Source of the DNA: Gemmata palustris
GTDB taxonomy: Bacteria > Planctomycetota > Planctomycetia > Gemmatales > Gemmataceae
Direction: 5' to 3'
DNA: 64,000 nucleotides
Assembly: GCF_017939745.1 (NCBI RefSeq)
Contig: NZ_JAGKQQ010000001.1
Coordinates: forward strand, 7,269,299 to 7,333,298
Of the stretch, positions 1-64,000 are shown piece by piece (positions within the stretch are counted from its first letter, which is position 1; the number at the start of each line of letters is the position of its first letter). A program made the translations under genes and the position numbers. The notes under the pieces are model-generated. The model did not search any database. It was not told the DNA's origin and saw only the letters and a list, made by a program, of their open reading frames with translations.

Positions 1-3000
1 TTCGACGGTCATCACCGGCTTCCACCCGAGCCGAGCCGGGTCGTTGATCGCGTGCAGCTCGGGCGTCGCGGCGCAGTTGAACACCGCGTACAACCAGTAG
101 TCGCCCTTGAGCCGCTGGGCGGTGCGGTATTCGTTCTCGCTCAGCGCCACCACGCCCACACCCGCGCGGCCCTTCACCTCGATGAACCGCACCTCGAGGA
201 AGGTCAGCGGGTCGTGTGGGTGCGGCCGCCGGCTGATCAAATCGAACCCGCGGTTCTCGCTCTCAACGCTCTCGACCACCCATCCGCGGGCCTGTTCGTG
301 CTTAATCGCTTCGGCCACCGCGATCTTCTCGATCTCGTCGTCACGGACCATCGGCGCCAATTGTGGACTGGCGCGGTCGGGGTGCGGCAGGAGCGCAGCT
401 CGGCCGATGTGGGTAATATCTGCGATCGTGCAGTGTCGTTCCAGTTCCAATTCGCGTTTCCGCGTGTCGCGCCGCGTGTTTAACTCGTCCAGATGAAGTT
501 CTGCCTGAGCGATTAACCCGTCGAGACCCTGGACCGTTTGTCCCTCGATCTGCCGATTGAGGAACTCCCCGAGCTGATGCTGCTGGCGGTCGATGAGTGC
601 GTTTAGGCTGATTTCGACGTGCTGCTCGACGCGCCCGACCTCGCGTGCCCGAGCATCCGCCGCGCCGGCCGCCCACGGCTTCAGAGCGTGCTCGTACAGG
701 AACCGTTCGACCTGTTGGCGCTCCGGCACCACGAGGTTGGTCGGTGCGGTCGTGCCCTTCGGGCTTGGAGTTACGTCGTGAAGGATCGTCGGCTCGTGCA
801 GTGCCATTATGCCGCCGGCCAACGTTTCGACCGCGAACAGCCGGCGGTGCAATGTGAACCCGCGCCCGTCCTTGACGGACGCCGCGAAGACATCCAGCAC
901 GGCCGGGCGGTCACGGTGCAAGTCGAAGAACACGGCCCCGCGACGCAGGTGGTCCTCGACACGCGCCAAGATGTCGGTCCGCACCGCTTCAAACAGCGGG
1001 TGGCCGGGGGTGACCCACTCCGCGGCCGGGTCCGACGGCAGCACGGCCTTGTCAAATGCTACCTTGCCGTACTCGCGCCCGAGCTTACCAAACTTTGGCT
1101 CCTGGGCATCGCCGATCGCGAACAGGTTGCGGGGCGTCTTCCCGATCCGATACACGCGGCTGTTCGGCGCCGTGATTCTCGGCTGCACCCCGGATTCCGG
1201 CGCGGCCGCAATGAAGAACTGCTCGATCACCTCGGGCACCAGCCGCCGTTCCTTGGCTTCCGCGCTCTTGCCGACCACCGCGGAGAGATTCAGTTCCCGC
1301 TTCGCCAGCCCCTCCAGCGCGCTCTCGGTGATGGCCCGAAACCGGTCCGGGCTGACGTCCTTCACGATCCGGTCCTGGATCTTGTGCTCGTCCGTGAGCC
1401 GTGCGTACATGTCGCGGAACAGCTTCTCCAGGAGCGTCGAAGGGAACACCTCGCCGACCACGTCGAACACCTGATCGGTGCCGAGTTCGCGCCGAATTTC
1501 GCGGAGCCGGTCGAGCAGCTTGTGCAGCACCCGGCCCTCGCGCGTGTTCTGCGCGACGAAGTTGAACACGAGGCAGTCCTTTTCCTGTCCGTACCGGTGG
1601 ATGCGTCCCACGCGCTGTTCGAGCCGCACCGGGTTCCACGGGATGTCGAAGTTGATCATCAGCCAGCAGAACTGTAGGTTGATGCCTTCGCCCGCGGCCT
1701 CGGTCGCGACCAGCACCTGGGCCGACTCCTTGAACTCACGCTCGGCGTAGATCCGCGTGCCGACGGTGTCACGGTCGCCAATCTTCATCCCGCCGTGGAT
1801 CTGGGTGACGCTCAGCCCCCACTGGCGCAACTTGCCGAGAGGGCGCCCGTCGCGCCCATCGCCGACGAGATAATCGAGGGTGTCCTTGTGTTCGGTGAAC
1901 ACGAGCAGCCGCATCTTCGGGTCGGCGAACAGTCGGTGCTCGGTCAGCACCGAGCGGAGCTTGCTCAGTTTCGACTGCGTTTCGCGCGATTCGAGGCACT
2001 GCGCTTGGTCAATGAGGCGCGATAGCTGCGCGATTTCCTGGCGCAGCACTGTGGGATCGGCGGACAGCACCTCGCCCTCGAGCCGCGAGATGATTCGGGC
2101 CTGCTCCTCGTCGGTGAGGTCGTCGAAGTCGTCGGGTATGCGCTGTTCGATCTGCCCGCGGCGATGGGCTTCCGGGTCTTCGAGGATATTCTCGCGCCGC
2201 TCCCGCATCCGCTCTAAGCTCCGCCGCACCGCGTACACGGACGAGGCCATGCGGCGCTGGAGCAGGGCCATCGTGAACCCGATCGCCCGCCCACGGGCCG
2301 TCTCCTCGCCCGCGGCGGCCGTGGACTGTTCCTCGACGTATCGGGTCAGCTCGTCGTAAAAGGCGAGTTCGTCGCCGTCCAGATCGAACGCGGCGGTGCG
2401 CACTTCCCGCTTGGTGAACAGTTTCCGGACCTCGCCCGTCTCGGGGTGCGGGAACGTGACCAGCGCCTCCTTGGTGCGTCGAAGGTAGAACGGGGCATCG
2501 TGCTCGCGCATCGCATGCTGGAGGCTTTGAATGCTGCCGTACACGTCGGCGTCGAGAAGTGCGAGGAACCGCCGGAAGTGGTCCTGGTCCCCCTTGTGTG
2601 GAGTCGCGGTCATCAAGAGAAAATGGTCGGTCATCTTGGAGAGCGCTTCACCGAGTCGGTAGGCATAGGTCTTGCGGTCGTCGGCCGGTGCGCTCATTTT
2701 GTGCGCCTCGTCCACGATCACCAGATCCCACCGCGACCGGAGCAGGCTCTCCCGTGCGTCCTCAATCACTGATACCCACGACACGGACGTAATGACCTGG
2801 TCCTTGTCCTGCCACGGATTCTGCCCGTAGTTGGCGCGCAGTACGTCCCCGCGAACAACCTCGAACTTCTCACGGAATTTGTCAGATAGTTCGCGTTGCC
2901 ACTGAAATGTAAGATTGGCTGGGGTGACGATGAGAACCCGCTTGACTAAACCGCGCGCCTTCAGCTCCTTGAGGAGCAACCCGGCCATGATGGTCTTTCC

Positions 3001-3393
3001 GGCGCCGGGGTCGTCGGCGAGCAGAAAACGGATGCGTGGCAGACGGAGGAAGTAATTGTAAACGGCTTCGAGCTGATGCGGGAGCGGGTCTACACGAGCA
3101 ATAGAGAGCGCGAAGAACGGGTCGTACTCGTATGCCAGCCCGAGCCGCTGGGCCTCAACACCGAGTCGGAACAGCCGCGCGTCACCGTCGAGCGGCTCTT
3201 GCCCGGAGGAAATGGTCAGCTGGGCGAGCTGGGCGGGGTTGAGGATCGGATCGTAAGTGAGTCCGGTGCGTAAACCGCGCCCAATGAGTTTGACCGCGTC
3301 CCCCATTGGGATGACGGTCAGCACCTCTACCGGCTCAGGTAGTGTGGGACCGCGGACAACGTTGCCCGTTGAGAGAGAAAGGGCGGAAGTCAT
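1..3393 (-). CDS. SNF2-family helicase with C-terminal DUF3883 domain (3' end cut by window edge)
   Basis: I translated this frame by hand. It starts at ATG 3393 and stays open for 1,131 codons to position 1. Helicase motifs are visible: Walker A DDPGAGKTIMAG near residue 130, DEAH box VDEAHKM, motif III LLMTATPHKGD, and motif VI QRVGRIHRYGQ near residue 590, which places it in the SNF2/RapA-like superfamily 2. The last ~100 residues read ENRGFDLISRR...RFIEVKGRAG...YWLYAVFNC, a DUF3883 (NOV, nuclease-like fold) pattern, so only a short tail is missing. Large SNF2-DUF3883 proteins are typical of phage-defence loci (compare DISARM DrmD and DUF1156/DUF499 clusters). The partner genes would lie beyond the left edge, so the system cannot be named. 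Its location on a probable tRNA-integrated element fits accessory cargo. The helicase and DUF3883 calls are firm; the defence role is inferred. Confidence 0.88.
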   Translation of the reverse strand, partial: MTSALSLSTGNVVRGPTLPEPVEVLTVIPMGDAVKLIGRGLRTGLTYDPILNPAQLAQLTISSGQEPLDGDARLFRLGVEAQRLGLAYEYDPFFALSIARVDPLPHQLEAVYNYFLRLPRIRFLLADDPGAGKTIMAGLLLKELKARGLVKRVLIVTPANLTFQWQRELSDKFREKFEVVRGDVLRANYGQNPWQDKDQVITSVSWVSVIEDARESLLRSRWDLVIVDEAHKMSAPADDRKTYAYRLGEALSKMTDHFLLMTATPHKGDQDHFRRFLALLDADVYGSIQSLQHAMREHDAPFYLRRTKEALVTFPHPETGEVRKLFTKREVRTAAFDLDGDELAFYDELTRYVEEQSTAAAGEETARGRAIGFTMALLQRRMASSVYAVRRSLERMRERRENILEDPEAHRRGQIEQRIPDDFDDLTDEEQARIISRLEGEVLSADPTVLRQEIAQLSRLIDQAQCLESRETQSKLSKLRSVLTEHRLFADPKMRLLVFTEHKDTLDYLVGDGRDGRPLGKLRQWGLSVTQIHGGMKIGDRDTVGTRIYAEREFKESAQVLVATEAAGEGINLQFCWLMINFDIPWNPVRLEQRVGRIHRYGQEKDCLVFNFVAQNTREGRVLHKLLDRLREIRRELGTDQVFDVVGEVFPSTLLEKLFRDMYARLTDEHKIQDRIVKDVSPDRFRAITESALEGLAKRELNLSAVVGKSAEAKERRLVPEVIEQFFIAAAPESGVQPRITAPNSRVYRIGKTPRNLFAIGDAQEPKFGKLGREYGKVAFDKAVLPSDPAAEWVTPGHPLFEAVRTDILARVEDHLRRGAVFFDLHRDRPAVLDVFAASVKDGRGFTLHRRLFAVETLAGGIMALHEPTILHDVTPSPKGTTAPTNLVVPERQQVERFLYEHALKPWAAGAADARAREVGRVEQHVEISLNALIDRQQHQLGEFLNRQIEGQTVQGLDGLIAQAELHLDELNTRRDTRKRELELERHCTIADITHIGRAALLPHPDRASPQLAPMVRDDEIEKIAVAEAIKHEQARGWVVESVESENRGFDLISRRPHPHDPLTFLEVRFIEVKGRAGVGVVALSENEYRTAQRLKGDYWLYAVFNCAATPELHAINDPARLGWKPVMTVE

Positions 3394-3775
3394 TAGGCAC
3401 TATGCTCTGTTAGCGGCTCGCCATTCTTGGGAAAGCGAACGCTCCCCCTTAAGGTATGAGAAGGGAGCATAACCGACGACATGCCGTGCGCCCAGGTGCG
3501 CAGTGCGGCAACTGCTGTAAGGACACAAACTCTCTGGCGTGAAGATACCTGAAGGAGCAGCTCGGAGAAACAAGCCTGCTCTGTGCAGGGAATGCTGTTA
3601 GTGGCTTCTCGGCCCGGATGCGGGCATTTACGACTTGGTTAGGGCTTGCCCTCAGACGAAGATGTTCGGGCCGTATCAAACTCTGCCCGTCCCCTGATTC
3701 AACCCGCTCCCAACCGGGTTCGGAGTTCTGTCAGAGTTTGTAAGTGAGTGAACACGGTGACTCGGTTACAGTAAT
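3394..3775. other. Intergenic region between the SNF2 helicase and the DUF3987 gene
   Basis: No convincing gene is seen. One nested inverted repeat is present: AAACTCTG at 3678-3685 pairs with CAGAGTTT at 3732-3739, enclosing AACCCG/CGGGTT at 3701-3706 and 3715-3720. It could fold as a structured transcript or a terminator for the leftward DUF3987 operon. It does not form a canonical tRNA. The promoter of the SNF2 helicase presumably lies here, but I could not identify one with confidence. Confidence 0.5.
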
Positions 3776-3825
3776 GGGAGAAAAGGGAGAAAAGGGAATT
3801 AAGTGGTATTCGTTCCCTTTTCTCC
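3776..3825. repeat. Purine-rich direct and inverted repeats downstream of the DUF3987 gene
   Basis: GGGAGAAAA occurs twice in tandem (3776-3784, 3785-3793) and is followed by GGGAATT. The segment GGAGAAAAGGGAA (3786-3798) is perfectly inverted as TTCCCTTTTCTCC (3813-3825) around a 14-nt loop. It lies just past the stop of the leftward DUF3987 NTPase gene. It may be a transcription terminator, or an iteron-like origin or operator on the element. The low-complexity purine tract makes the functional call uncertain. Confidence 0.6.
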
Positions 3826-3884
3826 ACTCTTTCCCTTCTTCGCCCGGTCACGCAGCGGAGAAGGGATGAGCGCCACCAAGATGT

Positions 3885-5240
3885 TCAGACGCGACTAACC
3901 CCGGAAGTGCACCAGCGCTCCGCAGGACGGCCGCTCGTGTCATGATGCTCAACCCGTGCGAGGCTTTGCCCTGAGAGAAGGCCAAGTGCGTTCTCGATCC
4001 GCTCGGCTGCCATATTCTTACCGACCTTGTCGCGAATTTCGGTTCTCGTCAGGCCGGTCGTTGACTCACGTAGCAGCGCGAGGATCGTGTCAGCCAGTGG
4101 GTTGCCGGTTGAGTCACCGAACAGGCACTGCACCGACTCGTCGGCATAATCCCATACCGCCAGGGCCGCCCTCAAGTGTTCGGCCCGAACGGCCGACGAT
4201 CGGTCGAGGGCGGCGTAAATAAGGCTCAGTCGAAGGGTGTGAGCTTCGGCCCGTGCGGTCAGGTGGCCAGCTAGCCCATACCGATCACGAGAAAGTATCG
4301 GGTACACTTCACGCCATAGATCGTTGGCCTCGTTATCACGGCATACTTCTCCGACCGCGTTGGCAAAGCGTATTGCCTCGCTCACCTCACGGGCGACTTC
4401 AGCAAGCTCTGCTTGGTTGACAGTACCGCCATTGGGAAGGAGTTTTGATCGTTTGACAAGAAGCCAAAGAAAGCGATTGCCGAAGCCGTTCGCGCTTTCC
4501 GTAGCTGTGAGGTACCGGCACAATTCTTCTCTTGTGATGTGCCCGACAATAGAAACGTGCGCATCCGTCGCTTGACCAGGGCTGGTCTTTGTCATGCTCC
4601 GGAGAGTGCCCGTCTCCCAAGCTTGTCGCAACACGGCCGAAAGCGTGTTTCCTTGTCGCTCTGTCTGCTTCAGTACGCTGGCGAACTCTGACTCCAGAAC
4701 AAAGAGACGTTTGTCCCCGATCCCCAGGTCCGTTTGTACCATTTCATATCGTGGTGCTTGGCCTCGTTCCTTGACCCTCTCTGATTTTTCGGTCGGGTCT
4801 CGCACCTGCCAAATCAAACCTTCGCTACTGGATAGCCCGGACTGAACACATTTATCGGACCAATGAAAGTCAGTGAGTTGCGCGATTTTCTTCACCCGTG
4901 ACCATGAAGTGCCTTTGCGAGCTTTGGCCGATTGTCCAACGAGAACGGCGAACTCATTTAGATAGTGCCGGTCGCCCTCAACCGTGGCGTACATAGTGCG
5001 TCCGATCGCGCTCCCAACAAACAATAAAAACTGAACGAGAAGAGCGACCGGGTCGGCCTCGCTCGACTCCGAAACCGCACGGACGAACCGGCCAACGAGA
5101 CCGCGGTACGCCGCTGGTGCCATCGGGCGTGGCCATTTAGCAGTTGCGTCTCGAACAAGAGGGCCGTTAATTTGAGTAGGTGAAGTTTCGAGGCGTGAGG
5201 ATCGAACTCGTTTGCTGCGGGCCTCATCAAGCGCGCTCAT
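3885..5240 (-). CDS. DUF3987 (YfjI-type) primase/helicase-like NTPase
   Basis: The 451-residue product resembles the DUF3987 family of mobile elements, usually a P-loop NTPase tied to element replication. The segment VLVGQSAKARKGTSW near residues 95-110 has the family's GxSxxxRKGTS phosphate-binding loop. LFVLESEFASVLK and the following VSIVGHITREEL and NGFGNRFLW stretches are typical of the core. The C-terminal ~80 residues (LLRESTTGLTRTEIRDKVGKN) look like a winged helix. The start overlaps the stop of the upstream coiled-coil gene by 4 nt, so the two are translationally coupled. A plasmid- or ICE-type replication role is inferred from the family and from nearby element genes. Confidence 0.75.
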   Translation of the reverse strand: MSALDEARSKRVRSSRLETSPTQINGPLVRDATAKWPRPMAPAAYRGLVGRFVRAVSESSEADPVALLVQFLLFVGSAIGRTMYATVEGDRHYLNEFAVLVGQSAKARKGTSWSRVKKIAQLTDFHWSDKCVQSGLSSSEGLIWQVRDPTEKSERVKERGQAPRYEMVQTDLGIGDKRLFVLESEFASVLKQTERQGNTLSAVLRQAWETGTLRSMTKTSPGQATDAHVSIVGHITREELCRYLTATESANGFGNRFLWLLVKRSKLLPNGGTVNQAELAEVAREVSEAIRFANAVGEVCRDNEANDLWREVYPILSRDRYGLAGHLTARAEAHTLRLSLIYAALDRSSAVRAEHLRAALAVWDYADESVQCLFGDSTGNPLADTILALLRESTTGLTRTEIRDKVGKNMAAERIENALGLLSGQSLARVEHHDTSGRPAERWCTSGVSRV

Positions 5241-5602
5241 CGTGACCCTCCGGGAAGAAGGGGCTCTAGATTTGCGACTGCCGTCGCAATTTGGGCAACA
5301 TCCTTCAGTAGCGTGGCCAAAATTGGTATTTCCGCGAGCTTCGCAGCAAGGAACTCGGGCTGCTCCTCAAGAGCGATTCGCAGGCCACCAATGACGAGAT
5401 CGGTCAACTGATCGCGCAACTTCTGGCGTTCAGCCATTGCTTCGTTGAGTTCGGAAATAGCTTCATCCAACTCACTGCGTTGTTCGCCGATGCGCGCTTT
5501 CCACTCGCGGCGCTTGGCGTCTTCGAATCGCTGATTTGCGAGCTCCATCTCATCCCAAGGCCATCCGCGCTTGAGGATCGCATAAGATGTGGTATGATTC
5601 AT
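5237..5602 (-). CDS. Small coiled-coil protein coupled to the DUF3987 NTPase
   Basis: The 121-residue protein is unrecognised. Residues ~20-75 are rich in E, R, K, Q and A with heptad-like spacing (WKARIGEQRSELDEAISELN), so a coiled coil is likely. The C-terminal third is more hydrophobic. Its stop overlaps the DUF3987 start by 4 nt, which suggests a shared operon and a possible accessory role to that NTPase. A later in-frame start (MELANQRF, 5548) is possible because neither ATG has a strong ribosome binding site. Function unknown. Confidence 0.6.
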   Translation of the reverse strand: MNHTTSYAILKRGWPWDEMELANQRFEDAKRREWKARIGEQRSELDEAISELNEAMAERQKLRDQLTDLVIGGLRIALEEQPEFLAAKLAEIPILATLLKDVAQIATAVANLEPLLPGGSR

Positions 5603-5737
5603 TTGTTAATCCAAGGTAATCGCCCGCTGTCACACCATTCGCGAGTCGACCCCGACAGGTCGGCTCGCGGAGTTTCAGGGGCATGGAGCGGCTCGGGTTT
5701 GCCAGTAACGCTCCGACGACTTCGAGCCGCGATTCGG

Positions 5738-6073
5738 TTAAGCCCCCATAGCCTCCAGCTCTGCCGCAGCGCGCTCGCTCATAACCTGCCGCGCTGAGGG
5801 CGAGCGGAGGGGGGCAGAGCCTTCGCCTTCGCTGAGAGACTCTGTGAAGCGCTGAAGGGCCGCTTCCGAAGTGAGCCAGCGGCAACCGACCCGAAGGGCT
5901 TCCAGCTTCACCCGCGTGCCGTTCAGACCCTTCACCCCCTTGAGGATCCAGCGTGTTAGGGTGGCAGGGTGTAACCGTGTTGCTCCGCGGTGCCCCGGAT
6001 AACGTTTTGCAGCTTGTGACAGGGGAATTAGGAGCTCGCCGTTCAGTGGCGGTGTCGAAGAGGTGCTCGTCAT
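5738..6073 (-). CDS. DUF1580-like helix-turn-helix protein of the element
   Basis: The protein is 111 residues from ATG 6073, chosen because GAGG lies 6 nt upstream; the longer frame back to 6139 has no such site. The sequence LIPLSQAAKRYPGHRG...LHPATLTRWILKGVKG...LEALRVGCRWLTSEAALQRF matches the planctomycete DUF1580 pattern, a MerR/excisionase-like winged helix that reads a short target site. Such proteins commonly sit in plasmid-like or phage-like clusters of planctomycetes. It probably regulates or assists excision or replication of the surrounding element; that role is inferred. Confidence 0.7.
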   Translation of the reverse strand: MTSTSSTPPLNGELLIPLSQAAKRYPGHRGATRLHPATLTRWILKGVKGLNGTRVKLEALRVGCRWLTSEAALQRFTESLSEGEGSAPLRSPSARQVMSERAAAELEAMGA

Positions 6074-6167
6074 GTTATGCCTCGCGCGTTGAGTAACCGG
6101 ACGCGAGGTATCTTTTGAGATGCAAGCCGACCGATCCACCCGCGATGCACCCGCGATGCACCCGCGA

Positions 6168-7157
6168 TCAAAGTGGCTGCCAGAGGATGCCGTCCGCAGC
6201 CCCGTTGAGAGAGAACTTGATATGCTGAAGACGCATGTTCAGAGACTCTATTGTTTTCGCAAGTTTGCCCTTCGGAAGCGGATCACTGATTGCGTTGGGC
6301 CAGCCCTCTTCTTGAAAGGCGTTGAGCACTTTCACTTGGTGAGGTGCTGTTTTCTTAAACCGTTTACATTCCTGGCCGCGGAACCGTAACACTCTTTCGG
6401 TGTCGTCCCATTCAGGAAATTCGCTCGGTGGTGGCGCCTCGGACGGGGGCATGGGTTTGGAAGTGGTGGGTTCGTCATGACTCATCTCGCGCCACCAACG
6501 CTCGATGAGTCGTGAGATGGCATTTTCCTTATCGTCATCGGCGCGTTTCAGGGCGCCAGACAAGATGGGCTGCTTATTGTCGTTGACATGCTTCACGTCG
6601 CCAGACGAGACCGTTCGACGGGCCAGGCCACGATCGTACAGGGAGGTTTCAATCGCACTGCGTCTTTTCCTGTGTCGTCTGGCAAGTTCCGCCACTTCGA
6701 GAGCCAATCGCGCGCAGGCTCCGTGTTGGTGGGAAGGGATCCCCTCCGGGATTAGCTGTGCGAATAACGGCCCGGAACGGGTGAGACATTGCCGGTTGAA
6801 GGCATAGCGCTCCTCGACGGACAGCCCGCAGTACCATCGTTCTCGTGTTGTTGAGCGTTCCTGTTCTTCCTCCAGCCAGAGTTGGCGCAGCGTTGCATCG
6901 CGTGCGGTCGAGTTGGAGAGCCCGCGGGAGGTGAACTCTTGGATGATCTCCTCGTGGCGGGCGATGAAGCGATTGGTGACCGCCTCTTCCACTTCGCTGA
7001 GTTGCGCGAGCTTGCCGAGTAGCCCAAAAGACAGCGGTATTGTTGGGCAGCGACCTCGTTCAGGTAGATCGAATGGAGGAGGAATTTGGTCTAAGTTCGG
7101 GCCAATCGCTTGCAAAAATTCACTCACCAAGTGAGTGGGATCAAATGAGTTGGACAT
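6168..7157 (-). CDS. Hypothetical protein with a planctomycete-type C-terminal DNA-binding-like domain
   Basis: The 329-residue protein has no recognised enzyme motif. The N-terminal two thirds are largely helical and charged. Residues ~245-329 (WDDTERVLRFRGQECKRF, then HQVKVLNAFQEEGWP, ISDPLP and LNMRLQHIKF) form a compact module that I recall as recurrent at the ends of many planctomycete proteins, with a winged-helix look. It lies upstream of the DUF1580 gene in the same direction, 94 nt away, so co-transcription is plausible. Codon use is less GC-rich than the chromosomal genes further right, fitting acquired DNA. Function unknown. Confidence 0.65.
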   Translation of the reverse strand: MSNSFDPTHLVSEFLQAIGPNLDQIPPPFDLPERGRCPTIPLSFGLLGKLAQLSEVEEAVTNRFIARHEEIIQEFTSRGLSNSTARDATLRQLWLEEEQERSTTRERWYCGLSVEERYAFNRQCLTRSGPLFAQLIPEGIPSHQHGACARLALEVAELARRHRKRRSAIETSLYDRGLARRTVSSGDVKHVNDNKQPILSGALKRADDDKENAISRLIERWWREMSHDEPTTSKPMPPSEAPPPSEFPEWDDTERVLRFRGQECKRFKKTAPHQVKVLNAFQEEGWPNAISDPLPKGKLAKTIESLNMRLQHIKFSLNGAADGILWQPL

Positions 7158-7336
7158 CTGCTGTTCCTAGATGGGCACGCCCGCCCGGCAACCATCTCGA
7201 AACAGCAAAAGACGATTGCCGAGCGAGCCAGCCGGTAGCTACTCCGGCCGTCCCAACAATGAGTTTACAGCCGCCCGGCTACGGAACGATGTCAGCAGAT
7301 TCATTGCGCGATTGCACGACGGAAGGTGCATTCGCA

Positions 7337-8920
7337 CTACTTCGGATCGAGGCGGCGTGCCTCATCGCGATCCTTCTTTGCCTTGGCATAGTCCTTTTTG
7401 GCATACCACGCATTGCCACGAAACGAGTAGTAGGAGGCGACATTAGGATCGAGCCGGATAGCCTCGTCGTAATCACTTATTGCTTTGTCGTACTCCCCCT
7501 TGTCTGACCAAACGCTCCCCCGAAGAAAGTAGTAGAAAGCTTCATTCGGATTGAGCCGGATGGCCGCGGTATAGTCTCGAATGGCCTCGTCGTAGCCTTT
7601 TTTTCCTTCCCAAGCGTGGCCGCGGTTGAAGTAGAAATCCGCGACGCTCGGATCCAATCTGATGGCCGTGCTGTAGTCCGCGATAGCCTTCTCGTAGTGC
7701 TTCTTTTTCTCCCAGGAGTGCCCGCGGTAGCAGTAACGATGAGCGTCATCAGGAGCAAGGCGAATGGCGTCATTAAAGTCGCTGATCGCCTGATCGTAGT
7801 CCTTCTTGGCGTGCCAAGCGAGGCCCCGATTGCAGTAAGCGAGAGCGGAGCGCGGGTCAAGTTGGATGGCCGCGTTGAAATCCTTGATGGCCTTATCGTA
7901 GTCTTGCTGCTTCATCCAATTAAAGCCGCTTTTGATGAGTACACTCGTGTCTGGTTGCTGAACCAGCGGAAATTGTGTTAGTTCCTTTTTGGCGTTCCAC
8001 TGAAGCAGAAGATGCGCGACGGATGATGCGGGAACTGCAAAGTTCAAGTTCTGGCCGCTTCTGAACGTAGCGGTCGTCACGTCGACGACTTTTCCGTCGG
8101 CCGCGAGCAACGGGCCGCCACTCGACCCCGGGCTGATCGGCGCTGTCGTCTGAATCTCGGTGATGCGATCGATTTGCCGATGTCCACTAACAAGACCGTC
8201 GCTGAGGGTGTTGGCGAGGCCGAGGGGATTCCCAATGGCGTACACCTTCGCACCAACGGCCGGAAGCCCACCTTCGGCAAGTTCTAAGGGGGACGCATCG
8301 ACTTGGCCCACCAGCGCGAGGAGGGCAAGGTCGGCATCCCTGTCGAACGCCGCCACGCCCACCACCGCTACTTTGGTTTTGTCTGGGAGAACGATGTGCG
8401 CCGAATAAGCCTTTGCGACGACGTGATAGTTCGTGGCGATCAGGCGTTGTGTGCCTACCAAGAAACCGGAGCCCGTGCCGCTGGCGCGCCATTGCCGATC
8501 GTGAGTGATCACCTGAACAACCGCGGGTGAGCTGCGAGCGAAAAGCACATCGGCTTCGAGTGGAGAGCGTTTTGCGGCACCATCGGAGTCCTTCCCACTA
8601 CCCCTCTCCCTAGCATCTTTTCCCAAAACCTCGCTAATGAAGTCCTGAACATCCTCTTGCTCGGTACCTGAATCTTTGACCTGCTTGTCCGGTTCAACAG
8701 CAGGTCGAGCAACGGTTTCTTTGAGCGTCGCTCGCTGAACGTTTTGGAAGCCGTAGAAGCCGCCAACGAACACGACGGCAAACACGACGGCAATGGCCAA
8801 AGTCATTCGCGCCGGGCGCTCGGCGCCAGCGTCGTTAACTGCTAACGGTTTGGCTGTCGTAGTTGGTTGGTGAGGCGCGCGGTCAACGTGGCGGCGCGGA
8901 ATTATGCGATCCTCAGCCAT
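7337..8920 (-). CDS. Membrane-anchored trypsin-like serine protease with TPR repeats
   Basis: The protein is 527 residues from ATG 8920 (MAEDRIIPRRH); a longer frame begins at 8938. A transmembrane helix lies near residues 40-58 (MTLAIAVVFAVVFVGGFY), followed by an acidic linker. The S1C-like (DegP-type) protease domain (~130-330) shows the triad His in TNYHVV, Asp in DRDADLALL and Ser in PGSSGGPL. No PDZ domain follows. Instead about six TPR units of 34 residues (DYDKAIKDFNAAIQLDP and variants) run to the C-terminus. The layout suggests an envelope protease whose TPRs bind a partner or substrate. Its presence among element genes is unusual; it may be cargo. Confidence 0.85.
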   Translation of the reverse strand: MAEDRIIPRRHVDRAPHQPTTTAKPLAVNDAGAERPARMTLAIAVVFAVVFVGGFYGFQNVQRATLKETVARPAVEPDKQVKDSGTEQEDVQDFISEVLGKDARERGSGKDSDGAAKRSPLEADVLFARSSPAVVQVITHDRQWRASGTGSGFLVGTQRLIATNYHVVAKAYSAHIVLPDKTKVAVVGVAAFDRDADLALLALVGQVDASPLELAEGGLPAVGAKVYAIGNPLGLANTLSDGLVSGHRQIDRITEIQTTAPISPGSSGGPLLAADGKVVDVTTATFRSGQNLNFAVPASSVAHLLLQWNAKKELTQFPLVQQPDTSVLIKSGFNWMKQQDYDKAIKDFNAAIQLDPRSALAYCNRGLAWHAKKDYDQAISDFNDAIRLAPDDAHRYCYRGHSWEKKKHYEKAIADYSTAIRLDPSVADFYFNRGHAWEGKKGYDEAIRDYTAAIRLNPNEAFYYFLRGSVWSDKGEYDKAISDYDEAIRLDPNVASYYSFRGNAWYAKKDYAKAKKDRDEARRLDPK

Positions 8921-9081
8921 TTGGCACCGTTGGCCCACCGGTTCACTCTCGGTGGTAGAGCGAAGTTCCGAATTTATTGCCCCCGCAGAGTAACCCTAGA
9001 ACCAAAAAAGGAGTTGTACAGCGCCTTTAGTGGAGTCGTGGAGCTCCTACCCCGTGACGATCATGGGCGTGGGTGTTCTTT

Positions 9082-9465
9082 ATGGCAAAACGGCCGAAGA
9101 AGCGGATCAAGCAAGACGAGGTAGTGTTGCTGTTCGCTTCGCGTCTTCGCGAATTGAGAACCTCTCGTGGAATGTCACAGGCGGAGTTAGGCCGGAACGC
9201 GCACGTCACGGCGAGTTATGTCTGGCGACTGGAAAATGGGACCGTGTCACCGGGCATCGACCTCGTAGCACGACTCGCAACTGCCCTCGGTACAACGACT
9301 CATGATTTGATGCCAACGACCGCTTCCCCTGACACCCTCGCGATCCTCAGCAACCGCGCCCGTGAGTTGCTCGACGCGCTGCTCGTAGCCGCGGATCGCG
9401 AAACGCTTCTCATGCTCAACCCACTCCTGGCCCAACTCGTCGCCGCGGCCGAGCGTCGTCGCTGA
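9082..9465 (+). CDS. XRE-family transcriptional regulator
   Basis: The 127-residue protein has a clear N-terminal HTH_3 domain at about residues 14-70: LRELRTSRGMSQAELGRNA, then TASYVWRLENGTVSPGIDLVARLATALG. The C-terminal ~45 residues are a hydrophobic helical tail (LLDALLVAADRETLLMLNPLL), perhaps for dimerisation. An upstream GTG at 9073 would add three residues. It is divergent from the protease-TPR gene. Such regulators often control element genes; the target is unknown. Confidence 0.85.
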   Translation: MAKRPKKRIKQDEVVLLFASRLRELRTSRGMSQAELGRNAHVTASYVWRLENGTVSPGIDLVARLATALGTTTHDLMPTTASPDTLAILSNRARELLDALLVAADRETLLMLNPLLAQLVAAAERRR

Positions 9466-9588
9466 GCGCTCGCCCATGCGGTTGCGGGCCGAGTGCTCCG
9501 ATTGACGATCCGCAGGCGTTCACGCCGTTCGACCCGCTCACGGCTTTCCTCGAATCGACCTGCAAGCGTCCATAAATCGCGCCTCCAT

Positions 9589-9855
9589 TCAGATCTGGTC
9601 GCACGCTTCAAGCCACTCCCTTACTTCATCGGGATATCGGCTCGCAAATCCCCACCAGAAGAACGCGGCCGTACTCGGCGGCGACGCCCTCTCTTCTTCG
9701 CGGTGTGCGTAGCCCCAAATTACGTCGGCCCACGCCTTCGCGTAGCTCTGTGAGCCCTTCGGGCGGCCGGTGCGTTTTCCCTCCAACTGCGGCGGGCGAA
9801 CGCCTTTCGGTGGTCGAAACCCCATGTCACTGCCTGTTGAAACATCCAGCAACAT
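9589..9855 (-). CDS. Small hypothetical protein
   Basis: The 88-residue protein is unrecognised. It begins with a basic Pro/Gly-rich stretch (FRPPKGVRPPQLEGKRTGRPKG, an AT-hook-like GRPKG), then a Trp-rich helix (YAKAWADVIWGYAHREEE) and FFWWGFASRYPDEVREWLEA. The composition suggests a small DNA-associated element protein. A second in-frame ATG at 9825 is possible and no strong ribosome binding site separates the two. The strand was chosen over the + strand frame because the peptide is better ordered and ends cleanly. Confidence 0.5.
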   Translation of the reverse strand: MLLDVSTGSDMGFRPPKGVRPPQLEGKRTGRPKGSQSYAKAWADVIWGYAHREEERASPPSTAAFFWWGFASRYPDEVREWLEACDQI

Positions 9856-10376
9856 TCCCGTCGAATGCTGTCACTGTTGCAGCGAGTTTTCGTCGTTTGA
9901 CAAGTTGCTGGCGATAACTTTACATTAACCGCCTTTCAATCGGATCATAGGTTCGTTGAGCGAAAAATACCTGTAACTGTGGGCGATTAGCATTGGTCCA
10001 CCCTTCTTTCACCCCTCCCGTTTTTGTGATCTACGGCTGATTGGGTTATGCACCCTGCGTGGCCCGGGTCCATCCGATTCCCAATTCCTCTGTCTCGCTG
10101 GCAGCCGCTGCCAAGCGGTCCGTGCGGCGAAGCGGGGTTATGTCCATTCGGAGTCCCATTCGCCCCACCCCGTGGTGGCTCAAACCTGACAGCACGTCAA
10201 CTCCGCTTGTTGACACTTGCCCTGAGTAAAGGGGCCGCTCCCTCCGAACCGGCGCACGGCGCGCCACCAACGGACACGGGAAGCCGTCCCGAAACGATTA
10301 CCCAACAGGCCGCAAGCACGTCCCGGACAGGGCCGAAAGACGGGCCAAACGGTGACCAAACAAGGGGGAAATAAGG
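9856..10376. other. Intergenic region upstream of the clamp-loader operon
   Basis: No coding region is convincing in this ~520-bp stretch. The AT-richer first part contains TTGACA followed 17 nt later by TTACAT, a weak sigma-70-like match pointing right. GGGGGAAATAAGGG immediately precedes the GTG start at 10377 and serves as the ribosome binding site. The rest holds nothing I can name. Confidence 0.4.
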
Positions 10377-11021
10377 GTGCAACTCGCGGACAAGTACCGG
10401 CCTAAGCAGTGGGCCGAAGTGGTCGGGCAGGACAAAGCCGTCTTGCGGCTTCAAGCACTCGCCAATCGCAGCGGGCTGGCCGGTCGGGCATTCTGGATTT
10501 CGGGTCAGTCGGGAACCGGCAAGACAACGATTGCCCGCCTCATCGCGGCCGAGGTCGCGGACGAGTTCTTCGTTACCGAACTGGACGCAGGTGCGCTGAA
10601 CGTCTCGGACCTCCAGGAACTGGAGCGCGAGATGTCGGCACGCGGGTGGGGTGAGAAAGCGGGCCGCGCGTATCTGATCAACGAAGCGCACGCGCTCCGC
10701 AAGCCCGTCATCCGGCAGTTACTGGTTCTGCTCGAACGCATTCCCCGTCATGTCGCAATCGTCTTCACAGCCACTTGTGAGGGGCAAGAGGCGCTGTTCG
10801 AGGACTACGACGACGCTTCTCCGTTGCTATCCCGCTGCTTGCGGCTCGAACTAGCGCGCCGCGACCTCGCGAAGCCGTTCGCCGAGCGCGCAAAGTACAT
10901 CGCGGAAGCCGAAGGTTTGGACGGCCAACCCGTCGAGCGTTACGTGCGCCTCGCGCAAGTCCATCGTAATAACCTCCGCGCTATGCTCCAGGCAATCGAC
11001 GCCGGGGAGATGCTCGCCTGA
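10377..11021 (+). CDS. Mini clamp-loader-like AAA ATPase (DnaX/RFC small subunit type)
   Basis: The 214-residue protein starts at GTG 10377 behind AAGGG. It opens with [15 protein letters not shown], the classic DnaX/RFC N-terminus. Walker A is GQSGTGKTT near residue 45, the Walker B position reads YLINEAH near residue 102, a sensor-1-like FTAT follows, and LLSRC is the SRC motif of clamp loaders. It stops after the AAA and lid region: no collar, zinc finger or tau tail, so it is half the size of chromosomal DnaX. It begins a rightward run with the ArdC and membrane genes. It probably helps element replication or maintenance; this is inferred. Confidence 0.8.
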
Positions 11022-11111
11022 CATTGCGGCCCCGACTACCGCCCCCGTGCGCGGGGGCGCTGGTCGCGGCCGGACGTGCGGGCGCGATTTCCACAGCGAA
11101 GAGGACTCACC

Positions 11112-11573
11112 ATGAGACGGCATCCATCCGCAGAACAAAAAGCGGCGGCGACCGAACGGCGCGCCCGGTTCACCGAATTGGCGAACCGCATTGCCGCACT
11201 TACCGACGACGAGCGTGCCGCACTGGTGGCGCGAGTCGGCGCGATCGTGACGTGCGAGGGCCGCGCTCTCTCGACTCATAACTCGTGTCTCGTGTTCGCC
11301 CAACTCCCGACGGCTTCGATGGTTGGCGGGTTCCGTCAATGGCTGGCACACGGACGCCGGATCCAGCGGGGCGAACGCGGGCTGATGATTTGGGTTCCCA
11401 CTTCTCGCAAGGACGCCACGACACCTGTCGTGACTGAAAGCCAACCCGCGAACGAGGGGCGGGCCGATGGCGGGCAGCGCGCCGGGTTCGTAATGGGGAC
11501 CGTGTTTGACATCTCCCAGACCGAAGCCGTTGACTCGCAATCTGCTCCGGTCGCGGCAGCGAAAGCGGCTTGA
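11112..11573 (+). CDS. ArdC N-terminal (ssDNA-binding) domain protein
   Basis: The protein is 153 residues from ATG 11112, preceded by GAGGA; a longer frame to 11076 lacks a site. The body SxHNSCLVFAQLPTASMVGGFRQWLAHGRRI followed by RGERGLMIWVP and GFVMGTVFDISQTE matches the ArdC N-terminal domain (DUF1738), here without the usual C-terminal metallopeptidase. ArdC domains occur on plasmids and conjugative elements, where they bind ssDNA and counter restriction. A small antirestriction or ssDNA-protecting factor for the element is the likely role. Confidence 0.78.
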   Translation: MRRHPSAEQKAAATERRARFTELANRIAALTDDERAALVARVGAIVTCEGRALSTHNSCLVFAQLPTASMVGGFRQWLAHGRRIQRGERGLMIWVPTSRKDATTPVVTESQPANEGRADGGQRAGFVMGTVFDISQTEAVDSQSAPVAAAKAA

Positions 11574-11654
11574 ATTGACAGTTTGCAGTCTAAGGGCCGG
11601 CCCGCATTGGGCCGGTTCCTCTCGAGTCAATTCCCTGCATACAGGAGAGTGGAA

Positions 11655-12155
11655 GTGGACGGTCGAATCGAGATTCTCGAGCCGAGTGCCAACGGTATCC
11701 ACCAGCCGAACAAGCCGAAGCGACAGCCGACGCGGAGACTCAAGACGTCCGCGCCGAAGTCATCGCGGCACGCGGCCGGACGGCCAACTGTGCGGATTTG
11801 GGCGCGGTTTGGAGTGGGGTTCATGTCGGCGCTGTCGGCAGGGCTAAACGGGTACGCAAACGCTCAGCACTCGCCAGTTGCGTGGCCGGGTTGGCTGATG
11901 GGGTTAGCTGTGCCGGTGATCGTGCTGACGCTGGCAAAAGTCGCGGGCGAGAAATGGCGCGCCGGGCAGCGGCGCGTCGGCGGGTTGGCCGGCGCGTCGG
12001 GCGCGGCGCTATTGTTCCTGAGTGTGTGGCACTGTGCAAACTCGATCGCCCTTCTGACTGGCTCACCGCTGGCGCTAGCGATGCCGATGGCCGTGGCAAT
12101 CGACTGCGGGCTCGTGGCGTGCGAAATCGCCCTTATCACCGAGACGCGAGGCTGA
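11655..12155 (+). CDS. Small multi-pass membrane protein (SpdB/DUF2637-like layout)
   Basis: The GTG at 11655 is chosen because AGGAG (11643-11647) is 7 nt upstream; the open frame continues back to 11583. The 166-residue product has a basic Lys/Arg-rich N-terminal tail (~residues 15-50) and then about four hydrophobic helices (FGVGFMSALSAGLNGYANA, WLMGLAVPVIVLTLAKVAG, GASGAALLFLSVWHCA, AMPMAVAIDCGLVACEIAL). Such DUF2637/SpdB-like proteins accompany plasmid transfer and replication genes in other phyla; the family match is only by layout. It follows the ArdC gene closely, so it probably shares its transcript. Confidence 0.6.
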   Translation: MDGRIEILEPSANGIHQPNKPKRQPTRRLKTSAPKSSRHAAGRPTVRIWARFGVGFMSALSAGLNGYANAQHSPVAWPGWLMGLAVPVIVLTLAKVAGEKWRAGQRRVGGLAGASGAALLFLSVWHCANSIALLTGSPLALAMPMAVAIDCGLVACEIALITETRG

Positions 12156-12346
12156 TCTGGCTGTCACCCACTGCACAACGGCGGCCGCCTGGCCGAGGCA
12201 GCCTTGCTTCGGCTCCGGTCCGCCGCCATGCTGAGTCACACTTGTTGTCAGCCCGATTCGCCGCCCGACTAACCTCAGCCGAGCGAAGGCTGAAGGGCGA
12301 TGTTGAAACTCGTATTCGTACCGATGAGGTCGTGTTCTGCAGTGGA

Positions 12347-14149
12347 TCAATTGTCGGATGCTGGCATGCGCTCGGCCTCCCTGATGACATCGGCCGAGTC
12401 ACGCGCGGCGAACGTGATGCGGGAGTTCTTGCGGTCCTTGCGGAAATCTACGATCGTGGTATCGAGTGGAACAGTGACTCGGAATCGCTCGGCACCGGCC
12501 TCCACGTTGGCTTCGACACTCTCGACGACTAAAAGGTCGCATATGGTCACCGCTCCGTCTGGGGTCAGTTGCATTGTGCCTGTAACCCGGGGCACGTACA
12601 CACCGCCGTGCAACTCGGTCGGCTGGCACTGGAACACCCGATAGATGGGTCCCCTCTTGCTCCGGTCGAATGCGACGCAGCTCCAGACGAACCCCGTCTT
12701 CGGGTCGGCCGTGATCGATTTGTACTCGTCCGCCAGCGTGACCACGTCGTCGGACCGGGCCGCGACTCGAACCGTTTTCGGGTTCAACGACATCCCACGC
12801 GGCAACCAGACGAGATGTCGGGCATCGATTACCTCGACGCCTGAGGGATTAGGGTAAATCGTCGCCTGTCCGAGTTTGCTCTCATACCGGATTTCGTTCG
12901 GGCCGTCCAAGACCGTCATTTTCGTCGGCTTCGCCCCTTCGTCGAATGTCGCCAGCCAGTCGTTGCGAACCCGATCCCGATCCACCCACACCTCTACCGG
13001 CCAGCCCGCGTTGCCGCCCGCCCACCCTGCCTTTGGGAGGCGGCCGAACAGGCCGTCGTGCAGTTTCTCGTTTTTCGCCGCACCCGCGACGAGCTTATCG
13101 AAGTCCGCGCCGGTGAGATTCACCGGGTCGCTGTCCGTGTAACGGAATAACCTGGCCTTGAAGTGGACATTCGTTATGGCCGCTTGCTGATTTTCCCACC
13201 GCTTGTGTAGGATCTTGATCAATTCCACGTCGTCGAGTTTCGGACCTAAACGGAGACCACCTATTGGCCGACCGGGCTCCGGCGGTCCCTTGGCCACCGG
13301 TTCGGCGACTGGCGGCCCTGCAGCAATCCCCGCCGCCAAAGCGGTCACCAACGCACCAGCAACCGCTAGCACGACGAATAGAGCGGCGTACTTTGAACTG
13401 TTCACAGAGGCTCCCGAGACGAGTGCGGCCACTGCCACCGGAGGGCTTCCGGCAAGTGCGGCTATTGTGGCGTCAAGCGCGCGCGCAGATGCCGTTACCG
13501 AGGAAACGGCGGTGAGGGCCAAGAGGCAGGATCCTAGGGCACAGCCGCGGCTGGAGAGGGCATCACTCAGTCGCCGGCGTCCCCTCTCCAGCCGCGTCTT
13601 GAGGGTCCCGACCGGAATTCCGAGCCGAGCTGCGGCCTCGTCCCGGGAGAGCCCCTCTAGATAGCAGAGCACGAGCGCCCCTCGGTACCGGGGCGGCAGA
13701 TTGCCGATCTCCTCGTCCAAGATTGCCAGCAATTCCCGGCCGGTCATGGCATCGAGGGGATCCACTACTCCCGAAACGGTCGCCTGGGCAGCCACGGCCT
13801 CGCGCCGCGTCCGCCGGCCGGTGGCCACGCGAGCATTGCGAGCCACTCGCCGCGCAGTGGTATATAGCCAGTTGGCGACCGACGCCTGCCATCGTCCGGC
13901 CTTTGCCTTCGCCGCGAGCACTAGGAAGGTCGCTTGGCACGCATCCTCGGCGTCTTGTGCCGTGGGCAGGCTCCGGCGGCACACCCCGAGGACCATGCCG
14001 GCGTGCCGGTGGAACAGGGTCGCGAACGCCGCCTGATTGCCCTCGTCGGCGTACCGGCGGAGCAGTTGCCCGTCGGATACGCGATCCGAGTTGACATTCC
14101 CTACGGCCCGGATTGCCCGCCCGAACTGTTTGGCAGCCCTCTCTCCCAT
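12347..14149 (-). CDS. ECF sigma factor fused to a membrane-anchored extracytoplasmic domain
   Basis: The 600-residue start at 14149 is set by AGGAGG 7 nt upstream. Region 2 (~25-95: LLRRYADEGNQAAFATLFHRH, then AQDAEDACQATFLVLA) and region 4 (~140-200: LPPRYRGALVLCYLEGLSRDEAAARLGIPVGTLKTRL) are intact. After a Ser/Ala-rich hydrophobic stretch, one membrane helix (~residues 255-280, YAALFVVLAVAGALVTALAAG) leads to a ~310-residue outer domain. This planctomycete-specific design suggests the sigma factor is tethered and may sense envelope signals through its own C-terminus, without a separate anti-sigma factor; none is seen next door. It could be cargo of the element or chromosomal. Confidence 0.85.
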   Translation of the reverse strand: MGERAAKQFGRAIRAVGNVNSDRVSDGQLLRRYADEGNQAAFATLFHRHAGMVLGVCRRSLPTAQDAEDACQATFLVLAAKAKAGRWQASVANWLYTTARRVARNARVATGRRTRREAVAAQATVSGVVDPLDAMTGRELLAILDEEIGNLPPRYRGALVLCYLEGLSRDEAAARLGIPVGTLKTRLERGRRRLSDALSSRGCALGSCLLALTAVSSVTASARALDATIAALAGSPPVAVAALVSGASVNSSKYAALFVVLAVAGALVTALAAGIAAGPPVAEPVAKGPPEPGRPIGGLRLGPKLDDVELIKILHKRWENQQAAITNVHFKARLFRYTDSDPVNLTGADFDKLVAGAAKNEKLHDGLFGRLPKAGWAGGNAGWPVEVWVDRDRVRNDWLATFDEGAKPTKMTVLDGPNEIRYESKLGQATIYPNPSGVEVIDARHLVWLPRGMSLNPKTVRVAARSDDVVTLADEYKSITADPKTGFVWSCVAFDRSKRGPIYRVFQCQPTELHGGVYVPRVTGTMQLTPDGAVTICDLLVVESVEANVEAGAERFRVTVPLDTTIVDFRKDRKNSRITFAARDSADVIREAERMPASDN

Positions 14150-14468
14150 AGCTGGCCTCCTGATTCTCGCGGCGCTCTCCATGTATCATGTGCGCCGGCC
14201 GCTCGAGGGCGTCATCTCGTATCCGTTTGCGATCGTCGGATCGAAAATCGCTGGGCTGAGCTGTGAGTTACGGTATCGCTAAACAACGGCCGACTGCGTT
14301 CGCGCCGGACGACGCTCCAAGCGAGCCGGAATTACAGGCCGTCGTGGAGTATCTACTCAACTTGGCGGCCTGATAGAGATGAAATCGGGCTGCGTGCGCT
14401 TAAGTTGTAAGCAGCTGTCGATTCGTTGAGACACGGGAAGTTTGCTCTTTCACGCAAAGAAACAATGT
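14150..14468. other. Intergenic region between the sigma factor and integrase genes
   Basis: No gene is seen in this ~320-bp stretch. It must hold the promoter for the leftward ECF sigma gene, since AGGAGG just upstream of 14149 is its ribosome binding site. No confident promoter hexamers were found. Confidence 0.4.
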
Positions 14469-14498
14469 GGGACGGCGTGGATAGGGCCATGCCGTCCC
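14469..14498 (-). terminator. Hairpin terminator of the integrase gene
   Basis: GGGACGGCGTGG (14469-14480) pairs with CCATGCCGTCCC (14487-14498), with one G-U pair and a 6-nt loop. It lies 12 nt past the stop of the leftward integrase gene. The U-tract is weak (ATTGTTTC on the minus strand). Confidence 0.6.
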
Positions 14499-14510
14499 GT
14501 GATGATCGAC

Positions 14511-15872
14511 TCACCCGATTTGCTGTGCCACCATCAGTGCCCTAGTCAGGTCGCGTTCCGCGTAAACCTGCGTGATGGCTGCGTTGGAATGTCCGAGCAC
14601 CACTTGAGCCGCCTCAAGCCCAAAGGTTTTGCGCACCTCGGTCGCGAGCAAATGGCGCAACTGGTTTGGGTGCCAGTGAGGAGCGCCCGCACGGCGCGAC
14701 GCTCGCGCCACCGCCTTCGCATACCCGACCGGATTGAATGAAACCGTCGGGGGGCGTTTCGGACTGGTTGCGCGCCTATTCATTTGGGACGGTGGAACCT
14801 TACTCTTGCGCGTGGTCCGCATCGCCCGGTAACGTTCTTCCCGAGCCTCTTTTGGGCTGAACAGTGGGGCACGCGGATCGACCACGCAACCAGCCACGAG
14901 CACGACGGACCGGGCCGTGTCTCGGAGCAATGCCGCGTCCCCCTCTCTGCCAACTTTCTGATACACGTCCGCCATCATTAGGCGGCCACCGCGTTGGCCC
15001 GAGTCATTCAGATCGACGTGGGCGAGCCCGTTCGGTGGCAGCTTCCCACCGACGAGAAATCCGACGATGACTTCTTGGGCTTTGGGACCGAGTGGAATCA
15101 CGCGTTCCTTACCGTGGTGAGCGGTCTTGTGCCGACCCGGAGTATAGAGCCACAGGTCGCCCGAGCAGTCTACTTCCCCGAGCTTAAGTTTGCATACTTC
15201 ACCCGGGCGCATGCCCGTCAGCCGTTGTAACTCGACCATTGCTGCAGCGTGGCGGTTTAGAAAGGGTAGGGTGGCAGCGACATGAACCGGATCGGCCGGT
15301 TTCACAGGATCGCGCTCACGGGCCGAAGTTCGCCCGGCCCGTAGGCCAGTAAGTGTCCGCAGAGCCTCGTACACCCCCACCGGTACGATCCCCTTCGATA
15401 CTCCCCACTTGAATACCCGCCGGACGCGGTCAATTCGTTTGTTGATGAGCTTCCGACAGAGATCAGAGTCGATCATCCGCTGGCGAACTGTTTCAAGGGC
15501 CATTGGCGTGAACCGAGCAGCGGATTGGTGTCCGTACAGCTCGCGCAGCGGGGTGACGGACCGTTTCACCTGATCGACTTCAGAGGTCGGGTTCCCGTCC
15601 GGATCACGGTAGTAGACGGCCGCATGAGTTAGGTAGGCTAAGAGCAGTTCGTTGATGGTCGTATCGCGCTCATCTGGCCGGGTAGCGACAGAGGCAGGAC
15701 CGGTGATTTCGAGTTCTGCGATGACGCGCCGGTACTCAGCCCGACTCTCGGGCGTGTCGTACTTACCCAGATAAATCACCCGGCGAACTCCACCGGTGGT
15801 GACGCGGACATAGGCTTGGCCGCTGGCTTTGTGCTGCTGGTAGGCGGGAACGGCGTTGACAGGTCGTGGCAT
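14511..15872 (-). CDS. Tyrosine-type site-specific integrase
   Basis: The 453-residue recombinase would integrate and excise the element to its left. Catalytic residues are visible: Arg in RLTGMRPGEVCKL (~residue 222), HxxR in HPNQLRHLLATEV (~405), His in VLGHSNAAI (~428), and the nucleophile Tyr in TQVYAERD (~436). A core-binding helical domain precedes (~70-175). An unusual ~70-residue basic linker (KEAREERYRAMRTTRKSKVP) sits between the first Arg box and the HxxR box. The gene starts 112 bp from the 3' end of a tRNA, the usual layout of a tRNA-targeting integrase. Confidence 0.92.
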   Translation of the reverse strand: MPRPVNAVPAYQQHKASGQAYVRVTTGGVRRVIYLGKYDTPESRAEYRRVIAELEITGPASVATRPDERDTTINELLLAYLTHAAVYYRDPDGNPTSEVDQVKRSVTPLRELYGHQSAARFTPMALETVRQRMIDSDLCRKLINKRIDRVRRVFKWGVSKGIVPVGVYEALRTLTGLRAGRTSARERDPVKPADPVHVAATLPFLNRHAAAMVELQRLTGMRPGEVCKLKLGEVDCSGDLWLYTPGRHKTAHHGKERVIPLGPKAQEVIVGFLVGGKLPPNGLAHVDLNDSGQRGGRLMMADVYQKVGREGDAALLRDTARSVVLVAGCVVDPRAPLFSPKEAREERYRAMRTTRKSKVPPSQMNRRATSPKRPPTVSFNPVGYAKAVARASRRAGAPHWHPNQLRHLLATEVRKTFGLEAAQVVLGHSNAAITQVYAERDLTRALMVAQQIG

Positions 15873-15984
15873 CGGACACCTGGAGTTGTGGCGTAAGACT
15901 ACGCCATTTCCTGATGATTCCGACCACGTCCGAGACCGCCTCGGAGTAAGCGTAAATGCTTTGGTCGATAGGGTTTTCGGTCAG

Positions 15985-16056
15985 TGGGTCCGGTGGGAGT
16001 CGAACCCACTTCCAAGGTGTTATGAGCACCCTGCTCGACCGTTGAGCTTCAGACCC
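15985..16056 (-). tRNA. tRNA with CAU anticodon (Met or Ile2 type), probable integration target
   Basis: A 72-nt cloverleaf folds on the minus strand. The acceptor stem is GGGTCTG/CGGACCC (one G-U pair) and the D-stem GCTC/GAGC with GG in the loop. The anticodon stem is GGGTG/CACCT with loop CTCATAA (anticodon CAT). The T-arm is GTGGG-TTCGACT-CCCAC and the discriminator is A. CCA is not encoded. Position 8 is A instead of the nearly universal U, so it may be a divergent or element-modified copy. Its 3' end faces the integrase gene, as expected for an attachment site. Confidence 0.8.
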
Positions 16057-16489
16057 GTTGCGGCATTTTATTACGTCACGCTCCGGTGGGAACCGCTACT
16101 TCGCCACGATCCCGATTCCTGCACGTCATCGCAAGGCGCCCCTTCATTCGCCGACTTCGTTTGAGCCCCACGCCTGCAAACTACCGCCGGTCCGCGTGGG
16201 CGGTGCCGGCCACAGTTGCTCACCAACGTTACGACAAAACCGTCCCGTGTTTGGTTCACTTGATACGGGCCGCGAGCGACGAAAGATCGCGCGTGGGTGG
16301 CCTCACACTTGAATTGTGGCTGAATGGAAGAAATCGGGATCAAACTCGGGAGCCCGGTGGAATAGCAGAATGGTGGTGCGGGCGAGACTCGGTTCGTGCG
16401 GCCGGAGCGCTCTTTTGAGTGCCTGCTGTATTTTCCCCGGTGGTCGAGTTACACTGCCAACTGGTCCCATATTCGTAAGGAGGTTTCCG
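16057..16489. other. Intergenic region between the tRNA and the dioxygenase gene
   Basis: No gene is supported in this ~430-bp stretch. Frames running into the dioxygenase from 16316 are upstream extensions without ribosome binding sites. AAGGAGG just before 16490 is the dioxygenase ribosome binding site. Confidence 0.45.
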
Positions 16490-17164
16490 ATGAGCAGCCC
16501 GTTGCACCTGCCGAACCGCCGGTTGTTCCTGGCGTCCGCCGCGGTCGCGGCGACCTCTCCGTTCTGGACCGTGCGCGGCGCGTTCGCCGAGGAACTGACC
16601 CGCACCCCGGCCCAAACCGAGGGGCCGTTCTACCCGAACAAGTTGCCGCTCGATACCGACAACGACCTCCTCGTCATCAACGACGGGATCACGCCCGCGG
16701 TCGGCGACATTACGCACCTCACCGGCAAGGTACTCGACGCGAAGGGGAACCCGCTGAAGAACGCGGTGGTGGAAATCTGGCAGTGTGACGCCAAAGGCGT
16801 GTACCTGCACACCGGCGACAGTGCGGGGAAGAAGGAACAGCAGGACAAGAACTTCCAGGGGTTCGGGCGGTTCGTGACGGGTACGACGGGCGAGTATTAC
16901 TTCCGCACCATCAAACCGGTTCCGTACCCCGGGCGCACGCCGCACATTCACTTCAAGATCAAACAGGGGAAGAAGGAACTGTTGACCACGCAACTGTACG
17001 TGAAGGGGGAGGCGGGCAACGAGAAAGACGGCATTTGGAAGGGCGTGCGGAACGAAAAACAGCGCGCCGCGATCACGGTGGACTTCGAGAAGGTGAAGGG
17101 ATCGAAGACCGGTGAACTGGCCGCGAATTTCGTCATCATCTTGGGCGTCACGCCCGCGGAGTGA
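16490..17164 (+). CDS. Intradiol ring-cleavage dioxygenase-like protein with Tat signal
   Basis: The start at 16490 is fixed by AAGGAGG 7 nt upstream, giving 224 residues. It opens with a twin-arginine signal (NRRLFLASAAVAATSPFW). The mature part begins with TEGPFYPNKLP and includes LTGKVLDAKGNPLKNAVVEIWQCDAKGVYLH, GEYYFRTIKPVPYPGRTPHIHFKI and LTTQLYV. This is the protocatechuate/catechol 3,4-dioxygenase fold with the expected Fe(III) ligands Tyr, Tyr, His, His. Export by Tat as a folded metalloprotein fits. The aromatic substrate is unknown, and no other catabolic genes are adjacent. Confidence 0.88.
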   Translation: MSSPLHLPNRRLFLASAAVAATSPFWTVRGAFAEELTRTPAQTEGPFYPNKLPLDTDNDLLVINDGITPAVGDITHLTGKVLDAKGNPLKNAVVEIWQCDAKGVYLHTGDSAGKKEQQDKNFQGFGRFVTGTTGEYYFRTIKPVPYPGRTPHIHFKIKQGKKELLTTQLYVKGEAGNEKDGIWKGVRNEKQRAAITVDFEKVKGSKTGELAANFVIILGVTPAE

Positions 17165-17175
17165 GTTGCCGCAAC

Positions 17176-17208
17176 GCCCCGGGTGTAAGCAATCGCTCGG
17201 GGCTTTTT
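17176..17208 (+). terminator. Rho-independent terminator of the dioxygenase gene
   Basis: GCCCCGGG at 17176-17183 pairs with CTCGGGGC at 17196-17203 and is followed by TTTTT, 12 nt after the stop codon. Confidence 0.8.
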
Positions 17209-17240
17209 CCTAATTCTGGGCGCAACGCTTCGCCCCGGTA

Positions 17241-19499
17241 TTACTGCGGGACGCGGGCCAACTTCCGCTTCACTTCGTCGAGCCGGCCGTCGCGTTTTCC
17301 GCGTGCCGAGAACCGCACGTCCGCTTCGTACAGTTCCCTAGCCTTTTCCCAGGCGCTCTTGGCCTTCGGCTTGTCGTTCAACCGGAACAGCACGTCGCCC
17401 AGGTGGTCCCATACGGTCGCGTCCGTGTCCCCACCGACAAGCGTCAGGGCCTTCTCCAGTTCCGCTTTCGCGTCCACAAATTTGCCCTGTCGGAATAGCA
17501 CCCAGCCCAAACTGTCGCGGTACGCGGCATTCTCCACTTCCGCGCTACCGGACTTCCGGCGCTCGATGCGGTCCAGTTCGATCGCGTGGCGGATGAGCCG
17601 CTCGGCTTCATCGAGATTGCGCCCCTGTTCCGCGAGGTGGTAGCCCAGGTCGTTGCACGCGCCGGCGGCGTCCGCGTCGTCGTCGAGGATCGCTCGCAGG
17701 AGGGCTTCCGCCTCGAGCGGCTTCTTCGCGCCCCAATACGCCCCCGCTTGTGCGTACCGCACCTTCGGTCGGTCGGTCGGCGAATCGAACTCCTCGGACA
17801 GTTTCTTGCCGTACTCGATGGCGTCGGTCCACTGGCCGAGAATTTGCAGTACCTGGTGTTTCCTCAACCGGACCGCGAGCCGTTCGGTGCCGGCCTGCTG
17901 AATAGCTTTATCCGCAGCGGCGATCGCCGCGATCGCCTTGCCCTGCTCGGCGAGGGCACGCGCGAGGTGGTAGTTGAAGAAGACGGGGGCGATCTGAACG
18001 CCCGGGGCGTCCAACCCGTCGCGGCACACGGTTTCTACCTCGGCCGGTTTCCCCGCGAACCACAGCACGTCGATGAGTGCCGAGTACGCCTCACCCTGCA
18101 ACTCTTTGGGGGCACGAAGTACGGCCTGACGGTACTGCGCCGCAGCGAGGTCGAGTCGGCGGTGCTGGCTCGCGAGCGTGCCCAGAAAGTAGTAGGTGCC
18201 GTGGGTCCGCTTGGTCCCGACGCGGAGGTCCTCGGCGGCGGCCCGCAGGAGCGCGGAAACGCCGTCCGGGTCGTTTTGGAACGCTTCGGCGATGGCCCGC
18301 GCCTTCTCTGCCGCGAACGCCTTCGCCTCGGCCGTGACCGGCGCTTCGGCCTTGTCATTCTTCTTTTCTTCGAGGAGTGCGAACGACCGATCGAGATCCG
18401 CGATGATCTCCCCGGCGCGGCGCGTGTCGAGGTGCGAGCGCACCATCACGGCGATCACTCTTGGCTCGGCCGTGATGCCGGTCAGTGCCTTGAACAGTTC
18501 GTCCGCCTCGCGCCGCGAAGCCGGGTCGCTCGCCATCTCCGCAGCGAGTACCGCGACGAGCGAGCGGTTCCGTTCGTCGCGCTCGGTCAGTTTTCGTAGT
18601 TGGGGTACAACGTCGTCGTCGCGGTTCGCGGCGTGAAGTAACTTCGCGTAGCGCTGGTACGGCTCCGGCGCTTGGGGCCGCAGTTTGAGGAACTCTTCGA
18701 GGTGCTTGAGAGCAATCACTGGTTCGCCCTGCGCCTGAAGCGCGCCCGAAAGGTTCCAGTTTAGTCGTGCGGCACTGAGCGCGTCGTCGGCCTTCTTGGG
18801 GTCCGCGAAGAGCTTCGCCGCGTCGGTGTAGGCTTCGACCGCCGAAGCGAACTTTCGGCGCTTCACGAGCAGGTGCCCCAATTGTTCGAGGCACTCGGCG
18901 GCCTCGGAGTCGGCTTCCTTCGGCGTGAACGCGGCCATCGCGATGACCGTTGCGCGGCCCTCGGTGACGAGGCCCACCGCTTTGCGGAGCGCGGCTTCGG
19001 CCGTGGAGAGATCCTTAGTCTTTTCGCTGAGTGTGGCGAGGTCGCGGAAGGCGCGAACGGCCTTCTCCGGGCGCTCGGTGATTGCCTTGCTCCCGCACGC
19101 GCGACTCACCGCCGCGACCGCCTCGGGTAACTCGCCCGCGTTGGAGAGCAAGCGCCCCAGAAGAAGGGCGGTGTCGCAGTCGTCGGGGTCTCTGGCGCTG
19201 ATCTTGCGCGCGAGGCGGATGGCTTCGGGGTCGCGCCCGAGTTGGGCGTAGAGTTTGGCGAGTTCCTTGAGCGGCTCGATCGCGTCCGGGTCTTGCTTCG
19301 CGGCCGCTTCGAGTTGCTTCGCGGCGGTCAGGAGCCGTTCGCGGCGCAGGTTCCAGATGCCCGCGCCGAAGCGCGCGAGCGCGTCGCGGTGGGCCTCGGT
19401 CATCCCCGGCGCAGCGGGTTCGGCCGACACGCACAGCACGGCACCGACAAACAAACTCGCGACCATAGCGACTCTCGCTGCGTAGGGGGCGCCCCGCAA
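17241..19499 (-). CDS. Exported tetratricopeptide-repeat protein
   Basis: The 752-residue product has an N-terminal signal sequence (VAMVASLFVGAVLCVSA, residues ~10-27). The remainder is almost entirely TPR-like helix pairs, for example LEAAAKQDPDAIEPLKELAKLYAQLG and DEAERLIRHAIELD, ending with ATVWDHLGDVLFRLNDKPKAK. It contains no catalytic motif. It is likely a periplasmic scaffold or assembly protein. The gene stands alone: convergent with the dioxygenase and divergent from the ATP-grasp-like gene. Confidence 0.85.
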   Translation of the reverse strand: MRGAPYAARVAMVASLFVGAVLCVSAEPAAPGMTEAHRDALARFGAGIWNLRRERLLTAAKQLEAAAKQDPDAIEPLKELAKLYAQLGRDPEAIRLARKISARDPDDCDTALLLGRLLSNAGELPEAVAAVSRACGSKAITERPEKAVRAFRDLATLSEKTKDLSTAEAALRKAVGLVTEGRATVIAMAAFTPKEADSEAAECLEQLGHLLVKRRKFASAVEAYTDAAKLFADPKKADDALSAARLNWNLSGALQAQGEPVIALKHLEEFLKLRPQAPEPYQRYAKLLHAANRDDDVVPQLRKLTERDERNRSLVAVLAAEMASDPASRREADELFKALTGITAEPRVIAVMVRSHLDTRRAGEIIADLDRSFALLEEKKNDKAEAPVTAEAKAFAAEKARAIAEAFQNDPDGVSALLRAAAEDLRVGTKRTHGTYYFLGTLASQHRRLDLAAAQYRQAVLRAPKELQGEAYSALIDVLWFAGKPAEVETVCRDGLDAPGVQIAPVFFNYHLARALAEQGKAIAAIAAADKAIQQAGTERLAVRLRKHQVLQILGQWTDAIEYGKKLSEEFDSPTDRPKVRYAQAGAYWGAKKPLEAEALLRAILDDDADAAGACNDLGYHLAEQGRNLDEAERLIRHAIELDRIERRKSGSAEVENAAYRDSLGWVLFRQGKFVDAKAELEKALTLVGGDTDATVWDHLGDVLFRLNDKPKAKSAWEKARELYEADVRFSARGKRDGRLDEVKRKLARVPQ

Positions 19500-19624
19500 G
19501 TCGCTGGATAATAGCCGCGATCGCGCCGCGTGCCAACGCGAACACCGAACGCTTCCACCTCACCGTCAGCGGCCCTATACTCGGAGAAGTTTCCCCACTC
19601 GCTGGTATCACGTGGCACACGTTC

Positions 19625-20473
19625 ATGGCGTCTTCCGATTATTGCGTGCTGTGTGGCGGAGACGGGGCCTGGGCGTTCGAGCCGCTCGCACGCGATCTCG
19701 CCGCCGCGCTGTGGGTGGAGGTGTCGCCCGAACCGCGACGGCTCAATTACCTGCTCTTTACGGACGCGGTTCCGCTCCCGAAGGGCTGCGAATCGTTTGT
19801 TCCACTGGATGCGATTGGACTTGCGGCCGACAAGCGCCGACTGGCTCACGTCTTCACACGCGCCCGCGTACCGATCCCCGAAACGCGCCTCTTCGATTTG
19901 TGGGACGAAGTCCAACAGTTCCGGGAGACGCGCGCGGAAACAGAGTGGTGTTTGAAGTTCCCCACCGCGAGTGGCGCGAGCGGGCACCGGATGCTGACCG
20001 AAGCGGCCCCGCCCAAGTGGTGGCCGGTGCCGTTCGTGGTGCAGGAATTCGTGCGGCTCGAGCGCCCGGAGGTGTATCGTATTTATGCCGCCGGCGGGAC
20101 GACATTCGGCTGGATGGCCCGGCGATACCCGACCGATGCGTCCACCTCGCCGTGGGTGGCACACGCACGCGGAGCGCGTTACGAGCGCGGGGGGGAAGCA
20201 CCCGAAGCCGCGACCGCGGTGGCACGGGCCGCACTTAACGCGACCGGGCTGTTGGGGTCGTTCGGGTGTGTTGATTTACTTCAGAGACCGACCGGTGAAT
20301 GGGTTGCGCTGGAGGTTGGTACCGATGGATTGGTGAACCACGTCGATCGCGCGTTGGGCGACGCGGACATGGAGAACGAGATTCAGCGCCGGATCGCAGC
20401 AGCGTTTTGGCACTGGGTTGGTGTCGCGCCGCCGTGGGGCACTTCGTGGCGAAGGCGCGAACTGGTGGGGTGA
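19625..20473 (+). CDS. ATP-grasp-like protein
   Basis: The 282-residue protein carries features of a compact ATP-grasp fold. These are EWCLKFPTASGASGHR (~115, nucleotide-binding Lys and Gly-rich loop), FVVQEFVRLERPEVYRIY (~140), and GSFGCVDLLQRPTGEWVALEVGTDGLVNHVD (~210-240, metal-binding Glu and Asn region). This resembles RimK/STM4014-like members. The next gene starts 4 nt after its stop, indicating an operon. The substrate is unknown; peptide or amine ligation is the family norm. Confidence 0.65.
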   Translation: MASSDYCVLCGGDGAWAFEPLARDLAAALWVEVSPEPRRLNYLLFTDAVPLPKGCESFVPLDAIGLAADKRRLAHVFTRARVPIPETRLFDLWDEVQQFRETRAETEWCLKFPTASGASGHRMLTEAAPPKWWPVPFVVQEFVRLERPEVYRIYAAGGTTFGWMARRYPTDASTSPWVAHARGARYERGGEAPEAATAVARAALNATGLLGSFGCVDLLQRPTGEWVALEVGTDGLVNHVDRALGDADMENEIQRRIAAAFWHWVGVAPPWGTSWRRRELVG

Positions 20474-20476
20474 ACA

Positions 20477-20776
20477 ATGTCGTTTCGACGGAAACGTGAC
20501 GAGTGGGATGAGTTCTTGAAGCAGCACGGGTCGGAGTTGCGTGCTTGCGGTATTCCAGACGCTATTACCAGTGACCGCGGACGGTTCCTGCGGTTTCTCG
20601 ATCACGGCTTCGACCAGGACGGGTGGTGGACCTCGCGCCCCTGCACACCGTGGTCGATCAGCTTTCTCACACCCGACGAGGCCATCCGGTTCGCCAACTT
20701 CCTCACGCGATACTTCGGTGAAGAGGCGCACCCCCATTTGATTCGCGAATTGCGTCAGCGCGCGGGGCGAGGATAG
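20477..20776 (+). CDS. Hypothetical protein in operon with the ATP-grasp-like gene
   Basis: The 99-residue protein is unrecognised. It is charged at the start (MSFRRKRDEWDEFLKQHG) with aromatic clusters (FLDHGFDQDGWWTSRPCTPWSISF) and a final amphipathic helix. The start lies 4 nt after the ATP-grasp stop, so it is probably co-translated and may be an accessory subunit. It ends 12 nt before the convergent heme-protein gene. Confidence 0.6.
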   Translation: MSFRRKRDEWDEFLKQHGSELRACGIPDAITSDRGRFLRFLDHGFDQDGWWTSRPCTPWSISFLTPDEAIRFANFLTRYFGEEAHPHLIRELRQRAGRG

Positions 20777-20787
20777 CCGGCGCTTCG

Positions 20788-22086
20788 CTACTTCTTCCAG
20801 TAGGCCGGCAGGTCCGGGAGCGTGTCGCGGAGGATTTCGAGTACGGCCTTGCGGTCGGCCGGTGTTAAGTGTGCGAACGGTTCCGACTTGTCCTTTTCCG
20901 TCAACACTTCGTGCAAGCGCTTCAGAGTGTGATCCTTCACTTCGGTGGGCAGCGTGGCGAAGGCCCGAGAGTAGATGAGGTAGCTGCACGGGTACTTGAA
21001 CAGGCGCGTTTTGAGGTCGAATTTACGGAGCGAGCGGCCCTGTTTGTCGAACGGCCCGCGGTCCGCGAACTCTTTCGCGAACGTCGACGTGCCCGCGATC
21101 GCGCCTTCCAGTTTCGCCTCTCCGCTGAACAGCAGGTACTTCGCCAATTCGTCGCCCGCGGACGCGATCCGGCGCTGGGCGCTCTCCCACCTGTGCCCGG
21201 CCGGTTCGCCGAGGTTCTTGTTCAGTGTTTCTTCGTAGTGGAGTGCTTGTTTGGTGCCGATCAGCGCGCGGGCGAGGCGGTTGTGCCCCTCTGTTTGGTG
21301 CTCGTAGACCATCAGCGCGACGATGTCACTGTGCGGGGTGAGGTAGTTCGCAACGGTGAACCGCGTCTTCAGTTCGGTCACGTTCTGACCGGTCGCGTTA
21401 CCTTCGGCCGCCGGGTCTTTCTTGTTCTCGACGACCCAGTTGCCCATGTGCGTCTGCTTCCCGTGCGTGCCCGTCACGTACCACCCGCCCCAGCGCTCCG
21501 AAAAGGGGCTGGAATGGTTCGTGCGGAACGTGCCCGCGTTGAGGATCGGCATCCCGACGCGGTCGGTGAACACGGAGCGCACGAGGTGCCCCGGCGCGCC
21601 GCCGGTCGCGTTAGAGGCGTGGCACGTGAGGCAGTTGTCGCGCTGGCGGAGGAACTCGACTTTGCCGTCCGGTTCCGGCTCCTGGTCGAGCGTGTAGAAC
21701 GCGGTGCCGAGTTTGGTATCGACCGCGGACAGTTCGAGCACGTCCCCGCGCAGGCAGAAGCCCAAGTAAACGTCGTCGTTGAAGTAAAGCGCGCGGGGCG
21801 TTTTGGGCGTGATCCGGTCGCGCTGAAAGCTGGTCTTGGAGAAGACTAAAATCTGCGACGATTGCGGCACGTTCAGTTCTTTGAGCAGTGACGGGAGGTA
21901 CCCGTGGTCGCCCGCGAACTTGAGCTTCACCTGACCGGCCGTGATCCGCTTTTGGAGTGCGGTCACGGCGTTCTCGGCCTGTGCGGTCTTGTAGTTGATC
22001 GGCTCGCGTTCAAAGCCATCGATCTGCGCGGCTACCGGTGACGCGACGACACACGCGACAACGGCCGAGAAAGTGAGTCGGAGCAT
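20788..22086 (-). CDS. Exported single-heme cytochrome c-like protein
   Basis: The ATG at 22086 begins a 432-residue protein with a clean signal peptide (MLRLTFSAVVACVVASPVAAQ). A single c-type heme motif, NCLTCHAS, lies near residue 160 in a loop of a domain unlike small cytochromes c. TNHSSPFSERWGGWYVTGTHG and the many conserved His residues resemble a planctomycete family of large secreted monoheme proteins of unknown function. Periplasmic electron transfer is inferred from the heme site. A longer frame to 22143 is open but has no signal-like start. Confidence 0.78.
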   Translation of the reverse strand: MLRLTFSAVVACVVASPVAAQIDGFEREPINYKTAQAENAVTALQKRITAGQVKLKFAGDHGYLPSLLKELNVPQSSQILVFSKTSFQRDRITPKTPRALYFNDDVYLGFCLRGDVLELSAVDTKLGTAFYTLDQEPEPDGKVEFLRQRDNCLTCHASNATGGAPGHLVRSVFTDRVGMPILNAGTFRTNHSSPFSERWGGWYVTGTHGKQTHMGNWVVENKKDPAAEGNATGQNVTELKTRFTVANYLTPHSDIVALMVYEHQTEGHNRLARALIGTKQALHYEETLNKNLGEPAGHRWESAQRRIASAGDELAKYLLFSGEAKLEGAIAGTSTFAKEFADRGPFDKQGRSLRKFDLKTRLFKYPCSYLIYSRAFATLPTEVKDHTLKRLHEVLTEKDKSEPFAHLTPADRKAVLEILRDTLPDLPAYWKK

Positions 22087-22199
22087 GAGCCGACCTCGAA
22101 GCGGAAAGGCGAACCGGCGGGAGGGCGATTCTGCGGGGTGCAAAGGAAGTGTAGCAGATGAAAGTGGACAGTAAAGTCCGATTTTGTGATTCGCTGCGT

Positions 22200-23264
22200 T
22201 TAGAATGGGATGGGGTCGTTTGGTCCAGCAGGTGGTAGGATGCTGCGCTCCGTTAGTTGGTGAGATGCCCGCCCATTACTGGAATACCTCCAGAGTGATG
22301 CAGGCATTTGTTCGCGAGTTAATGGCTTGAAGATCCTCATTTCAAACCAAGTGCCTGATCTCCGAATCTCCGGACTCGCCAGCACCATGATGTTCTCGGC
22401 CTCGTAGATGTTGTAATGGCCGAATCGGGTCGGTGGGGGAAATGTGGCAGCGAGTTCGTTAAGTACAGATGCCGGATCAGCGCTTGTGGTACTAACCCAA
22501 TCTCCACTGACATGTCCTTTCATGTACGTGAGAGCTGTTCCCAAGGTGAATTCCGTTACCGTGGTAGCGAGCGGATTCCGTTCGGTGTCTGGGGAACAGG
22601 TTGTCGCCATTCCGTTCTCGAATTCAAAGCCGTATCCGTGGACTGGTGGGTCGGGATCGTCAAGCGTGTTATGATGTACAGCCCACGCGTAACCGTCTTC
22701 ATATTGACGCAACAATGAGAGTGCCGGGTGATCGGGGACATTCTCCATTTCGTAGAGTTCGCGGAAAACGTGTAGGTAAATGGGATGGTTGGGGCGCATG
22801 TTTGCATCGTGTGCAAACGCTACCCACTCCCGCACTGAGGGTGGCAACTTCCTTCCCAATCGCGCTTCCGCTTCGGCAATCTCAGCCTGTCGGCCGCCGA
22901 TATCCGGCATCGGAACGCGGTACCAGCGTTCCGTGAACTCGCGGATCAGCCGCCAGCGCTCGCGCCAGCCGTCCGGGATGCCGTGTCGGAACACCGGTTC
23001 GCACTCGGTGCCGTACTTCATGAGCGCGCACCATTCCGTGCCGGCCGTCGTGCGGAGTTCGTTGCGGCGCGGTTTCAGTTCCCAGAAGCGGTCCGCGAAC
23101 ACCGGCACCTGCCGCATCTCCTCTTCGGTGCGGATCAATTCGCCGCGCGGGTCTTCGTGCTCGTCGAGCCAGTCCGCGTAGAGGAGGCGCAGCGTGCGCT
23201 CGTGCGGTTCGGCCCGGATCGCGTTCAGGAAATCGTCGTTCGTGTGGAGCATGGCTGAAGACAT
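22200..23264 (-). CDS. TIGR02996 (Gemmata repeat-companion) protein with SMI1/KNR4-like domain
   Basis: The 354-residue product starts with the hallmark TIGR02996 segment (FLNAIRAEPHERTLRLLYADWLDEHEDPRGELIR, split here: residues ~11-45). A SMI1/KNR4-like domain follows (~120-290: ARLGRKLPPSVREWVAFAHD, then GFEFENG). TIGR02996 is known almost only from Gemmataceae, and SMI1 domains often belong to toxin-immunity or signalling proteins. The N-terminal third is GC-rich like its neighbours while the rest has more A/T at third positions, suggesting a domain swap. Function unknown. Confidence 0.85.
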   Translation of the reverse strand: MSSAMLHTNDDFLNAIRAEPHERTLRLLYADWLDEHEDPRGELIRTEEEMRQVPVFADRFWELKPRRNELRTTAGTEWCALMKYGTECEPVFRHGIPDGWRERWRLIREFTERWYRVPMPDIGGRQAEIAEAEARLGRKLPPSVREWVAFAHDANMRPNHPIYLHVFRELYEMENVPDHPALSLLRQYEDGYAWAVHHNTLDDPDPPVHGYGFEFENGMATTCSPDTERNPLATTVTEFTLGTALTYMKGHVSGDWVSTTSADPASVLNELAATFPPPTRFGHYNIYEAENIMVLASPEIRRSGTWFEMRIFKPLTREQMPASLWRYSSNGRASHQLTERSILPPAGPNDPIPF

Positions 23265-23474
23265 GATCGCCTCTCACGAATGAGAGGAAAAGAGCGGAGC
23301 GAAAGTTCTGCCGCGATCTCGCAACGGTGATTGCACGCGAGCGCGCGCCGGGGTACTCTGCGTGAGTGTTGTTGGTGTGTGTTTAGCTCGGTGCTTTGCA
23401 CCAGGCTGATGTTGCGTCAGCCGAGCGAATGGCCGGGAACGCGACTTGAGGAAGGCTGTTCCAGCACTGCTTTC

Positions 23475-23557
23475 GCCCGGAGGGGTAATTCCCCTTCAGT
23501 GGACTGGAACAACCCCGCGAGTCGTGGTTCCACTGAAGGGGAATTACCCCTCCGGGC
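23475..23557. repeat. Perfect 29-bp inverted repeat (hairpin element)
   Basis: The arms at 23475-23503 and 23529-23557 are exact reverse complements: GCCCGGAGGGGTAATTCCCC... on the left and the mirrored ...TTACCCCTCCGGGC on the right. The loop is 25 nt. It lies in the ~400-bp gap between the TIGR02996 and spoVG genes. The rest of that gap holds only the spoVG terminator. The size and symmetry suggest a REP/MITE-like element, not a simple terminator. Confidence 0.85.
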
Positions 23558-23620
23558 GGCAGTGCCGTGAGCCTTCCACAACCCAGGTCGAATAGTAGAC
23601 CTCACCACAACTCGAACGCG

Positions 23621-23650
23621 AAAGCCCCGAGGTTCATACCTCGGGGCTTT
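23621..23650. terminator. Terminator downstream of spoVG
   Basis: AAAGCCCCGAGGT (23621-23633) and ACCTCGGGGCTTT (23638-23650) form a 13-bp stem with a 4-nt loop and flanking A/T runs on both sides. It lies 20 nt beyond the spoVG stop and would work in both directions. Confidence 0.8.
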
Positions 23651-23669
23651 TGGCTTTTCCACCTTCGCG

Positions 23670-24254
23670 TTACACGATCCCGGACGCGAAATCGTCGGGC
23701 CGGCCGCTCTTGGCAGCGGGGGCCGGCGCGTCGGTGCTGTGGAAGTGCGTGCCCTTCGGGGCCGCGTGCGGGCCGTGGGCTTTGACGGTCTTGCCCATCT
23801 CGGTGACCATGCCGCCGTAGCTCACGGGGACATCGTCGTCGTAGTCGAACTCGTCGTAGGTGCAGACGTAGCCCGGCAGCTTCGACCGCTCTTTTTCCTT
23901 GGCGTAGGCCTCCACGACGGCCGACTGGATCAGCTCGCGGGCGCCACTGTGGATCGGGTGCGCGATGTCCGCGTGCAGTTTCGCGCGGCCGTCCACCGCG
24001 CGCATCGCGCGCTGGTCGTCGAGCCGCGTGCCGCACTGGTTACAGAACCGCGCCCGCAGGTGGTTCTTACCGCTGCACCGACAGCACCGGTCGGTGAGCT
24101 TGCGGCTCGGCATGGCAACGAAGATGCCCTTGGTCCCCTCGATGACCTTCAAATCCCGGACGACGAAGGCGTTGTCGAAGGTGACCGAGCAGAACGCGAG
24201 CAGCCGCTCGTTGTTCTCCTCACACAACTTGATGCGAACTTCCGTGATGACCAC
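23670..24254 (-). CDS. spoVG: SpoVG family protein with inserted four-Cys cluster
   Basis: The 194-residue protein begins with the SpoVG core ([10 protein letters not shown], then [11 protein letters not shown] and [10 protein letters not shown]), and resumes with the signature [23 protein letters not shown]. Between PSRK and ADIAHPI lies a ~35-residue insertion with Cys pairs (CCRC...FCNQCG), a likely zinc ribbon. The C-terminal ~65 residues are acidic then basic and probably flexible. Ordinary SpoVG is ~90-100 residues and binds RNA/DNA. It sits 21 nt downstream of ispE, the same pairing as in many Gram-positive bacteria. Confidence 0.9.
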
Positions 24255-24275
24255 CGCACGTCTCCTTCAGCGGGA

Positions 24276-25238
24276 TCAGGGGGTAAAACCGTGAACTACG
24301 AGTACGCGAGATTCGGGTTCGTCGGCCGGGCGCGAGTCCGTAAAGGCCGCGGCCACACTTTGAGCTTCACGCGCGTCGCGGCAGGGGGCGAAGACCGTTG
24401 ATCCGCTCCCGGACATCATCGCCCCGGCCGCGTTCAATTGACTCAATCGCTTCCGAATGCGGTCCACAATCGGCTCGATCACGAAGGCCGGCTCTTCCAG
24501 TCGGTTGAACATCGCCCGGCCCAGCGCGACCGCGTCGCGGGCCCGGTACGCCGCTCGCACGCGGTCCCCGCTCACCGGCTCGTTCGGGACCGCCAGGCGC
24601 TTGTACACTTCCACCGTGCTGATCCCCACGGGCGGGAACACCAGCACGAAACACGGACCGCTATCCGTCCCACTTCCGAGCGCCGCCGACTCCGGCGTCG
24701 TCACGTCCCCGCGCCCGGTACACCAGGCGGCCGGGAGCGAGAGGAAGAACGCCACGTCCGAACCAATGAACGCGGCAATAGCGACAAGTTCTTCGCGTGT
24801 CAGCGCCAATTTCCAAATTTGATTCAAGCCCACGAGTGCGGCCGCCGCGTCGCTCGATCCGCCGCCCAAACCGGCCTGAGTGGGGATACGTTTCGTGAGG
24901 TGGATCGAGGCCCCGAGGTCGGGCCGGTTGGCGCGAGTTCGCAGAGCGGTCGCGGCCTTGTGAACGAGATTATCCGTGCCGGATGAGAGTGTCGCGGGTT
25001 CGCAGGTGAGAGCGATTGCGCCGTTCGGCGCGGCGCGCATCTCGAGCGTGTCGAACAGGCCGACCGCGACCATCAGTGATTCGAGGTCGTGGTACCCGTC
25101 CGGGCGCTTGCGGAGGATTTCGAGAAAGAGATTGAGCTTCGCGGGTGCCGCGATAACAACGGAGTCGCGCCCGGCGAAAAACGTCGGATGGACCGGTAGC
25201 GGGTCCGCGTGCGGATGCGAGGCGCTGGAGCGCGTCAT
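24276..25238 (-). CDS. ispE: 4-diphosphocytidyl-2-C-methyl-D-erythritol kinase
   Basis: IspE phosphorylates CDP-ME in the non-mevalonate isoprenoid pathway. GHMP-kinase motifs are present: APAKLNLFLEILRKRPDGYHD near the N-terminus, the ATP-binding loop PTQAGLGGGSSDAAAAL (~130), and the C-terminal AMMSGSGSTVFAP (~280). The ATG at 25238 (MTRSSASH) gives 320 residues, close to the family norm; the frame is open to 25340 but that extension is low complexity. Cytosolic. Probably transcribed with spoVG. Confidence 0.93.
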   Translation of the reverse strand: MTRSSASHPHADPLPVHPTFFAGRDSVVIAAPAKLNLFLEILRKRPDGYHDLESLMVAVGLFDTLEMRAAPNGAIALTCEPATLSSGTDNLVHKAATALRTRANRPDLGASIHLTKRIPTQAGLGGGSSDAAAALVGLNQIWKLALTREELVAIAAFIGSDVAFFLSLPAAWCTGRGDVTTPESAALGSGTDSGPCFVLVFPPVGISTVEVYKRLAVPNEPVSGDRVRAAYRARDAVALGRAMFNRLEEPAFVIEPIVDRIRKRLSQLNAAGAMMSGSGSTVFAPCRDAREAQSVAAAFTDSRPADEPESRVLVVHGFTP

Positions 25239-25533
25239 GGTGTCGGGGCAACTCACCGGCAAGGGGAGCGGCCCATCCGTGGGTGCGAATCGAGTCCGTG
25301 CGGCCGGTGTGGAGCTGCCCGCGTGCGGTCCTGCGGGCACTCAGTGAACTGAGAGCGAACGTTAAACGAAGATTCCGGGTACGTCAAGAGGGGGATTTGG
25401 GCGAATTATCCGTTCACAGTACCCGATCAGGGGTTCGGGCGCGGTTTTTTGTCCCGGTTCCACCCGTGTCCGGAATCCGTTCTAGGCTGGTTGTTGCTCA
25501 GACCGCCGCATTCCGTCTCAGGAAGTTGCCGCT

Positions 25534-26514
25534 ATGCTGCCGCAGCGTCCGTCCGGACCCGTCTCTCACGCTCCGAACCGCCCCAGCGGGTTCGCGCCGC
25601 CCGCTTCGTATGAAACGGTGAAGAAGCGGGTCATGTCGAAGCTCGAAGACCGGCTCGATATGAGCTCGTCCAAACGGATGCCCCAATCGCTTCTGCGCCA
25701 AAGCCTTAGACAGCACGCCGAACAGATTACCGATCAAGAGGCCCGCGGATTTGCCAAAGCGGACCGCGACCGCCTGATCGAAGAAGCCCTCGCCGAATTA
25801 ATGGGGTTCGGGCCGCTCGAAGAGCTGTTCGCCGACCCGGGCGTGCGCGAGGTCATGGTGACCGGCCCCGGCACGGTGATCGCGCGCCGCGAGCACGGGC
25901 AGTGGCTCCCCACGAGCGTGAAGTTCCGCGACGAGGGGCACGTCCGCGCGACGCTCGACCGGATCGCGGCGCACGCCGAACCGGTCGGCCCGGTCATGAC
26001 CAGCATTACGCTGTTCGACATGCGCCTGCCCAACGGGTTCCGCGCGATCGCGGTGATCCCGCCGGACGCGCTCGACCAGCCCGCGACGGCCTCGTTCCTG
26101 CGCGACTCCGCGCCCTCAATCCCGATGGCATCCAAGGACACGAGTGGCGCGTTCCCGGGTCTGCCGGCCACCGGCTCGACCTCGCACGGGACGCTGAAAA
26201 CCATATCCGGCCCCACCCCCGGGTCGCGCTCCGGCAGCGGGATCACCGCGATACCGGCCCAGCGCGTGCCCAGTGAACCGCCCGCGTCGGGGATCAGTGA
26301 CCCACTCGCGCGGCACCGCGTGCGGATTCTCGAGCGCCTGCTCTCCAAGTTCGCCGCGCTGAAGGTGTACGACGTGACGCGGCTCGAAGTGACCGAGTTG
26401 CGGAAGGTCATCAGCGCGTACATTCGCGAGTACGGCGAGACCGAGAAGGTCTACCTGAGCGAGACCGACCAGGGCCGGATCATGCTCGAAATCCTGACCT
26501 CATTGCAGCGGTAA
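25534..26514 (+). CDS. CpaF/TadA N-terminal domain protein lacking the ATPase core
   Basis: The 326-residue protein matches the N-terminal part of CpaF/TadA secretion ATPases. Residues ~25-60 resemble the helical start. DRLIEEALAELMGFGPLEELFADPGVREVMVTGP, split over ~80-115, then WLPTSVKFRDEGHVRATLDRIA, VGPVMTS and RLPNGFRAIAVIPP, follow the family. No Walker A or B motif appears afterwards. Instead there is a ~90-residue Pro/Ser/Gly-rich linker (~195-265) and a new helical end (LLSKFAALKVYDVTRLEVTELRKVISAY). It is probably a regulatory or adaptor protein for a Tad-type machine; a decayed CpaF is less likely because the frame is intact. Confidence 0.75.
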   Translation: MLPQRPSGPVSHAPNRPSGFAPPASYETVKKRVMSKLEDRLDMSSSKRMPQSLLRQSLRQHAEQITDQEARGFAKADRDRLIEEALAELMGFGPLEELFADPGVREVMVTGPGTVIARREHGQWLPTSVKFRDEGHVRATLDRIAAHAEPVGPVMTSITLFDMRLPNGFRAIAVIPPDALDQPATASFLRDSAPSIPMASKDTSGAFPGLPATGSTSHGTLKTISGPTPGSRSGSGITAIPAQRVPSEPPASGISDPLARHRVRILERLLSKFAALKVYDVTRLEVTELRKVISAYIREYGETEKVYLSETDQGRIMLEILTSLQR

Positions 26515-26520
26515 AGACCA

Positions 26521-26730
26521 GCCTCTCCCCAATCCCTCCCCGAAAGCCGAAGACATGATGCCGTCTTCGGCTTTCGGTTTTGCTCGCCTTCCCTTCAGGG
26601 AGGGGGCTGGGGGGTAGGTTCTGCGGACAACCCCTCCCCAACCCCTCCCCTAAACGGAGAGGGGCTTAAAACCGCCTTTGGGTCTGCTCCCCCTTCCTTT
26701 TTAGGGAAGGGGGTTGGGGGGTTAGGTTCT
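26521..26730. repeat. C/T-rich imperfect palindromic repeat, two copies in tandem
   Basis: Two related units fill this gap: about 26521-26622 and 26629-26730. The second opens AACCCCTCCCCAACCCCT and closes GGGTTAGGTTCT, with internal hairpins around GGAGAGGGGCTTAAA and CCCCCTTCC...GGAAGGGGG. It is 102 bp long and closely matches the 102-bp segment inside the alcohol dehydrogenase gene at 55155-55256. The first unit shares both ends but has a different middle hairpin (GAAAGCCGAAGAC...GTCTTCGGCTTTC). It behaves like a mobile REP/MITE family. Confidence 0.85.
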
Positions 26731-26802
26731 TCTCTTTGCATCTCGCGCGGCGGCCGAATACCATCATCCTTCCGGCTCCCTTAAGTCAGAAGGACGACTC
26801 TC

Positions 26803-29800
26803 ATGCCGCGTCTCTCCCCCGCGTTTGCCTTCACGTTACTCGTATCCCTCGGCGGCCTGTCCCCTCCCGCACACCTCTACGCTCAGAAAGAGTTCGGGTT
26901 CGATAACCAGAAGGGTTCGGGGCAGCCGTACCTCAAGCCGGACGAAACGGTCGCGAAGATCAAAGTGCCCGACGAGTTCGAGGTGAAGCTGTTCGCGGGC
27001 GAGCCGCAGGTGGTGAACCCGGTCGCGTTCACGGTGGACGAGAAGGGGCGGATCTGGGTCGTGGAGTGCTTCGAGTACCCGAAGCGCACGCCGAAGGGCA
27101 AAGCCCCGCGCGACCGCATCGTGATCCTCGAAGACACGGACGGCGACGGCGTGTGCGACAAGCGCACCGTGTTCGCCGAGGGCAAGGACTTCCCAGTTAC
27201 AGAGGAACGAAAGAAGGCCGGGCTGGGCGCGTTCGACCTGTGTACCGGCATCGAGGTCGGACACGGCGGCGTGTTCGTCGGGGCCGCGCCGTACCTGTGG
27301 TTCATCGAGAACAAGGACGACAAGGCCGGGAAGTTCGACGTGCTCCTGAAGGGTTTCGGCAGCCAGGACACGCACGAAACGCTGAACACGTTCCAGTGGG
27401 GGCCGGACGGCTGGCTGTACGGGCTGCACGGCATCTTCACGAACTCCGCGGTGAAGCCGGGCGACCAGCTCGACGGCCCGGAGGCCCGCATTAACGGCGG
27501 CATCTGGCGCTACCACCCGAAGCTGAAGAAGTTCGAGATCTTCGCGGAGGGCACATCGAACCCCTGGGGCATGGACTGGCGCAACACGGACGGGCAGTTC
27601 ATCCTCGCGTGCTGCGTGATCCCGCACCTGTACCACATCGTTCCCGGCGGCGTCTACAAGCGCCAAGCGGGAGCGAGCTTCAACCCGCACGTGTACGGCT
27701 ACCTCAACGAGATCAGTGACCACACGTTCCACAAGGAATCGGGCTGGGCGCACGCGGGCCTCATCTCGCTCGACGTACCGCACATGCCGAAGCGGTTCCA
27801 GAACAGCGTGATCTTCGGCAGCATCCACGGGTGCAGCATCAAGCAGAACGTCCTGAAGCCCAACGGCAGCACGTACACCGCGAGCCGCGGGGACGACTTC
27901 CTGGTGAGCGGCGACAAGAACTTCCGGCCGATCAACATGAAGTGGGGGCCGAACGGCGACATCTACCTCATCGACTGGCACGACCAGAACCCGTGCCACC
28001 AAACGAACCCCGACGACTGGGACTACGAACGCGGCCGCGTCTACCGCATCCAACTGAAGGGCACGAAGACGAAGAAGGCGGAGGATCTGAGCAAGAAGAC
28101 GGTGGTAGAGTTGGCTGCTCTCGCGTGTGATTCTAATCCTTACCTCTATCGTACTGCGCTGCGATTACTTCGTGAGTCGCAAGCAGACAAACAAGAGGTA
28201 ATAAGATCGGAACACTACAGTGTTGAAAAAGCGGGCTCATCCTTACGCTTCATGTGGATGGTTCTCGCTGTTGAAGCATTTACCAAAGAAAGTGTCGAAG
28301 GATTTAAGACAGATGAGGAGCACTTGAAGCGAATCGCGGTTCGAGCCGAACACTTGGTTCGTGCCACCTGGGAGTCAGGTTTCGCGACCGACGACACCAT
28401 TAAGGTATTCGCCCAATTGACCGAGTTCGTATCGCCAAATGTTCGTCGCGAACTTGCCTCGGCCGCGATTCGCCTATCCGAAAAGCACGACGTGACCCCA
28501 CTCCTTCGCGCGCTGATGGCTCGCAAGGAGGACGCGAAAGACCCGGTCATTCCGCAATTGGTGTGGCTCGCATACGAGCGGGTCATCGCGAAGAAGGAGG
28601 GGGCCAGCACGCCCGCGGAGAAGGAACTGGTGTGGCTCGCGGAAGAGGCGCCGAAGAACGAGTTCGTGCGTGACCAGATCGTGCCGAAGGTGATGCGCCG
28701 GCTCGTCGCCACGGGGCAGCCGAGCGACCTGCGGTTGTGCGTCGAGTTCGTCACGAAGCTGAAGGACGCGGACGCCCGCGCCAAAGCGCTCGAAGGGCTG
28801 GCGCTCGCGCTCGATAAACAATCTGTGAACGCGCCCGAGGGGTGGGCTGCGCTGCAAGCGGAGATCGCGAAAGAAAACAACGCCAAGCACGTCGCGCTGG
28901 CGAACAAGCTCGCGGTGGTCTTCCGCGACCCGGCCGCGCTCAAGCGAGCGGTCGAGATCGTGGCGAATACCGGGCTCGCCGCCGACGTGCGGGCCGAAGC
29001 TGCGCGGCAACTCGGGTCGATCCGGGCGCCGGAAACCGTTGCGCTGTTGCTGAACCTCGTCCGCAAAGACACGTCCGACACGGTGCGCAGCGAAGCTGCT
29101 CGCGCGCTGGCCGGGTTCGATGTCCCGAAGCTCGGGGGCGATCTGCTCGCCGGCTGGAAGGATTACCCGAAGGCCGTGCGCCCGGACGTCATCAACACGC
29201 TCGCGACCCGCAAGGAGTGGGCACGCGCGCTGCTGGGCGCAATGGCCGACAAGAAGATCGATCGCGCGGAAGTGACCGATAACACCATTCTCCGCATTCA
29301 GGCGTTCAACGACAAAGACCTGAACGCGCTCATCGAAAAGGCGTGGGGCCGCACGCGGACGACGCCCGCCGACCTCGCGAAGCTCATCGACAAGACGCGC
29401 GAATCGCTGTACGAGGCCCCAGCGTCGTTCGATCGCGGGCGCAAGGTGTTCGAGAATACCTGCGGGAAGTGCCACAAGTTCGAGGGTAAAGGGGCCGAAG
29501 TCGGCCCGCCGCTCGATGGCGCCGGGCGCGACATCGAGTACATCCTCGGTAACGTGCTCGACCCGAACCGCGTGATCGGCGCGCCGTACTTCCTCCGCAC
29601 GGCCCGGCTAACCGACGACACCGTGTTCTCGGGCCTCCTGGCCGAAGAAGACGACAAGACCATTACGCTGAAACTCGAAAACGCGGTGCTGAAGAAGATC
29701 AAGAAGGAGGATCTCGCCGAACCGGTCCGCGTGGCCGAGAAGTCGCTCATGCCCGAGGGCCTGGGCTACAACATGACGCCTCAAGACTTCCGCGACCTCG

Positions 29801-30195
29801 TGCGGTACCTGATGGCGAACCCGTTCGTCACCGACGTCACGGTGAACGGCACGAAGCACGCGGTCGGCGCGCCGGGCCGGGTGGTGCTCCCCGATACGAA
29901 GGGCGCGCCCGCGGTGGTCGAGGCCGAAGTGACCGCGTCGAGCGAACTGAAGACGCGGGTGCTGATCGGCTCGACGGCCGATTACGAAGTGCGGCTCGAC
30001 GGGAAGGTAATCGGCACCGGTCGGGGGGCGGGTAAGGAGACGCGCCCGGACCGCGACGCCTTCGACGTGACGGTCCCCACGGGCAAGCACACGCTCGCGG
30101 TGGTGGTGAAGGGCGGGGGACCGAACGCGGTCTACGCGCGCTTCCTCGACCCCGACCGCAAGTTGAAGTACCTGGACGCGGGCGAGAGGAAGTAA
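26803..30195 (+). CDS. PVC-type heme-binding protein (beta-propeller, HEAT repeats, cytochrome c)
   Basis: The 1,130-residue exported protein has a signal peptide (FTLLVSLGGLSPPAHLYAQ). The N-terminal ~430 residues form a glucose/sorbosone-dehydrogenase-like propeller (VNPVAFTVDEKGRIWVVECFEYP, WGPDGWLYGLHGIFTNS). HEAT-like repeats follow (~440-800). A c-type heme site CGKCHKFEG lies near residue 887, and a beta-sandwich (PA14-like) ends the protein. This architecture is abundant in Planctomycetes and is thought to oxidise sugars or alcohols in the periplasm; the substrate is unknown. A block of ~370 bp (28,108-28,480) uses A/T-rich codons quite unlike the rest, a mosaic sign. Confidence 0.93.
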   Translation: MPRLSPAFAFTLLVSLGGLSPPAHLYAQKEFGFDNQKGSGQPYLKPDETVAKIKVPDEFEVKLFAGEPQVVNPVAFTVDEKGRIWVVECFEYPKRTPKGKAPRDRIVILEDTDGDGVCDKRTVFAEGKDFPVTEERKKAGLGAFDLCTGIEVGHGGVFVGAAPYLWFIENKDDKAGKFDVLLKGFGSQDTHETLNTFQWGPDGWLYGLHGIFTNSAVKPGDQLDGPEARINGGIWRYHPKLKKFEIFAEGTSNPWGMDWRNTDGQFILACCVIPHLYHIVPGGVYKRQAGASFNPHVYGYLNEISDHTFHKESGWAHAGLISLDVPHMPKRFQNSVIFGSIHGCSIKQNVLKPNGSTYTASRGDDFLVSGDKNFRPINMKWGPNGDIYLIDWHDQNPCHQTNPDDWDYERGRVYRIQLKGTKTKKAEDLSKKTVVELAALACDSNPYLYRTALRLLRESQADKQEVIRSEHYSVEKAGSSLRFMWMVLAVEAFTKESVEGFKTDEEHLKRIAVRAEHLVRATWESGFATDDTIKVFAQLTEFVSPNVRRELASAAIRLSEKHDVTPLLRALMARKEDAKDPVIPQLVWLAYERVIAKKEGASTPAEKELVWLAEEAPKNEFVRDQIVPKVMRRLVATGQPSDLRLCVEFVTKLKDADARAKALEGLALALDKQSVNAPEGWAALQAEIAKENNAKHVALANKLAVVFRDPAALKRAVEIVANTGLAADVRAEAARQLGSIRAPETVALLLNLVRKDTSDTVRSEAARALAGFDVPKLGGDLLAGWKDYPKAVRPDVINTLATRKEWARALLGAMADKKIDRAEVTDNTILRIQAFNDKDLNALIEKAWGRTRTTPADLAKLIDKTRESLYEAPASFDRGRKVFENTCGKCHKFEGKGAEVGPPLDGAGRDIEYILGNVLDPNRVIGAPYFLRTARLTDDTVFSGLLAEEDDKTITLKLENAVLKKIKKEDLAEPVRVAEKSLMPEGLGYNMTPQDFRDLVRYLMANPFVTDVTVNGTKHAVGAPGRVVLPDTKGAPAVVEAEVTASSELKTRVLIGSTADYEVRLDGKVIGTGRGAGKETRPDRDAFDVTVPTGKHTLAVVVKGGGPNAVYARFLDPDRKLKYLDAGERK

Positions 30196-30208
30196 CCCGC
30201 CCGCATTG

Positions 30209-30234
30209 AGCCGGCCGGTGTGAACCGGCCGGCT
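30209..30234. terminator. Bidirectional hairpin between convergent genes
   Basis: AGCCGGCCGGT (30209-30219) and ACCGGCCGGCT (30224-30234) form an 11-bp perfect stem with a 4-nt loop. It separates the heme protein (+) from the PfkB kinase (-), and its right arm overlaps the kinase stop codon. Confidence 0.7.
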
Positions 30235-31273
30235 ACTTGTTCACTTCGTTCCACCTCTTGCGCACGAGATCCGGAGGGGCGGTGCCGGTCACGCCGATCT
30301 GCTGAATGGTGATCGATGCCACCAGGTTCCCGAACGCCGCGGCCTGTGCGTGCGTCAACCCACTGACCATCGCCGACGCGATTCCCGCGGAGCAACTGTC
30401 CCCGGCCCCGCAGATGTCGATTGGACCGGACACGGGGTAAGTGGGCACCACGGTCGCCCCACTGCCTTCGGTGGTTCCCTCTCTTTTCCACGGCGTCGGC
30501 AAGAAGATGTCTTTCTCACCACGAGTGAGAAACACGTGGCGCCCGGTGGCGTGCGCCAGCGCGAGCGCCTTGTCTTGCGCCTCGCGTTCCTCATCCCACG
30601 GGCACCAATCGACCGCCTCGCAGATTTCCCGCTCGTTCGGCTTGGCGCACACGTTGCGGAACAGCCCGATCTGCTCGCGGCTGTCGGCCAGCACGAACTT
30701 CGCGGGATCGCGTTCGGCGAGTTGCGCCAAATGGTCGCGCACTTTTCGTGTAACGACCCCGCAGTCTTCTTCGCTCACCTGATCGAGCACGAGCAGTGCG
30801 TCCAACCGGGGCCACGCCTCGTCCAGTAGCGCGATGACGCGGTCCTGAATGTCTTCCGGCGTCGGCGTGCGGTTCTTGATGTCGAGCCGGTTGAGTTCCT
30901 CCTTGCCCAACATCGGCTTCGTGTACGTCGGCGTGCGCCGCGTCGCGGACAGGAAGATCCCGCCCTGTTCGACCGCGGGCATTTTGCCCAGTGCTTGGCG
31001 GAGTTCGTACCCCTCGCCGTCGTCGCCGATGCACGCGATGGGGTAAATGTGCCCCACCCCGAGGGCCGCGAGGTTGTTGATGACCGTGCCCGCGGCGCCC
31101 GGATAGCTCCGCACGCCAACGACCTGGTACGCGGTTAATCCCGTTTCCACCGATGGTTCGTTGAGTGCGGGGTCGATATCCAGGTACCGATCGAGGAACA
31201 GGTCGCCCAGCACACCGACGGTGCGCCCGGGGATCGTGGTCAAAATGTGGTCAACGAGTTGAGCAGTGAGCAT
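30233..31273 (-). CDS. PfkB-family carbohydrate kinase (RfaE1-like)
   Basis: The 346-residue kinase shows VGVLGDLFLDRYLDI at the start, a PGAAGTVINNLAALG segment equivalent to the PGGAGNVA motif of HldE/RfaE kinases, and the ATP/catalytic motif DICGAGDSCSAGIASA (~295) with the base Asp in GAGD. It resembles the kinase half of ADP-heptose synthesis proteins, without the nucleotidyltransferase half. The sugar substrate is inferred as a sugar phosphate; specificity is unknown. Confidence 0.87.
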   Translation of the reverse strand: MLTAQLVDHILTTIPGRTVGVLGDLFLDRYLDIDPALNEPSVETGLTAYQVVGVRSYPGAAGTVINNLAALGVGHIYPIACIGDDGEGYELRQALGKMPAVEQGGIFLSATRRTPTYTKPMLGKEELNRLDIKNRTPTPEDIQDRVIALLDEAWPRLDALLVLDQVSEEDCGVVTRKVRDHLAQLAERDPAKFVLADSREQIGLFRNVCAKPNEREICEAVDWCPWDEEREAQDKALALAHATGRHVFLTRGEKDIFLPTPWKREGTTEGSGATVVPTYPVSGPIDICGAGDSCSAGIASAMVSGLTHAQAAAFGNLVASITIQQIGVTGTAPPDLVRKRWNEVNK

Positions 31274-31503
31274 GAGTGCGCTCGACTTCGTGGCGGGTTC
31301 GGAGGCGTACCAGAACGATTTCTTGTTGCTTTTTCAACGTATCGCCAGTATTCCGCGCCGAACACTAAATCTGTGCCGTTTGTTCACGAAGAAGGACAGG
31401 CGGCATTCGTTGTGCTGCGACTTCGACCGATTGCGCTTGTCCGCAGCGGTTCTACCGACCTAAAATTGTCGTGTTGTTTCTTGGTTCCGGTTTGAAAGGG
31501 CTC

Positions 31504-31851
31504 ATGCTCCGACTCGGTGCGATCTTCCGAACCTTCATGCTTCTTGCGTGCCTGGTGCCGTTCACCAGTTCGCAACAAGCCGCGGGGGCGCTCGCACCGA
31601 TTTTGCCCATTGTGCCCGCGGGCGACGACGCTCCCGTTGTCCCGGTGAGGGAAGAAGACGACGAACGAGAGACCGACGGTAAGGAGCGCGTCTCGTCCCA
31701 GTCCCGGCACCACCCGCCGCTCCGAGAACTGATCGCCCGCCTCGCCCCGGCACACACTTCCAACCGTCCCCATAGTGCGCGCGTCTGCGCCGTCCCGCCC
31801 GTCCCCGAAGACCCGTTCCGTAACGGTCTCGGCACCCCCTATCGCTGTTAA
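31504..31851 (+). CDS. Short exported hypothetical protein
   Basis: From ATG 31504 the product is 115 residues with a plausible signal peptide (MLRLGAIFRTFMLLACLVPFTSS). The mature part is Pro/Asp/Glu/Arg-rich and disordered (VVPVREEDDERETDGKE). An upstream frame to 31471 adds eleven residues. Codon use is GC-rich and consistent, which supports coding, but nothing identifies a function. Confidence 0.5.
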   Translation: MLRLGAIFRTFMLLACLVPFTSSQQAAGALAPILPIVPAGDDAPVVPVREEDDERETDGKERVSSQSRHHPPLRELIARLAPAHTSNRPHSARVCAVPPVPEDPFRNGLGTPYRC

Positions 31852-31973
31852 CCCCCGTCCGTCTACCGGTGCGTTTTCGCGCCCCTAATCAACGACCGGT
31901 TTTTACGGCCGCGGTGCGCTGTCGCGCTCGCGCCCGTCCCCACACCAGTTCACCGATTCGGGAGACGGTACTC

Positions 31974-32660
31974 TTGGAAAAGCTCATCAGCGGTATTCAC
32001 AAGTTCCAGTCCGACGTGTTCGCGCCCAATTGCGCGTTCTTCCGCAAGCTCGCGGACGGGCAGTCCCCGCAAGCCCTGTTCATCACCTGCTCCGATTCGC
32101 GGATGGTGCCGGACATGATTTGCCAGACCGACCCCGGCGAACTGTTCGTGCTCCGCAACGCGGGCAACATCGTCCCGCCGTACTCGCCCGGCTCGCCCAG
32201 CGGCGAGGCCGCGACGATCGAGTACGCGCTCCGGGGCCTGAACATCCGGCACATCATCGTCTGCGGGCACACGCGGTGCGGCGCGATGCAGGCCGTGCTC
32301 CAGCCGGAATGCACGGCGAACATGCCCCGCGTGAAGCAGTGGCTCGACCACGCCCAGGCGAGCGCGGAAATCGTCTGCACCTGCTACTCGCACCTGACGG
32401 GCGAGGCGCGGGCGAAGGTGCTCGTTCAGGAGAACGTGTTAACGCAACTGGAGCACCTGCGGACGCACCCCGCCGTTGCCACCGCCCTCGCCTCGGGCGA
32501 ACTGAAGTTGCACGCCTGGGTGTACAAGATGGAGACCGGTGAAGTGTTCGCTTACGACCCGGAGAGCGGACAGTTCGCGAACCTCGGAGCGGAGGCGATC
32601 CCGGCGCACCCGCTGATCCGGCGCGGGCCGATGAATTCGGCCGTCCACGCGGGCGTGTGA
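31974..32660 (+). CDS. Beta-carbonic anhydrase
   Basis: The TTG at 31974 is preferred because GGGAG lies ~9 nt upstream and the following EKLISGIHKFQSDVF matches family starts; an open frame extends to 31869. The 228-residue enzyme has the zinc site CSDSR (Cys plus Asp/Arg dyad, ~residue 42) and CGHTRCGAM (His and Cys, ~100). It interconverts CO2 and bicarbonate in the cytosol. A SulP transporter starts 45 nt after its stop, so the pair probably handles bicarbonate uptake or release. Confidence 0.93.
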   Translation: MEKLISGIHKFQSDVFAPNCAFFRKLADGQSPQALFITCSDSRMVPDMICQTDPGELFVLRNAGNIVPPYSPGSPSGEAATIEYALRGLNIRHIIVCGHTRCGAMQAVLQPECTANMPRVKQWLDHAQASAEIVCTCYSHLTGEARAKVLVQENVLTQLEHLRTHPAVATALASGELKLHAWVYKMETGEVFAYDPESGQFANLGAEAIPAHPLIRRGPMNSAVHAGV

Positions 32661-32705
32661 CCCGTTCGGTCCGCACCTCCTCTTCGCTCCGGGGGCTCCG
32701 ATTTC

Positions 32706-34394
32706 ATGGTCAGGGAAGAACCTAAACTGCCGACCGAACCGGGCCGCACGAGCGGCTCGGTCGTGGCCGATTTCCTCGCGTCGCTCGTCGTGTTCATGGT
32801 GGCGCTGCCGCTGTGTATCGGGATCGCGCAGGCGTGCGGGCTGCCCCCGGAAGCGGGGATCATTACCGGGGTGGTCGGCGGCCTGATCGTCGGGTTCCTG
32901 GCCGGGAGCCCGCTCCAGGTCTCCGGGCCGGCGGCCGGGCTGATCGTCCTCGTCATCCAGTTTTTGGACGACGCGAAGGCACACGTCCCGGACACGAGCC
33001 CCGTTGTTCTCCTGGGGCTGGCGATCGTCATCGCCGGGGCGATTCAGATCACCGCGGGCGCGTTCCGCGTCGGCCAGTGGTTCCGCGCGGTCTCGCCGGC
33101 GGTGGTCGAGGGGATGCTCGCCGGGATCGGTATCACCATCATCGCGAAGCAGTTCCACGAGATGGTGGACGACACCGCGCCCAAGAAGGTGCTGGACGGC
33201 CTGCTCACGATCCCGCAAGCGGTCTGGAAGGCGTTCGACCCGCCCACCGGCGCGAGCGCGAACCACACCGAGGCCGCGGTCATCGGGCTGCTCGCGGTCC
33301 TCGTTCTCGCGCTCTGGAAGCCGGTCGCGCCGAAGCGCCTGAAGATCGTACCCGCCGCGGTCGTCGCGGTGCTGGCCGCGGTTCTGGTGAACGAGTTCGG
33401 GCGCCCGGTCTTCGAGGGGCTGGGGGTACAAATCGGCCCGGCGGTGGACAGTCACGGCGGGATCGGCGTCGAGCGGGTGCAGATCTCGGCGAGCCTCGCG
33501 GACTCGATCAAGCCGCTCGGGTGGCCCGGCTGGGAGATTCTCACGCTGGCCCTGGTGTGGAAGGCCGCGCTCACGTTCGCGCTCATCGCGAGCGCGGAAA
33601 CGCTCTTGTGTGCGGTGGCGGTGGACACCAAGCACAACGGCCCGCGCACGAACTTCGACCGCGAACTGATGGCACAGGGCGTCGGCAACACGATCTGCGG
33701 GTTCGTCGGGGCGCTGCCCATGACGGGCGTGATCGTGCGCAGCGCCGCGAACGTGGAGGCCGGGGCGAAATCGCGCCTCTCGGCGATCCTTCACGGCCTC
33801 TGGTTGCTCCTGTTCGTTTCGCTCCTACCGGGGCTGCTCTCGCGCATCCCGGCCGCGGCGCTCGCGGCGATCCTGGTCTACACCGGGTGGAAACTCCTCA
33901 ATTTGCCGGGCCTGTGGGCGCTGTGGAAGGAGAGCAAGAGCGAGGCGCTGATCTTCGTGGTGACCGCCGGGACCATCGTCGGGGCCGATTTGCTCGCCGG
34001 TGTGGTTCTGGGCGTGGTTCTGTCCGCGCTCAAGCTCCTCGTCCGGTTCTCGCACCTCAAAGTGATCCGCGTGGACGAAGCCGAGCACAAGCTCGTTCAC
34101 TTGTACCTGGAAGGGGCGGCCACGTTCCTCCGCTTACCCGTGCTGGCCGAGGCATTTGAAGGCGTCCCAAAGGGGCTGAAACTGCACGTCCACCTCGACC
34201 GGCTCCAGTTCGTCGACCACGCGATCTTGCACCTGATCCTGACGTTCCAGAAACAGTACGAGGCGACCGGGGGCCAGATGCTCATCGACTGGGACTGGCT
34301 CCACGCGCGGTTCCACGACACCCGTCCCGACAGCCACAGTGACGGGGCGCCCAAGAAAGAGACGGTTCGCGAGAAGGCCGGGGCCGCGTTGTAG
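32706..34394 (+). CDS. SulP (SLC26) family anion transporter with STAS domain
   Basis: The 562-residue membrane protein has 10-12 hydrophobic helices (VADFLASLVVFMVALPLCIG, GVVGGLIVGFLAGSP, and so on) with the SulP signature region SGPAAGLIVLVIQF (~residue 77). A C-terminal STAS-like domain (~465-545: HLYLEGAATFLRLPVL, LQFVDHAILHLILTF) follows. Next to a beta-carbonic anhydrase it is most likely a bicarbonate transporter of the BicA type; sulfate remains possible. Both genes read as one transcript. Confidence 0.9.
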   Translation: MVREEPKLPTEPGRTSGSVVADFLASLVVFMVALPLCIGIAQACGLPPEAGIITGVVGGLIVGFLAGSPLQVSGPAAGLIVLVIQFLDDAKAHVPDTSPVVLLGLAIVIAGAIQITAGAFRVGQWFRAVSPAVVEGMLAGIGITIIAKQFHEMVDDTAPKKVLDGLLTIPQAVWKAFDPPTGASANHTEAAVIGLLAVLVLALWKPVAPKRLKIVPAAVVAVLAAVLVNEFGRPVFEGLGVQIGPAVDSHGGIGVERVQISASLADSIKPLGWPGWEILTLALVWKAALTFALIASAETLLCAVAVDTKHNGPRTNFDRELMAQGVGNTICGFVGALPMTGVIVRSAANVEAGAKSRLSAILHGLWLLLFVSLLPGLLSRIPAAALAAILVYTGWKLLNLPGLWALWKESKSEALIFVVTAGTIVGADLLAGVVLGVVLSALKLLVRFSHLKVIRVDEAEHKLVHLYLEGAATFLRLPVLAEAFEGVPKGLKLHVHLDRLQFVDHAILHLILTFQKQYEATGGQMLIDWDWLHARFHDTRPDSHSDGAPKKETVREKAGAAL

Positions 34395-34413
34395 TGCGTT
34401 TGGGAGTGTGGAG

Positions 34414-34636
34414 TGTAGTCCGCTCGCTCCGCGAGCGGTTGACTCCCAGATGTTCGTGTCAGTCCACACGCTCTTGGAACCGAACTTCAGGTGCCTCTCC
34501 CGCACCGTGGCCGGGCTCCTATGTGAAATTGCTGCCGAAAGTTTGGCCACGAAAGCAAAAGCCGAACGCGCGCGATTGATACCCCAATGTATTGGCGATC
34601 GAACCCCGCTCGCGGAGCGAGCGGACGACACTACAA
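34414..34636. repeat. Inverted repeat with GTCCGCTCGCTCC...arms (family A, copy 1)
   Basis: The left arm at 34414-34438 (TGTAGTCCGCTCGCTCCGCG...) and right arm at about 34606-34636 (CCGCTCGCGGAGCGAGCGGA...) are inverted with small gaps. The 20-nt core CCGCTCGCTCCGCGAGCGG is itself self-complementary. The same core forms the repeat at 37258-37367. It sits in a ~470-bp gap before the XPB gene that otherwise holds no gene I can support. Confidence 0.75.
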
Positions 34637-34868
34637 GGCACCCTTACTTCGTGACTGTTGCTTGAGTCGTAAGTTGAAATAGAATTGCATGTTACAGTAA
34701 ATTCGAGGCTGCCGACTGCGTACCGCAGCGTGGGGCCATCACGCGCCCTCTTTCCACACGTCCGCCGCGACCACAGAATTCTTCGCCTTGTCGTTGCGTC
34801 GCGCGCGCCGTTAGTATGGGATGTTCGCTCCTGACGGAGTTCAGGGGCACCAAAACCCGACGGTGATC

Positions 34869-36635
34869 ATGCCGCCGAAGATCGTGAAGGCACCGGCGCC
34901 CGCAGCGCCCGGCGCGCCCGCTGCATTGACCTTCGACCCGACGAACCCGTTCATCGTCCAGTCGGATCGGTCCGTCCTGGTGGAAGTGGACAACCCGAAA
35001 TACACGGAGGCGCGCGACGCGATCGCGCCCTTCGCCGAGCTGGAAAAGAGCCCGGAACACATCCACACGTACCGCATCTCGAACCTCTCGCTCTGGAACG
35101 CCGCCGCCGCGGGGTTCAGCGCGCAAGAAGTGGTCGCGGTGCTCCAAAAGTACACCAAGTTCCCCATCCCGCAGAACATCCCGACCGACATCGCGGAGAC
35201 GGTCGCGCGGTACGGGCGCGTGAAGCTCGAGCGCATCGACGCCGACACGCTGAAACTGGTGTGCTCCGACAAGCCGCTGCTCGCGGAGCTGGCGCGCAAC
35301 AAGAAAGTGAAGGAATATCTCGGCGAAAAGCTCGACGACACGAGCTTCGTGGTGACCCCGGCGTACCGCGGGGTGCTGAAACAGGCGCTCATTACGGTCG
35401 GGTACCCGGCCGAAGACATCGCGGGCTACACCGAGGGCGCGATGCTGCCGATCGCGCTCCGCGAGACGGCCGCGAGCGGGGCACCGTTCCACGTCCGCGA
35501 CTACCAGCGCGAGGCCGCGGACGTGTTCCACGCGGGCGGCGACGTGCGCGGGGGCAGCGGCGTGATCGTGCTGCCGTGCGGCGCCGGGAAGACGGTCGTC
35601 GGCATCGTGGCCATGTCGCTGCTCCAAAAGAACACACTCGTGCTGACCACGAGCATCACCGCGGTCAAGCAGTGGCGCCGGGAGATCATCGACAAGTCGA
35701 CGCTCACCGCGGACGAGGTGAAAGAGTACACCGGCGAGATGAAGGAGATCGGCCCGGTGACGGTCGCGACCTACCAGATCCTGACGTACCGGCCCGACAA
35801 GACCGAGGACTTCCCGCACTTCGGGCTGTTCGAGCAGCGCGACTGGGGCCTCATCGTGTACGACGAGGTCCACCTGCTCCCGGCCCCGGTGTTCCGCGTC
35901 ACGGCGCAGATCCAAGCGCGCCGGCGGCTCGGGCTGACGGCCACGCTCATCCGCGAGGACGGGCGCGAGGGCGACGTGTTCTCACTGATCGGCCCGAAGA
36001 AGTACGATGTGCCGTGGCGCGAACTGGAAACGAAGGGGTGGATCGCGAGCGCGAGTTGTTCGGAGGTCCGCGTCGCGCTCCCGACCGATGCGACCCGGAT
36101 GGAGTACGCGGTCGCCGACCACCGGGCGAAGTACCGCATCGCGAGCGAGAACGTGGCGAAGGACGAGGTCGTTGCGGAACTGCTCGCGCGCTACCACGAC
36201 CAGCGCGTGATCGTGATCGGGCAGTACCTCTCGCAGTTGCACCGGCTCGCGGACCGGTTCGAGTTGCCGCTCATTACCGGGAGCACCGGGAACGCGGAGC
36301 GCGAAGATTTGTACGGCAAGTTCCGCCGGGGCGAGGTCCGGCACCTGGTGCTCTCGAAGGTCGGCAACTTCGCGATCGATTTGCCGGACGCTAACGTGCT
36401 GATACAGGTGAGCGGCACGTTCGGCTCGCGCCAGGAGGAGGCCCAGCGCCTCGGGCGCATCCTGCGCCCCAAGAGTAGCGGCGACGGGGACGCGCACTTC
36501 TTCACGCTGGTGACGCGCGACACCCGCGAACTCGACTTCGCCCACCACCGCCAGATGTTCCTGACGGAGCAGGGGTACAGTTACGAGATCCTCGACGAGC
36601 GCGACGTGCTCCCGTCGAAGTCCGCCGCGGGGTGA
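34869..36635 (+). CDS. Bacterial XPB-type DNA helicase
   Basis: The ATG at 34869 (MPPKIVK) yields 588 residues. The N-terminal ~210 residues form an XPB N-domain (FIVQSDRSVLVEVDNPKY). The SF2 helicase core follows: Walker A VLPCGAGKTVVGI (~245), DEVHLL (~335), LTATLIREDGREGD (the RED motif typical of XPB, ~358), and motif VI EEAQRLGRILRP (~540). XPB opens DNA during nucleotide excision repair in archaea and eukaryotes; in bacteria it is scattered. The next two genes each overlap by 4 nt, and a Helicase_C_3 protein follows, suggesting one repair complex. Confidence 0.9.
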   Translation: MPPKIVKAPAPAAPGAPAALTFDPTNPFIVQSDRSVLVEVDNPKYTEARDAIAPFAELEKSPEHIHTYRISNLSLWNAAAAGFSAQEVVAVLQKYTKFPIPQNIPTDIAETVARYGRVKLERIDADTLKLVCSDKPLLAELARNKKVKEYLGEKLDDTSFVVTPAYRGVLKQALITVGYPAEDIAGYTEGAMLPIALRETAASGAPFHVRDYQREAADVFHAGGDVRGGSGVIVLPCGAGKTVVGIVAMSLLQKNTLVLTTSITAVKQWRREIIDKSTLTADEVKEYTGEMKEIGPVTVATYQILTYRPDKTEDFPHFGLFEQRDWGLIVYDEVHLLPAPVFRVTAQIQARRRLGLTATLIREDGREGDVFSLIGPKKYDVPWRELETKGWIASASCSEVRVALPTDATRMEYAVADHRAKYRIASENVAKDEVVAELLARYHDQRVIVIGQYLSQLHRLADRFELPLITGSTGNAEREDLYGKFRRGEVRHLVLSKVGNFAIDLPDANVLIQVSGTFGSRQEEAQRLGRILRPKSSGDGDAHFFTLVTRDTRELDFAHHRQMFLTEQGYSYEILDERDVLPSKSAAG

Positions 36636-37033
36636 GCGCGGTGGGCGTCTCCATCTATTACGAGGCCCGTCGCGATCACCCTCTATCCACCGCGGAGCGT
36701 CAGGCGATTGCGGACATTGATCGGCGCCACGCACTTGCGAGTGGTGCGAACGAAACCGGCGAATGGGTCAACGCGCCGTATTGGGAAAGCTTTTGCATCT
36801 ACGAGCCGAACGAGGACACGGAGCCGGGTGTGATCTTTGAAGGCGCGACTAAACTACCACTGACTACCGAAGATGAGTTTTGGGAAGCGATTCAGCACTG
36901 GTGCCGCGTACTCACACTGATCCGGCGAGTGCTAGCCGGCGCGACATGGTCCGTTGACATAGACCACCGCCCCGTCGTTTGGAACGGCGAGCGTAACGAA
37001 TACGATCCGAGTATTGACGCGGATAACGCATGA
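36632..37033 (+). CDS. Hypothetical protein in the XPB operon
   Basis: The 133-residue protein starts at GTG 36632 and overlaps the XPB stop by 4 nt. It has an N-terminal VSIYYEARRDHPLSTAERQAI and Trp-rich middle (WVNAPYWESFCIYE, FWEAIQHWCRVLTLIRRVL). I do not recognise the family. Tight coupling at both ends argues that it works with XPB or is at least co-expressed. Confidence 0.65.
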   Translation: MSAVGVSIYYEARRDHPLSTAERQAIADIDRRHALASGANETGEWVNAPYWESFCIYEPNEDTEPGVIFEGATKLPLTTEDEFWEAIQHWCRVLTLIRRVLAGATWSVDIDHRPVVWNGERNEYDPSIDADNA

Positions 37034-37257
37034 CGAACCCCACCGCTCGATTGGCCGCGAAGTTGCACCGTCGCGTGTGCCTCGTTCTCACGGAGGACGC
37101 GGTGCTCGCGGAAGAGTTGCTCGCGCGGAAGAAGCTCGCGTCGGAAGTCGCCGGGCGGCTATCCGAGAAGGTGCTGCTCATTCGCCCCGGGCGCCTCGAC
37201 TCGGTCCTCGACGAGCTGCGCAAGATGGGCCACACGCCGCAGGTAGTAGGAAGATAG
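37030..37257 (+). CDS. Small protein in the XPB operon
   Basis: The 75-residue product overlaps the previous gene by 4 nt (ATGA). It is mostly helical, with LAAKLHRRVCLVLTEDAVLAEELL and a C-terminal RLDSVLDELRKMGHTPQVVGR resembling a small nucleic-acid-binding or helicase-accessory fold. Its stop codon touches the left arm of the 26-bp inverted repeat. Function unknown. Confidence 0.65.
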   Translation: MTNPTARLAAKLHRRVCLVLTEDAVLAEELLARKKLASEVAGRLSEKVLLIRPGRLDSVLDELRKMGHTPQVVGR

Positions 37258-37367
37258 TGTGGTCCGCTCGCTCCGCGAGCGGGGCTACCTCACTCACGGG
37301 CTTCGAGAACACTCATGCCGCGTTAATGTGTGGCGACGCAACCCGCTCGCGGAGCGAGCGGACCACA
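37258..37367. repeat. Perfect 26-bp inverted repeat inside the XPB operon (family A, copy 2)
   Basis: The arms at 37258-37283 and 37342-37367 are exact reverse complements and begin TGTGGTCCGCTCGCTCCGCG. The core is shared with the repeat at 34414-34636. The element immediately follows the stop of the 75-residue gene and separates it from the Helicase_C_3 gene, so it may have inserted into a once continuous operon or may attenuate transcription. Confidence 0.88.
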
Positions 37368-37409
37368 TTGAAGAGTGCTGCTCTGCTCACAGAACACTAC
37401 AACACCTCG

Positions 37410-39497
37410 ATGTCCGCGATTCCCGAAACCGACTGGTCCCTTCGTTACCGCGACGCCCTCGGGCGCTACGCCGAGCCGCTCCTGCGTGCGGTCGCGGACA
37501 AGCTCGTGCGCCCGCGCGCGAAGCAACCGGCCGACGAGCTGCTCGACAAGGCCGTCGCGACCATTATCAACGCGCCGGTCATCGACCGCCGCATTAAGGA
37601 CCAGCCCCCCGCCGCGCGGAAGCTGCTCGCGTTCATGGGGCTGAGCCGCCAGCCGCGCTGGAAGGTCGGGCACCTGCTCACGCTGCTCGCCGCGCTCGAC
37701 CACAACGACGGCTTCGGCCCGGTTCAAACGCTCCTCGAGGCCGGGCTGCTCTTTCCCGAACTCGACGCCCAGGGCCCGCCGATCGACGACTTCGCCGCGT
37801 GGTTCGGCGCGGCCGGCACGCACAACGCGGTCGTGGTCGCGCTGCCGGGGGTCGCGGCCCGCGCGCGGAGCGAGGACCTGGAGCTGCCGAACCTGGCGAG
37901 CCCCGACCACGAGGCCGGGGCCGCGCGCCAGGCCGACGGACTCGAGTGGCCGCTGCGCCTCGCGGTCGCGTGGCAGCAGGTCCACGCGGACGCGGTGCGG
38001 CTCACGCAGGGGAACACGCTCTTCAAGCGCGACCTGCTCCGGCTGCAATCGGACGCGGTTCTGGCCGCGCCGCCCGTGGACCAGCTCGTCACCATCGCCG
38101 ACGCCGGGGTGTTTTCGCTCCTGTGGGCGCGGGCCGTGGGGCTGCTCGGCGAGCGCGACGGCGCGCTCGAGGCCGGCACGTTCCCGCCCGCGTGGGACGG
38201 CCCGCTGTTCGCGCTCCTCGCGGACCTGTTCGCGGCGCTGCCGCTCGTGGAGGCGTGGGACCCGCTCGCGGGTTATTCGCCCACCGAGGCCGGGCTGTCG
38301 CCCACGCCCACCGCGGGGCTGCTCGCGCTCCTGTTCGCGCGCGACTTCGTGTACCCCGATACGGTCGCGGAGTGGCTGTGGTCGCACCACCCCTCCTGGG
38401 CCGGGGCGCTGCCCCCGGAGTCCGCGAAGGATCGAGGCGCGAGTTGGGTCCGCGGGTTCCTGCTCGGTGTCGCGTACCCGCTGGGCGTGGTCGAGGTGTC
38501 CGGGGACTTCGTGCGCCTGTCCGCGTTCGGCCGGTTCGTGCTGTTCGGCGAGAAGGAGCCGCCCGCGCCGCCCGCGTTCCCCCAAACGCTCCTGGTTCAG
38601 CCGAACGCCGAGGTGCTCGCGTACCGCCAGGGGCTGACGCCCGCGCTGATCGCGGCGCTGTCGCGGTTCGCGGGGTGGAAGGGGATCGGCCCCGCGTGTA
38701 CGCTCGAACTCACGCCGGAACAAACGTACCGCGGGCTGGAGTCCGGGCTCACGCTGCCGATGATCGTGCAGACGCTCAACCGGCACGGCACGCGCCCGGT
38801 CCCCGCCGGCGTCGCCGACCTGCTCCAGCGGTGGGCCAGCAAGCGCGAGCGCATCACGATCTTCTCGTCCGCGGTGCTGGTCGAGTTCCAAACGCCGGCC
38901 GAACTGGACGCGGCCGTGGCGCGCGGGATCATCGCGCTGCGCCTCACGGACCGCATCGGCATGACCGCGGACGGCGGCGAGCCGTCGCTCTCGAACCTCC
39001 GGCTCATCGGGAACCGCGACTACGAATCGAAGCCGCAGCGGTGCCTCACGACCGCGGACGACGGCGTGACGCTCACGGTGGACACGCCCCAAGCCGACTT
39101 GCTTTTGGAAGCGGAAATCGGGCAGTTCGCGGAACCGCTGCCCATCGAGCCGAACGGCACGCGCCGGTTCCGGCTCACGCCCACGTCGCTCCGGCGCGCG
39201 GTCGAAAACGGCCGGCCGCTCGCGGACCTCGATGCGTGGTTCGTCGAGCGCAGCGGCGCGCCGCTCTCGGCCGCGGGGCGGTTACTGTTGCTCGGTTCGC
39301 AGTTGCCCGCGCCGCAAGCGCTACGGCTGTTGGTGGTGAAGCTGCCGACGGCCGAGGTCGCCGACGGCGTGATGCAGTGGCCCGGAACGCGGTCGCTCGT
39401 CGCCGAGCGCCTCGGGCCGCTCGCGGTGAGCGTGGATGAGGAACAACTCGCGGCGTTCCGCGACGCACTCAAAGAGCTGGGCGTGAACGTGGTGTAG
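37410..39497 (+). CDS. Helicase_C_3 (XPB/Ssl2-like) helicase-associated protein
   Basis: From ATG 37410 the product is 695 residues; the frame is open further upstream through the repeat. It has no Walker motifs. Residues ~385-485 (FPQTLLVQPNAEVLAYRQGL, then LIAALSRFAGWKGIG and LPMIVQTLNRHGTRPVP, then ITIFSSAVLVEF) match the Helicase_C_3 domain, known from actinobacterial proteins that accompany XPB. The helical N-terminal half is Ala/Leu-rich. It probably binds DNA or XPB in a repair complex. Gene order XPB, two small proteins, this protein supports that inference. Confidence 0.75.
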   Translation: MSAIPETDWSLRYRDALGRYAEPLLRAVADKLVRPRAKQPADELLDKAVATIINAPVIDRRIKDQPPAARKLLAFMGLSRQPRWKVGHLLTLLAALDHNDGFGPVQTLLEAGLLFPELDAQGPPIDDFAAWFGAAGTHNAVVVALPGVAARARSEDLELPNLASPDHEAGAARQADGLEWPLRLAVAWQQVHADAVRLTQGNTLFKRDLLRLQSDAVLAAPPVDQLVTIADAGVFSLLWARAVGLLGERDGALEAGTFPPAWDGPLFALLADLFAALPLVEAWDPLAGYSPTEAGLSPTPTAGLLALLFARDFVYPDTVAEWLWSHHPSWAGALPPESAKDRGASWVRGFLLGVAYPLGVVEVSGDFVRLSAFGRFVLFGEKEPPAPPAFPQTLLVQPNAEVLAYRQGLTPALIAALSRFAGWKGIGPACTLELTPEQTYRGLESGLTLPMIVQTLNRHGTRPVPAGVADLLQRWASKRERITIFSSAVLVEFQTPAELDAAVARGIIALRLTDRIGMTADGGEPSLSNLRLIGNRDYESKPQRCLTTADDGVTLTVDTPQADLLLEAEIGQFAEPLPIEPNGTRRFRLTPTSLRRAVENGRPLADLDAWFVERSGAPLSAAGRLLLLGSQLPAPQALRLLVVKLPTAEVADGVMQWPGTRSLVAERLGPLAVSVDEEQLAAFRDALKELGVNVV

Positions 39498-39535
39498 ACG
39501 AAGGCGCCCGCACTATTGCGGTGCGAGACCGCTCA

Positions 39536-39600
39536 AGGCGAACGGCCGGTGTGAGCCGGCCGGTGGCACCAGCCGGCCGGCTCACACCGGCCGTTCGCCT
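39536..39600. repeat. Perfect 28-bp inverted repeat between convergent genes
   Basis: The arms at 39536-39563 and 39573-39600 are exact reverse complements (left arm begins AGGCGAACGGCCGGTGTGAG) with a 9-nt loop. It lies between the ends of the Helicase_C_3 gene and the leftward secreted-protein gene, and may act as a bidirectional terminator. Part of its core, GCCGGCCGG, also forms the hairpin at 30209-30234. Confidence 0.88.
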
Positions 39601-39617
39601 GAGAAGGGCCGGTCACC

Positions 39618-40154
39618 TCAGTGACTCGTGAGTTCGCCCGTGGACGACACGGGCTGCGATTGGGGCTCGCCGGTCCAAACCCGGGCCAGTTCGCGGTACT
39701 CGGCTTCGAGGCGGGCGAGGACGGTTTCGCACTGGGTCGGGTCGTTCAGCAACAGGCGCTCGACGCGGTTGATGGTGTGGCGCGCGTAGAGCAGGCGCGA
39801 GTCGCGCACGCTCGGGTACATGGTCTCGAGCGTCAGTCGCGATCCGGGGTGCTCCCGGAACAGGTCGCGCATGATGACGGCCGTGGTCGCGAGGTCCGCG
39901 TCGCGGGTGGCGAGCCGGGCGGCGAACTGGTCGGCCAGCACGCGGCGCCGGGCGGACCCTTCGCCTTTGGACTCGATCTCGTCCCGTTCGTCGGCGACCT
40001 GCCGCTGTTCCGCCTCGACCGCCGCGAAGTTCCACACGTCCAGCCCCATGCGCCGGGACCACTTCGGGGCGACCATGTGGGCGCCGACCATGCTGATGCT
40101 CAGTCCGACCAGAACGGCCGCGGATGCGGCACCGGGGCGACGAATCGTAGCCAT
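39618..40154 (-). CDS. Exported helical protein, paralogue of its neighbour
   Basis: The 178-residue protein has a signal-like N-terminus (AASAAVLVGLSISMVGAHMV) and a long charged helical body (VEAEQRQVADERDEIESKGEGSAR). The segment LDVWNFAAVEAEQRQ parallels ADVWNVAELQESLRE in the next gene, and both have similar helical ends, so the two are probable paralogues. Likely periplasmic; function unknown. Confidence 0.65.
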   Translation of the reverse strand: MATIRRPGAASAAVLVGLSISMVGAHMVAPKWSRRMGLDVWNFAAVEAEQRQVADERDEIESKGEGSARRRVLADQFAARLATRDADLATTAVIMRDLFREHPGSRLTLETMYPSVRDSRLLYARHTINRVERLLLNDPTQCETVLARLEAEYRELARVWTGEPQSQPVSSTGELTSH

Positions 40155-40273
40155 ATCGGGAACCTCGTGGATGCGTCAGGGCACGGTACGGGCGCCGGGG
40201 GGAACGCCCCGGCGAGCGCCGGGGGCGTTGGAGAGATCCCGCCCGGTGAAGCGGGCGAAGTCTGGGGGCGCGG

Positions 40274-40750
40274 TCAGTGGGTGCCGCTGGGAGCGATCAT
40301 CTGGTTCAGTTCGGCGTCGAGCCGCTGGGCGAGTGCGCTGCGGGCGCGGGCGGGGGCGCGGAGGAGGGCGAAGGAGATCACGTTGCGGGCCATTTTTTCT
40401 TGGTCCGTGGCCCCGGGGTAGAACGCGCGGATCGTGGTCAGGTACTCCGCGCGGGCGGCGTTCAGTTCGGTGAACTTCGTGGTCACTTCGGCCAGGGGCG
40501 CGCGGCCGGCGAGGAGCTCGTCGACGAGCGCTTCCTTCACCGCGATCCGGCGCAGGACCGCGCCCCCTTCGGTGTCCAGTTGGCTGCTCACGTCCGTCGA
40601 TTCGCGAAGGGATTCTTGGAGTTCGGCAACGTTCCACACGTCCGCGCCGACGGATTCGGCCAGCGTCGGGTGCCCCGCGAGGCCCGTGAAGGCCGCGAGT
40701 ACGAGAGCGGTTGCCAGGAGGCGCGGGCGGGCGGTCAGGGTCGCGAACAA
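40274..40750 (-). CDS. Exported helical protein, paralogue of its neighbour
   Basis: A TTG start at 40750 is preferred because GGAG lies 8 nt upstream and it leads straight into a signal peptide (RLLATALVLAAFTGLAGHP). That gives 158 residues; the open frame to 40984 is Pro/Arg-rich and unlikely to be coding. The body (GADVWNVAELQESLRE, then LNAARAEYLTTIRAFYPG) mirrors the protein encoded 120 bp downstream. Function unknown. Confidence 0.62.
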   Translation of the reverse strand: MFATLTARPRLLATALVLAAFTGLAGHPTLAESVGADVWNVAELQESLRESTDVSSQLDTEGGAVLRRIAVKEALVDELLAGRAPLAEVTTKFTELNAARAEYLTTIRAFYPGATDQEKMARNVISFALLRAPARARSALAQRLDAELNQMIAPSGTH

Positions 40751-41374
40751 GGAATCGTCTCCGTCGGAACAGGTGGTGGAGCCCCCGGACCCGGCTACCG
40801 TCCGCGGTAGCGAGTGGCTGAACGTCGGCCGACAAAACCTCCGGTGGAAGCCGTCAGGAACGGCTCCAGCGTGCGGTGTCGGAGGGGGGCACAAGCGGAC
40901 CACGAGTGACCTAGCGGGGCGATCCGCGGGGTCGGGCTCGGGGTCTGCGGGCGGGCCGCGCGGGTACGTGCTTTCGCACGGCAACCGGCGACGGGCAGAG
41001 CCCGCTTCTGGCGAGGACCGTTCGGCTCATTCCGGGTCGGTGTTCCAGGCCGACTCGGATCGCGAACGGTAGGGGTGGGGAGTTCCGCTCTTCGTTCTTC
41101 CAGGTAGTTCCGGCTACGTGGAGGAATCTAACACAGTTTCCTTATGCAACACCCGAGCCGGGCGCCGTGTTTCGTAAGTCATTATCGTAAGCCATTGTTA
41201 AGGAAGGACTTATGGATTGAGTTTTTCTCGTGTGGTTTCTCGGGGTGCTCGTTTTTGCCCGTATCTTGGGCGAAACCTGCTCTGATTCGGCACACTTAAC
41301 GAAGTAAGAATATTGTGGGCAAATGGATTCGCGGGTGGCGCGAGTGGTTCGCGCCGGCAGAGTCGGATAAGATG
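40751..41374. other. Intergenic region with a 13-bp tandem repeat
   Basis: No gene is supported in ~600 bp. TCGTAAGTCATTA (41172-41184) is followed directly by TCGTAAGCCATTG (41185-41197), an operator-like tandem repeat ~180 bp upstream of the transporter start. The flanks are otherwise unremarkable. Confidence 0.5.
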
Positions 41375-42502
41375 GCGGACCGGTTCGCAAGAACACGCGC
41401 ACGTGAGAGCCCGATGCCCGCACCCGATCCCCGGTCCGACGACCGGCCCGCGCCCCCCGTTCTGGCGAAGTGGCGCGACCCGGACGTCATGTACACGGTC
41501 GCGGCGCTCCTCGTCGGCGCGGCGGCCGGCTGGTACCTGATGCTGCAGCTCGCGTCGGTGCTGCGCCCGCTCCTGATCGCGGTGCTCCTCGCTTACGTCC
41601 TGATGCCGTACCACTCGCGGTTGCGGAAGCACGTCGGCACGCCCGCGTCGATCGGCGTCCTCGCCGGGAGCACGGCCGGCGTCCTGGTGGGGCTGGCGTT
41701 CATCACGTCGGCCAGCGTGCTCGCGCTCCGCGACGACGTGCCCCAACTCGAGCAGCGCGCCGACGCGCTACTGACGAGCCTGGAACAGACGGTTGGTTCG
41801 TATGCCCCCTGGATCGCGCCCGTTGAAACCGGTCAGCCGATGCGGACCCAGGTCACCGAGCAGATCACGTTCGTCGTCCGGCTGGGCCTCAACGTGGCCG
41901 CGACCGCGATGCTCGAGGCGTGCGTGATCGCCCTTTACTTGCTGTTCCTGTTGCTCGAGGGCACGCGGTTCCCGGACCGCGTGCGCCGGGCGTACCCCGC
42001 GGACCGGGCCGAGCAGATCCTGCAAGTGGCCGGGCAGGTGAACGCGGCCGTTATCAGCTACCTGAAGGCGAAGGTGAAGTCGAGCCTGTTCCTCGCGGTG
42101 CCGGTCGGCGTCGTGTTGGGGCTGGTGGGCGTGAAGTTCGCGCTCCTGTGGGCGGTGCTCACGTTCCTCTGCAACTTCATTCCGTACATCGGGACGATGG
42201 TGGCGTATGTGCTGCCGGTGGGGTTCACGTTCCTGTGGTTCGGCCCGGCGTGGCAGCCGTTCGCGGCGGCCGGATTGTTGTTCGTGTGCCACGGGGGATC
42301 GGCGTCGGTCCTCGAGCCGATGATTATCGGCAACGCGGTCGGCGTCAGCCCGCTCGTCATCCTCGGCTCGCTCGCGTTCTGGGGCCTGCTGTGGGGCGTC
42401 CCGGGAATGTTCCTCGCGGTCCCGCTCACCGCGGTGATGATTCTCGTGATGGAGCACTTCGACCAAACCCGCGCGCTCGCGAAGCTCCTCAAGGGCGGGT
42501 GA
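41375..42502 (+). CDS. AI-2E family (PerM-like) transporter
   Basis: The protein has about 375 residues from ATG 41375; GTG 41315 and ATG 41414 are alternatives and no ribosome binding site decides. Eight hydrophobic segments fit the family: YTVAALLVGAAAGWYLMLQL, LLIAVLLAYVLMPY, then FNFIPYIGTMVA-type region (FLCNFIPYIGTMVAYVLPVG) and ILGSLAFWGLLWGVPGMFLAVPL. These are the conserved C-terminal helices of AI-2E/PerM exporters. The substrate may be a small signalling or osmotic solute; unknown here. Confidence 0.88.
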   Translation, partial: ADRFARTRARESPMPAPDPRSDDRPAPPVLAKWRDPDVMYTVAALLVGAAAGWYLMLQLASVLRPLLIAVLLAYVLMPYHSRLRKHVGTPASIGVLAGSTAGVLVGLAFITSASVLALRDDVPQLEQRADALLTSLEQTVGSYAPWIAPVETGQPMRTQVTEQITFVVRLGLNVAATAMLEACVIALYLLFLLLEGTRFPDRVRRAYPADRAEQILQVAGQVNAAVISYLKAKVKSSLFLAVPVGVVLGLVGVKFALLWAVLTFLCNFIPYIGTMVAYVLPVGFTFLWFGPAWQPFAAAGLLFVCHGGSASVLEPMIIGNAVGVSPLVILGSLAFWGLLWGVPGMFLAVPLTAVMILVMEHFDQTRALAKLLKGG

Positions 42503-42551
42503 TTTCCAAAAGGGCTTCGCCCTGTTGGAGTGGGGCGTTCGGGTTTTGATT

Positions 42552-42610
42552 TCGTGGCACAGGCCTCTGGCCTGTGGAAGCATTACACAGGCCAGAGGCC
42601 TGTGCCACGA
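42552..42610. repeat. Perfect 25-bp inverted repeat
   Basis: The arms at 42552-42576 and 42586-42610 are exact reverse complements built around GGCACAGGCCTCTGGCCTGTG. The loop is 9 nt. It lies 50 bp past the transporter stop and may double as its terminator. Confidence 0.87.
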
Positions 42611-42648
42611 GGAAAGCGCAATCGCTCAGTACAGCAAAGGGCTTGTGA

Positions 42649-43164
42649 ATGTGGTGTCGCTACGGTGAGCGGTCGCGGTTCGCTTTCGACATCGGGCCAC
42701 CCGATAAAGAGCAGCCGACCACGGGAACGCGGCGCGTGGACGTGTTCGCCGCGGACCGGTGGCTGACGTGCGACGACAACACAGTTTACGTTCCGCAATT
42801 CGTTGGTTCCCTCGAAGCGAGTATCGGTTGGTTGCTTGCGGACCCCGCAATTTACAACCGCGCGAGACCCTATCCAGAGCTATCCGTTGAGGACAATTTT
42901 CGCCGACTGCTGGCTAACACGGCTGCCGAGGAAAACGACGAGTACCTGTCTTACCGAATGATGGATTGGGGACCGATATCCGACAATCTTGACAATTGCC
43001 TGTTCCGCGAAGGAGACACGGCGCACTTCGCGTTCTCGTTTTGGCGCGATCGCCACCACGACCCTTCCGAACGGGGAAGAGTATTTGTGACGGAGTTGCC
43101 GCTACGGGAACTCCTGTTAACCCTTCATCACGCTGCGTGGGATCTCGCCTGGGGGCGCTCGTAA
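42649..43164 (+). CDS. Hypothetical protein
   Basis: The 171-residue protein is unrecognised. It is rich in Trp, Phe and Asp (VDVFAADRWLTCDDNTVYV, FWRDRHHDPSERGRVFV) and ends with LHHAAWDLAWGRS, reminiscent of immunity-type or DUF-style small cytosolic proteins. Codon use is moderately GC-rich, and third positions are less biased than in neighbours. Confidence 0.55.
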   Translation: MWCRYGERSRFAFDIGPPDKEQPTTGTRRVDVFAADRWLTCDDNTVYVPQFVGSLEASIGWLLADPAIYNRARPYPELSVEDNFRRLLANTAAEENDEYLSYRMMDWGPISDNLDNCLFREGDTAHFAFSFWRDRHHDPSERGRVFVTELPLRELLLTLHHAAWDLAWGRS

Positions 43165-43252
43165 CGATCAGCGTGCTGAGGTAATACCAGCGAACCCTTC
43201 TTCCACCTGCCGTGTCTGCACCAGCGCTCACAACTCAACGGAGGGCGCGGCG

Positions 43253-43663
43253 GTGCGAACAGTGCGCGAAGTTATGACAGCGTGGGAAGAGGCGTGGAAC
43301 GCGCGCGACGCGGAGGCGCTCGCGGCCCTCTACCACGACGACGCGGTCAACCACCAGGTCGCGTTCGGCGCCCCGCGCGTCGGGCGCGACACGATGCGCG
43401 CGGACTTCCGCGAGTGCTTCGCCGCGTTCCCGGACAGTTTCACCCGCGTCGAGGTCACGCTGATCGACGGCGATCGCGCCGCGGTGGAGTGGTTCGGCGG
43501 CGCGACGTGGGCCGGTCCGTTCGCCGGGCGCGCCTCGACCGGTGCGACGTTCACGCTCCGCGGGTGCGGGTTCTTCCTCATCACGGGCGGCAAGATCAAG
43601 GCGCAGCGGGGCTACTTCGATCGCGCGACGTGGTTCGGTCAACTCGGCTTGCCGGTCGGTTGA
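43253..43663 (+). CDS. SnoaL-like (NTF2 fold) ester cyclase-type protein
   Basis: The GTG at 43253 has GGAGGG 7 nt upstream. The 136-residue product has the SnoaL pattern: VMTAWEEAWNARDAEALAALYHDDAVNH, RADFRECFAAFPDSF, and a C-terminal beta sheet (GGKIKAQRGYFDRATWFGQLG). Such proteins bind small hydrophobic ligands; some are polyketide cyclases. The specific role is unknown. Confidence 0.82.
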   Translation: MRTVREVMTAWEEAWNARDAEALAALYHDDAVNHQVAFGAPRVGRDTMRADFRECFAAFPDSFTRVEVTLIDGDRAAVEWFGGATWAGPFAGRASTGATFTLRGCGFFLITGGKIKAQRGYFDRATWFGQLGLPVG

Positions 43664-43822
43664 CGCGCCCGCCACGCGCAGTTCGGCTGACTCGGTGTGG
43701 GGCACGGGATCGGCTCGTGAAACTGCGGCCTTCCGGCGCCCGACTTGCATCTGGGGCGATCGGAAGTAACCTGTTCCCGTGCGGGGGCAATTCGCTCCCA
43801 CCCCTCTATATGAGGCCCAGTC

Positions 43823-44398
43823 ATGCTCGTGCGTTCGCTTTCCGTTCTGGCCCTCGTTCTGGCCCCGGTCGTCGCCCACGCAGCCGACGTGGAGAACCCG
43901 TACAAGGGTGCCAAAGTCGGCGACTTCGCGGTCTACAAGATGACCACGAAGGTCGGTGACTTCAACATCAAGGGCACGGTCACCCAGACCGTGACCGAAA
44001 AGAGCGACAAGGAAGTTACCGTTAAGGGCACCGGGACCGTGGAGTTCAACGGCAACAAGATGGACATCCCGGCCCAGGAGCAGAAGATCGACCTGACCAA
44101 GCCGTTCGACCCGACGAAGGCCGCGAACCTGCCGGGCGGGGCCGAGGCCAAGGTCGAGAAGGGCAAAGAGGGCAAGGAGAAGATCAAGGTCGGCGACAAG
44201 GAGTACTCCACCACCTGGACCACGTACACCGCGAAGATGAAGGTGATGGGCCAGGAAATCGAAGCCGACCTCAAGACGTGGATGGCGAAGGACGTGGCCG
44301 CGGGCGGGATGGTGAAGATGACCATGACCGCCAAGATCGCCGGGCAGGACATGGACATCCTGATGGAACTGACCGAGACCGGTAACAGCAAGAAGTAA
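43823..44398 (+). CDS. Exported beta-rich hypothetical protein
   Basis: The 191-residue protein has a clear signal peptide (MLVRSLSVLALVLAPVVAHA). The body is Lys/Thr-rich with alternating residues (VTQTVTEKSDKEVTVKGTG, TTWTTYTAKMKVMGQEIEA), typical of a beta-barrel-like secreted domain. AUG lies after GAGGCCCAGTC. No family was recognised. A terminator follows. Confidence 0.75.
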   Translation: MLVRSLSVLALVLAPVVAHAADVENPYKGAKVGDFAVYKMTTKVGDFNIKGTVTQTVTEKSDKEVTVKGTGTVEFNGNKMDIPAQEQKIDLTKPFDPTKAANLPGGAEAKVEKGKEGKEKIKVGDKEYSTTWTTYTAKMKVMGQEIEADLKTWMAKDVAAGGMVKMTMTAKIAGQDMDILMELTETGNSKK

Positions 44399-44417
44399 CT
44401 CGCGCGACCAAATTTCC

Positions 44418-44459
44418 CACCGCCCGGCGCTGTGACTCATCACGGTGCTGGGCGGTGGC
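44418..44459. terminator. Hairpin after the exported beta-rich protein
   Basis: CCACCGCCCGGCGCTGTGA pairs with TCACGGTGCTGGGCGGTGG with three weak pairs and a short loop, ~20 nt after the stop at 44398. There is no long T-run, only ATTTCCC. Confidence 0.6.
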
Positions 44460-44585
44460 ATTTCCCAGGCGCGAGAAGCAGAAGGAAGAGCCGCGGATCA
44501 CGCCGATAACGCAGATCAGACAAGAGCGTGATGATCTTGCTGCGGATGTGATTTCGCGATCAGATCGTCGGGCAATATTGGCGAG

Positions 44586-45424
44586 ATGTTAGCCAGAATC
44601 GGATCGGGAATCGCCGGATTTCCGTGTTCCGCCGCGATTGTTAGCCTAAATGGGTAACGCATCCGGAGTGAGGAGGCACGGTGGCGAACGCGGTGCGAGC
44701 ACTGTTCGTCTGCGAGGGCAACCGGCACCGCAGCCCGACGGCCGAGCGCCTGTATTCCGCGACGCCCGGAGTCGCTTCGCGCTCGGCGGGTTTATCTCCG
44801 TTGGCGCGTGTGGAACTCACCGAAGAGTTGCTCGCTTGGGCGGATATGTTGTTCGTGATGGAGGCCCGGCTCGAAAAGCTCATCCGGCGCCGTTTCGCGC
44901 TCGCTCTCGACGGGAAACTGTTGGTTTGCCTGAAGATTCCCGACGACTACCAGTTCATGCAGCCGGAACTCATCGCCGTGTTGACCGAGCGGCTGGTTCC
45001 TCACCTCGGCGAACCGAATAGAGCGTGATCGACCTGTTTCCGATGCTCAGGCCTCCGCGAGTAGCGGAGCGATAAGCATTTCCAATCGCATCTTTTCCGT
45101 GATGGTCGTTGTGCCCTCTCGTGGTGTAAACCCAAAATCATTTTGTATTTTTCCGTACACTAGTATACAATTGATATAATGGCGAGTGAATGGGCCACTG
45201 TCCCGAATTGTTGGGGCGCAATGTGGGGCCAGATGTTAGCCGGGAGTTACCGGAATGTTGGTCCGCGTGAGCTTTGAACTGCAGAAATTGTGGCGAATGT
45301 TAGCCATCGGCGAGTGGTCCCAGAGCGGAAAGGGTGCCGGAAAGAATTACGGCGTCAGTAGCTAGCGATCGTTTTGCTCGTGTGCGGCCCCGAAACGGCC
45401 CCAAAATGTTAGCGAATGTTAGCC
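44586..45424. repeat. Six copies of the motif ATGTTAGCC around the phosphatase gene
   Basis: The 9-mer ATGTTAGCC or a one-base variant occurs at 44586, 44638 (TTGTTAGCC), 45233, 45297, 45406 (ATGTTAGCG) and 45416. Two copies precede and four follow the phosphatase-like gene. All are in the same orientation. It may be a dispersed operator or degenerate repeat. Confidence 0.65.
44681..45028 (+). CDS. Low-molecular-weight protein tyrosine phosphatase-like protein
   Basis: The GTG start at 44681 follows AGGAGG. The 115-residue protein has the LMW-PTP loop C-E-G-N-R-H-R-S (ALFVCEGNRHRSPTAERLY), where the nucleophilic Cys and Arg fit C-x5-R, followed by TEELLAWADMLFVME. It is short and lacks the C-terminal DPY acid motif of classical LMW-PTPs; this subgroup (COG4551-like) has IPDDYQFM instead. 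It could dephosphorylate protein tyrosine or act on another phosphoester. Confidence 0.8.
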   Translation: MANAVRALFVCEGNRHRSPTAERLYSATPGVASRSAGLSPLARVELTEELLAWADMLFVMEARLEKLIRRRFALALDGKLLVCLKIPDDYQFMQPELIAVLTERLVPHLGEPNRA

Positions 45425-45612
45425 CGGCGGTCGTCTCGGTCTGGGCCGCGGGGCCAAATGCTGTGGGATCGAGCCGGGCGGGTAAGTGTCCTCTCGCCTC
45501 GGCAAACCTGCATCGAACTCATTTCAACGCCGTTTCTTCGCCCTTTGGGAAGAGTCGGCCGTCCTCTTCAGCGTGCTTCTTCTTGGGCTAATCCCGCTTC
45601 GGTGTCCTTGTA
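45029..45612. other. AT-rich island and non-coding stretch after the phosphatase gene
   Basis: No convincing gene. At 45119-45181 there is an AT-rich island. It contains TTGTAT (45143-45148), then TACAAT (45166-45171) at 17-nt spacing, and TATAAT at 45175-45180. These are promoter-like and read right into ~400 bp carrying four of the ATGTTAGCC copies. An untranslated RNA or a lost gene are both possible. Confidence 0.45.
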
Positions 45613-45705
45613 ACGAGCCGCGACCGCAAGGGAGCGGGAGGCGCTCCCATTTGTGGTCGCGCTTCAATGCACGGGAAGCCCCGCTCCCTTGCGGTCGCGG
45701 CTCGT
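45613..45705. repeat. Perfect 26-bp inverted repeat (family B, copy 1)
   Basis: The arms at 45613-45638 and 45680-45705 are exact reverse complements beginning ACGAGCCGCGACCGCAAGGG. The same arm sequence recurs at 48359-48417, defining a dispersed family. Loop 41 nt. Confidence 0.87.
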
Positions 45706-45986
45706 GTGGTCGCTACACGCATCTCGAAGCGAGGCTAAACGAGTGAAATCGCCGGTAGCTCGGCGTTCGCTGGTTTCTCGGTTCTCGCCGGCTTGCGGGC
45801 CGCGATTCACGAGCGTTGCGTTTCCCTTGGGGGCCGCCAATGCCTGTTTCCTTCAGGACCGCATTGCTGCAAAGCGGGTGTCTATTGATGTCTGTTTTTG
45901 CGGTGGTGCCGCATCTAAAAGTGTCTGAAATAATCACGAATCGCGTTCTGGCAAAAAAGAAAATCGAAAAAGACGCGCTTTCTGAG

Positions 45987-46015
45987 TTGACATGCTTACT
46001 GAACGAATGTATAAG
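45987..46015 (+). promoter_or_regulatory. Near-consensus sigma-70 promoter
   Basis: TTGACA at 45987-45992 and TATAAG at 46010-46015 are separated by 17 nt, in an AT-rich patch. It lies ~75 bp upstream of the ATG at 46091 and likely drives the cluster of three small genes. Confidence 0.7.
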
Positions 46016-46090
46016 TAGTGTGTCGGATGCAAATGAGGAGTTGAGACCAGCAGCCGACGGGTGAAGCGGGAACACGTGGGAGGGGCGACG

Positions 46091-46540
46091 ATGGAAAGCT
46101 GGCGTCTGGTATGGCGTGACGGGTTCGTGCCGGTCCTCTCGACTGCCGGGTTGGAATCGCTCCGTGACGCGCTCCGCGGCGATGACCCCCGGCTAACGCA
46201 GGGCAGCACCACAACCCCGCCGCCGCTGATGTGTGTGCAGGACTGGCCGGTAGAAGCCGCATGTGCCCTCGGGTTCTGTGGCTGGCAGGGCGACGAGCTC
46301 GAGTCCGTGGGCCAGGTCGAAGAGTTCTTCGCCCGGGCCTGTTTCGAGGCCGATCAGCGCCTCGGCGAACCGGCCGCGTGCCGCTGGTTCCTCAACTGGT
46401 TCGACGACACCCCGCGCGACGAGATGCGCCGCGACCTCCTCGCCGAGGTCGAACAGGCCCTCGCCCAGCGCCTGCCGATCGACCGCGTCGGTCCCGAAAT
46501 CGACCGGCTCGCGAAGCACCCCGAAATTACCGCCGCGTAA
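46091..46540 (+). CDS. Hypothetical protein, first of a small-gene cluster
   Basis: From ATG 46091, with GGAGG about 7 nt upstream, the product is 149 residues. It is acidic and Trp-rich (MESWRLVWRDGFVPVLSTAG, CALGFCGWQGDELESVGQVEE, CRWFLNWFDDTPRDEM). No family was recognised. It sits behind a strong promoter and ahead of two small genes in the same direction. Confidence 0.65.
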   Translation: MESWRLVWRDGFVPVLSTAGLESLRDALRGDDPRLTQGSTTTPPPLMCVQDWPVEAACALGFCGWQGDELESVGQVEEFFARACFEADQRLGEPAACRWFLNWFDDTPRDEMRRDLLAEVEQALAQRLPIDRVGPEIDRLAKHPEITAA

Positions 46541-46594
46541 GCCGCAAAACAAAACGCCCTACACAAGATAACACTAACTGTTCGGGAGTCCACA

Positions 46595-46786
46595 ATGTTT
46601 GAAGTAATCATTTGCACAGTTAGTTCGGGTCGGGTCCAGCGCAAGGCGTTCACCAACTGGGACGCGGCCCGCGCGTATGCGGACCGCTGGTCGGAAAAGG
46701 GCCGGGCGTATCGCGTTACGCTCGAACGGATCGCCCAGCCGATGCCGCTGCGGGTGCTCCGCCCGGGCCGCTCGATGGGCATGTAA
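46595..46786 (+). CDS. Small hypothetical protein, second of the cluster
   Basis: The 63-residue protein (MFEVIICTVSSGRVQRKAF, then TNWDAARAYADRWSEKGRAYRVTLER) follows GGAG 6 nt upstream. Its basic, beta-alpha-like pattern suggests a small nucleic-acid-associated or adaptor fold; this is a guess. It lies 54 bp after the preceding gene. Confidence 0.6.
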   Translation: MFEVIICTVSSGRVQRKAFTNWDAARAYADRWSEKGRAYRVTLERIAQPMPLRVLRPGRSMGM

Positions 46787-46856
46787 TTAGCGCAGCCAGC
46801 ACGAGCCGCACAAGCGACCTAACCAAAACATTCATCCCATAATCTCGGATATCGCC

Positions 46857-47201
46857 ATGAACCCGATCTGCCGCCACTGCACGAAGTCGAAGATCAACCG
46901 TCCCCGCGGTCTGTGCTGGAGCTGCTACTACACCCCGGGCGTCAAAGAGCTGTACCCGTCGACATCGAAGTACGCGCGCCGCGGGGTCGGCAACTTCACC
47001 GGCAGCGCGCCGCTGCCGTCCTCGCCGACGACCGCCGCGCCCGGAACGCCCGAAAAGCTCGCGGTTCTGGAAATGCGCGCGAAGATGAAACAAGCGATCT
47101 TCCACCCGGCCGACGCCCGCTTCGAGGGCGATCCCCGGCCGCTGGAGTTCCTGAAAAACAAGTCCCGCAGCGCTGTGAGCGAGATGTCGTGCGTCGCGTG
47201 A
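46857..47201 (+). CDS. Zinc-ribbon protein of planctomycete type, third of the cluster
   Basis: The 114-residue protein opens with a two-pair Cys cluster, CRHCTKSKINRPRGLCWSCY, a probable zinc site, followed by TPGVKELYPSTSKYARRGVG. I recall this segment as recurring in several Gemmataceae proteins. A Pro/Ser linker and a helical end follow. It may bind nucleic acid; function not established. Confidence 0.7.
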   Translation: MNPICRHCTKSKINRPRGLCWSCYYTPGVKELYPSTSKYARRGVGNFTGSAPLPSSPTTAAPGTPEKLAVLEMRAKMKQAIFHPADARFEGDPRPLEFLKNKSRSAVSEMSCVA

Positions 47202-47392
47202 CTGCGAAATGTCGCGGGTCGCGACCGAGTCCCGGTTGCTGAACCGTAGGGGCGCCCCAACCACCGTCAGAACGCCACCGGTCATCGCTCGCCCGCTGTC
47301 GGCAGCGAACTTCTCGGCGTGAATTCTGACTCACCCGGCGCCGGACCTACCACAGCAACTGGTCGGACGAAGTCGCGACCCGCGTCGAAACA

Positions 47393-47475
47393 CGAGAAAC
47401 GGGCGAATACAGGAAGCGTTTCGCCCGTTTCTCGCCGAGCCTCACCCGATACAGACGGGTGAGGTTCGTTTTTTC
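47393..47475 (+). terminator. Two consecutive hairpins with T-run downstream of the small-gene cluster
   Basis: CGAGAAACGGGCGAA (47393-47407) pairs with TTCGCCCGTTTCTCG (47420-47434). CCTCACCCG (47440-47448) pairs with CGGGTGAGG (47456-47464) and is followed by TTCGTTTTTT. The second is a good intrinsic terminator. Confidence 0.75.
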
Positions 47476-47630
47476 ACGACATTTCTACACGAAAATAGGT
47501 TTTGCCGCTCATTTTGGCGCCGCGATGTCGCGCAACAGCGAACAATACTCTGGCTCGAGTCGTTTAATGGGGCCGTGGCCGCTTGATCCAGCGCCGGCGA
47601 GGTTTCACCACTCACAGCGTTGCCTCAAAA

Positions 47631-47648
47631 GTGACAACCGGTTGTCAC
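47631..47648. promoter_or_regulatory. Perfect 18-bp palindrome, possible operator
   Basis: GTGACAACCGGTTGTCAC is fully self-complementary without a loop. It lies ~310 bp upstream of csrA in a ~480-bp stretch (47476-47958) with no gene I can support. Such even palindromes suit dimeric HTH regulators. Confidence 0.55.
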
Positions 47649-47958
47649 CGCGTCCCACGCACAACGTGTCCGGTTGTGGGCGGGCTAGGCGGGTTCTGTG
47701 GCTTGTGTTGCGCTCGTCCGCGAACCCGCTGGCGGTTGTGACGGTCACCTTAATACTTGGCGCGATTCGGCTTGCAATGTGGGTTGCGCACAGTGTTCGC
47801 CCGTTCGGGTGTCTGGCGCACTCATTATTCCGGCCGTGCGCCCGCTCCCCCAGGTGTCGAAAAGTCATTTCCCCCGGCGCCGCAACCCCATACGGAATCG
47901 TGGCGTAGAATTGGGGAGCGTTTTACGGACGAGTGATGCACAACGGAGGGAAGCGATC

Positions 47959-48171
47959 ATGCTCGTTCTGAGCCGTAAATTGGGCGAGAAGATTTTCATC
48001 GGTGAGAACATCTGTATCACGGTTGTGGACATCGACCGCGGCAAGATTCGATTGGGAATCGAAGCGCCGCGCGACGTGCCCATTTATCGGCAGGAGTTGC
48101 TCCCCTTAAACCAGCAGCAACAGCGGGCCGACGCCGCGGCCGGTCAGTCGAACGTTCCGACCGTTTCCTGA
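47959..48171 (+). CDS. csrA: CsrA carbon storage regulator
   Basis: The 70-residue protein starts at ATG 47959 with GGAGGG 8 nt upstream. It is a textbook CsrA: MLVLSRKLGEKIFIGENICI, then VVDIDRGKIRLGIEAPRDVPIYRQEL, including the GIEAP RNA-contact region. It binds GGA motifs in mRNA leaders to control translation. The Gln/Ala tail (QQQQRADAAAGQ) is species-specific. Confidence 0.97.
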   Translation: MLVLSRKLGEKIFIGENICITVVDIDRGKIRLGIEAPRDVPIYRQELLPLNQQQQRADAAAGQSNVPTVS

Positions 48172-48358
48172 CTACCCCCGCTCTCATCTCACCTCGTTCG
48201 TCCCGGATGTGTGGTGCCGGTCGCTCTGGTTCGCCTTCTCCAGAATCGCGCGGCGGGCGGTGCTCTCGAGTGAGCGCTGCCCGCCGCGCGTTTGTTCGTC
48301 TTCGACTCGCGTTACCACTGCGCACGAGTCTCGTTTCGGGATCGTAGCAGCGGGTTGG

Positions 48359-48417
48359 ACGAGCCGCGACCGCAAGGGAGCGGAGGCACCTCCCAATCCC
48401 TTGCGGTCGCGGTTCGT
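48359..48417. repeat. 21-bp inverted repeat (family B, copy 2)
   Basis: The arms at 48359-48379 (ACGAGCCGCGACCGCAAGGG...) and 48397-48417 are inverted with one mismatch. The sequence matches the repeat at 45613-45705. It lies in the ~310-bp gap between csrA and the next gene. Confidence 0.8.
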
Positions 48418-48483
48418 TACAGAGAGCCTGAAACTGGACTAGAGTTTGCCGTTCGTTTTCGATTCCCAGATAAGGAACGGACG

Positions 48484-48750
48484 ATGGCAACACCGGCAAT
48501 GATCCTGAGTTGGAAGCAAGAGGGGCGGGCCGAGGGGTTCGCCGAAGGGCTGGCGTCGGGGATGATCGAGTCCCGGCGCGAGGATCTGTTGAAACTCCTT
48601 CGCGTGAAGTTCGTTACGCTCCCGCCCGAACTCAGCTCCGCGGTCCGCAGTGAGACCGCGCTCGACCCGCTCACGCGCTGGTTCGACGCGGCACTCTCCG
48701 CGCCCACGCTCGAAGCGTTCGCGGTCATGATTCGCTCTGGGGTGCGATAA
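48484..48750 (+). CDS. Short protein resembling the C-terminus of Rpn/PD-(D/E)XK-type transposase-like proteins
   Basis: The 88-residue protein (GRAEGFAEGLASGMIESRREDLLKLL, split here at ~residues 13-38, then RWFDAALSAPTLEAFA) matches the C-terminal tail found in Rpn-family and DUF4351 proteins. The N-terminal nuclease domain is absent. It has its own start behind AAGGA, so it is either a truncated remnant or a standalone tail protein. Confidence 0.55.
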   Translation: MATPAMILSWKQEGRAEGFAEGLASGMIESRREDLLKLLRVKFVTLPPELSSAVRSETALDPLTRWFDAALSAPTLEAFAVMIRSGVR

Positions 48751-48875
48751 GTGCCGAGTTCCTGGTTTAAAGACAATCGCTTTCGCGCCCCACCGTCTTG
48801 CTTTGGCGCAGCGCCGCGTTCACACTGAAGCACTCTTCATTTAGGAACGCGGAACCCGAAACCCGGAACTTGCTC

Positions 48876-49814
48876 ATGGCAGAACCAATCACGATCGCCA
48901 CTTGGCCGTTCGGTAAGACCGCAGTCGAAGCCGCGATGAAGGTGCTTGCGAAGGGCGAGCCCGCTCTCGACGCGGCCCTGGCCGGAGCGCAGGCGGTCGA
49001 GGACGACACAAGTATCCGTAACTCGGTGGGCTTCGGGAGTTTGCCGGACCGCCTGGGCCGGCTCACGCTCGATGCGTGCGTAATGGACGGCCGGACGCTC
49101 GCGTGCGGTTCGGTGGCGTGCGTCGAGCACATCCGGCACCCCGCCGCACTCGCCCGGCGCGTGATGGAAAAAACTCCGCACGTCATGCTCGTGGGCGAGG
49201 GGGCAAAGTGGTTCGCGCTGCAACAGGGCTTCCCGCTGGAAGTTCCGTACACCGCGGAGAGCATTAAAGAGTGGCTCGACGCGCACCCGGATCTCAAGAA
49301 GAAAGAAAAGCCCGGCAAATCACCGGTTCGAGCCGACGGCGCGTCCGATATCACCGTGAACGAATTCAACCACGACACAGTGACGGTGCTGTCGCTGGAC
49401 AAGAAGGGGCACCTCGGCGGGGTCTGCACCACGAGCGGGTTGGGATACAAGTTGCCCGGCCGCGTCGGGGATTCGCCCATCATTGGGGCCGGGTTGTACG
49501 TCGACGACCTCGCGGGCGCTGCCGGCGGAACGGGTGTCGGCGAAGAGATCATCCGCATCGGTGCGAGCCTGTTCATCGCCGAGCAGATGCGCGCCGGCAA
49601 AACGCCCCAAGAAGCGTGCGAACTGGCCTGCAAGCGGGCGAACGCCGCGGCCGGGCGCCGAGGGGTTCATCCCGCCCGAGTCGCGTTCCTGGCACTCGAC
49701 CCGAAGGGGAACGTCGGCGCGGCCTGCACCGAGAAGACGGACTTCAAGTACGCCGTTGGGCGCGGCGATAAAGTGGAACTGCTCACCGCAAAAGAGATCG
49801 GGCCAACGGCTTGA
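48876..49814 (+). CDS. N4-(beta-N-acetylglucosaminyl)-L-asparaginase-type Ntn hydrolase
   Basis: The 312-residue hydrolase from ATG 48876 has the autocleavage site HDTVTVLSLDKKGHLGG, where Thr after HD becomes the N-terminal nucleophile (~residue 168). The partner motifs GVCTTSGLGYKLPGRVGDSPIIGAG and DDLAGAAGGTGVGE follow. It cleaves an Asn-linked sugar or isoaspartyl bond. There is no signal peptide, so it is cytosolic, unlike some relatives. Alone on its strand. Confidence 0.9.
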   Translation: MAEPITIATWPFGKTAVEAAMKVLAKGEPALDAALAGAQAVEDDTSIRNSVGFGSLPDRLGRLTLDACVMDGRTLACGSVACVEHIRHPAALARRVMEKTPHVMLVGEGAKWFALQQGFPLEVPYTAESIKEWLDAHPDLKKKEKPGKSPVRADGASDITVNEFNHDTVTVLSLDKKGHLGGVCTTSGLGYKLPGRVGDSPIIGAGLYVDDLAGAAGGTGVGEEIIRIGASLFIAEQMRAGKTPQEACELACKRANAAAGRRGVHPARVAFLALDPKGNVGAACTEKTDFKYAVGRGDKVELLTAKEIGPTA

Positions 49815-49967
49815 ACAGGGATTCGGGGCGAGATTCGGGATTCGGCACGGCGGTTCCTGTGCTCGTGTGACACGATGTTGGTTTCTTCTTCCCGAATCCG
49901 CGCCCCCGGAATCCTTACAGACTGGTAGAATTGACCTGTCCCACGTTTCAGAGCGCGGAGGGGCGGA

Positions 49968-51152
49968 ATGTCGTTGGTAGTTCGGTGCCCGGCGTGTCGG
50001 GGCGCGTCCCGCGTTCCGGTCGACGCGATCGGTCAGATGGTCGGGTGCCCGCGCTGTCAGTCCCCGTTCGTGGCCGAGGAAGACGCGCCCGCGGCGCCGC
50101 TGCCGTCGCGCGCGCACAATTCGCCCGTGCGCGCTAACTCCAAACCCAGACCTGCGCCCGAAGTGCCGGTTCGATCGCCGCCCCGACCGTCCGCGGCCAT
50201 TCCCATTGCCCCCCCGCGCCGGCTCCGGCCCGAGCTCACGCGCGAAGAACTTGTGGCGCCGGCTCCGGGATCGGCGCCCGTGCTCGCGATCGAGGTGCCG
50301 GACCCGGAGCACGATCCGCACTCGCGACCCGTGGCCGGGCTGCCGGTGTCGGTGCTCGTCGGTTTCGCACTGATGCCGTTCGGCATCCCGCTGCTGTGGT
50401 TCGTGGGACCGCTCGTCACGGGAAAAGAAGCCTCTCTCTCACTCGCGGTGCCGGTGTCTCTGGCGATTGCGGCATCCGCGCTGTGTTTGGGTGTGGTCTA
50501 CACCATCGACTGGACGGCCGCGACCCGTATCAAGGGCGTGTTGATGCTCGTGGGGCTGTCGTACCTCAGCGCGTCCGGCTTGTTTTTCCTGAAAAAAGAC
50601 CTGATGGACCGCGTTCAGAAGTTCTTCAGCGTGACCCCCGAGTGGCACTGGGTGAGGACCGAAGACAAGGGCTGGCACGTCCGAATGCCGTTTCCGGCTG
50701 TGGTGGACAGGGAAACACAACCGTTGCCGGGCTTGGCTCGAATGTCGGAGGTTCGGCGGGCGCGATACGAGCCCAAAGGACAGGAAGGGCCGGCCTACGA
50801 ATACTACTTCGGTGCGGGGCCGGCGAATCCGAATGTGGGAGATTCGGCCGACGGGTGGCTCGGGCGGATTCGCGAGGGGATGTGGTTCGTCCGGGTCGAT
50901 CGGGAACTCAAGGATCGGGGCGGAAAATTGGTCGAGGGGGGAAGGTCGATCGCCCACCCTCTGGCCCCGGACTCGAACGGGCGCCAGTGGATGTTCGAGT
51001 TGGGGGGCACGGGCGGAACCGTCCGCATTGTGCAGGTCTTCATCATTGAGGGGCGCGTTTATTACTTGTCTGCTGAAGGGCCAGAATTGGTAGCCAGCGA
51101 CGACCCGGCCGAGCGATTTTTTGGTTCATTTGAGCCCCTTCCGCGGAAATAG
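49968..51152 (+). CDS. Zinc-ribbon membrane protein of Gemmata type
   Basis: The 394-residue protein opens with a zinc ribbon (VVRCPACRGASRVPV, then GCPRCQSPF). A Pro/Ala/Arg-rich linker follows (~40-115), then three hydrophobic helices (~125-215: VSVLVGFALMPFGIPLLWFVG, AVPVSLAIAASALCLGVVY, IKGVLMLVGLSYLSASGLFFL) and a ~170-residue soluble domain. The domain order is familiar from Gemmataceae hypothetical proteins. Function unknown. Confidence 0.72.
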   Translation: MSLVVRCPACRGASRVPVDAIGQMVGCPRCQSPFVAEEDAPAAPLPSRAHNSPVRANSKPRPAPEVPVRSPPRPSAAIPIAPPRRLRPELTREELVAPAPGSAPVLAIEVPDPEHDPHSRPVAGLPVSVLVGFALMPFGIPLLWFVGPLVTGKEASLSLAVPVSLAIAASALCLGVVYTIDWTAATRIKGVLMLVGLSYLSASGLFFLKKDLMDRVQKFFSVTPEWHWVRTEDKGWHVRMPFPAVVDRETQPLPGLARMSEVRRARYEPKGQEGPAYEYYFGAGPANPNVGDSADGWLGRIREGMWFVRVDRELKDRGGKLVEGGRSIAHPLAPDSNGRQWMFELGGTGGTVRIVQVFIIEGRVYYLSAEGPELVASDDPAERFFGSFEPLPRK

Positions 51153-51218
51153 GACCGAGCGCTCGGTTCAACCTAGCGCGACGGTTCCCTGTCTAACACT
51201 GAACCCTGAAAACTCCCG

Positions 51219-52502
51219 ATGCAAGTCCGCTCGCTACCCGTGTTGCAGAACTGGGATTGTCACTCGTGTGGCGACTGCTGCCGGTCGTATGCGGTGCCCG
51301 CGACCGCCGAAGAGCGCCGGCGCATCGAGGGGCAGGGCTGGGAATCGCTACCGGAGTTTCAGGGCGTCCCGTTCTTCGTGAAGCGCGGCGGCGAGTTCTA
51401 CCTGAACCACCGGGCCGACGGCGGGTGCGTGTTCTTGGGCGCGGACAACCTGTGTCGCATTCACGGCAAGTTCGGCTCCGCCGCGAAGCCGCTCGCGTGC
51501 CGCATCTACCCGTTTTTGCTCGTGCCGGCGGGGGACCATTGGAACCTCGGGTTGCGGCTCGCGTGCCCGTCGGCGGCGGAGAACAAGGGCCGCGCGCTCA
51601 GCGCCCAACTCGGTGACGCGCGCGAGTACGCGGCGTTCTTTGAGAGCACCACATCAAAGGCCGCGCTCGAAGCACCGCCGCCACCCCTGCAAGGAACGCA
51701 GGTCGTTTCGTGGGGCGACGTGGCCCGGATCGCGACCGCGTTCTCGAAGCTGCTCACGAACGAAGTCGATCCGTTCGAGCGCCGGTGGCGCAAGATACTC
51801 TCCATCATCATGATGCTGCGCAAAGCGACGTTCGATGGTGGCGGTGATCCCAAGAAGGCCGTCACGGGCGGAAAACTCAGCGAGATGCTCCACGTGCTCG
51901 GGCTCGCGGCCGACGACGAGGAGCCGAAAGCGGCTACTGAAGTGAAGCGGCCCGGGTGGGCCGGGCGCACGGTGTTCCGGCAACTCGTGGCCGTGTTCGC
52001 GCGCAAGGACCACGGCGCCGAGAAGGGGACCGCCCAGCGCGGCCCGGTGAGCCGCTTCATGTCTGCGGTGAAGTTCGCGAGCGCACGCGGGCGCGTTCCG
52101 AAGGTCCACGCGGTTCTACCGGACTCGGCCACGTTCGCAGCGGGCGAAGTCCCGCTCGGCGCGCTGAGTGACACCACCGTCGCGCTGCTTTCACGCTGGC
52201 ACCGGATGAAGATCGAATCGCTCCAGTTCTGCGGCGCGCCGAACTTCGGGCTGAGCGTGTGGGAGGGCTTGGAGTCGCTGGCGCTCACGTTCCCGGCCGC
52301 GATGTGGCTCGCGCGCGTGCTCGTTGCGGGGGGTAAAACGCCCGACGCGGCCGTAACCCAAGCGGTGCGGATGGTGGACGATAACTTCGGTTTCAACCCG
52401 CTCCTCGGCTCGGTTCGCCAGAAGTTCGCGCTCCGGCTGATCGCGAACCGCGGCGACTTGCCGCGCCTGGTCGCGTGGTACGGTCGCGCGAGCGACAAGT
52501 AG
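51219..52502 (+). CDS. YkgJ-type cysteine-cluster protein
   Basis: The 427-residue protein begins with the YkgJ/FliB-like metal cluster: WDCHSCGDCCRSYAVPATAEER (Cys residues at ~13-21), CVFLGADNLCRIHGKFG and KPLACRIYPF, then LACPSA. Such clusters bind zinc or iron, and relatives methylate flagellin or oxidise substrates. The C-terminal ~250 residues are helical and lineage-specific. Cytosolic. Confidence 0.85.
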   Translation: MQVRSLPVLQNWDCHSCGDCCRSYAVPATAEERRRIEGQGWESLPEFQGVPFFVKRGGEFYLNHRADGGCVFLGADNLCRIHGKFGSAAKPLACRIYPFLLVPAGDHWNLGLRLACPSAAENKGRALSAQLGDAREYAAFFESTTSKAALEAPPPPLQGTQVVSWGDVARIATAFSKLLTNEVDPFERRWRKILSIIMMLRKATFDGGGDPKKAVTGGKLSEMLHVLGLAADDEEPKAATEVKRPGWAGRTVFRQLVAVFARKDHGAEKGTAQRGPVSRFMSAVKFASARGRVPKVHAVLPDSATFAAGEVPLGALSDTTVALLSRWHRMKIESLQFCGAPNFGLSVWEGLESLALTFPAAMWLARVLVAGGKTPDAAVTQAVRMVDDNFGFNPLLGSVRQKFALRLIANRGDLPRLVAWYGRASDK

Positions 52503-52520
52503 AGCGCCGCACCGTGCGCT

Positions 52521-53399
52521 TCATTCGTCCACGTCGAACTGCACGAGGCGCCCGTCGGCGGTGCCGCACACGCCGGCTGAGCCGTCGGCGGTGAACGCGA
52601 GACACGTTAGCGGTCCGCACCCCCAGTCGTACTCGCGCGTGACCTCCCACGATTGCGGGTTCCAGAGCTTCAGGCGCCCGTCGTCCCCGACAGTTACGAA
52701 CCGATCGGCGGAAGGAGCAAACGCCGCGTCGCGGAACAGCGCCTCAACCCTCCGGCCCGGTTTGCTCGTGCCCGTCGAAATGTCGAGGGCGTGAAACTCG
52801 CCGTCCCACCCGAACACACAGGTGCCGCTGTCGCGGTCAAATGAGACGAAGCCGGGTGCGGTGAATCTGTAGTCTCGGGGCATCCGGTGGCGGTAGTCCA
52901 AACCGCCCGAAACGGCGAATCGTAGTTCAAAACCACTGCTCCAGATACCGGCCAGAAACTCACCGTCCGGGCTGAACGCGAGCCGGCTGAACGGCGACCA
53001 AAAATCAACCCCGGTGATCGACCGCAAGGCGGGTAGTGCCCACCGCTCCAACTTTGCCTGTTCGGAGGAATTGCGGACACTGGTCGCGACCAATACTTTG
53101 CCGTCCGGCGACACGGCGACACCGCCCGTAAACCGAACGGCCGGATTCGGCGGAAGCGAAACGGGGGCCGCGATTCCGTCGAGCCAGAGCCGACCGAAGG
53201 TAGCGCGCGCCGTCCATTGGGCGCCCGGCGCGAACGCAATCTGTTCGGACTTTCCGAGTCCCTGTGTGCCGGGTACCGGTTCGCCCGTGGCCCAGTGGAA
53301 CACCCCAAAGGACTTGTTTCCGGCCGCGGCGACGAACCGGCCATCGGGCGATACGGCCACCGCGCGCACTTCGCCCAGGTCCGCTTCGATCAATCGCAT
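52521..53399 (-). CDS. WD40-repeat protein
   Basis: The 292-residue protein (MRLIEADLG...) consists of WD40-like blades: VRAVAVSPDGRFVAAAGN, FTGGVAVSPDGKVLVATS, FSRLAFSPDGEFLAGIW, and FVTVGDDGRLKLWNPQSW with a typical Trp-Asn ending. It probably forms a propeller scaffold in the cytosol. A GTG at 53417 would add six residues. Convergent with the YkgJ gene. Confidence 0.82.
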   Translation of the reverse strand: MRLIEADLGEVRAVAVSPDGRFVAAAGNKSFGVFHWATGEPVPGTQGLGKSEQIAFAPGAQWTARATFGRLWLDGIAAPVSLPPNPAVRFTGGVAVSPDGKVLVATSVRNSSEQAKLERWALPALRSITGVDFWSPFSRLAFSPDGEFLAGIWSSGFELRFAVSGGLDYRHRMPRDYRFTAPGFVSFDRDSGTCVFGWDGEFHALDISTGTSKPGRRVEALFRDAAFAPSADRFVTVGDDGRLKLWNPQSWEVTREYDWGCGPLTCLAFTADGSAGVCGTADGRLVQFDVDE

Positions 53400-53764
53400 G
53401 ACAGTGCTCGGAACCACGAATGTGACAGGTCCGGGTCCATACTACCACGAGCCTCTCGTGGCCGCTGGTACGGCTGCGGTTCCGCGGACGGCTTGGCACG
53501 GGTAGCGACCATAAACCGGGCGCCCGGTCCGGTGATTCGGTGCCATTCGCGGCTCAATCTGAGTAGATGAAAAACACGCCCGGGCCGAATTACGCTCGGC
53601 GGTGTGCCCGCACGCGGGTTTATGATGAATGGAGTGCTTCTGATCGCGGCGGAGGGCACGACGCGCGGGCGCAACGGGACGACGACCGCGCGACGCCCTA
53701 CTACGATGTGATGGAGCGGGCGCGCGCCTGCTGAAACCCACCGCGAACCGCGAGGCCCACCGCA
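53400..53764. other. Intergenic region upstream of the Dabb gene
   Basis: No gene or clear repeat is seen in this ~365-bp stretch; it separates divergent genes and must hold both promoters. Confidence 0.4.
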
Positions 53765-54079
53765 ATGTCCTCTCCCCGACTGGCCCACAACGTGTTCTTC
53801 AAACTGAAGGACGCTGCGCCGGCGAAGGTTCAGGAACTGGTCGATGCGTGCAAGAAGTACCTGAACGTGCAACCCGGTATCGTGTTCTTCGCGGCCGGCC
53901 CGCTGTGCGCGGAACTCGATCGCGACGTGAACGACCGCGACTGGCACGTCGGGCTGCACCTGGTGTTCGTGGACAAAGCGGCCCACGATGCGTACCAGGA
54001 CGACGCGACGCACAACAAGTTCATCGACGAGAACAAGCCGAACTGGGCCGGGGTCCGCGTGTTCGATTCGCTGGTGTGA
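53765..54079 (+). CDS. Dabb (stress-responsive alpha/beta barrel) protein
   Basis: The 104-residue protein has the Dabb pattern: RLAHNVFFKLKDAAPAKVQELVDACKKYL (start and first helix), DRDWHVGLHLVFVDKAAHDAYQDDATH, and NKFIDENK. Members dimerise into beta barrels; some catalyse or bind hydrophobic compounds. It is followed 8 nt later by a helical protein, forming an operon. Confidence 0.88.
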   Translation: MSSPRLAHNVFFKLKDAAPAKVQELVDACKKYLNVQPGIVFFAAGPLCAELDRDVNDRDWHVGLHLVFVDKAAHDAYQDDATHNKFIDENKPNWAGVRVFDSLV

Positions 54080-54087
54080 GTGATTCC

Positions 54088-54531
54088 ATGTCTGAAATGA
54101 ACCGCCTGCAGCTCCACGAAGTCGCGAAGTTCCTGCGCGCCTACCGGTTCATCGGCGGCCGGCTCCGCGCGGTGAAGGTGGTTCACAAGGGCGCGCGTGT
54201 CGTGGCCGTTGAGTTCCACACGCGCGTGCGCGAGGCGATCACGGACCTGGGCAAAGACCCGCGTCACGTGAAGCTCCGCTTGCGGCTCGATGGCGTGGAG
54301 GAGTTCCGCTTCCAGATGCGGCCCTCTCAGCCCAAATCCAAAATCACCGACGCCCGAATCGGCTACCTCAACGGCCTGTTCTACGTGACCCTCGATTCGA
54401 TCGGTCTGGAGTCGGGCGAAACGGCCCAGGTGTTCGACTTCCGCGCCAGCGAGGTCTTCGCCGCGGGCCGCGAGTTGTTCTGGGACGTGGTGAAGCCGAA
54501 GGGAACTGCAGAAGGCGAAGCCCAGCCCTGA
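54088..54531 (+). CDS. Hypothetical protein in operon with the Dabb gene
   Basis: The 147-residue protein from ATG 54088 is unrecognised. It is rich in Arg, Lys and Val (FIGGRLRAVKVVHKGARVVAVEF, KLRLRLDGVEEFRFQMRP) in a beta-strand pattern, with a charged tail. Close spacing to the Dabb gene suggests co-expression. Confidence 0.6.
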   Translation: MSEMNRLQLHEVAKFLRAYRFIGGRLRAVKVVHKGARVVAVEFHTRVREAITDLGKDPRHVKLRLRLDGVEEFRFQMRPSQPKSKITDARIGYLNGLFYVTLDSIGLESGETAQVFDFRASEVFAAGRELFWDVVKPKGTAEGEAQP

Positions 54532-54604
54532 GTGGCCCATGCGAAGCACTGATGAACGAGCCCTTCTCGCGGCAGTGATTGCGCCCCCCGACGAAGATAC
54601 GCCG

Positions 54605-55792
54605 TCAGTCACACGCCACGGCGACGCGCACCGGCCGCTCGGCCTCTGCGAACCGGAACGCCTCGTTCACTTCGGCCAGGGGAAATGACTTCGATACCAG
54701 TTCCGCGAACGGGAACCGCGTGTGGTTCGCCGCGAGGAACTCGACCGCGGACGCGAGATCGCGCGGAGTGTAGTTGTGAACGCCGGTCACGGTGAGGCAC
54801 CGGCGAACCACCGTTTCCGGCTCGATGGAAACCGGCGCGGTGGGGAACACCGCGCCGACCCACACCGCCGTTCCGCCGATGCGGAGCACGTCGAGGGCCG
54901 CGCGCGAGGCGTCGGGCGCCCCGCTTAATTCAAGCGCGAGGTCCGCGCCGCGCCCCTGTGTGAGTGACTTCACGAAATCCGCGAGCGCATCCGGCTTCGC
55001 GAGGTGCCGCGCCCCGAACCGCGCCGCTTGCGCCAGTCGGCCGTCGCTCACGTCGCACGCGATCGCGGTCATCCCCAGCGCATCGGCCCACGCACACGCC
55101 GTCAGCCCGAGCATCCCCAAGCCGAAGACGACGATAGAGGAAGGCTTCGGAGGCAACCCCTCCCCAACCCCTCCCCTAAACGGAGAGGGGCTTAAAGCAG
55201 AAGATGGTTCTGCTCCCCCTTCCTTCTCAGGGAAGGGGGCTGGGGGGGTAGGTTCTACCACTCCCCCCGCTCGCAGCGCTGCCGCAACGGTAGCCGTGGC
55301 ACACCCGGCGGGCGCCGCGACCACATCGGGCAGTTCCGCGGGCACTTTCACAATCGCGGTGCCGCAGAGCAAGTGACAGTGCGTGGACAGCCCGCCGACC
55401 GGACCGCATTGCGGTGTGATCGCCTCGTGCCCGTACTTGCGGAGCGATTCGCACTTTTGGGGTAACCCCCGCGTGCAAAAGAAGCACGCGCCACACGACA
55501 CCGCCACGGCCCACACCACGCGGTCACCCACGCGGACCGGTTCGCCGCCCACATCGCGAACGTCGCCGGCCACCTCTTCGACAACGCCGACCGGTTCGTG
55601 CCCGAGCACACAGGGCGTCTTTTCTTTCCGGCGCCCGAGGAACGTGTGCAGGTCGCTCCCACACACGGTACACAGCGACACGCGGACCAGAGCTTCGCCC
55701 AGGCTCAGTGTCGGGCGCGAAGTCGGCTCCACGCGGAACGGCGCACCGGGACCGTCGAAGACCGCGGCGCGGATCTCAGGAGTAATTGCCAT
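54605..55792 (-). CDS. Zinc-dependent alcohol dehydrogenase with an in-frame repeat insertion
   Basis: The 395-residue MDR-family dehydrogenase has catalytic zinc ligands in CTVCGSDLHTF and GHEPVG, a structural-zinc region SCGACFFCTRGLPQKC, and a Rossmann motif VVFGLGMLGL. The GLPQKCESLRKYGHE segment recalls the clade associated with phosphonate catabolism. Residues ~190-223, encoded at 55155-55256, are a Pro/Gly/Ser-rich insert just before the Rossmann fold that matches an intergenic DNA repeat elsewhere in the window. The start overlaps the MFS gene end by 17 nt. The reaction is alcohol-aldehyde oxidoreduction; the substrate is unknown. Confidence 0.88.
   Translation of the reverse strand: MAITPEIRAAVFDGPGAPFRVEPTSRPTLSLGEALVRVSLCTVCGSDLHTFLGRRKEKTPCVLGHEPVGVVEEVAGDVRDVGGEPVRVGDRVVWAVAVSCGACFFCTRGLPQKCESLRKYGHEAITPQCGPVGGLSTHCHLLCGTAIVKVPAELPDVVAAPAGCATATVAAALRAGGVVEPTPPAPFPEKEGGAEPSSALSPSPFRGGVGEGLPPKPSSIVVFGLGMLGLTACAWADALGMTAIACDVSDGRLAQAARFGARHLAKPDALADFVKSLTQGRGADLALELSGAPDASRAALDVLRIGGTAVWVGAVFPTAPVSIEPETVVRRCLTVTGVHNYTPRDLASAVEFLAANHTRFPFAELVSKSFPLAEVNEAFRFAEAERPVRVAVACD
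55155..55256. repeat. 102-bp C/T-rich repeat copy within the alcohol dehydrogenase gene
   Basis: This segment opens AACCCCTCCCCAACCCCT and closes GGGTAGGTTCT and is nearly the same as 26629-26730. Its length is 34 codons, so the reading frame is kept. Translated on the minus strand it gives a Pro/Glu/Gly-rich peptide (PTPPAPFPEKEGG...SPSPFRGGVGEG). Confidence 0.88.
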
Positions 55793-57140
55793 CGTCTTCA
55801 GGTTCTGCAGGAGGTGCATCGGACGGTGTGCGGAGCGCGTACACCGTGGCGACGAGCATCGTCAGCGTGGCCACACCCGCGAGCGCGCCGAACGCCGTTC
55901 CCCAACCGTAATGTTGGGCAATGCGCCCGACACCGGACCCGGCGAGCGTCGCGCCGAGGTACCCGGCCGTGTCGATGATGCCGGCCGCGGTCGATCCGCC
56001 GCGCTGCCCGCCGAGTTTTACTGCGAGCACGCCGGAGCAGAACGTGTACGGCGCGAGCAGGAACAGGGCCACCGCACCGATCAGCGCGAGCGCGGCCCAC
56101 GTCTGGCCCTCGAGCGGTGCCCACGCGAACACGCCGAGTACAACGATCAGCCCCGCGAGCGACGACACGACGACCAGGCCGTAGCGCCCGTTGAGCCGGT
56201 CCACGAGCCACCCGGCGAACAGAGCCGCTACCGCACCAATGAGCGGGAACACGAGGCTCGCCATCCCCGCCGTGCCCGCGTCCAGCTTCACCACTTCCTT
56301 CAGGTACGTCGGGTTCCACAAGTTGAACGTTTCGCGGATGAGCGTCAGCCCCACGTTCATCAGGCACACGAGCCAGAACGTGAAGCTCGAAAACAGCGGC
56401 CCGAGCAGCCCCCGGAGCGAAATTTTTTCGTGCCCCGCATCGGCCCCGTAGACGTTACCCGGCGGCGGCGGCGGGTCCGGCAGCCCGACCACCGAGGGGC
56501 GGTTCTTGAGTGTGAAGAAGCTGATGCAGCCGATCGCGCCGAGCGTCGCCGCGGACGCGAAGAACACCCCGCGCCACCCGAACCCGGCTTCCACGATCCC
56601 GCCGAGGTAGAGGCGCGCGAGCGCGTCGCCGAGCAGGTAACTCATCGTCAGCACGCCCATCACGGTCGCCATGCGGCCCGCGGTGAACCAGCGCGACGTG
56701 ATCTGTACCAGCCCGCCCCACCCCATCGACTGCACGAACCGGTTCGCGGCCCACACCACGAGGAACGGCAGCAGCACCGCGACCGGAAAGCCGAAGCTGC
56801 TCGCGACGCCCGCGAGCGGTCCCGCGCCCAACGGCGCGAGCGCGAACAAAACCGTACACGCGACTGATGCGAACATGCCGAGCAAGAAGATGCGCCGGCC
56901 ACCGAGGTACTCGGCAATGACCCCGTTGAGCGCTTTGCCGATCGCGTAGAACAGCACGCCCACGGACGCGACGTCGCCGATGTGTGCTTTCGTGAGTCCG
57001 GCCGGTCCGTACTCTTCGAGCAGCAGGGGCGACGCGACCGACAGGTTCGACCGGCACACGTAGTAGCCCGCGTAGCCGGTGAACAGTGTGACGACCGTAA
57101 CGGCCTGCCAGCGGCGGAGCCGGGCAATTTCGTCGGGCAC
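55776..57140 (-). CDS. MFS transporter of the organophosphate:phosphate antiporter type
   Basis: The GTG at 57140 is chosen because GGAG lies 6 nt upstream; an open frame extends to 57362. The 454-residue transporter has 12 predicted helices. TLFTGYAGYYVCRSNLSVASPLL, VGVLFYAIGKALNGVIAEYLGGRRIFLLGM (split over helices 2-3) and the mid-loop are typical of the GlpT/UhpT/PgtP group, which swaps a sugar- or organo-phosphate (or phosphonate) for phosphate. Between dapL and the dehydrogenase, it probably imports the operon's substrate. Confidence 0.82.
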   Translation of the reverse strand: MPDEIARLRRWQAVTVVTLFTGYAGYYVCRSNLSVASPLLLEEYGPAGLTKAHIGDVASVGVLFYAIGKALNGVIAEYLGGRRIFLLGMFASVACTVLFALAPLGAGPLAGVASSFGFPVAVLLPFLVVWAANRFVQSMGWGGLVQITSRWFTAGRMATVMGVLTMSYLLGDALARLYLGGIVEAGFGWRGVFFASAATLGAIGCISFFTLKNRPSVVGLPDPPPPPGNVYGADAGHEKISLRGLLGPLFSSFTFWLVCLMNVGLTLIRETFNLWNPTYLKEVVKLDAGTAGMASLVFPLIGAVAALFAGWLVDRLNGRYGLVVVSSLAGLIVVLGVFAWAPLEGQTWAALALIGAVALFLLAPYTFCSGVLAVKLGGQRGGSTAAGIIDTAGYLGATLAGSGVGRIAQHYGWGTAFGALAGVATLTMLVATVYALRTPSDAPPAEPEDDGNYS

Positions 57141-57226
57141 GGGCGGCTCCGGGAAGCGGGGTGGTTCCCGGATTGAGATAGGAGCTTCGGGCAATGCGCG
57201 AATGAAATTCGCGTGAATGCCCCGGC

Positions 57227-58477
57227 TCAGAACTTCAGGTTCATGCCTTTGAGCCGTGCGACGGTTTCGGCCATCAGCGCGTCCTCTTCGGCCTCGCTGT
57301 TCGCAATGTACGTCACCGAGAACCGCAGGTACGCACCCGCGTCGTCCCACGGCACGCAGCACACGGACTGGTCGTGAATCAGGTACTGCGACGCGGCCTC
57401 GGCGCTAGCGAACGCGAGGTCGCCGGCCGACTTGGGCGCGCTCGCGTAGAGGAAGTACGTGCCCCCCGGCATCTCGCACTTGAACCCCACCTGCTTCAGC
57501 GCCGCGACCAGCTTTTCGAGCCGGCGCTTGTACTTCGCCCGGATCTGTACGGGGATCTCGGGCGTGCGCAGTGCGTGCGCGGCCGCGTGCTGGACCGCCA
57601 TGAACTGCCCGCTGTCGCTGTTGTCCTTCACGTCGGCATAAGCCTGCACGATCTTCGGGTGCCCGCACACGAAGCCGAGGCGCCAGCCGATCATGTTGAA
57701 GCCCTTCGACATCGAGTGGACCTCGACGCCGACCTCCTTCGCGCCCTCGACCTGGAGGAAGCTGAGCGGCTCGGACTTGTAGCTCAGGAGGATGTGCGCT
57801 GCATCCTGCACGATCACGATCTGGTGCTTGTGGGCGAACTCGATGACGCGCTTGTAGAAGTCGCGCGTCGCGACCGCGCCGGTCGGCGAGTTCGGGTAGT
57901 TGATGACGAGGAGCTTCGCCCGCTTCTTCACGTCGTCGGGGATGCCGTCGAGGTCCGGGAAGAACCCGTTCTTTTCCAGCAGCGGCAGTCGCACCACCTC
58001 GCCACCTAGGTAGCGCGTCCAGGTGCCGGCGACCGGGTAGCCGGGCACGGTCATGAGCGTCGCGTCGCCCGGGTTGATGAACACCGCGGGGAGCATCGCG
58101 TAGGCGGGCTTACTGCCGATACAGTGGCACACCTCGTTCACCGGGTCGAGCGCCACGCCGAACTGCCGCTGCATGAACTCCGCGGCGGCGTCCTTGTAGT
58201 TCTGGATGCCGTTGTCCGCGTACCCGCGGTTCTCGACCTTGTTGGCCTCGCGCGTGAGCGCGTCGCGCACGGTCGCGTCGGCCATGTCGTCGTTTTCGCC
58301 GATGCCGAAGTCGAGCAGCTTGCGCTCGGGGTGATCGGCGAGCGCCTTCCGCTTGGCGCGCTTGATCTTCTCGAACTTGTAGACGTCGGTGCCCTTGCCG
58401 TAGTTGGCCCCGCCGATGCGGTCGGCGAACAGCGTTTGGAACCACGGATCGGAAGCGGAGGGTGCGGAAGCGGACAT
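57227..58477 (-). CDS. dapL: LL-diaminopimelate aminotransferase-type enzyme
   Basis: The 416-residue PLP enzyme follows the DapL pattern: LLDFGIGENDDMADATVRDAL, ENRGYADNGIQNYKDAAAEFM, IGSKPAYAMLPAVFINPGDATLMTVPGYPV, and the PLP-lysine segment HSMSKGFNMIGWRLGF (~residue 262). FSVTYIANSEAEED ends it. DapL converts tetrahydrodipicolinate to LL-diaminopimelate in lysine and cell-wall synthesis. The link to the MFS and dehydrogenase genes raises the alternative that it is a paralogue acting on another amine. Confidence 0.85.
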   Translation of the reverse strand: MSASAPSASDPWFQTLFADRIGGANYGKGTDVYKFEKIKRAKRKALADHPERKLLDFGIGENDDMADATVRDALTREANKVENRGYADNGIQNYKDAAAEFMQRQFGVALDPVNEVCHCIGSKPAYAMLPAVFINPGDATLMTVPGYPVAGTWTRYLGGEVVRLPLLEKNGFFPDLDGIPDDVKKRAKLLVINYPNSPTGAVATRDFYKRVIEFAHKHQIVIVQDAAHILLSYKSEPLSFLQVEGAKEVGVEVHSMSKGFNMIGWRLGFVCGHPKIVQAYADVKDNSDSGQFMAVQHAAAHALRTPEIPVQIRAKYKRRLEKLVAALKQVGFKCEMPGGTYFLYASAPKSAGDLAFASAEAASQYLIHDQSVCCVPWDDAGAYLRFSVTYIANSEAEEDALMAETVARLKGMNLKF

Positions 58478-58753
58478 GGGTGGAACGGTCCCGGGGCGGA
58501 GTAGGGGAATATTTGGTGTTGTAGCAGCGGGAAACGCGAAAGCCTATACACTCGGTCCACTTACGAAACGGGAGCGGGAGCCGATTGCGGTACGGCAACG
58601 GGTTGCGCCGATCGTGCCTCGAACGGTCGGAGTTCTGATAACGAGCCGCCCCGCGATCTCGCAGCGCGGTTCGTTCACCCGCGACGCGGATCTCAAACGG
58701 GAACCGTTCCACAACGCGAAACTGAATGAAAGTTCACTATTGAGGGTGGGTGT

Positions 58754-58780
58754 CAAATCGCCTGAAATTCAGGCGATTTG
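58754..58780. promoter_or_regulatory. 27-bp near-perfect palindrome upstream of the second integrase
   Basis: CAAATCGCCTGAA and TTCAGGCGATTTG are exact inverted 13-mers around one A. It lies 67 bp upstream of the integrase ATG and contains TTCAGG, also the start of the iteron unit at 62,366-62,600. It may be an operator or attachment core. The ~370-bp gap 58478-58847 holds nothing else I can name. Confidence 0.6.
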
Positions 58781-58847
58781 ATTCTTATCTTCGTGGCGGT
58801 TACATCCGGGAGGTGTGGATAGTCCTTCCTTTGGAAGTGAGGCGAAA

Positions 58848-60137
58848 ATGTCGCAGGGGAAAGCCAAGATCGTGGAATTTCGCGGCGAGAAGATCACGCT
58901 TGCGGAACTGTCGAAGCGCACCGGGATCGGCGTAGCAACCCTGCGCACCCGGATCGTCACTTGTGGCAAAAGTGTCGAGGAAGCGGCGACGGTGCCCGTG
59001 CGCAAGAAGTCCCGGTTCGGCGGGCGGCATCCGGTGAATGTCCCGCGGCCGGTGCCGAAGTTCAAGCGGCACCCGTCCGGGCGCGCGTACTCGCGCTGGA
59101 AGATGTTGGGCAAGGTCAACGAAAGGTACTTCGGCAAACACGGGACTACGGAGGCGAACACCGCGTATCGGAGGTTCGCGCAGGACTGGACCGCGGGAAA
59201 GTACGACGCGGCTACCGAGTCTGGAATGAAATCGGCTGGCGGGATCTCGGTCGCTGCGCTCGCGGAAAAATGGCTGTCGCACGTCCGCGACTACTACACA
59301 AAGGACGGCAAGCCGACGAGCGAGGTCAGGACGTGTACCGCGGCCGCACGTCTGCTGATCGAGAGCGGGGAAAATCGCCTCGCGGTGGACTTCGACCCGG
59401 CGGCGCTCCGAACCTGTCGTCAGCTCTTTATCGACCGTGGCGGCGTGCGCGCCTCGGTAAACGCTTATGTTGGCCGCATCGTAAGAATGTTCGCGTGGGG
59501 TGCGGGCCAATCGCTCGTTCCGCCCACGGTTCATGGTGCGCTGAAGCTGGTCGAGAAGCTCAAGGCTGGTCGATCGGCGGCGCCGGACCGCGCCAAGAAG
59601 CGGCCCGCGACCGATGCGCAGATTGAAGCCACGCTCCCGCACCTCGCGCCCACGGACGCGAAGCGCCGGGCGAAGCTCGTGACGATGATCCGCCTGCAAC
59701 GGTTGACGGGTATGCGGCCGGGCGAAGTGTGTGCGCTCGAAGCGGGAGACTTGGAGCGCACTACGGACGTGTGGATCTACCGCGTGGGGAAGGCCAATAA
59801 GAATCGGCACCGCGGCAAAGCGCAGACGTACTACCTGGGGCCGAAGGCGGTCTCGCTGCTGGCGCCGTACCTCGAAGGCAACCCGGCCGGGCCGATCTTC
59901 GGCGAAGGCCCGGAGGATTACAGCCAAGCCATCATTCGCGCCAGCGTGAAGGCCAAGTGCCGGTGGACACCCCACCAACTCCGGCACGCGCTCGCCACGG
60001 AGGTCGCGGAGAAGTTCCGCAGTCTCGACTACGCGGCGGCGGCCATCGGTGACACCAGGGCCGTAGCCGAGGCCTTTTACGTTCACATGGACCCCCAGAT
60101 GCGCGCGAAGATCGAGATCGCCCGCGCGATGGGGTAG
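58848..60137 (+). CDS. Tyrosine-type integrase of the second element
   Basis: ATG 58848 has GAGG 6 nt upstream and gives 429 residues. Catalytic features: Arg in RLTGMRPGEVCAL (~residue 285), HxxR in TPHQLRHALATEV (~376), nucleophile Tyr in EAFYVHMDP (~409). The box-III position usually reads LGHS; here it is IGDTRAV, so the second conserved His is Asp. An N-terminal HTH-like helix pair (ITLAELSKRTGIGVATLRTRI) is present, as in excisionase-linked integrases. No tRNA is adjacent. Confidence 0.9.
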   Translation: MSQGKAKIVEFRGEKITLAELSKRTGIGVATLRTRIVTCGKSVEEAATVPVRKKSRFGGRHPVNVPRPVPKFKRHPSGRAYSRWKMLGKVNERYFGKHGTTEANTAYRRFAQDWTAGKYDAATESGMKSAGGISVAALAEKWLSHVRDYYTKDGKPTSEVRTCTAAARLLIESGENRLAVDFDPAALRTCRQLFIDRGGVRASVNAYVGRIVRMFAWGAGQSLVPPTVHGALKLVEKLKAGRSAAPDRAKKRPATDAQIEATLPHLAPTDAKRRAKLVTMIRLQRLTGMRPGEVCALEAGDLERTTDVWIYRVGKANKNRHRGKAQTYYLGPKAVSLLAPYLEGNPAGPIFGEGPEDYSQAIIRASVKAKCRWTPHQLRHALATEVAEKFRSLDYAAAAIGDTRAVAEAFYVHMDPQMRAKIEIARAMG

Positions 60138-60164
60138 TCCTCTCGAAGTACCACAACCACCTCA

Positions 60165-60193
60165 ACGCCGCGGATCTCTCCGCGGCGTTTTTT
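60165..60193 (+). terminator. Rho-independent terminator of the second integrase
   Basis: ACGCCGCGG (60165-60173) pairs with CCGCGGCGT (60180-60188), followed by a T-run to 60193. Confidence 0.88.
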
Positions 60194-60448
60194 CGTTCAC
60201 GTCCATCTCGAATCACTTCGGAGATCATCAGAATGGGCGATTTGGGATTCGGCCACCCTCGCTGCGCAAGTCCATACCAAACCACGTGATAAGCGGTGTC
60301 CTTGTTTTTGTTTTTTCTGCCCGTTATCTCCGGTCCTGTTCAGTAATGAACGCGATTTCACACTCCTAGCTGGAATGCAGGACATCCGCGCGGATCGCGG
60401 GACAAGTGCTCGTGAACCCAGCACAGCTCAACCACCAAGGGGGAATCA

Positions 60449-60649
60449 ATGGGCGCGACGAAGTTGGTCTACTACGTACCGGATCTGATGAAGATCGCAG
60501 GGCGCTCGCGGACCTGGGTGCAAGAGGCCCTTCGCAACAACGTACTCCCGAAGCCGGTGCGCATCGGCAAGCGCAGCGCGTGGCCCAAATCTCAAATCGA
60601 TCGACTGTTCGGCCTCGACACAGCGACGACCACGACAAGCGCCTCGTGA
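60449..60649 (+). CDS. AlpA/MerR-type excisionase-like regulator
   Basis: The 66-residue protein has an AlpA-style HTH: YYVPDLMKIAGRSRTWVQEAL, then LPKPVRIGKRSAWPKSQIDRLF. Such proteins bind attachment or promoter DNA and promote excision or regulate integrase. Its place between the integrase and replication genes fits. A ~250-bp gap precedes it, in which I see no gene. Confidence 0.82.
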   Translation: MGATKLVYYVPDLMKIAGRSRTWVQEALRNNVLPKPVRIGKRSAWPKSQIDRLFGLDTATTTTSAS

Positions 60650-60774
60650 AAACGAGCACACCCACAGCTCTGGGCTGTGGGTGCAGTGATCGAACGGCGG
60701 CGGACTAACAACTCAGACTACCACAACCTCGACACTCGTGCAGTGTAACCAGCACCGCACGAAGAAAGGCTGGG

Positions 60775-61176
60775 ATGGACCTATTTATAGATTATCCCGA
60801 TGGGAATGTCAATTTCCCATCGGAACAACAGATCGAGAAAGATACGCCGGAAGCGGTGAAGGCGAAGCTCCGCGAACACCTCGATAAGTGGCCGGACGAT
60901 CTCAACGCCGGCACCAGCGGCATCAACAACCACAACCCGCTCGCGCTGCTTTCTGGGCACGGCGGGGCTACGCCTGCGGCGTTCGGCGCGGTCGCTCCGA
61001 CGGGATGGTATCCGACCAAACCGGGGCGACAGTTTCACGACCGGCGCGATGATGTAGCCCCCGTCTCTCGCGCAGAGTTTTTGGTTCTCGTGGAGCAGGT
61101 CCGCGCCCGCGGGTGTGATGTCGATGAGATGGCCGCTATCGTGGTCAAGCTCACGACCGGAAAGGGGGCGCGTTAA
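60775..61176 (+). CDS. Hypothetical protein coupled to the RepA-type helicase
   Basis: The 133-residue protein is unrecognised. It has an N-terminal acidic section (MDLFIDYPDGNVNFPSEQQ) and a C-terminal helix (RAEFLVLVEQVRARGCDVDEMAAIV). Its TAA stop overlaps the next ATG by one base (TAATG), so translation is coupled. It probably acts with the element's replication protein. Confidence 0.65.
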   Translation: MDLFIDYPDGNVNFPSEQQIEKDTPEAVKAKLREHLDKWPDDLNAGTSGINNHNPLALLSGHGGATPAAFGAVAPTGWYPTKPGRQFHDRRDDVAPVSRAEFLVLVEQVRARGCDVDEMAAIVVKLTTGKGAR

Positions 61177-62435
61177 TGGCTCGCCCCGGCGGTGCCCTTG
61201 ATCGGGCAGAGCAGAAAATTCGTGCGGACGCGCCCGTCCTTCACGCCGGCGAGATGCTGGTCGAATCCCTTGCGGGCGTCCGCCCGCGGGCGGTTCGCTG
61301 GCTCGTCCCCGGGCGCATCCCCGCCGGTATGGTGGGCCTCCTCGCGGGTGATGGCGGGCACGGCAAGAGCGTCACGACGTTGGAACTGGCTGCGGCCGTT
61401 ACGCGCGGCCGGTGCGCGTTCGGGATGACCTACCCGAACGCGGTGAGCGGCAAGGCGCTGCTCATCTGCTGCGAGGACGACTGGCAGTGTACCGTGGTGC
61501 CGCGATTGGCCGCGCTCGGGGCGGACCTGTCCCGCGTGTTGAGGGTGAAGGGGATCGGGAAGACCGACGGCGGCCTCCTCGACTTCAACCTCGCGCACTT
61601 CGCGGAACTGGAACGCCTGCTCACCCGCGACAAGGACATCAAGCTCGTCGTGATCGACCCGGCCGGCGCGTACATCGGTCGCGCCGGTGTGGACGATAAC
61701 AGTGACTCGGAACTGCGGTCCCTCCTGGGACCGCTGTCCGAGGCCGCGAACCGCACGGGGGCCGCGGTACTGCTCGTGAAGCACCTCAACAAGTCGGCCG
61801 GGGCGACGGCGGTGCAGCGCGTGGGCGGGTCGGTCGGCTACGTCAACGGCGTGCGCTACGTCTACATGATCGTGCCCGACCCGGACGACGCGGACCGGAA
61901 GCTCATGCTCCCGATCAAGGCGAACATCCTGCCGCCGGGCGCCCTGGGGTTCGCCTACCGCCTTCGACAACTCGCACCTGATGAAGCGGGCCGGCTCCTT
62001 CTTGCGGAGTGGCCCGACCTCGACGCCGAAGAGGTCGTGAAGCTGGCGGCCCAACTGTTCCGCCAGGAGTGGGAGCAGGACGTTCGGGCCGATCCGAACG
62101 CGGTGGCGAGTACCAGCACGCGGCCGCGCCAGAAGACCCCGGAGCAGGCGGCCGAATGGCTCGTGTCGGTCTTCAACGAGGAACACGTCGCTTACCCGTC
62201 GTCGGTCGTGTTCACGGCGGGCAAGGCCGCCGGGTTCGGGCGCGACTCGATCTACAAGGCGAAGGATCTCGCAGGGCTGACCGCGAGCAAGAGCGGCAGG
62301 TGTGCGGGGACGTGGTACTGGGGGACCGGCGGAACGGACCTGTGGCTGTTGCGGGAGGCATTCCCTTCAGGAAGTTCAGGAAGTTCAGGAAGTAGACCTG
62401 AAGTGCCTGAAAAACAAGGATATTCAACTTCCTGA
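61176..62435 (+). CDS. RepA-type hexameric helicase ATPase
   Basis: The 419-residue protein resembles RSF1010 RepA-like and phage-borne helicases. Walker A is LAGDGGHGKSVTT (~residue 63), the Walker B region ALLICCEDDW and LVVIDPAG (~150), and VLLVKHLNKSAG (~200) is the conserved motif 3. The C-terminal ~110 residues hold a winged-helix-like part (EQAAEWLVSVFNEEHV, then GFGRDSIYKAKDLAG). The last residues (PSGSSGSSGS) are coded by the start of the iteron array. It likely unwinds the element's origin. Confidence 0.85.
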   Translation: MARPGGALDRAEQKIRADAPVLHAGEMLVESLAGVRPRAVRWLVPGRIPAGMVGLLAGDGGHGKSVTTLELAAAVTRGRCAFGMTYPNAVSGKALLICCEDDWQCTVVPRLAALGADLSRVLRVKGIGKTDGGLLDFNLAHFAELERLLTRDKDIKLVVIDPAGAYIGRAGVDDNSDSELRSLLGPLSEAANRTGAAVLLVKHLNKSAGATAVQRVGGSVGYVNGVRYVYMIVPDPDDADRKLMLPIKANILPPGALGFAYRLRQLAPDEAGRLLLAEWPDLDAEEVVKLAAQLFRQEWEQDVRADPNAVASTSTRPRQKTPEQAAEWLVSVFNEEHVAYPSSVVFTAGKAAGFGRDSIYKAKDLAGLTASKSGRCAGTWYWGTGGTDLWLLREAFPSGSSGSSGSRPEVPEKQGYSTS

Positions 62436-62600
62436 TAACACTTAATTAAGTATTCAACTTACTGAAATTCAGGAAGTAGACCCCTTCAACTTCCTGAACC
62501 GGATCAACTTCCTGAATTCAAATACTTGTCATCAGGAAGTTGAATTTACTTACTTCTCAAGGGTTTTTGTTCAACTTCCTGAACTTCCTGAACTTCCTGA
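62366..62600. repeat. Mirrored iteron array, candidate replication origin or partition site
   Basis: The 9-mer TTCAGGAAG, or its complement CTTCCTGAA, occurs eleven times. Three tandem forward copies lie at 62366-62392, one forward at 62468, one partial forward at 62532, reverse copies at 62428 (partial), 62490 and 62508, and three tandem reverse copies at 62575, 62584 and 62593 (partial). The left and right clusters mirror each other. Inside are AT-rich tracts and the palindrome CTTAATTAAG (62441-62450). It lies between the RepA-type and ParB-like genes, the classic position for an iteron origin or parS-like site. Confidence 0.85.
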
Positions 62601-62629
62601 CCGTGGGCATCAACAACTTCGAGGGCACC

Positions 62630-63745
62630 ATGAGCAACGACGACGCGACGACGACCGTGAAGGTCACGCACTACGAGTTCCACCCGATCGCGGAACGCTA
62701 CCCACTTCTCAGCGGGGAAGAGTACGAGACATTCAAAGACAGCTTGGGGGCGAACGGCCAGAAGGTCGAGATCGAGCTATTCGAGGGCAAGATTCTCGAC
62801 GGGCGCAACCGCTACCGGGCGTGCGTAGACCTGGGCATCGAACCGAAGGTGAAGGTGTTCGTCGGCACCGCGAATGAGGCCGCCGTTCACTCCGACGTGT
62901 TGAACCTGGATCGGCGGCACCTCACGCGAGAACAGAAGCGCGCCGTCATCGCGTACAAGGTGAGAGAGAACCCCAACCGGTCCGACCGGTCAATTGCCGC
63001 AGAGGTGGGGGTGGACAACAAGACGGTCGCGTCCGTCCGTCGGGTGGAGTGTGATACCCCAGCTCAGGCAGGTGAGGAATCTCCTCACCTGCCTGAACCA
63101 GTCGCACAGAAAAGAGAAGGGCGGGACGGGAAGAAGTACACGGTGAAGCAACCGCAAGTGGGGCCGGTCGTGAAGCCGGATGTGGTAGTGCCTCAAGCGG
63201 CACCCGTGATGATCGCGCCACAGGTTGCGGCAGTCGAGGACTCGGTTGCGGCCAACGATCCGCCTGCGATTCCGATCTCCCAGTCTGCACCGGAGTGGCT
63301 TAAGGCGTTCGCGGAAGCTATTCAGGAACTTGCAACACACAACTACGTGCCTTTGTACATTGCGCGAGCAGGCTGCGTTGACCAAATGAGAAAAGCCAAG
63401 CTCAGGGCTACGGTTGTGTTTGGTGGCACATTAGAGGGCTTGGCCGACCTCACTAGCATCCCGCGCGATCGCATGAACGAATTCGCGGGAGCGACCGTGC
63501 CACCAAGCTATTACGAAGGATTAAAGATACAGAAGGCTCTAGGCCTTCTGACTTACTTCAACAACGATCTTATGGCAAATGACGAGTGGTTTAATTTTGA
63601 TGAGGAGGTTGATCGGAGACACAAGGAGTTCACCAACTTAGAGGCTGAGTACCAGCAGCGACTGAAGGATGAGAAGGAGGTGGCAAAGAAGAAGAAGAGA
63701 AAGAAGCCGAAACCACAGCCGTCGCTGCCTGTCGCTTCGGTTTAA
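62630..63745 (+). CDS. ParB-like nuclease-domain protein
   Basis: From ATG 62630, with GAGGG upstream, the protein has 371 residues; an open frame back to 62540 would read through the iterons. The ParB/Spo0J N-domain reads YEFHPIAERYPLLSGEEYETF, then GANGQKVEIELFEGKILDGRNRYRAC and ILDGR-type catalytic/CTP region, then an HTH (LTREQKRAVIAYKVRENPNRS, SIAAEVGVDNKTVASVRR). A Pro/Val linker and a basic helical tail (EKEVAKKKKRKKP) follow. No ParA is adjacent. It may bind the neighbouring array. The second half is less GC-rich than the first. Confidence 0.85.
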   Translation: MSNDDATTTVKVTHYEFHPIAERYPLLSGEEYETFKDSLGANGQKVEIELFEGKILDGRNRYRACVDLGIEPKVKVFVGTANEAAVHSDVLNLDRRHLTREQKRAVIAYKVRENPNRSDRSIAAEVGVDNKTVASVRRVECDTPAQAGEESPHLPEPVAQKREGRDGKKYTVKQPQVGPVVKPDVVVPQAAPVMIAPQVAAVEDSVAANDPPAIPISQSAPEWLKAFAEAIQELATHNYVPLYIARAGCVDQMRKAKLRATVVFGGTLEGLADLTSIPRDRMNEFAGATVPPSYYEGLKIQKALGLLTYFNNDLMANDEWFNFDEEVDRRHKEFTNLEAEYQQRLKDEKEVAKKKKRKKPKPQPSLPVASV

Positions 63746-63841
63746 GCGACGACGAGAGCCGGTTCATTCACAGTGAGCCGGCTCCCTCTTTCTCTCCTCT
63801 CCAGAGCCGTCTTGAAAACTTCCACGCCCGGGGACTCGCCC

Positions 63842-64000
63842 ATGTACGTCGTGCGGTTCCGTCCGGGCCGCGGTCGCTGGAAAACTGTCGCCACCGCGAA
63901 CACGCACCTCGAAGCCGTGCTGCTGATCCACGGGCGCGGCGACTGGCACATCATCGAACTACCCACCATCGCGAGGTCGAATGATCGATCAGCAAAGTGA
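63842..64000 (+). CDS. Small hypothetical protein of the second element
   Basis: The 52-residue protein (MYVVRFRPGRGRWKTVATAN, then LEAVLLIHGRGDWHIIEL) has a stop exactly at the window's last base. It is basic and beta-rich, similar in style to the 63-residue protein at 46595. Function unknown. Confidence 0.5.
   Translation: MYVVRFRPGRGRWKTVATANTHLEAVLLIHGRGDWHIIELPTIARSNDRSAK

Follow-up and report, generated by a model that had tools for sequence, protein, structure and literature searches.

The strongest repeat cluster in a 64-kb stretch of Gemmata palustris DNA is a mirrored array of 9-bp units at the 3′ end of a gene for a RepA-type helicase, and this array is probably the iteron replication origin of an integrated element of about 15 kb, bound and opened by the element's own helicase. 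The position, geometry and recurrence of the array, its 9-bp spacing, and the co-variation of repeat word and protein are read from the sequences, and the folds are predicted from them. A similar block, usually with another word, stands in the same place at roughly six in ten of the related genes of the phylum, which points to a self-contained replication start site. It is recurrent and more general than the initial annotation of this DNA supposed.

The array and the element that carries it

The region analysed, here called the window, is the 64-kb stretch C1:7269299-7333298 of a 9.2-Mb genome. On its + strand a tyrosine integrase, a weak AlpA-like protein, a 133-aa ORF, a RepA-type AAA_25 protein, the array and a weak ParB-like protein follow each other in this order, and the features are:

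58710..58722, + strand: candidate left attachment core CACAACGCGAAAC, part of a 13-bp direct repeat whose second copy, at 73571, is outside the window
58815..60137, + strand: tyrosine integrase (Pfam Phage_integrase E 1.3e-9; phrog_1 integrase E 2.9e-24)
60449..60649, + strand: AlpA/excisionase-like HTH protein, weak (HTH_17 E 0.009 and Phage_AlpA E 0.013, both below cut-off; phrog_66 excisionase/regulator E 0.003)
60775..61176, + strand: 133-aa ORF without Pfam, PHROG or NCBIfam match
61176..62435, + strand: RepA-type RecA-fold helicase, proposed initiator (AAA_25 E 2e-32), with its 3′ end entering the array
62133..62324, + strand: part coding for the C-terminal winged helix (residues 320-383; from AF2 of residues 303-386), proposed iteron reader
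62367..62600, no strand: mirrored iteron array, 11 exact TCAGGAAGT and 2 weaker copies
62367..62393, + strand: left block of the array, three tandem forward units within the helicase ORF, encoding SGSSGSSGS
62440..62460, no strand: AT-rich stretch within the array (81% AT), proposed melting site
62574..62600, − strand: right block of the array, three tandem reverse units (sequence scan)
62630..63745, + strand: ParB-like protein, weak (phrog_1033 E 8e-4; TIGR00180, NCBIfam parB_part, E 0.006, below cut-off; no Pfam match)

The upstream integrase and the RepA-type ATPase beside the array, both named in the initial annotation, were confirmed by the profile matches listed, and the PDB match of the latter is RSF1010 RepA. 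For the AlpA-type regulator the Phage_AlpA match is weak and below the Pfam cut-off (E 0.013). A near-perfect inverted repeat, CAAATCGCCTGAAATTCAGGCGATTTG, lies at 58752-58781, about 35-60 bp before the integrase start.

TCAGGAAGT occurs in 11 exact copies at 62367-62600, accompanied by one copy with one mismatch (62457) and one with two (62402), and the orientations from left to right, with both weaker copies counted, are +++---+--+---. The tandem forward units start at 62367, 62376 and 62385 and the tandem reverse units at 62574, 62583 and 62592, with mixed copies between. An eleven-copy array of a 9-bp unit, with three forward copies first, three reverse copies last and a mixed, AT-rich interior, had been described from the letters, and the sequence scan bore this out in all parts once the register was moved by one base, TTCAGGAAG being exact 8 times and TCAGGAAGT 11 times. 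The array is 62% AT compared with 31% in the helicase gene, and reaches 81% at 62440-62460.

With up to one mismatch, TTCAGGAAG gives 34 matches in the window, against a mean of 10.1 and a largest value of 19 in shuffles. Repeat pairs per 240 bp number 256 at the array, with a median of 15 over the window and 97 at the best place elsewhere (1063 overlapping scan windows, 64 kb). On the shuffles and the window-wide repeat density, a chance origin of the array was rejected. Other repeat-dense places in the window are at 26521 (97 pairs per 240 bp) and 38101 (87). If 12 copies are oriented at random, a triplet of one sense at one end and of the other sense at the other end arises in about 3% of cases, so that mirroring alone is weak evidence at this locus, and it is its recurrence in relatives that makes it convincing. 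Outside the array a single exact TCAGGAAGT was found in the window, at 25518, and none in the rest of the presumed element. A search of the 9.2-Mb genome for two adjacent units with up to two mismatches gave just two places besides the array; each has two mismatches, and an exact pair is present at the array alone. No DnaA box at up to one mismatch was found in 61000-63000.

The array is presumed to be carried by an integrated mobile element of about 15 kb. Similarity to the genome G402 ends at window position 58458 and resumes at 73690, with about 820 bp in G402 compared with about 15.2 kb here, and the genomes G400 and G401 match up to 58621. The 13-bp direct repeat at 58710 and 73571 lies at both presumed element ends, and it is only a candidate attachment core since 15 of 300 shuffles give an equally long match. 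No tRNA was found at the element. Beyond the window there are a sigma-70 region-4-like protein (E 0.01, below the Pfam cut-off), an HNH-like ORF (phrog_1271, E 2e-7) and, far from the integrase gene, an Xre-type repressor-like HTH protein (HTH_31 E 2e-18; L009 14167-14460). A tape-measure-like protein (E 0.036) and a tail-assembly-chaperone-like protein (E 1e-4; phrog_1749 E 4e-4), both below the Pfam cut-off, occupy L009 9502-11243, which is 66203-67944 in window numbering and outside the window. These tail-like genes weakly suggest a prophage remnant or satellite cargo. A ClpP/SDH-type serine protease is encoded on the minus strand of the presumed element at L009 11602-12528, matching phrog_11747 over nearly its full length (E 3e-98). 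No terminase or terS match was found among the element ORFs scanned.

Helicase fold and recurrence of the array in Planctomycetota

A PDB sequence search at E 0.1 gave RSF1010 RepA (1g8y) as the sole match of the helicase, with E 7.9e-6. The AF2 model of the helicase (36 sequences) has a mean pLDDT of 89.7, and its best rows in VIA-align are 1olo, 1g8y and 1nlf (Z 20.8-20.3, rmsd 2.8-5.8, 207-222 aligned), 1olo having Z 20.8, rmsd 4.6 and 217 aligned and 1g8y having Z 20.6, rmsd 2.8 and 207 aligned. RSF1010 RepA comes first in VIA-align, with RAD51, DnaB and KaiC less than 1-2 Z units behind, as expected for a RecA fold, and in plain Foldseek it is only 15th, behind RecA/RAD51-type chains. The protein has a predicted RecA fold with RepA as its nearest structure in VIA-align, in agreement with an RSF1010 RepA-like hexameric helicase. 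Residues 303-386 alone were predicted by AF2 as a winged helix (pLDDT 81) in the order H-E-H-H-E-E, for which the structure matches are weak (best Foldseek E 0.2, best VIA-align Z 8.2) and mostly to winged-helix domains. For the final 20 residues of the helicase, whose codons lie in the first half of the array, pLDDT is below 50. No Pfam match to a Rep_3/RepE-type initiator was found in the six window proteins scanned. Among the element ORFs scanned, the shortest excluded, no primase was matched, and RepA matches AAA_25 alone.

Relatives of this RepA are present in 39 of 392 genomes of a phylum sample (E 1e-10) and in 21 of 95 family genomes (E 1e-30). The 56 loci used comprise every one of the 27 family-search matches and 29 more from the phylum search (54 matches, 30 of them as loci); 55 of the 56, the window included, entered the positional profile, L202 being left out for an internal stop. 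Each locus was anchored at the winged helix's last conserved Trp, and 45 repeat pairs per 240 bp served as density threshold. A dense cluster was found at the anchor in 33 of the 55 loci (median 49), compared with 0-5 of 52-55 loci at the distant offsets (≤−240 and ≥+300; medians 12-19). The remaining 22 were under the threshold at the anchor, some peaking slightly further on and some being without array. In an earlier, hand-chosen set of 36 of the 56 loci, 29 were dense at offset 0. Counting all repeat pairs over 450 bp discriminated poorly in GC-rich DNA.

An independent motif search, with a score cut-off of at least 50 chosen before the controls, recovered 26 of 55 array regions, whereas of 165 control stretches taken from these loci it recovered 3. 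Neighbouring sites were exactly 9 bp apart in 95 of 270 cases in these 26 strongest arrays and in 53 of 1073 in the controls; this spacing is the commonest yet not universal, being absent from five of the 26. The AT content peaks inside the array in 25 of the 26 loci, and the array AT maximum exceeds that of the gene in 20 and that of the downstream DNA in 19. Outside Planctomycetota a clear gene-end array was found in two of 11 RepA relatives on plasmids and phages, pCG2 (158) and Streptomyces NEAU-sy36 (62, with 133 at another place in its stretch). The Campylobacter and Subdoligranulum relatives have short arrays by eye, with scores of just 27-28, and the remaining seven look to be without array (scores 8-33). 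A Rep_1-like protein (E 1e-5, below cut-off) is encoded on pCG2 too, so that its replication cannot be assigned to the AAA protein. L237 and L244, the Campylobacter plasmid (with TnpW annotated beside) and the Subdoligranulum relative, encode a Toprim-AAA_25 protein, and by eye its gene is followed by a short GGCAAG-type 9-bp array, direct and inverted, round an AT-rich stretch.

The words of the arrays are unrelated between loci, examples being TTGGCAATC, AGGTCATTC, CAGGACTGG and CCGTCTCAC. Clean mirrors are seen in L208, with six and six units, and in L187, where repeated GAGACGGGT units and then their complement enclose an AT-rich core. The two-unit pattern of the window (up to one mismatch) matches 9 of 95 family genomes, and array scoring among the best 30 stretches gave mixed-orientation arrays only in this genome and in G483, the others being one-strand repeats. 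This pattern scan of 95 genomes rules out one word common to the whole family. In public collections, exact pattern scans gave 18 stretches from genomes and 86 from viruses.

Beyond this genome the closest relative is the RepA of G483, which is 62% identical and has in the same place a mirrored array of ten units (up to one mismatch) of nearly the same word as TCAGGAAGT. Near RepA genes of other Gemmataceae, where the initial annotation proposed to look for the array, the near-identical unit was thus met in G483, and other relatives use other words. The G483 array is preceded by a Toprim-like primase by reading only, with no Pfam match.

Four RepA-type matches, that of the window included, were found in this genome. 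The three paralogs (60%, 58% and 37% identity) have arrays with other words, TCAGGAAGT having 0 or 1 matches there at one mismatch, and two of them (L203 and L208) share a CTCTCCC-like word. One tyrosine integrase and one serine recombinase were found near paralogs in the 14-kb stretches, and no recombinase among the four ORFs scanned for the third. In the paralog L042 a Toprim domain is fused to the RepA-type protein. A trypsin-like protease with the effector-associated domain EAD1 is encoded near a RepA paralog of the same genome (L041 4139-5377).

The more alike two winged helices are, the more alike are their words (Spearman 0.30, Mantel 0/1000; 26 loci, 325 pairs); the same holds for core identity (0.33, 0/1000 permutations), and with core identity removed the partial correlation of word and winged helix is 0.15 (5/1000). 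Word and protein thus appear to evolve together, and the winged helix is the favoured candidate for the reader of the repeat word, common descent with the core being hard to separate. If the arrays act as origins, the change of word from element to element, with 9 bp still favoured, would allow several elements to replicate independently of each other within a cell; this genome has four RepA-plus-array loci with three distinct words.

Proposed initiation and alternative readings

In the proposed mechanism the RepA-type protein encoded just before the array would be both initiator and helicase. By analogy with SaPI Rep, its C-terminal winged helix would read the 9-bp unit, the blocks, being opposite in orientation, would seat two hexamers that face in opposing directions, the AT-rich DNA between them would melt, and the primase would be supplied by the host or another element. 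The element itself would excise and replicate. Chances are about even for a broader proposal, a phylum-wide class of one-gene replicons that have a RecA-fold, RSF1010-RepA-like helicase fused to a winged helix and the origin in the 3′ end of their own gene, taken jointly with the helicase being initiator and self-loader and the origin consisting of units of about 9 bp in mirrored blocks.

The initial annotation saw here a replication-partition module on an integrating element. Its first half, an iteron array tied to a RepA helicase and likely to be an origin, is supported, and the partition role is not. The ParB-like gene is indeed a neighbour, but its ParB identity is weak (TIGR00180 below cut-off, no Pfam match); the protein belongs to the uncharacterised phage families phrog_17439 and phrog_21315. 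ParB binds repeated sites in known systems and the gene adjoins the array, yet it is very improbable that the array is a parS-like centromere bound by the protein at 62630-63745. Among all 39 ParB-like relatives, taken with flanks of up to 8 kb and with the ParB-like match not re-found in 3, none has a TCAGGAAGT array and no locus has more than one exact unit. Some 240-bp place with a density of at least 45 does occur at 10 of 29 ParB-like loci in a scan of short flanks (about 1.5 kb), but just upstream of the ParB-like gene this density is reached in only 3 of 35, the highest value being 68 compared with 315 in the window. A RepA gene about 3 kb from the ParB-like gene, as would suit a partition site, was found at one of the 39 loci (G087, which is L274), but this RepA is without a dense array, with at most 17 near the anchor. 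The other 38 have no RepA in the available stretch, where a distant one could be missed on short contigs, flanks of 3 kb or more to either side being available at just 24 of 36 loci. No ParA match was found among the flanking ORFs scanned. The G483 array lies on a 13-kb contig without ParB-like match, of which about 2.6 kb is present beyond the array, and the ParB-like relative of that genome sits on another contig. Repeats near homologous RepA/ParB pairs were accordingly found for the RepA relatives, as private words, and neither for the ParB-like relatives nor as a dense array at the G087 pair. Since G483 and other RepA relatives have arrays and none of the 39 ParB-like relatives does, the array goes with RepA, and the ParB-like gene appears to be a neighbour and not a conserved partner; the parS reading was rejected on these counts. 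Three ParB-like paralogs are present elsewhere in the genome, none with RepA in the available stretch.

It is unlikely that the array instead serves to control repA or the gene after it, as an operator or processing site acting by transcription control, termination or an mRNA hairpin. Its place between two genes of the same direction and its fold as single-stranded DNA (-62.5 kcal/mol, z -10.7) would agree with such a role, but any mirrored array folds well, orders like +++-+-++-+-- (L193) are unsuited to one hairpin, and the ORFs that follow the array differ among the 26 loci with the strongest arrays. EcCICFT073, a replicon with published tests, moreover has the same kind of array in the same place. 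Use of the array in cis when the element is packaged, transferred or excised (as pac/cos, oriT or recombination arms) would fit an integrative element with weak tail-assembly-like genes downstream, but is quite improbable in view of the two paralogs that have a tyrosine and a serine recombinase, respectively, and both still have their arrays at the repA 3′ end. That the array is a neutral minisatellite arisen at the gene end is scarcely credible; slippage can yield short tandem units, but the mixed orientation, the constant position with unrelated words and the excess of 9-bp spacing speak against it.

Read as a replication origin, the array would give the mobile elements of Planctomycetota, a phylum with few genetic tools, a testable origin and initiator and a starting point for vectors. 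The winged helices paired with private words would form a natural data set for working out a recognition code, and the preference for 9 bp would be a clue to helicase assembly on DNA.

Comparison with known replicons

RSF1010 (IncQ) RepA is the nearest solved relative of the window RepA by sequence and the top one in VIA-align. Its solved chains align to model residues 27-324, and the window protein continues with the winged helix. RSF1010 iterons are read by a separate RepC. Unlike RSF1010, the window has its array at the 3′ end of the helicase gene itself. Phage P4 alpha also reads iterons. Alpha is presented in passages of PMC7145576 as a fused primase-helicase initiator of a satellite, and no matching origin is described in the passages on PLE (PMC7145576) and on PICMI satellites (PMC10803314). 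For Streptomyces pWTY27, passages of PMC3583192 report five 8-bp and five 7-bp repeats, which are one repeat on opposite strands, at a replication-essential locus; its RepA has 522 aa and no predicted function, and the feature in common with the window is the repeat in both orientations.

According to passages of PMC7581432, SaPI Rep uses its C-terminal domain to read iterons that come directly after its gene, SaPIbov1 Rep is DUF927-like, and SCCmec Cch2 is a proposed self-loading helicase with a C-terminal domain that binds repeats downstream of its own operon. As described there, Cch2 is like the window protein in being a helicase with repeats downstream and differs in being D5-type with a few short direct repeats.

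The closest layout is that of PICIs, for which passages of PMC6092414 describe two iteron sets round an AT-rich stretch directly 3′ of rep, an arrangement stated there to have no parallel among known bacterial replicons, and name EcCICFT073 as a PICI with a tested replicon. With EcCICFT073 as positive control the same statistic peaked at the pri-rep end, with 88 at 17961 (CDS end 17996) and a median of 9, and the gene end holds TCTACC in six forward and five reverse copies, three neighbouring pairs being 9 bp apart. Window and PICI/SaPI share an integrase and a helicase gene, which in the window would encode the initiator and is followed just 3′ by the putative origin, where two sets of iterons likewise flank AT-rich DNA. 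For the AlpA-type activator or Rpr/Stl-type repressor of PICIs the element has the AlpA-like match below the Pfam cut-off and the Xre-type repressor-like protein far from the integrase gene, and for their specific attachment sites the candidate 13-bp repeat. Window and PICI differ in the helicase, EcCICFT073 Rep being D5_N/Pox_D5 and the window RepA a RecA-fold AAA_25 protein without D5 match, in that neither a separate or fused primase nor terS was matched among the element ORFs scanned, and in the host, which here is of Planctomycetota. Because primase and D5-type Rep were looked for and not found, the element is not filed as a PICI. The claim that the layout is new to Planctomycetes stands as far as open-licence PMC text goes: no report of such origins was found there for Planctomycetes with phage satellites or iterons, and among the matches listed Gemmata was not named with prophage or satellite, nor AAA25 with iterons. 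The two-set iteron layout as such was, as passages of PMC6092414 make clear, already described for PICIs. If the array is an origin opened by its own helicase, the origin layout of PICIs would exist also with an unrelated helicase class.
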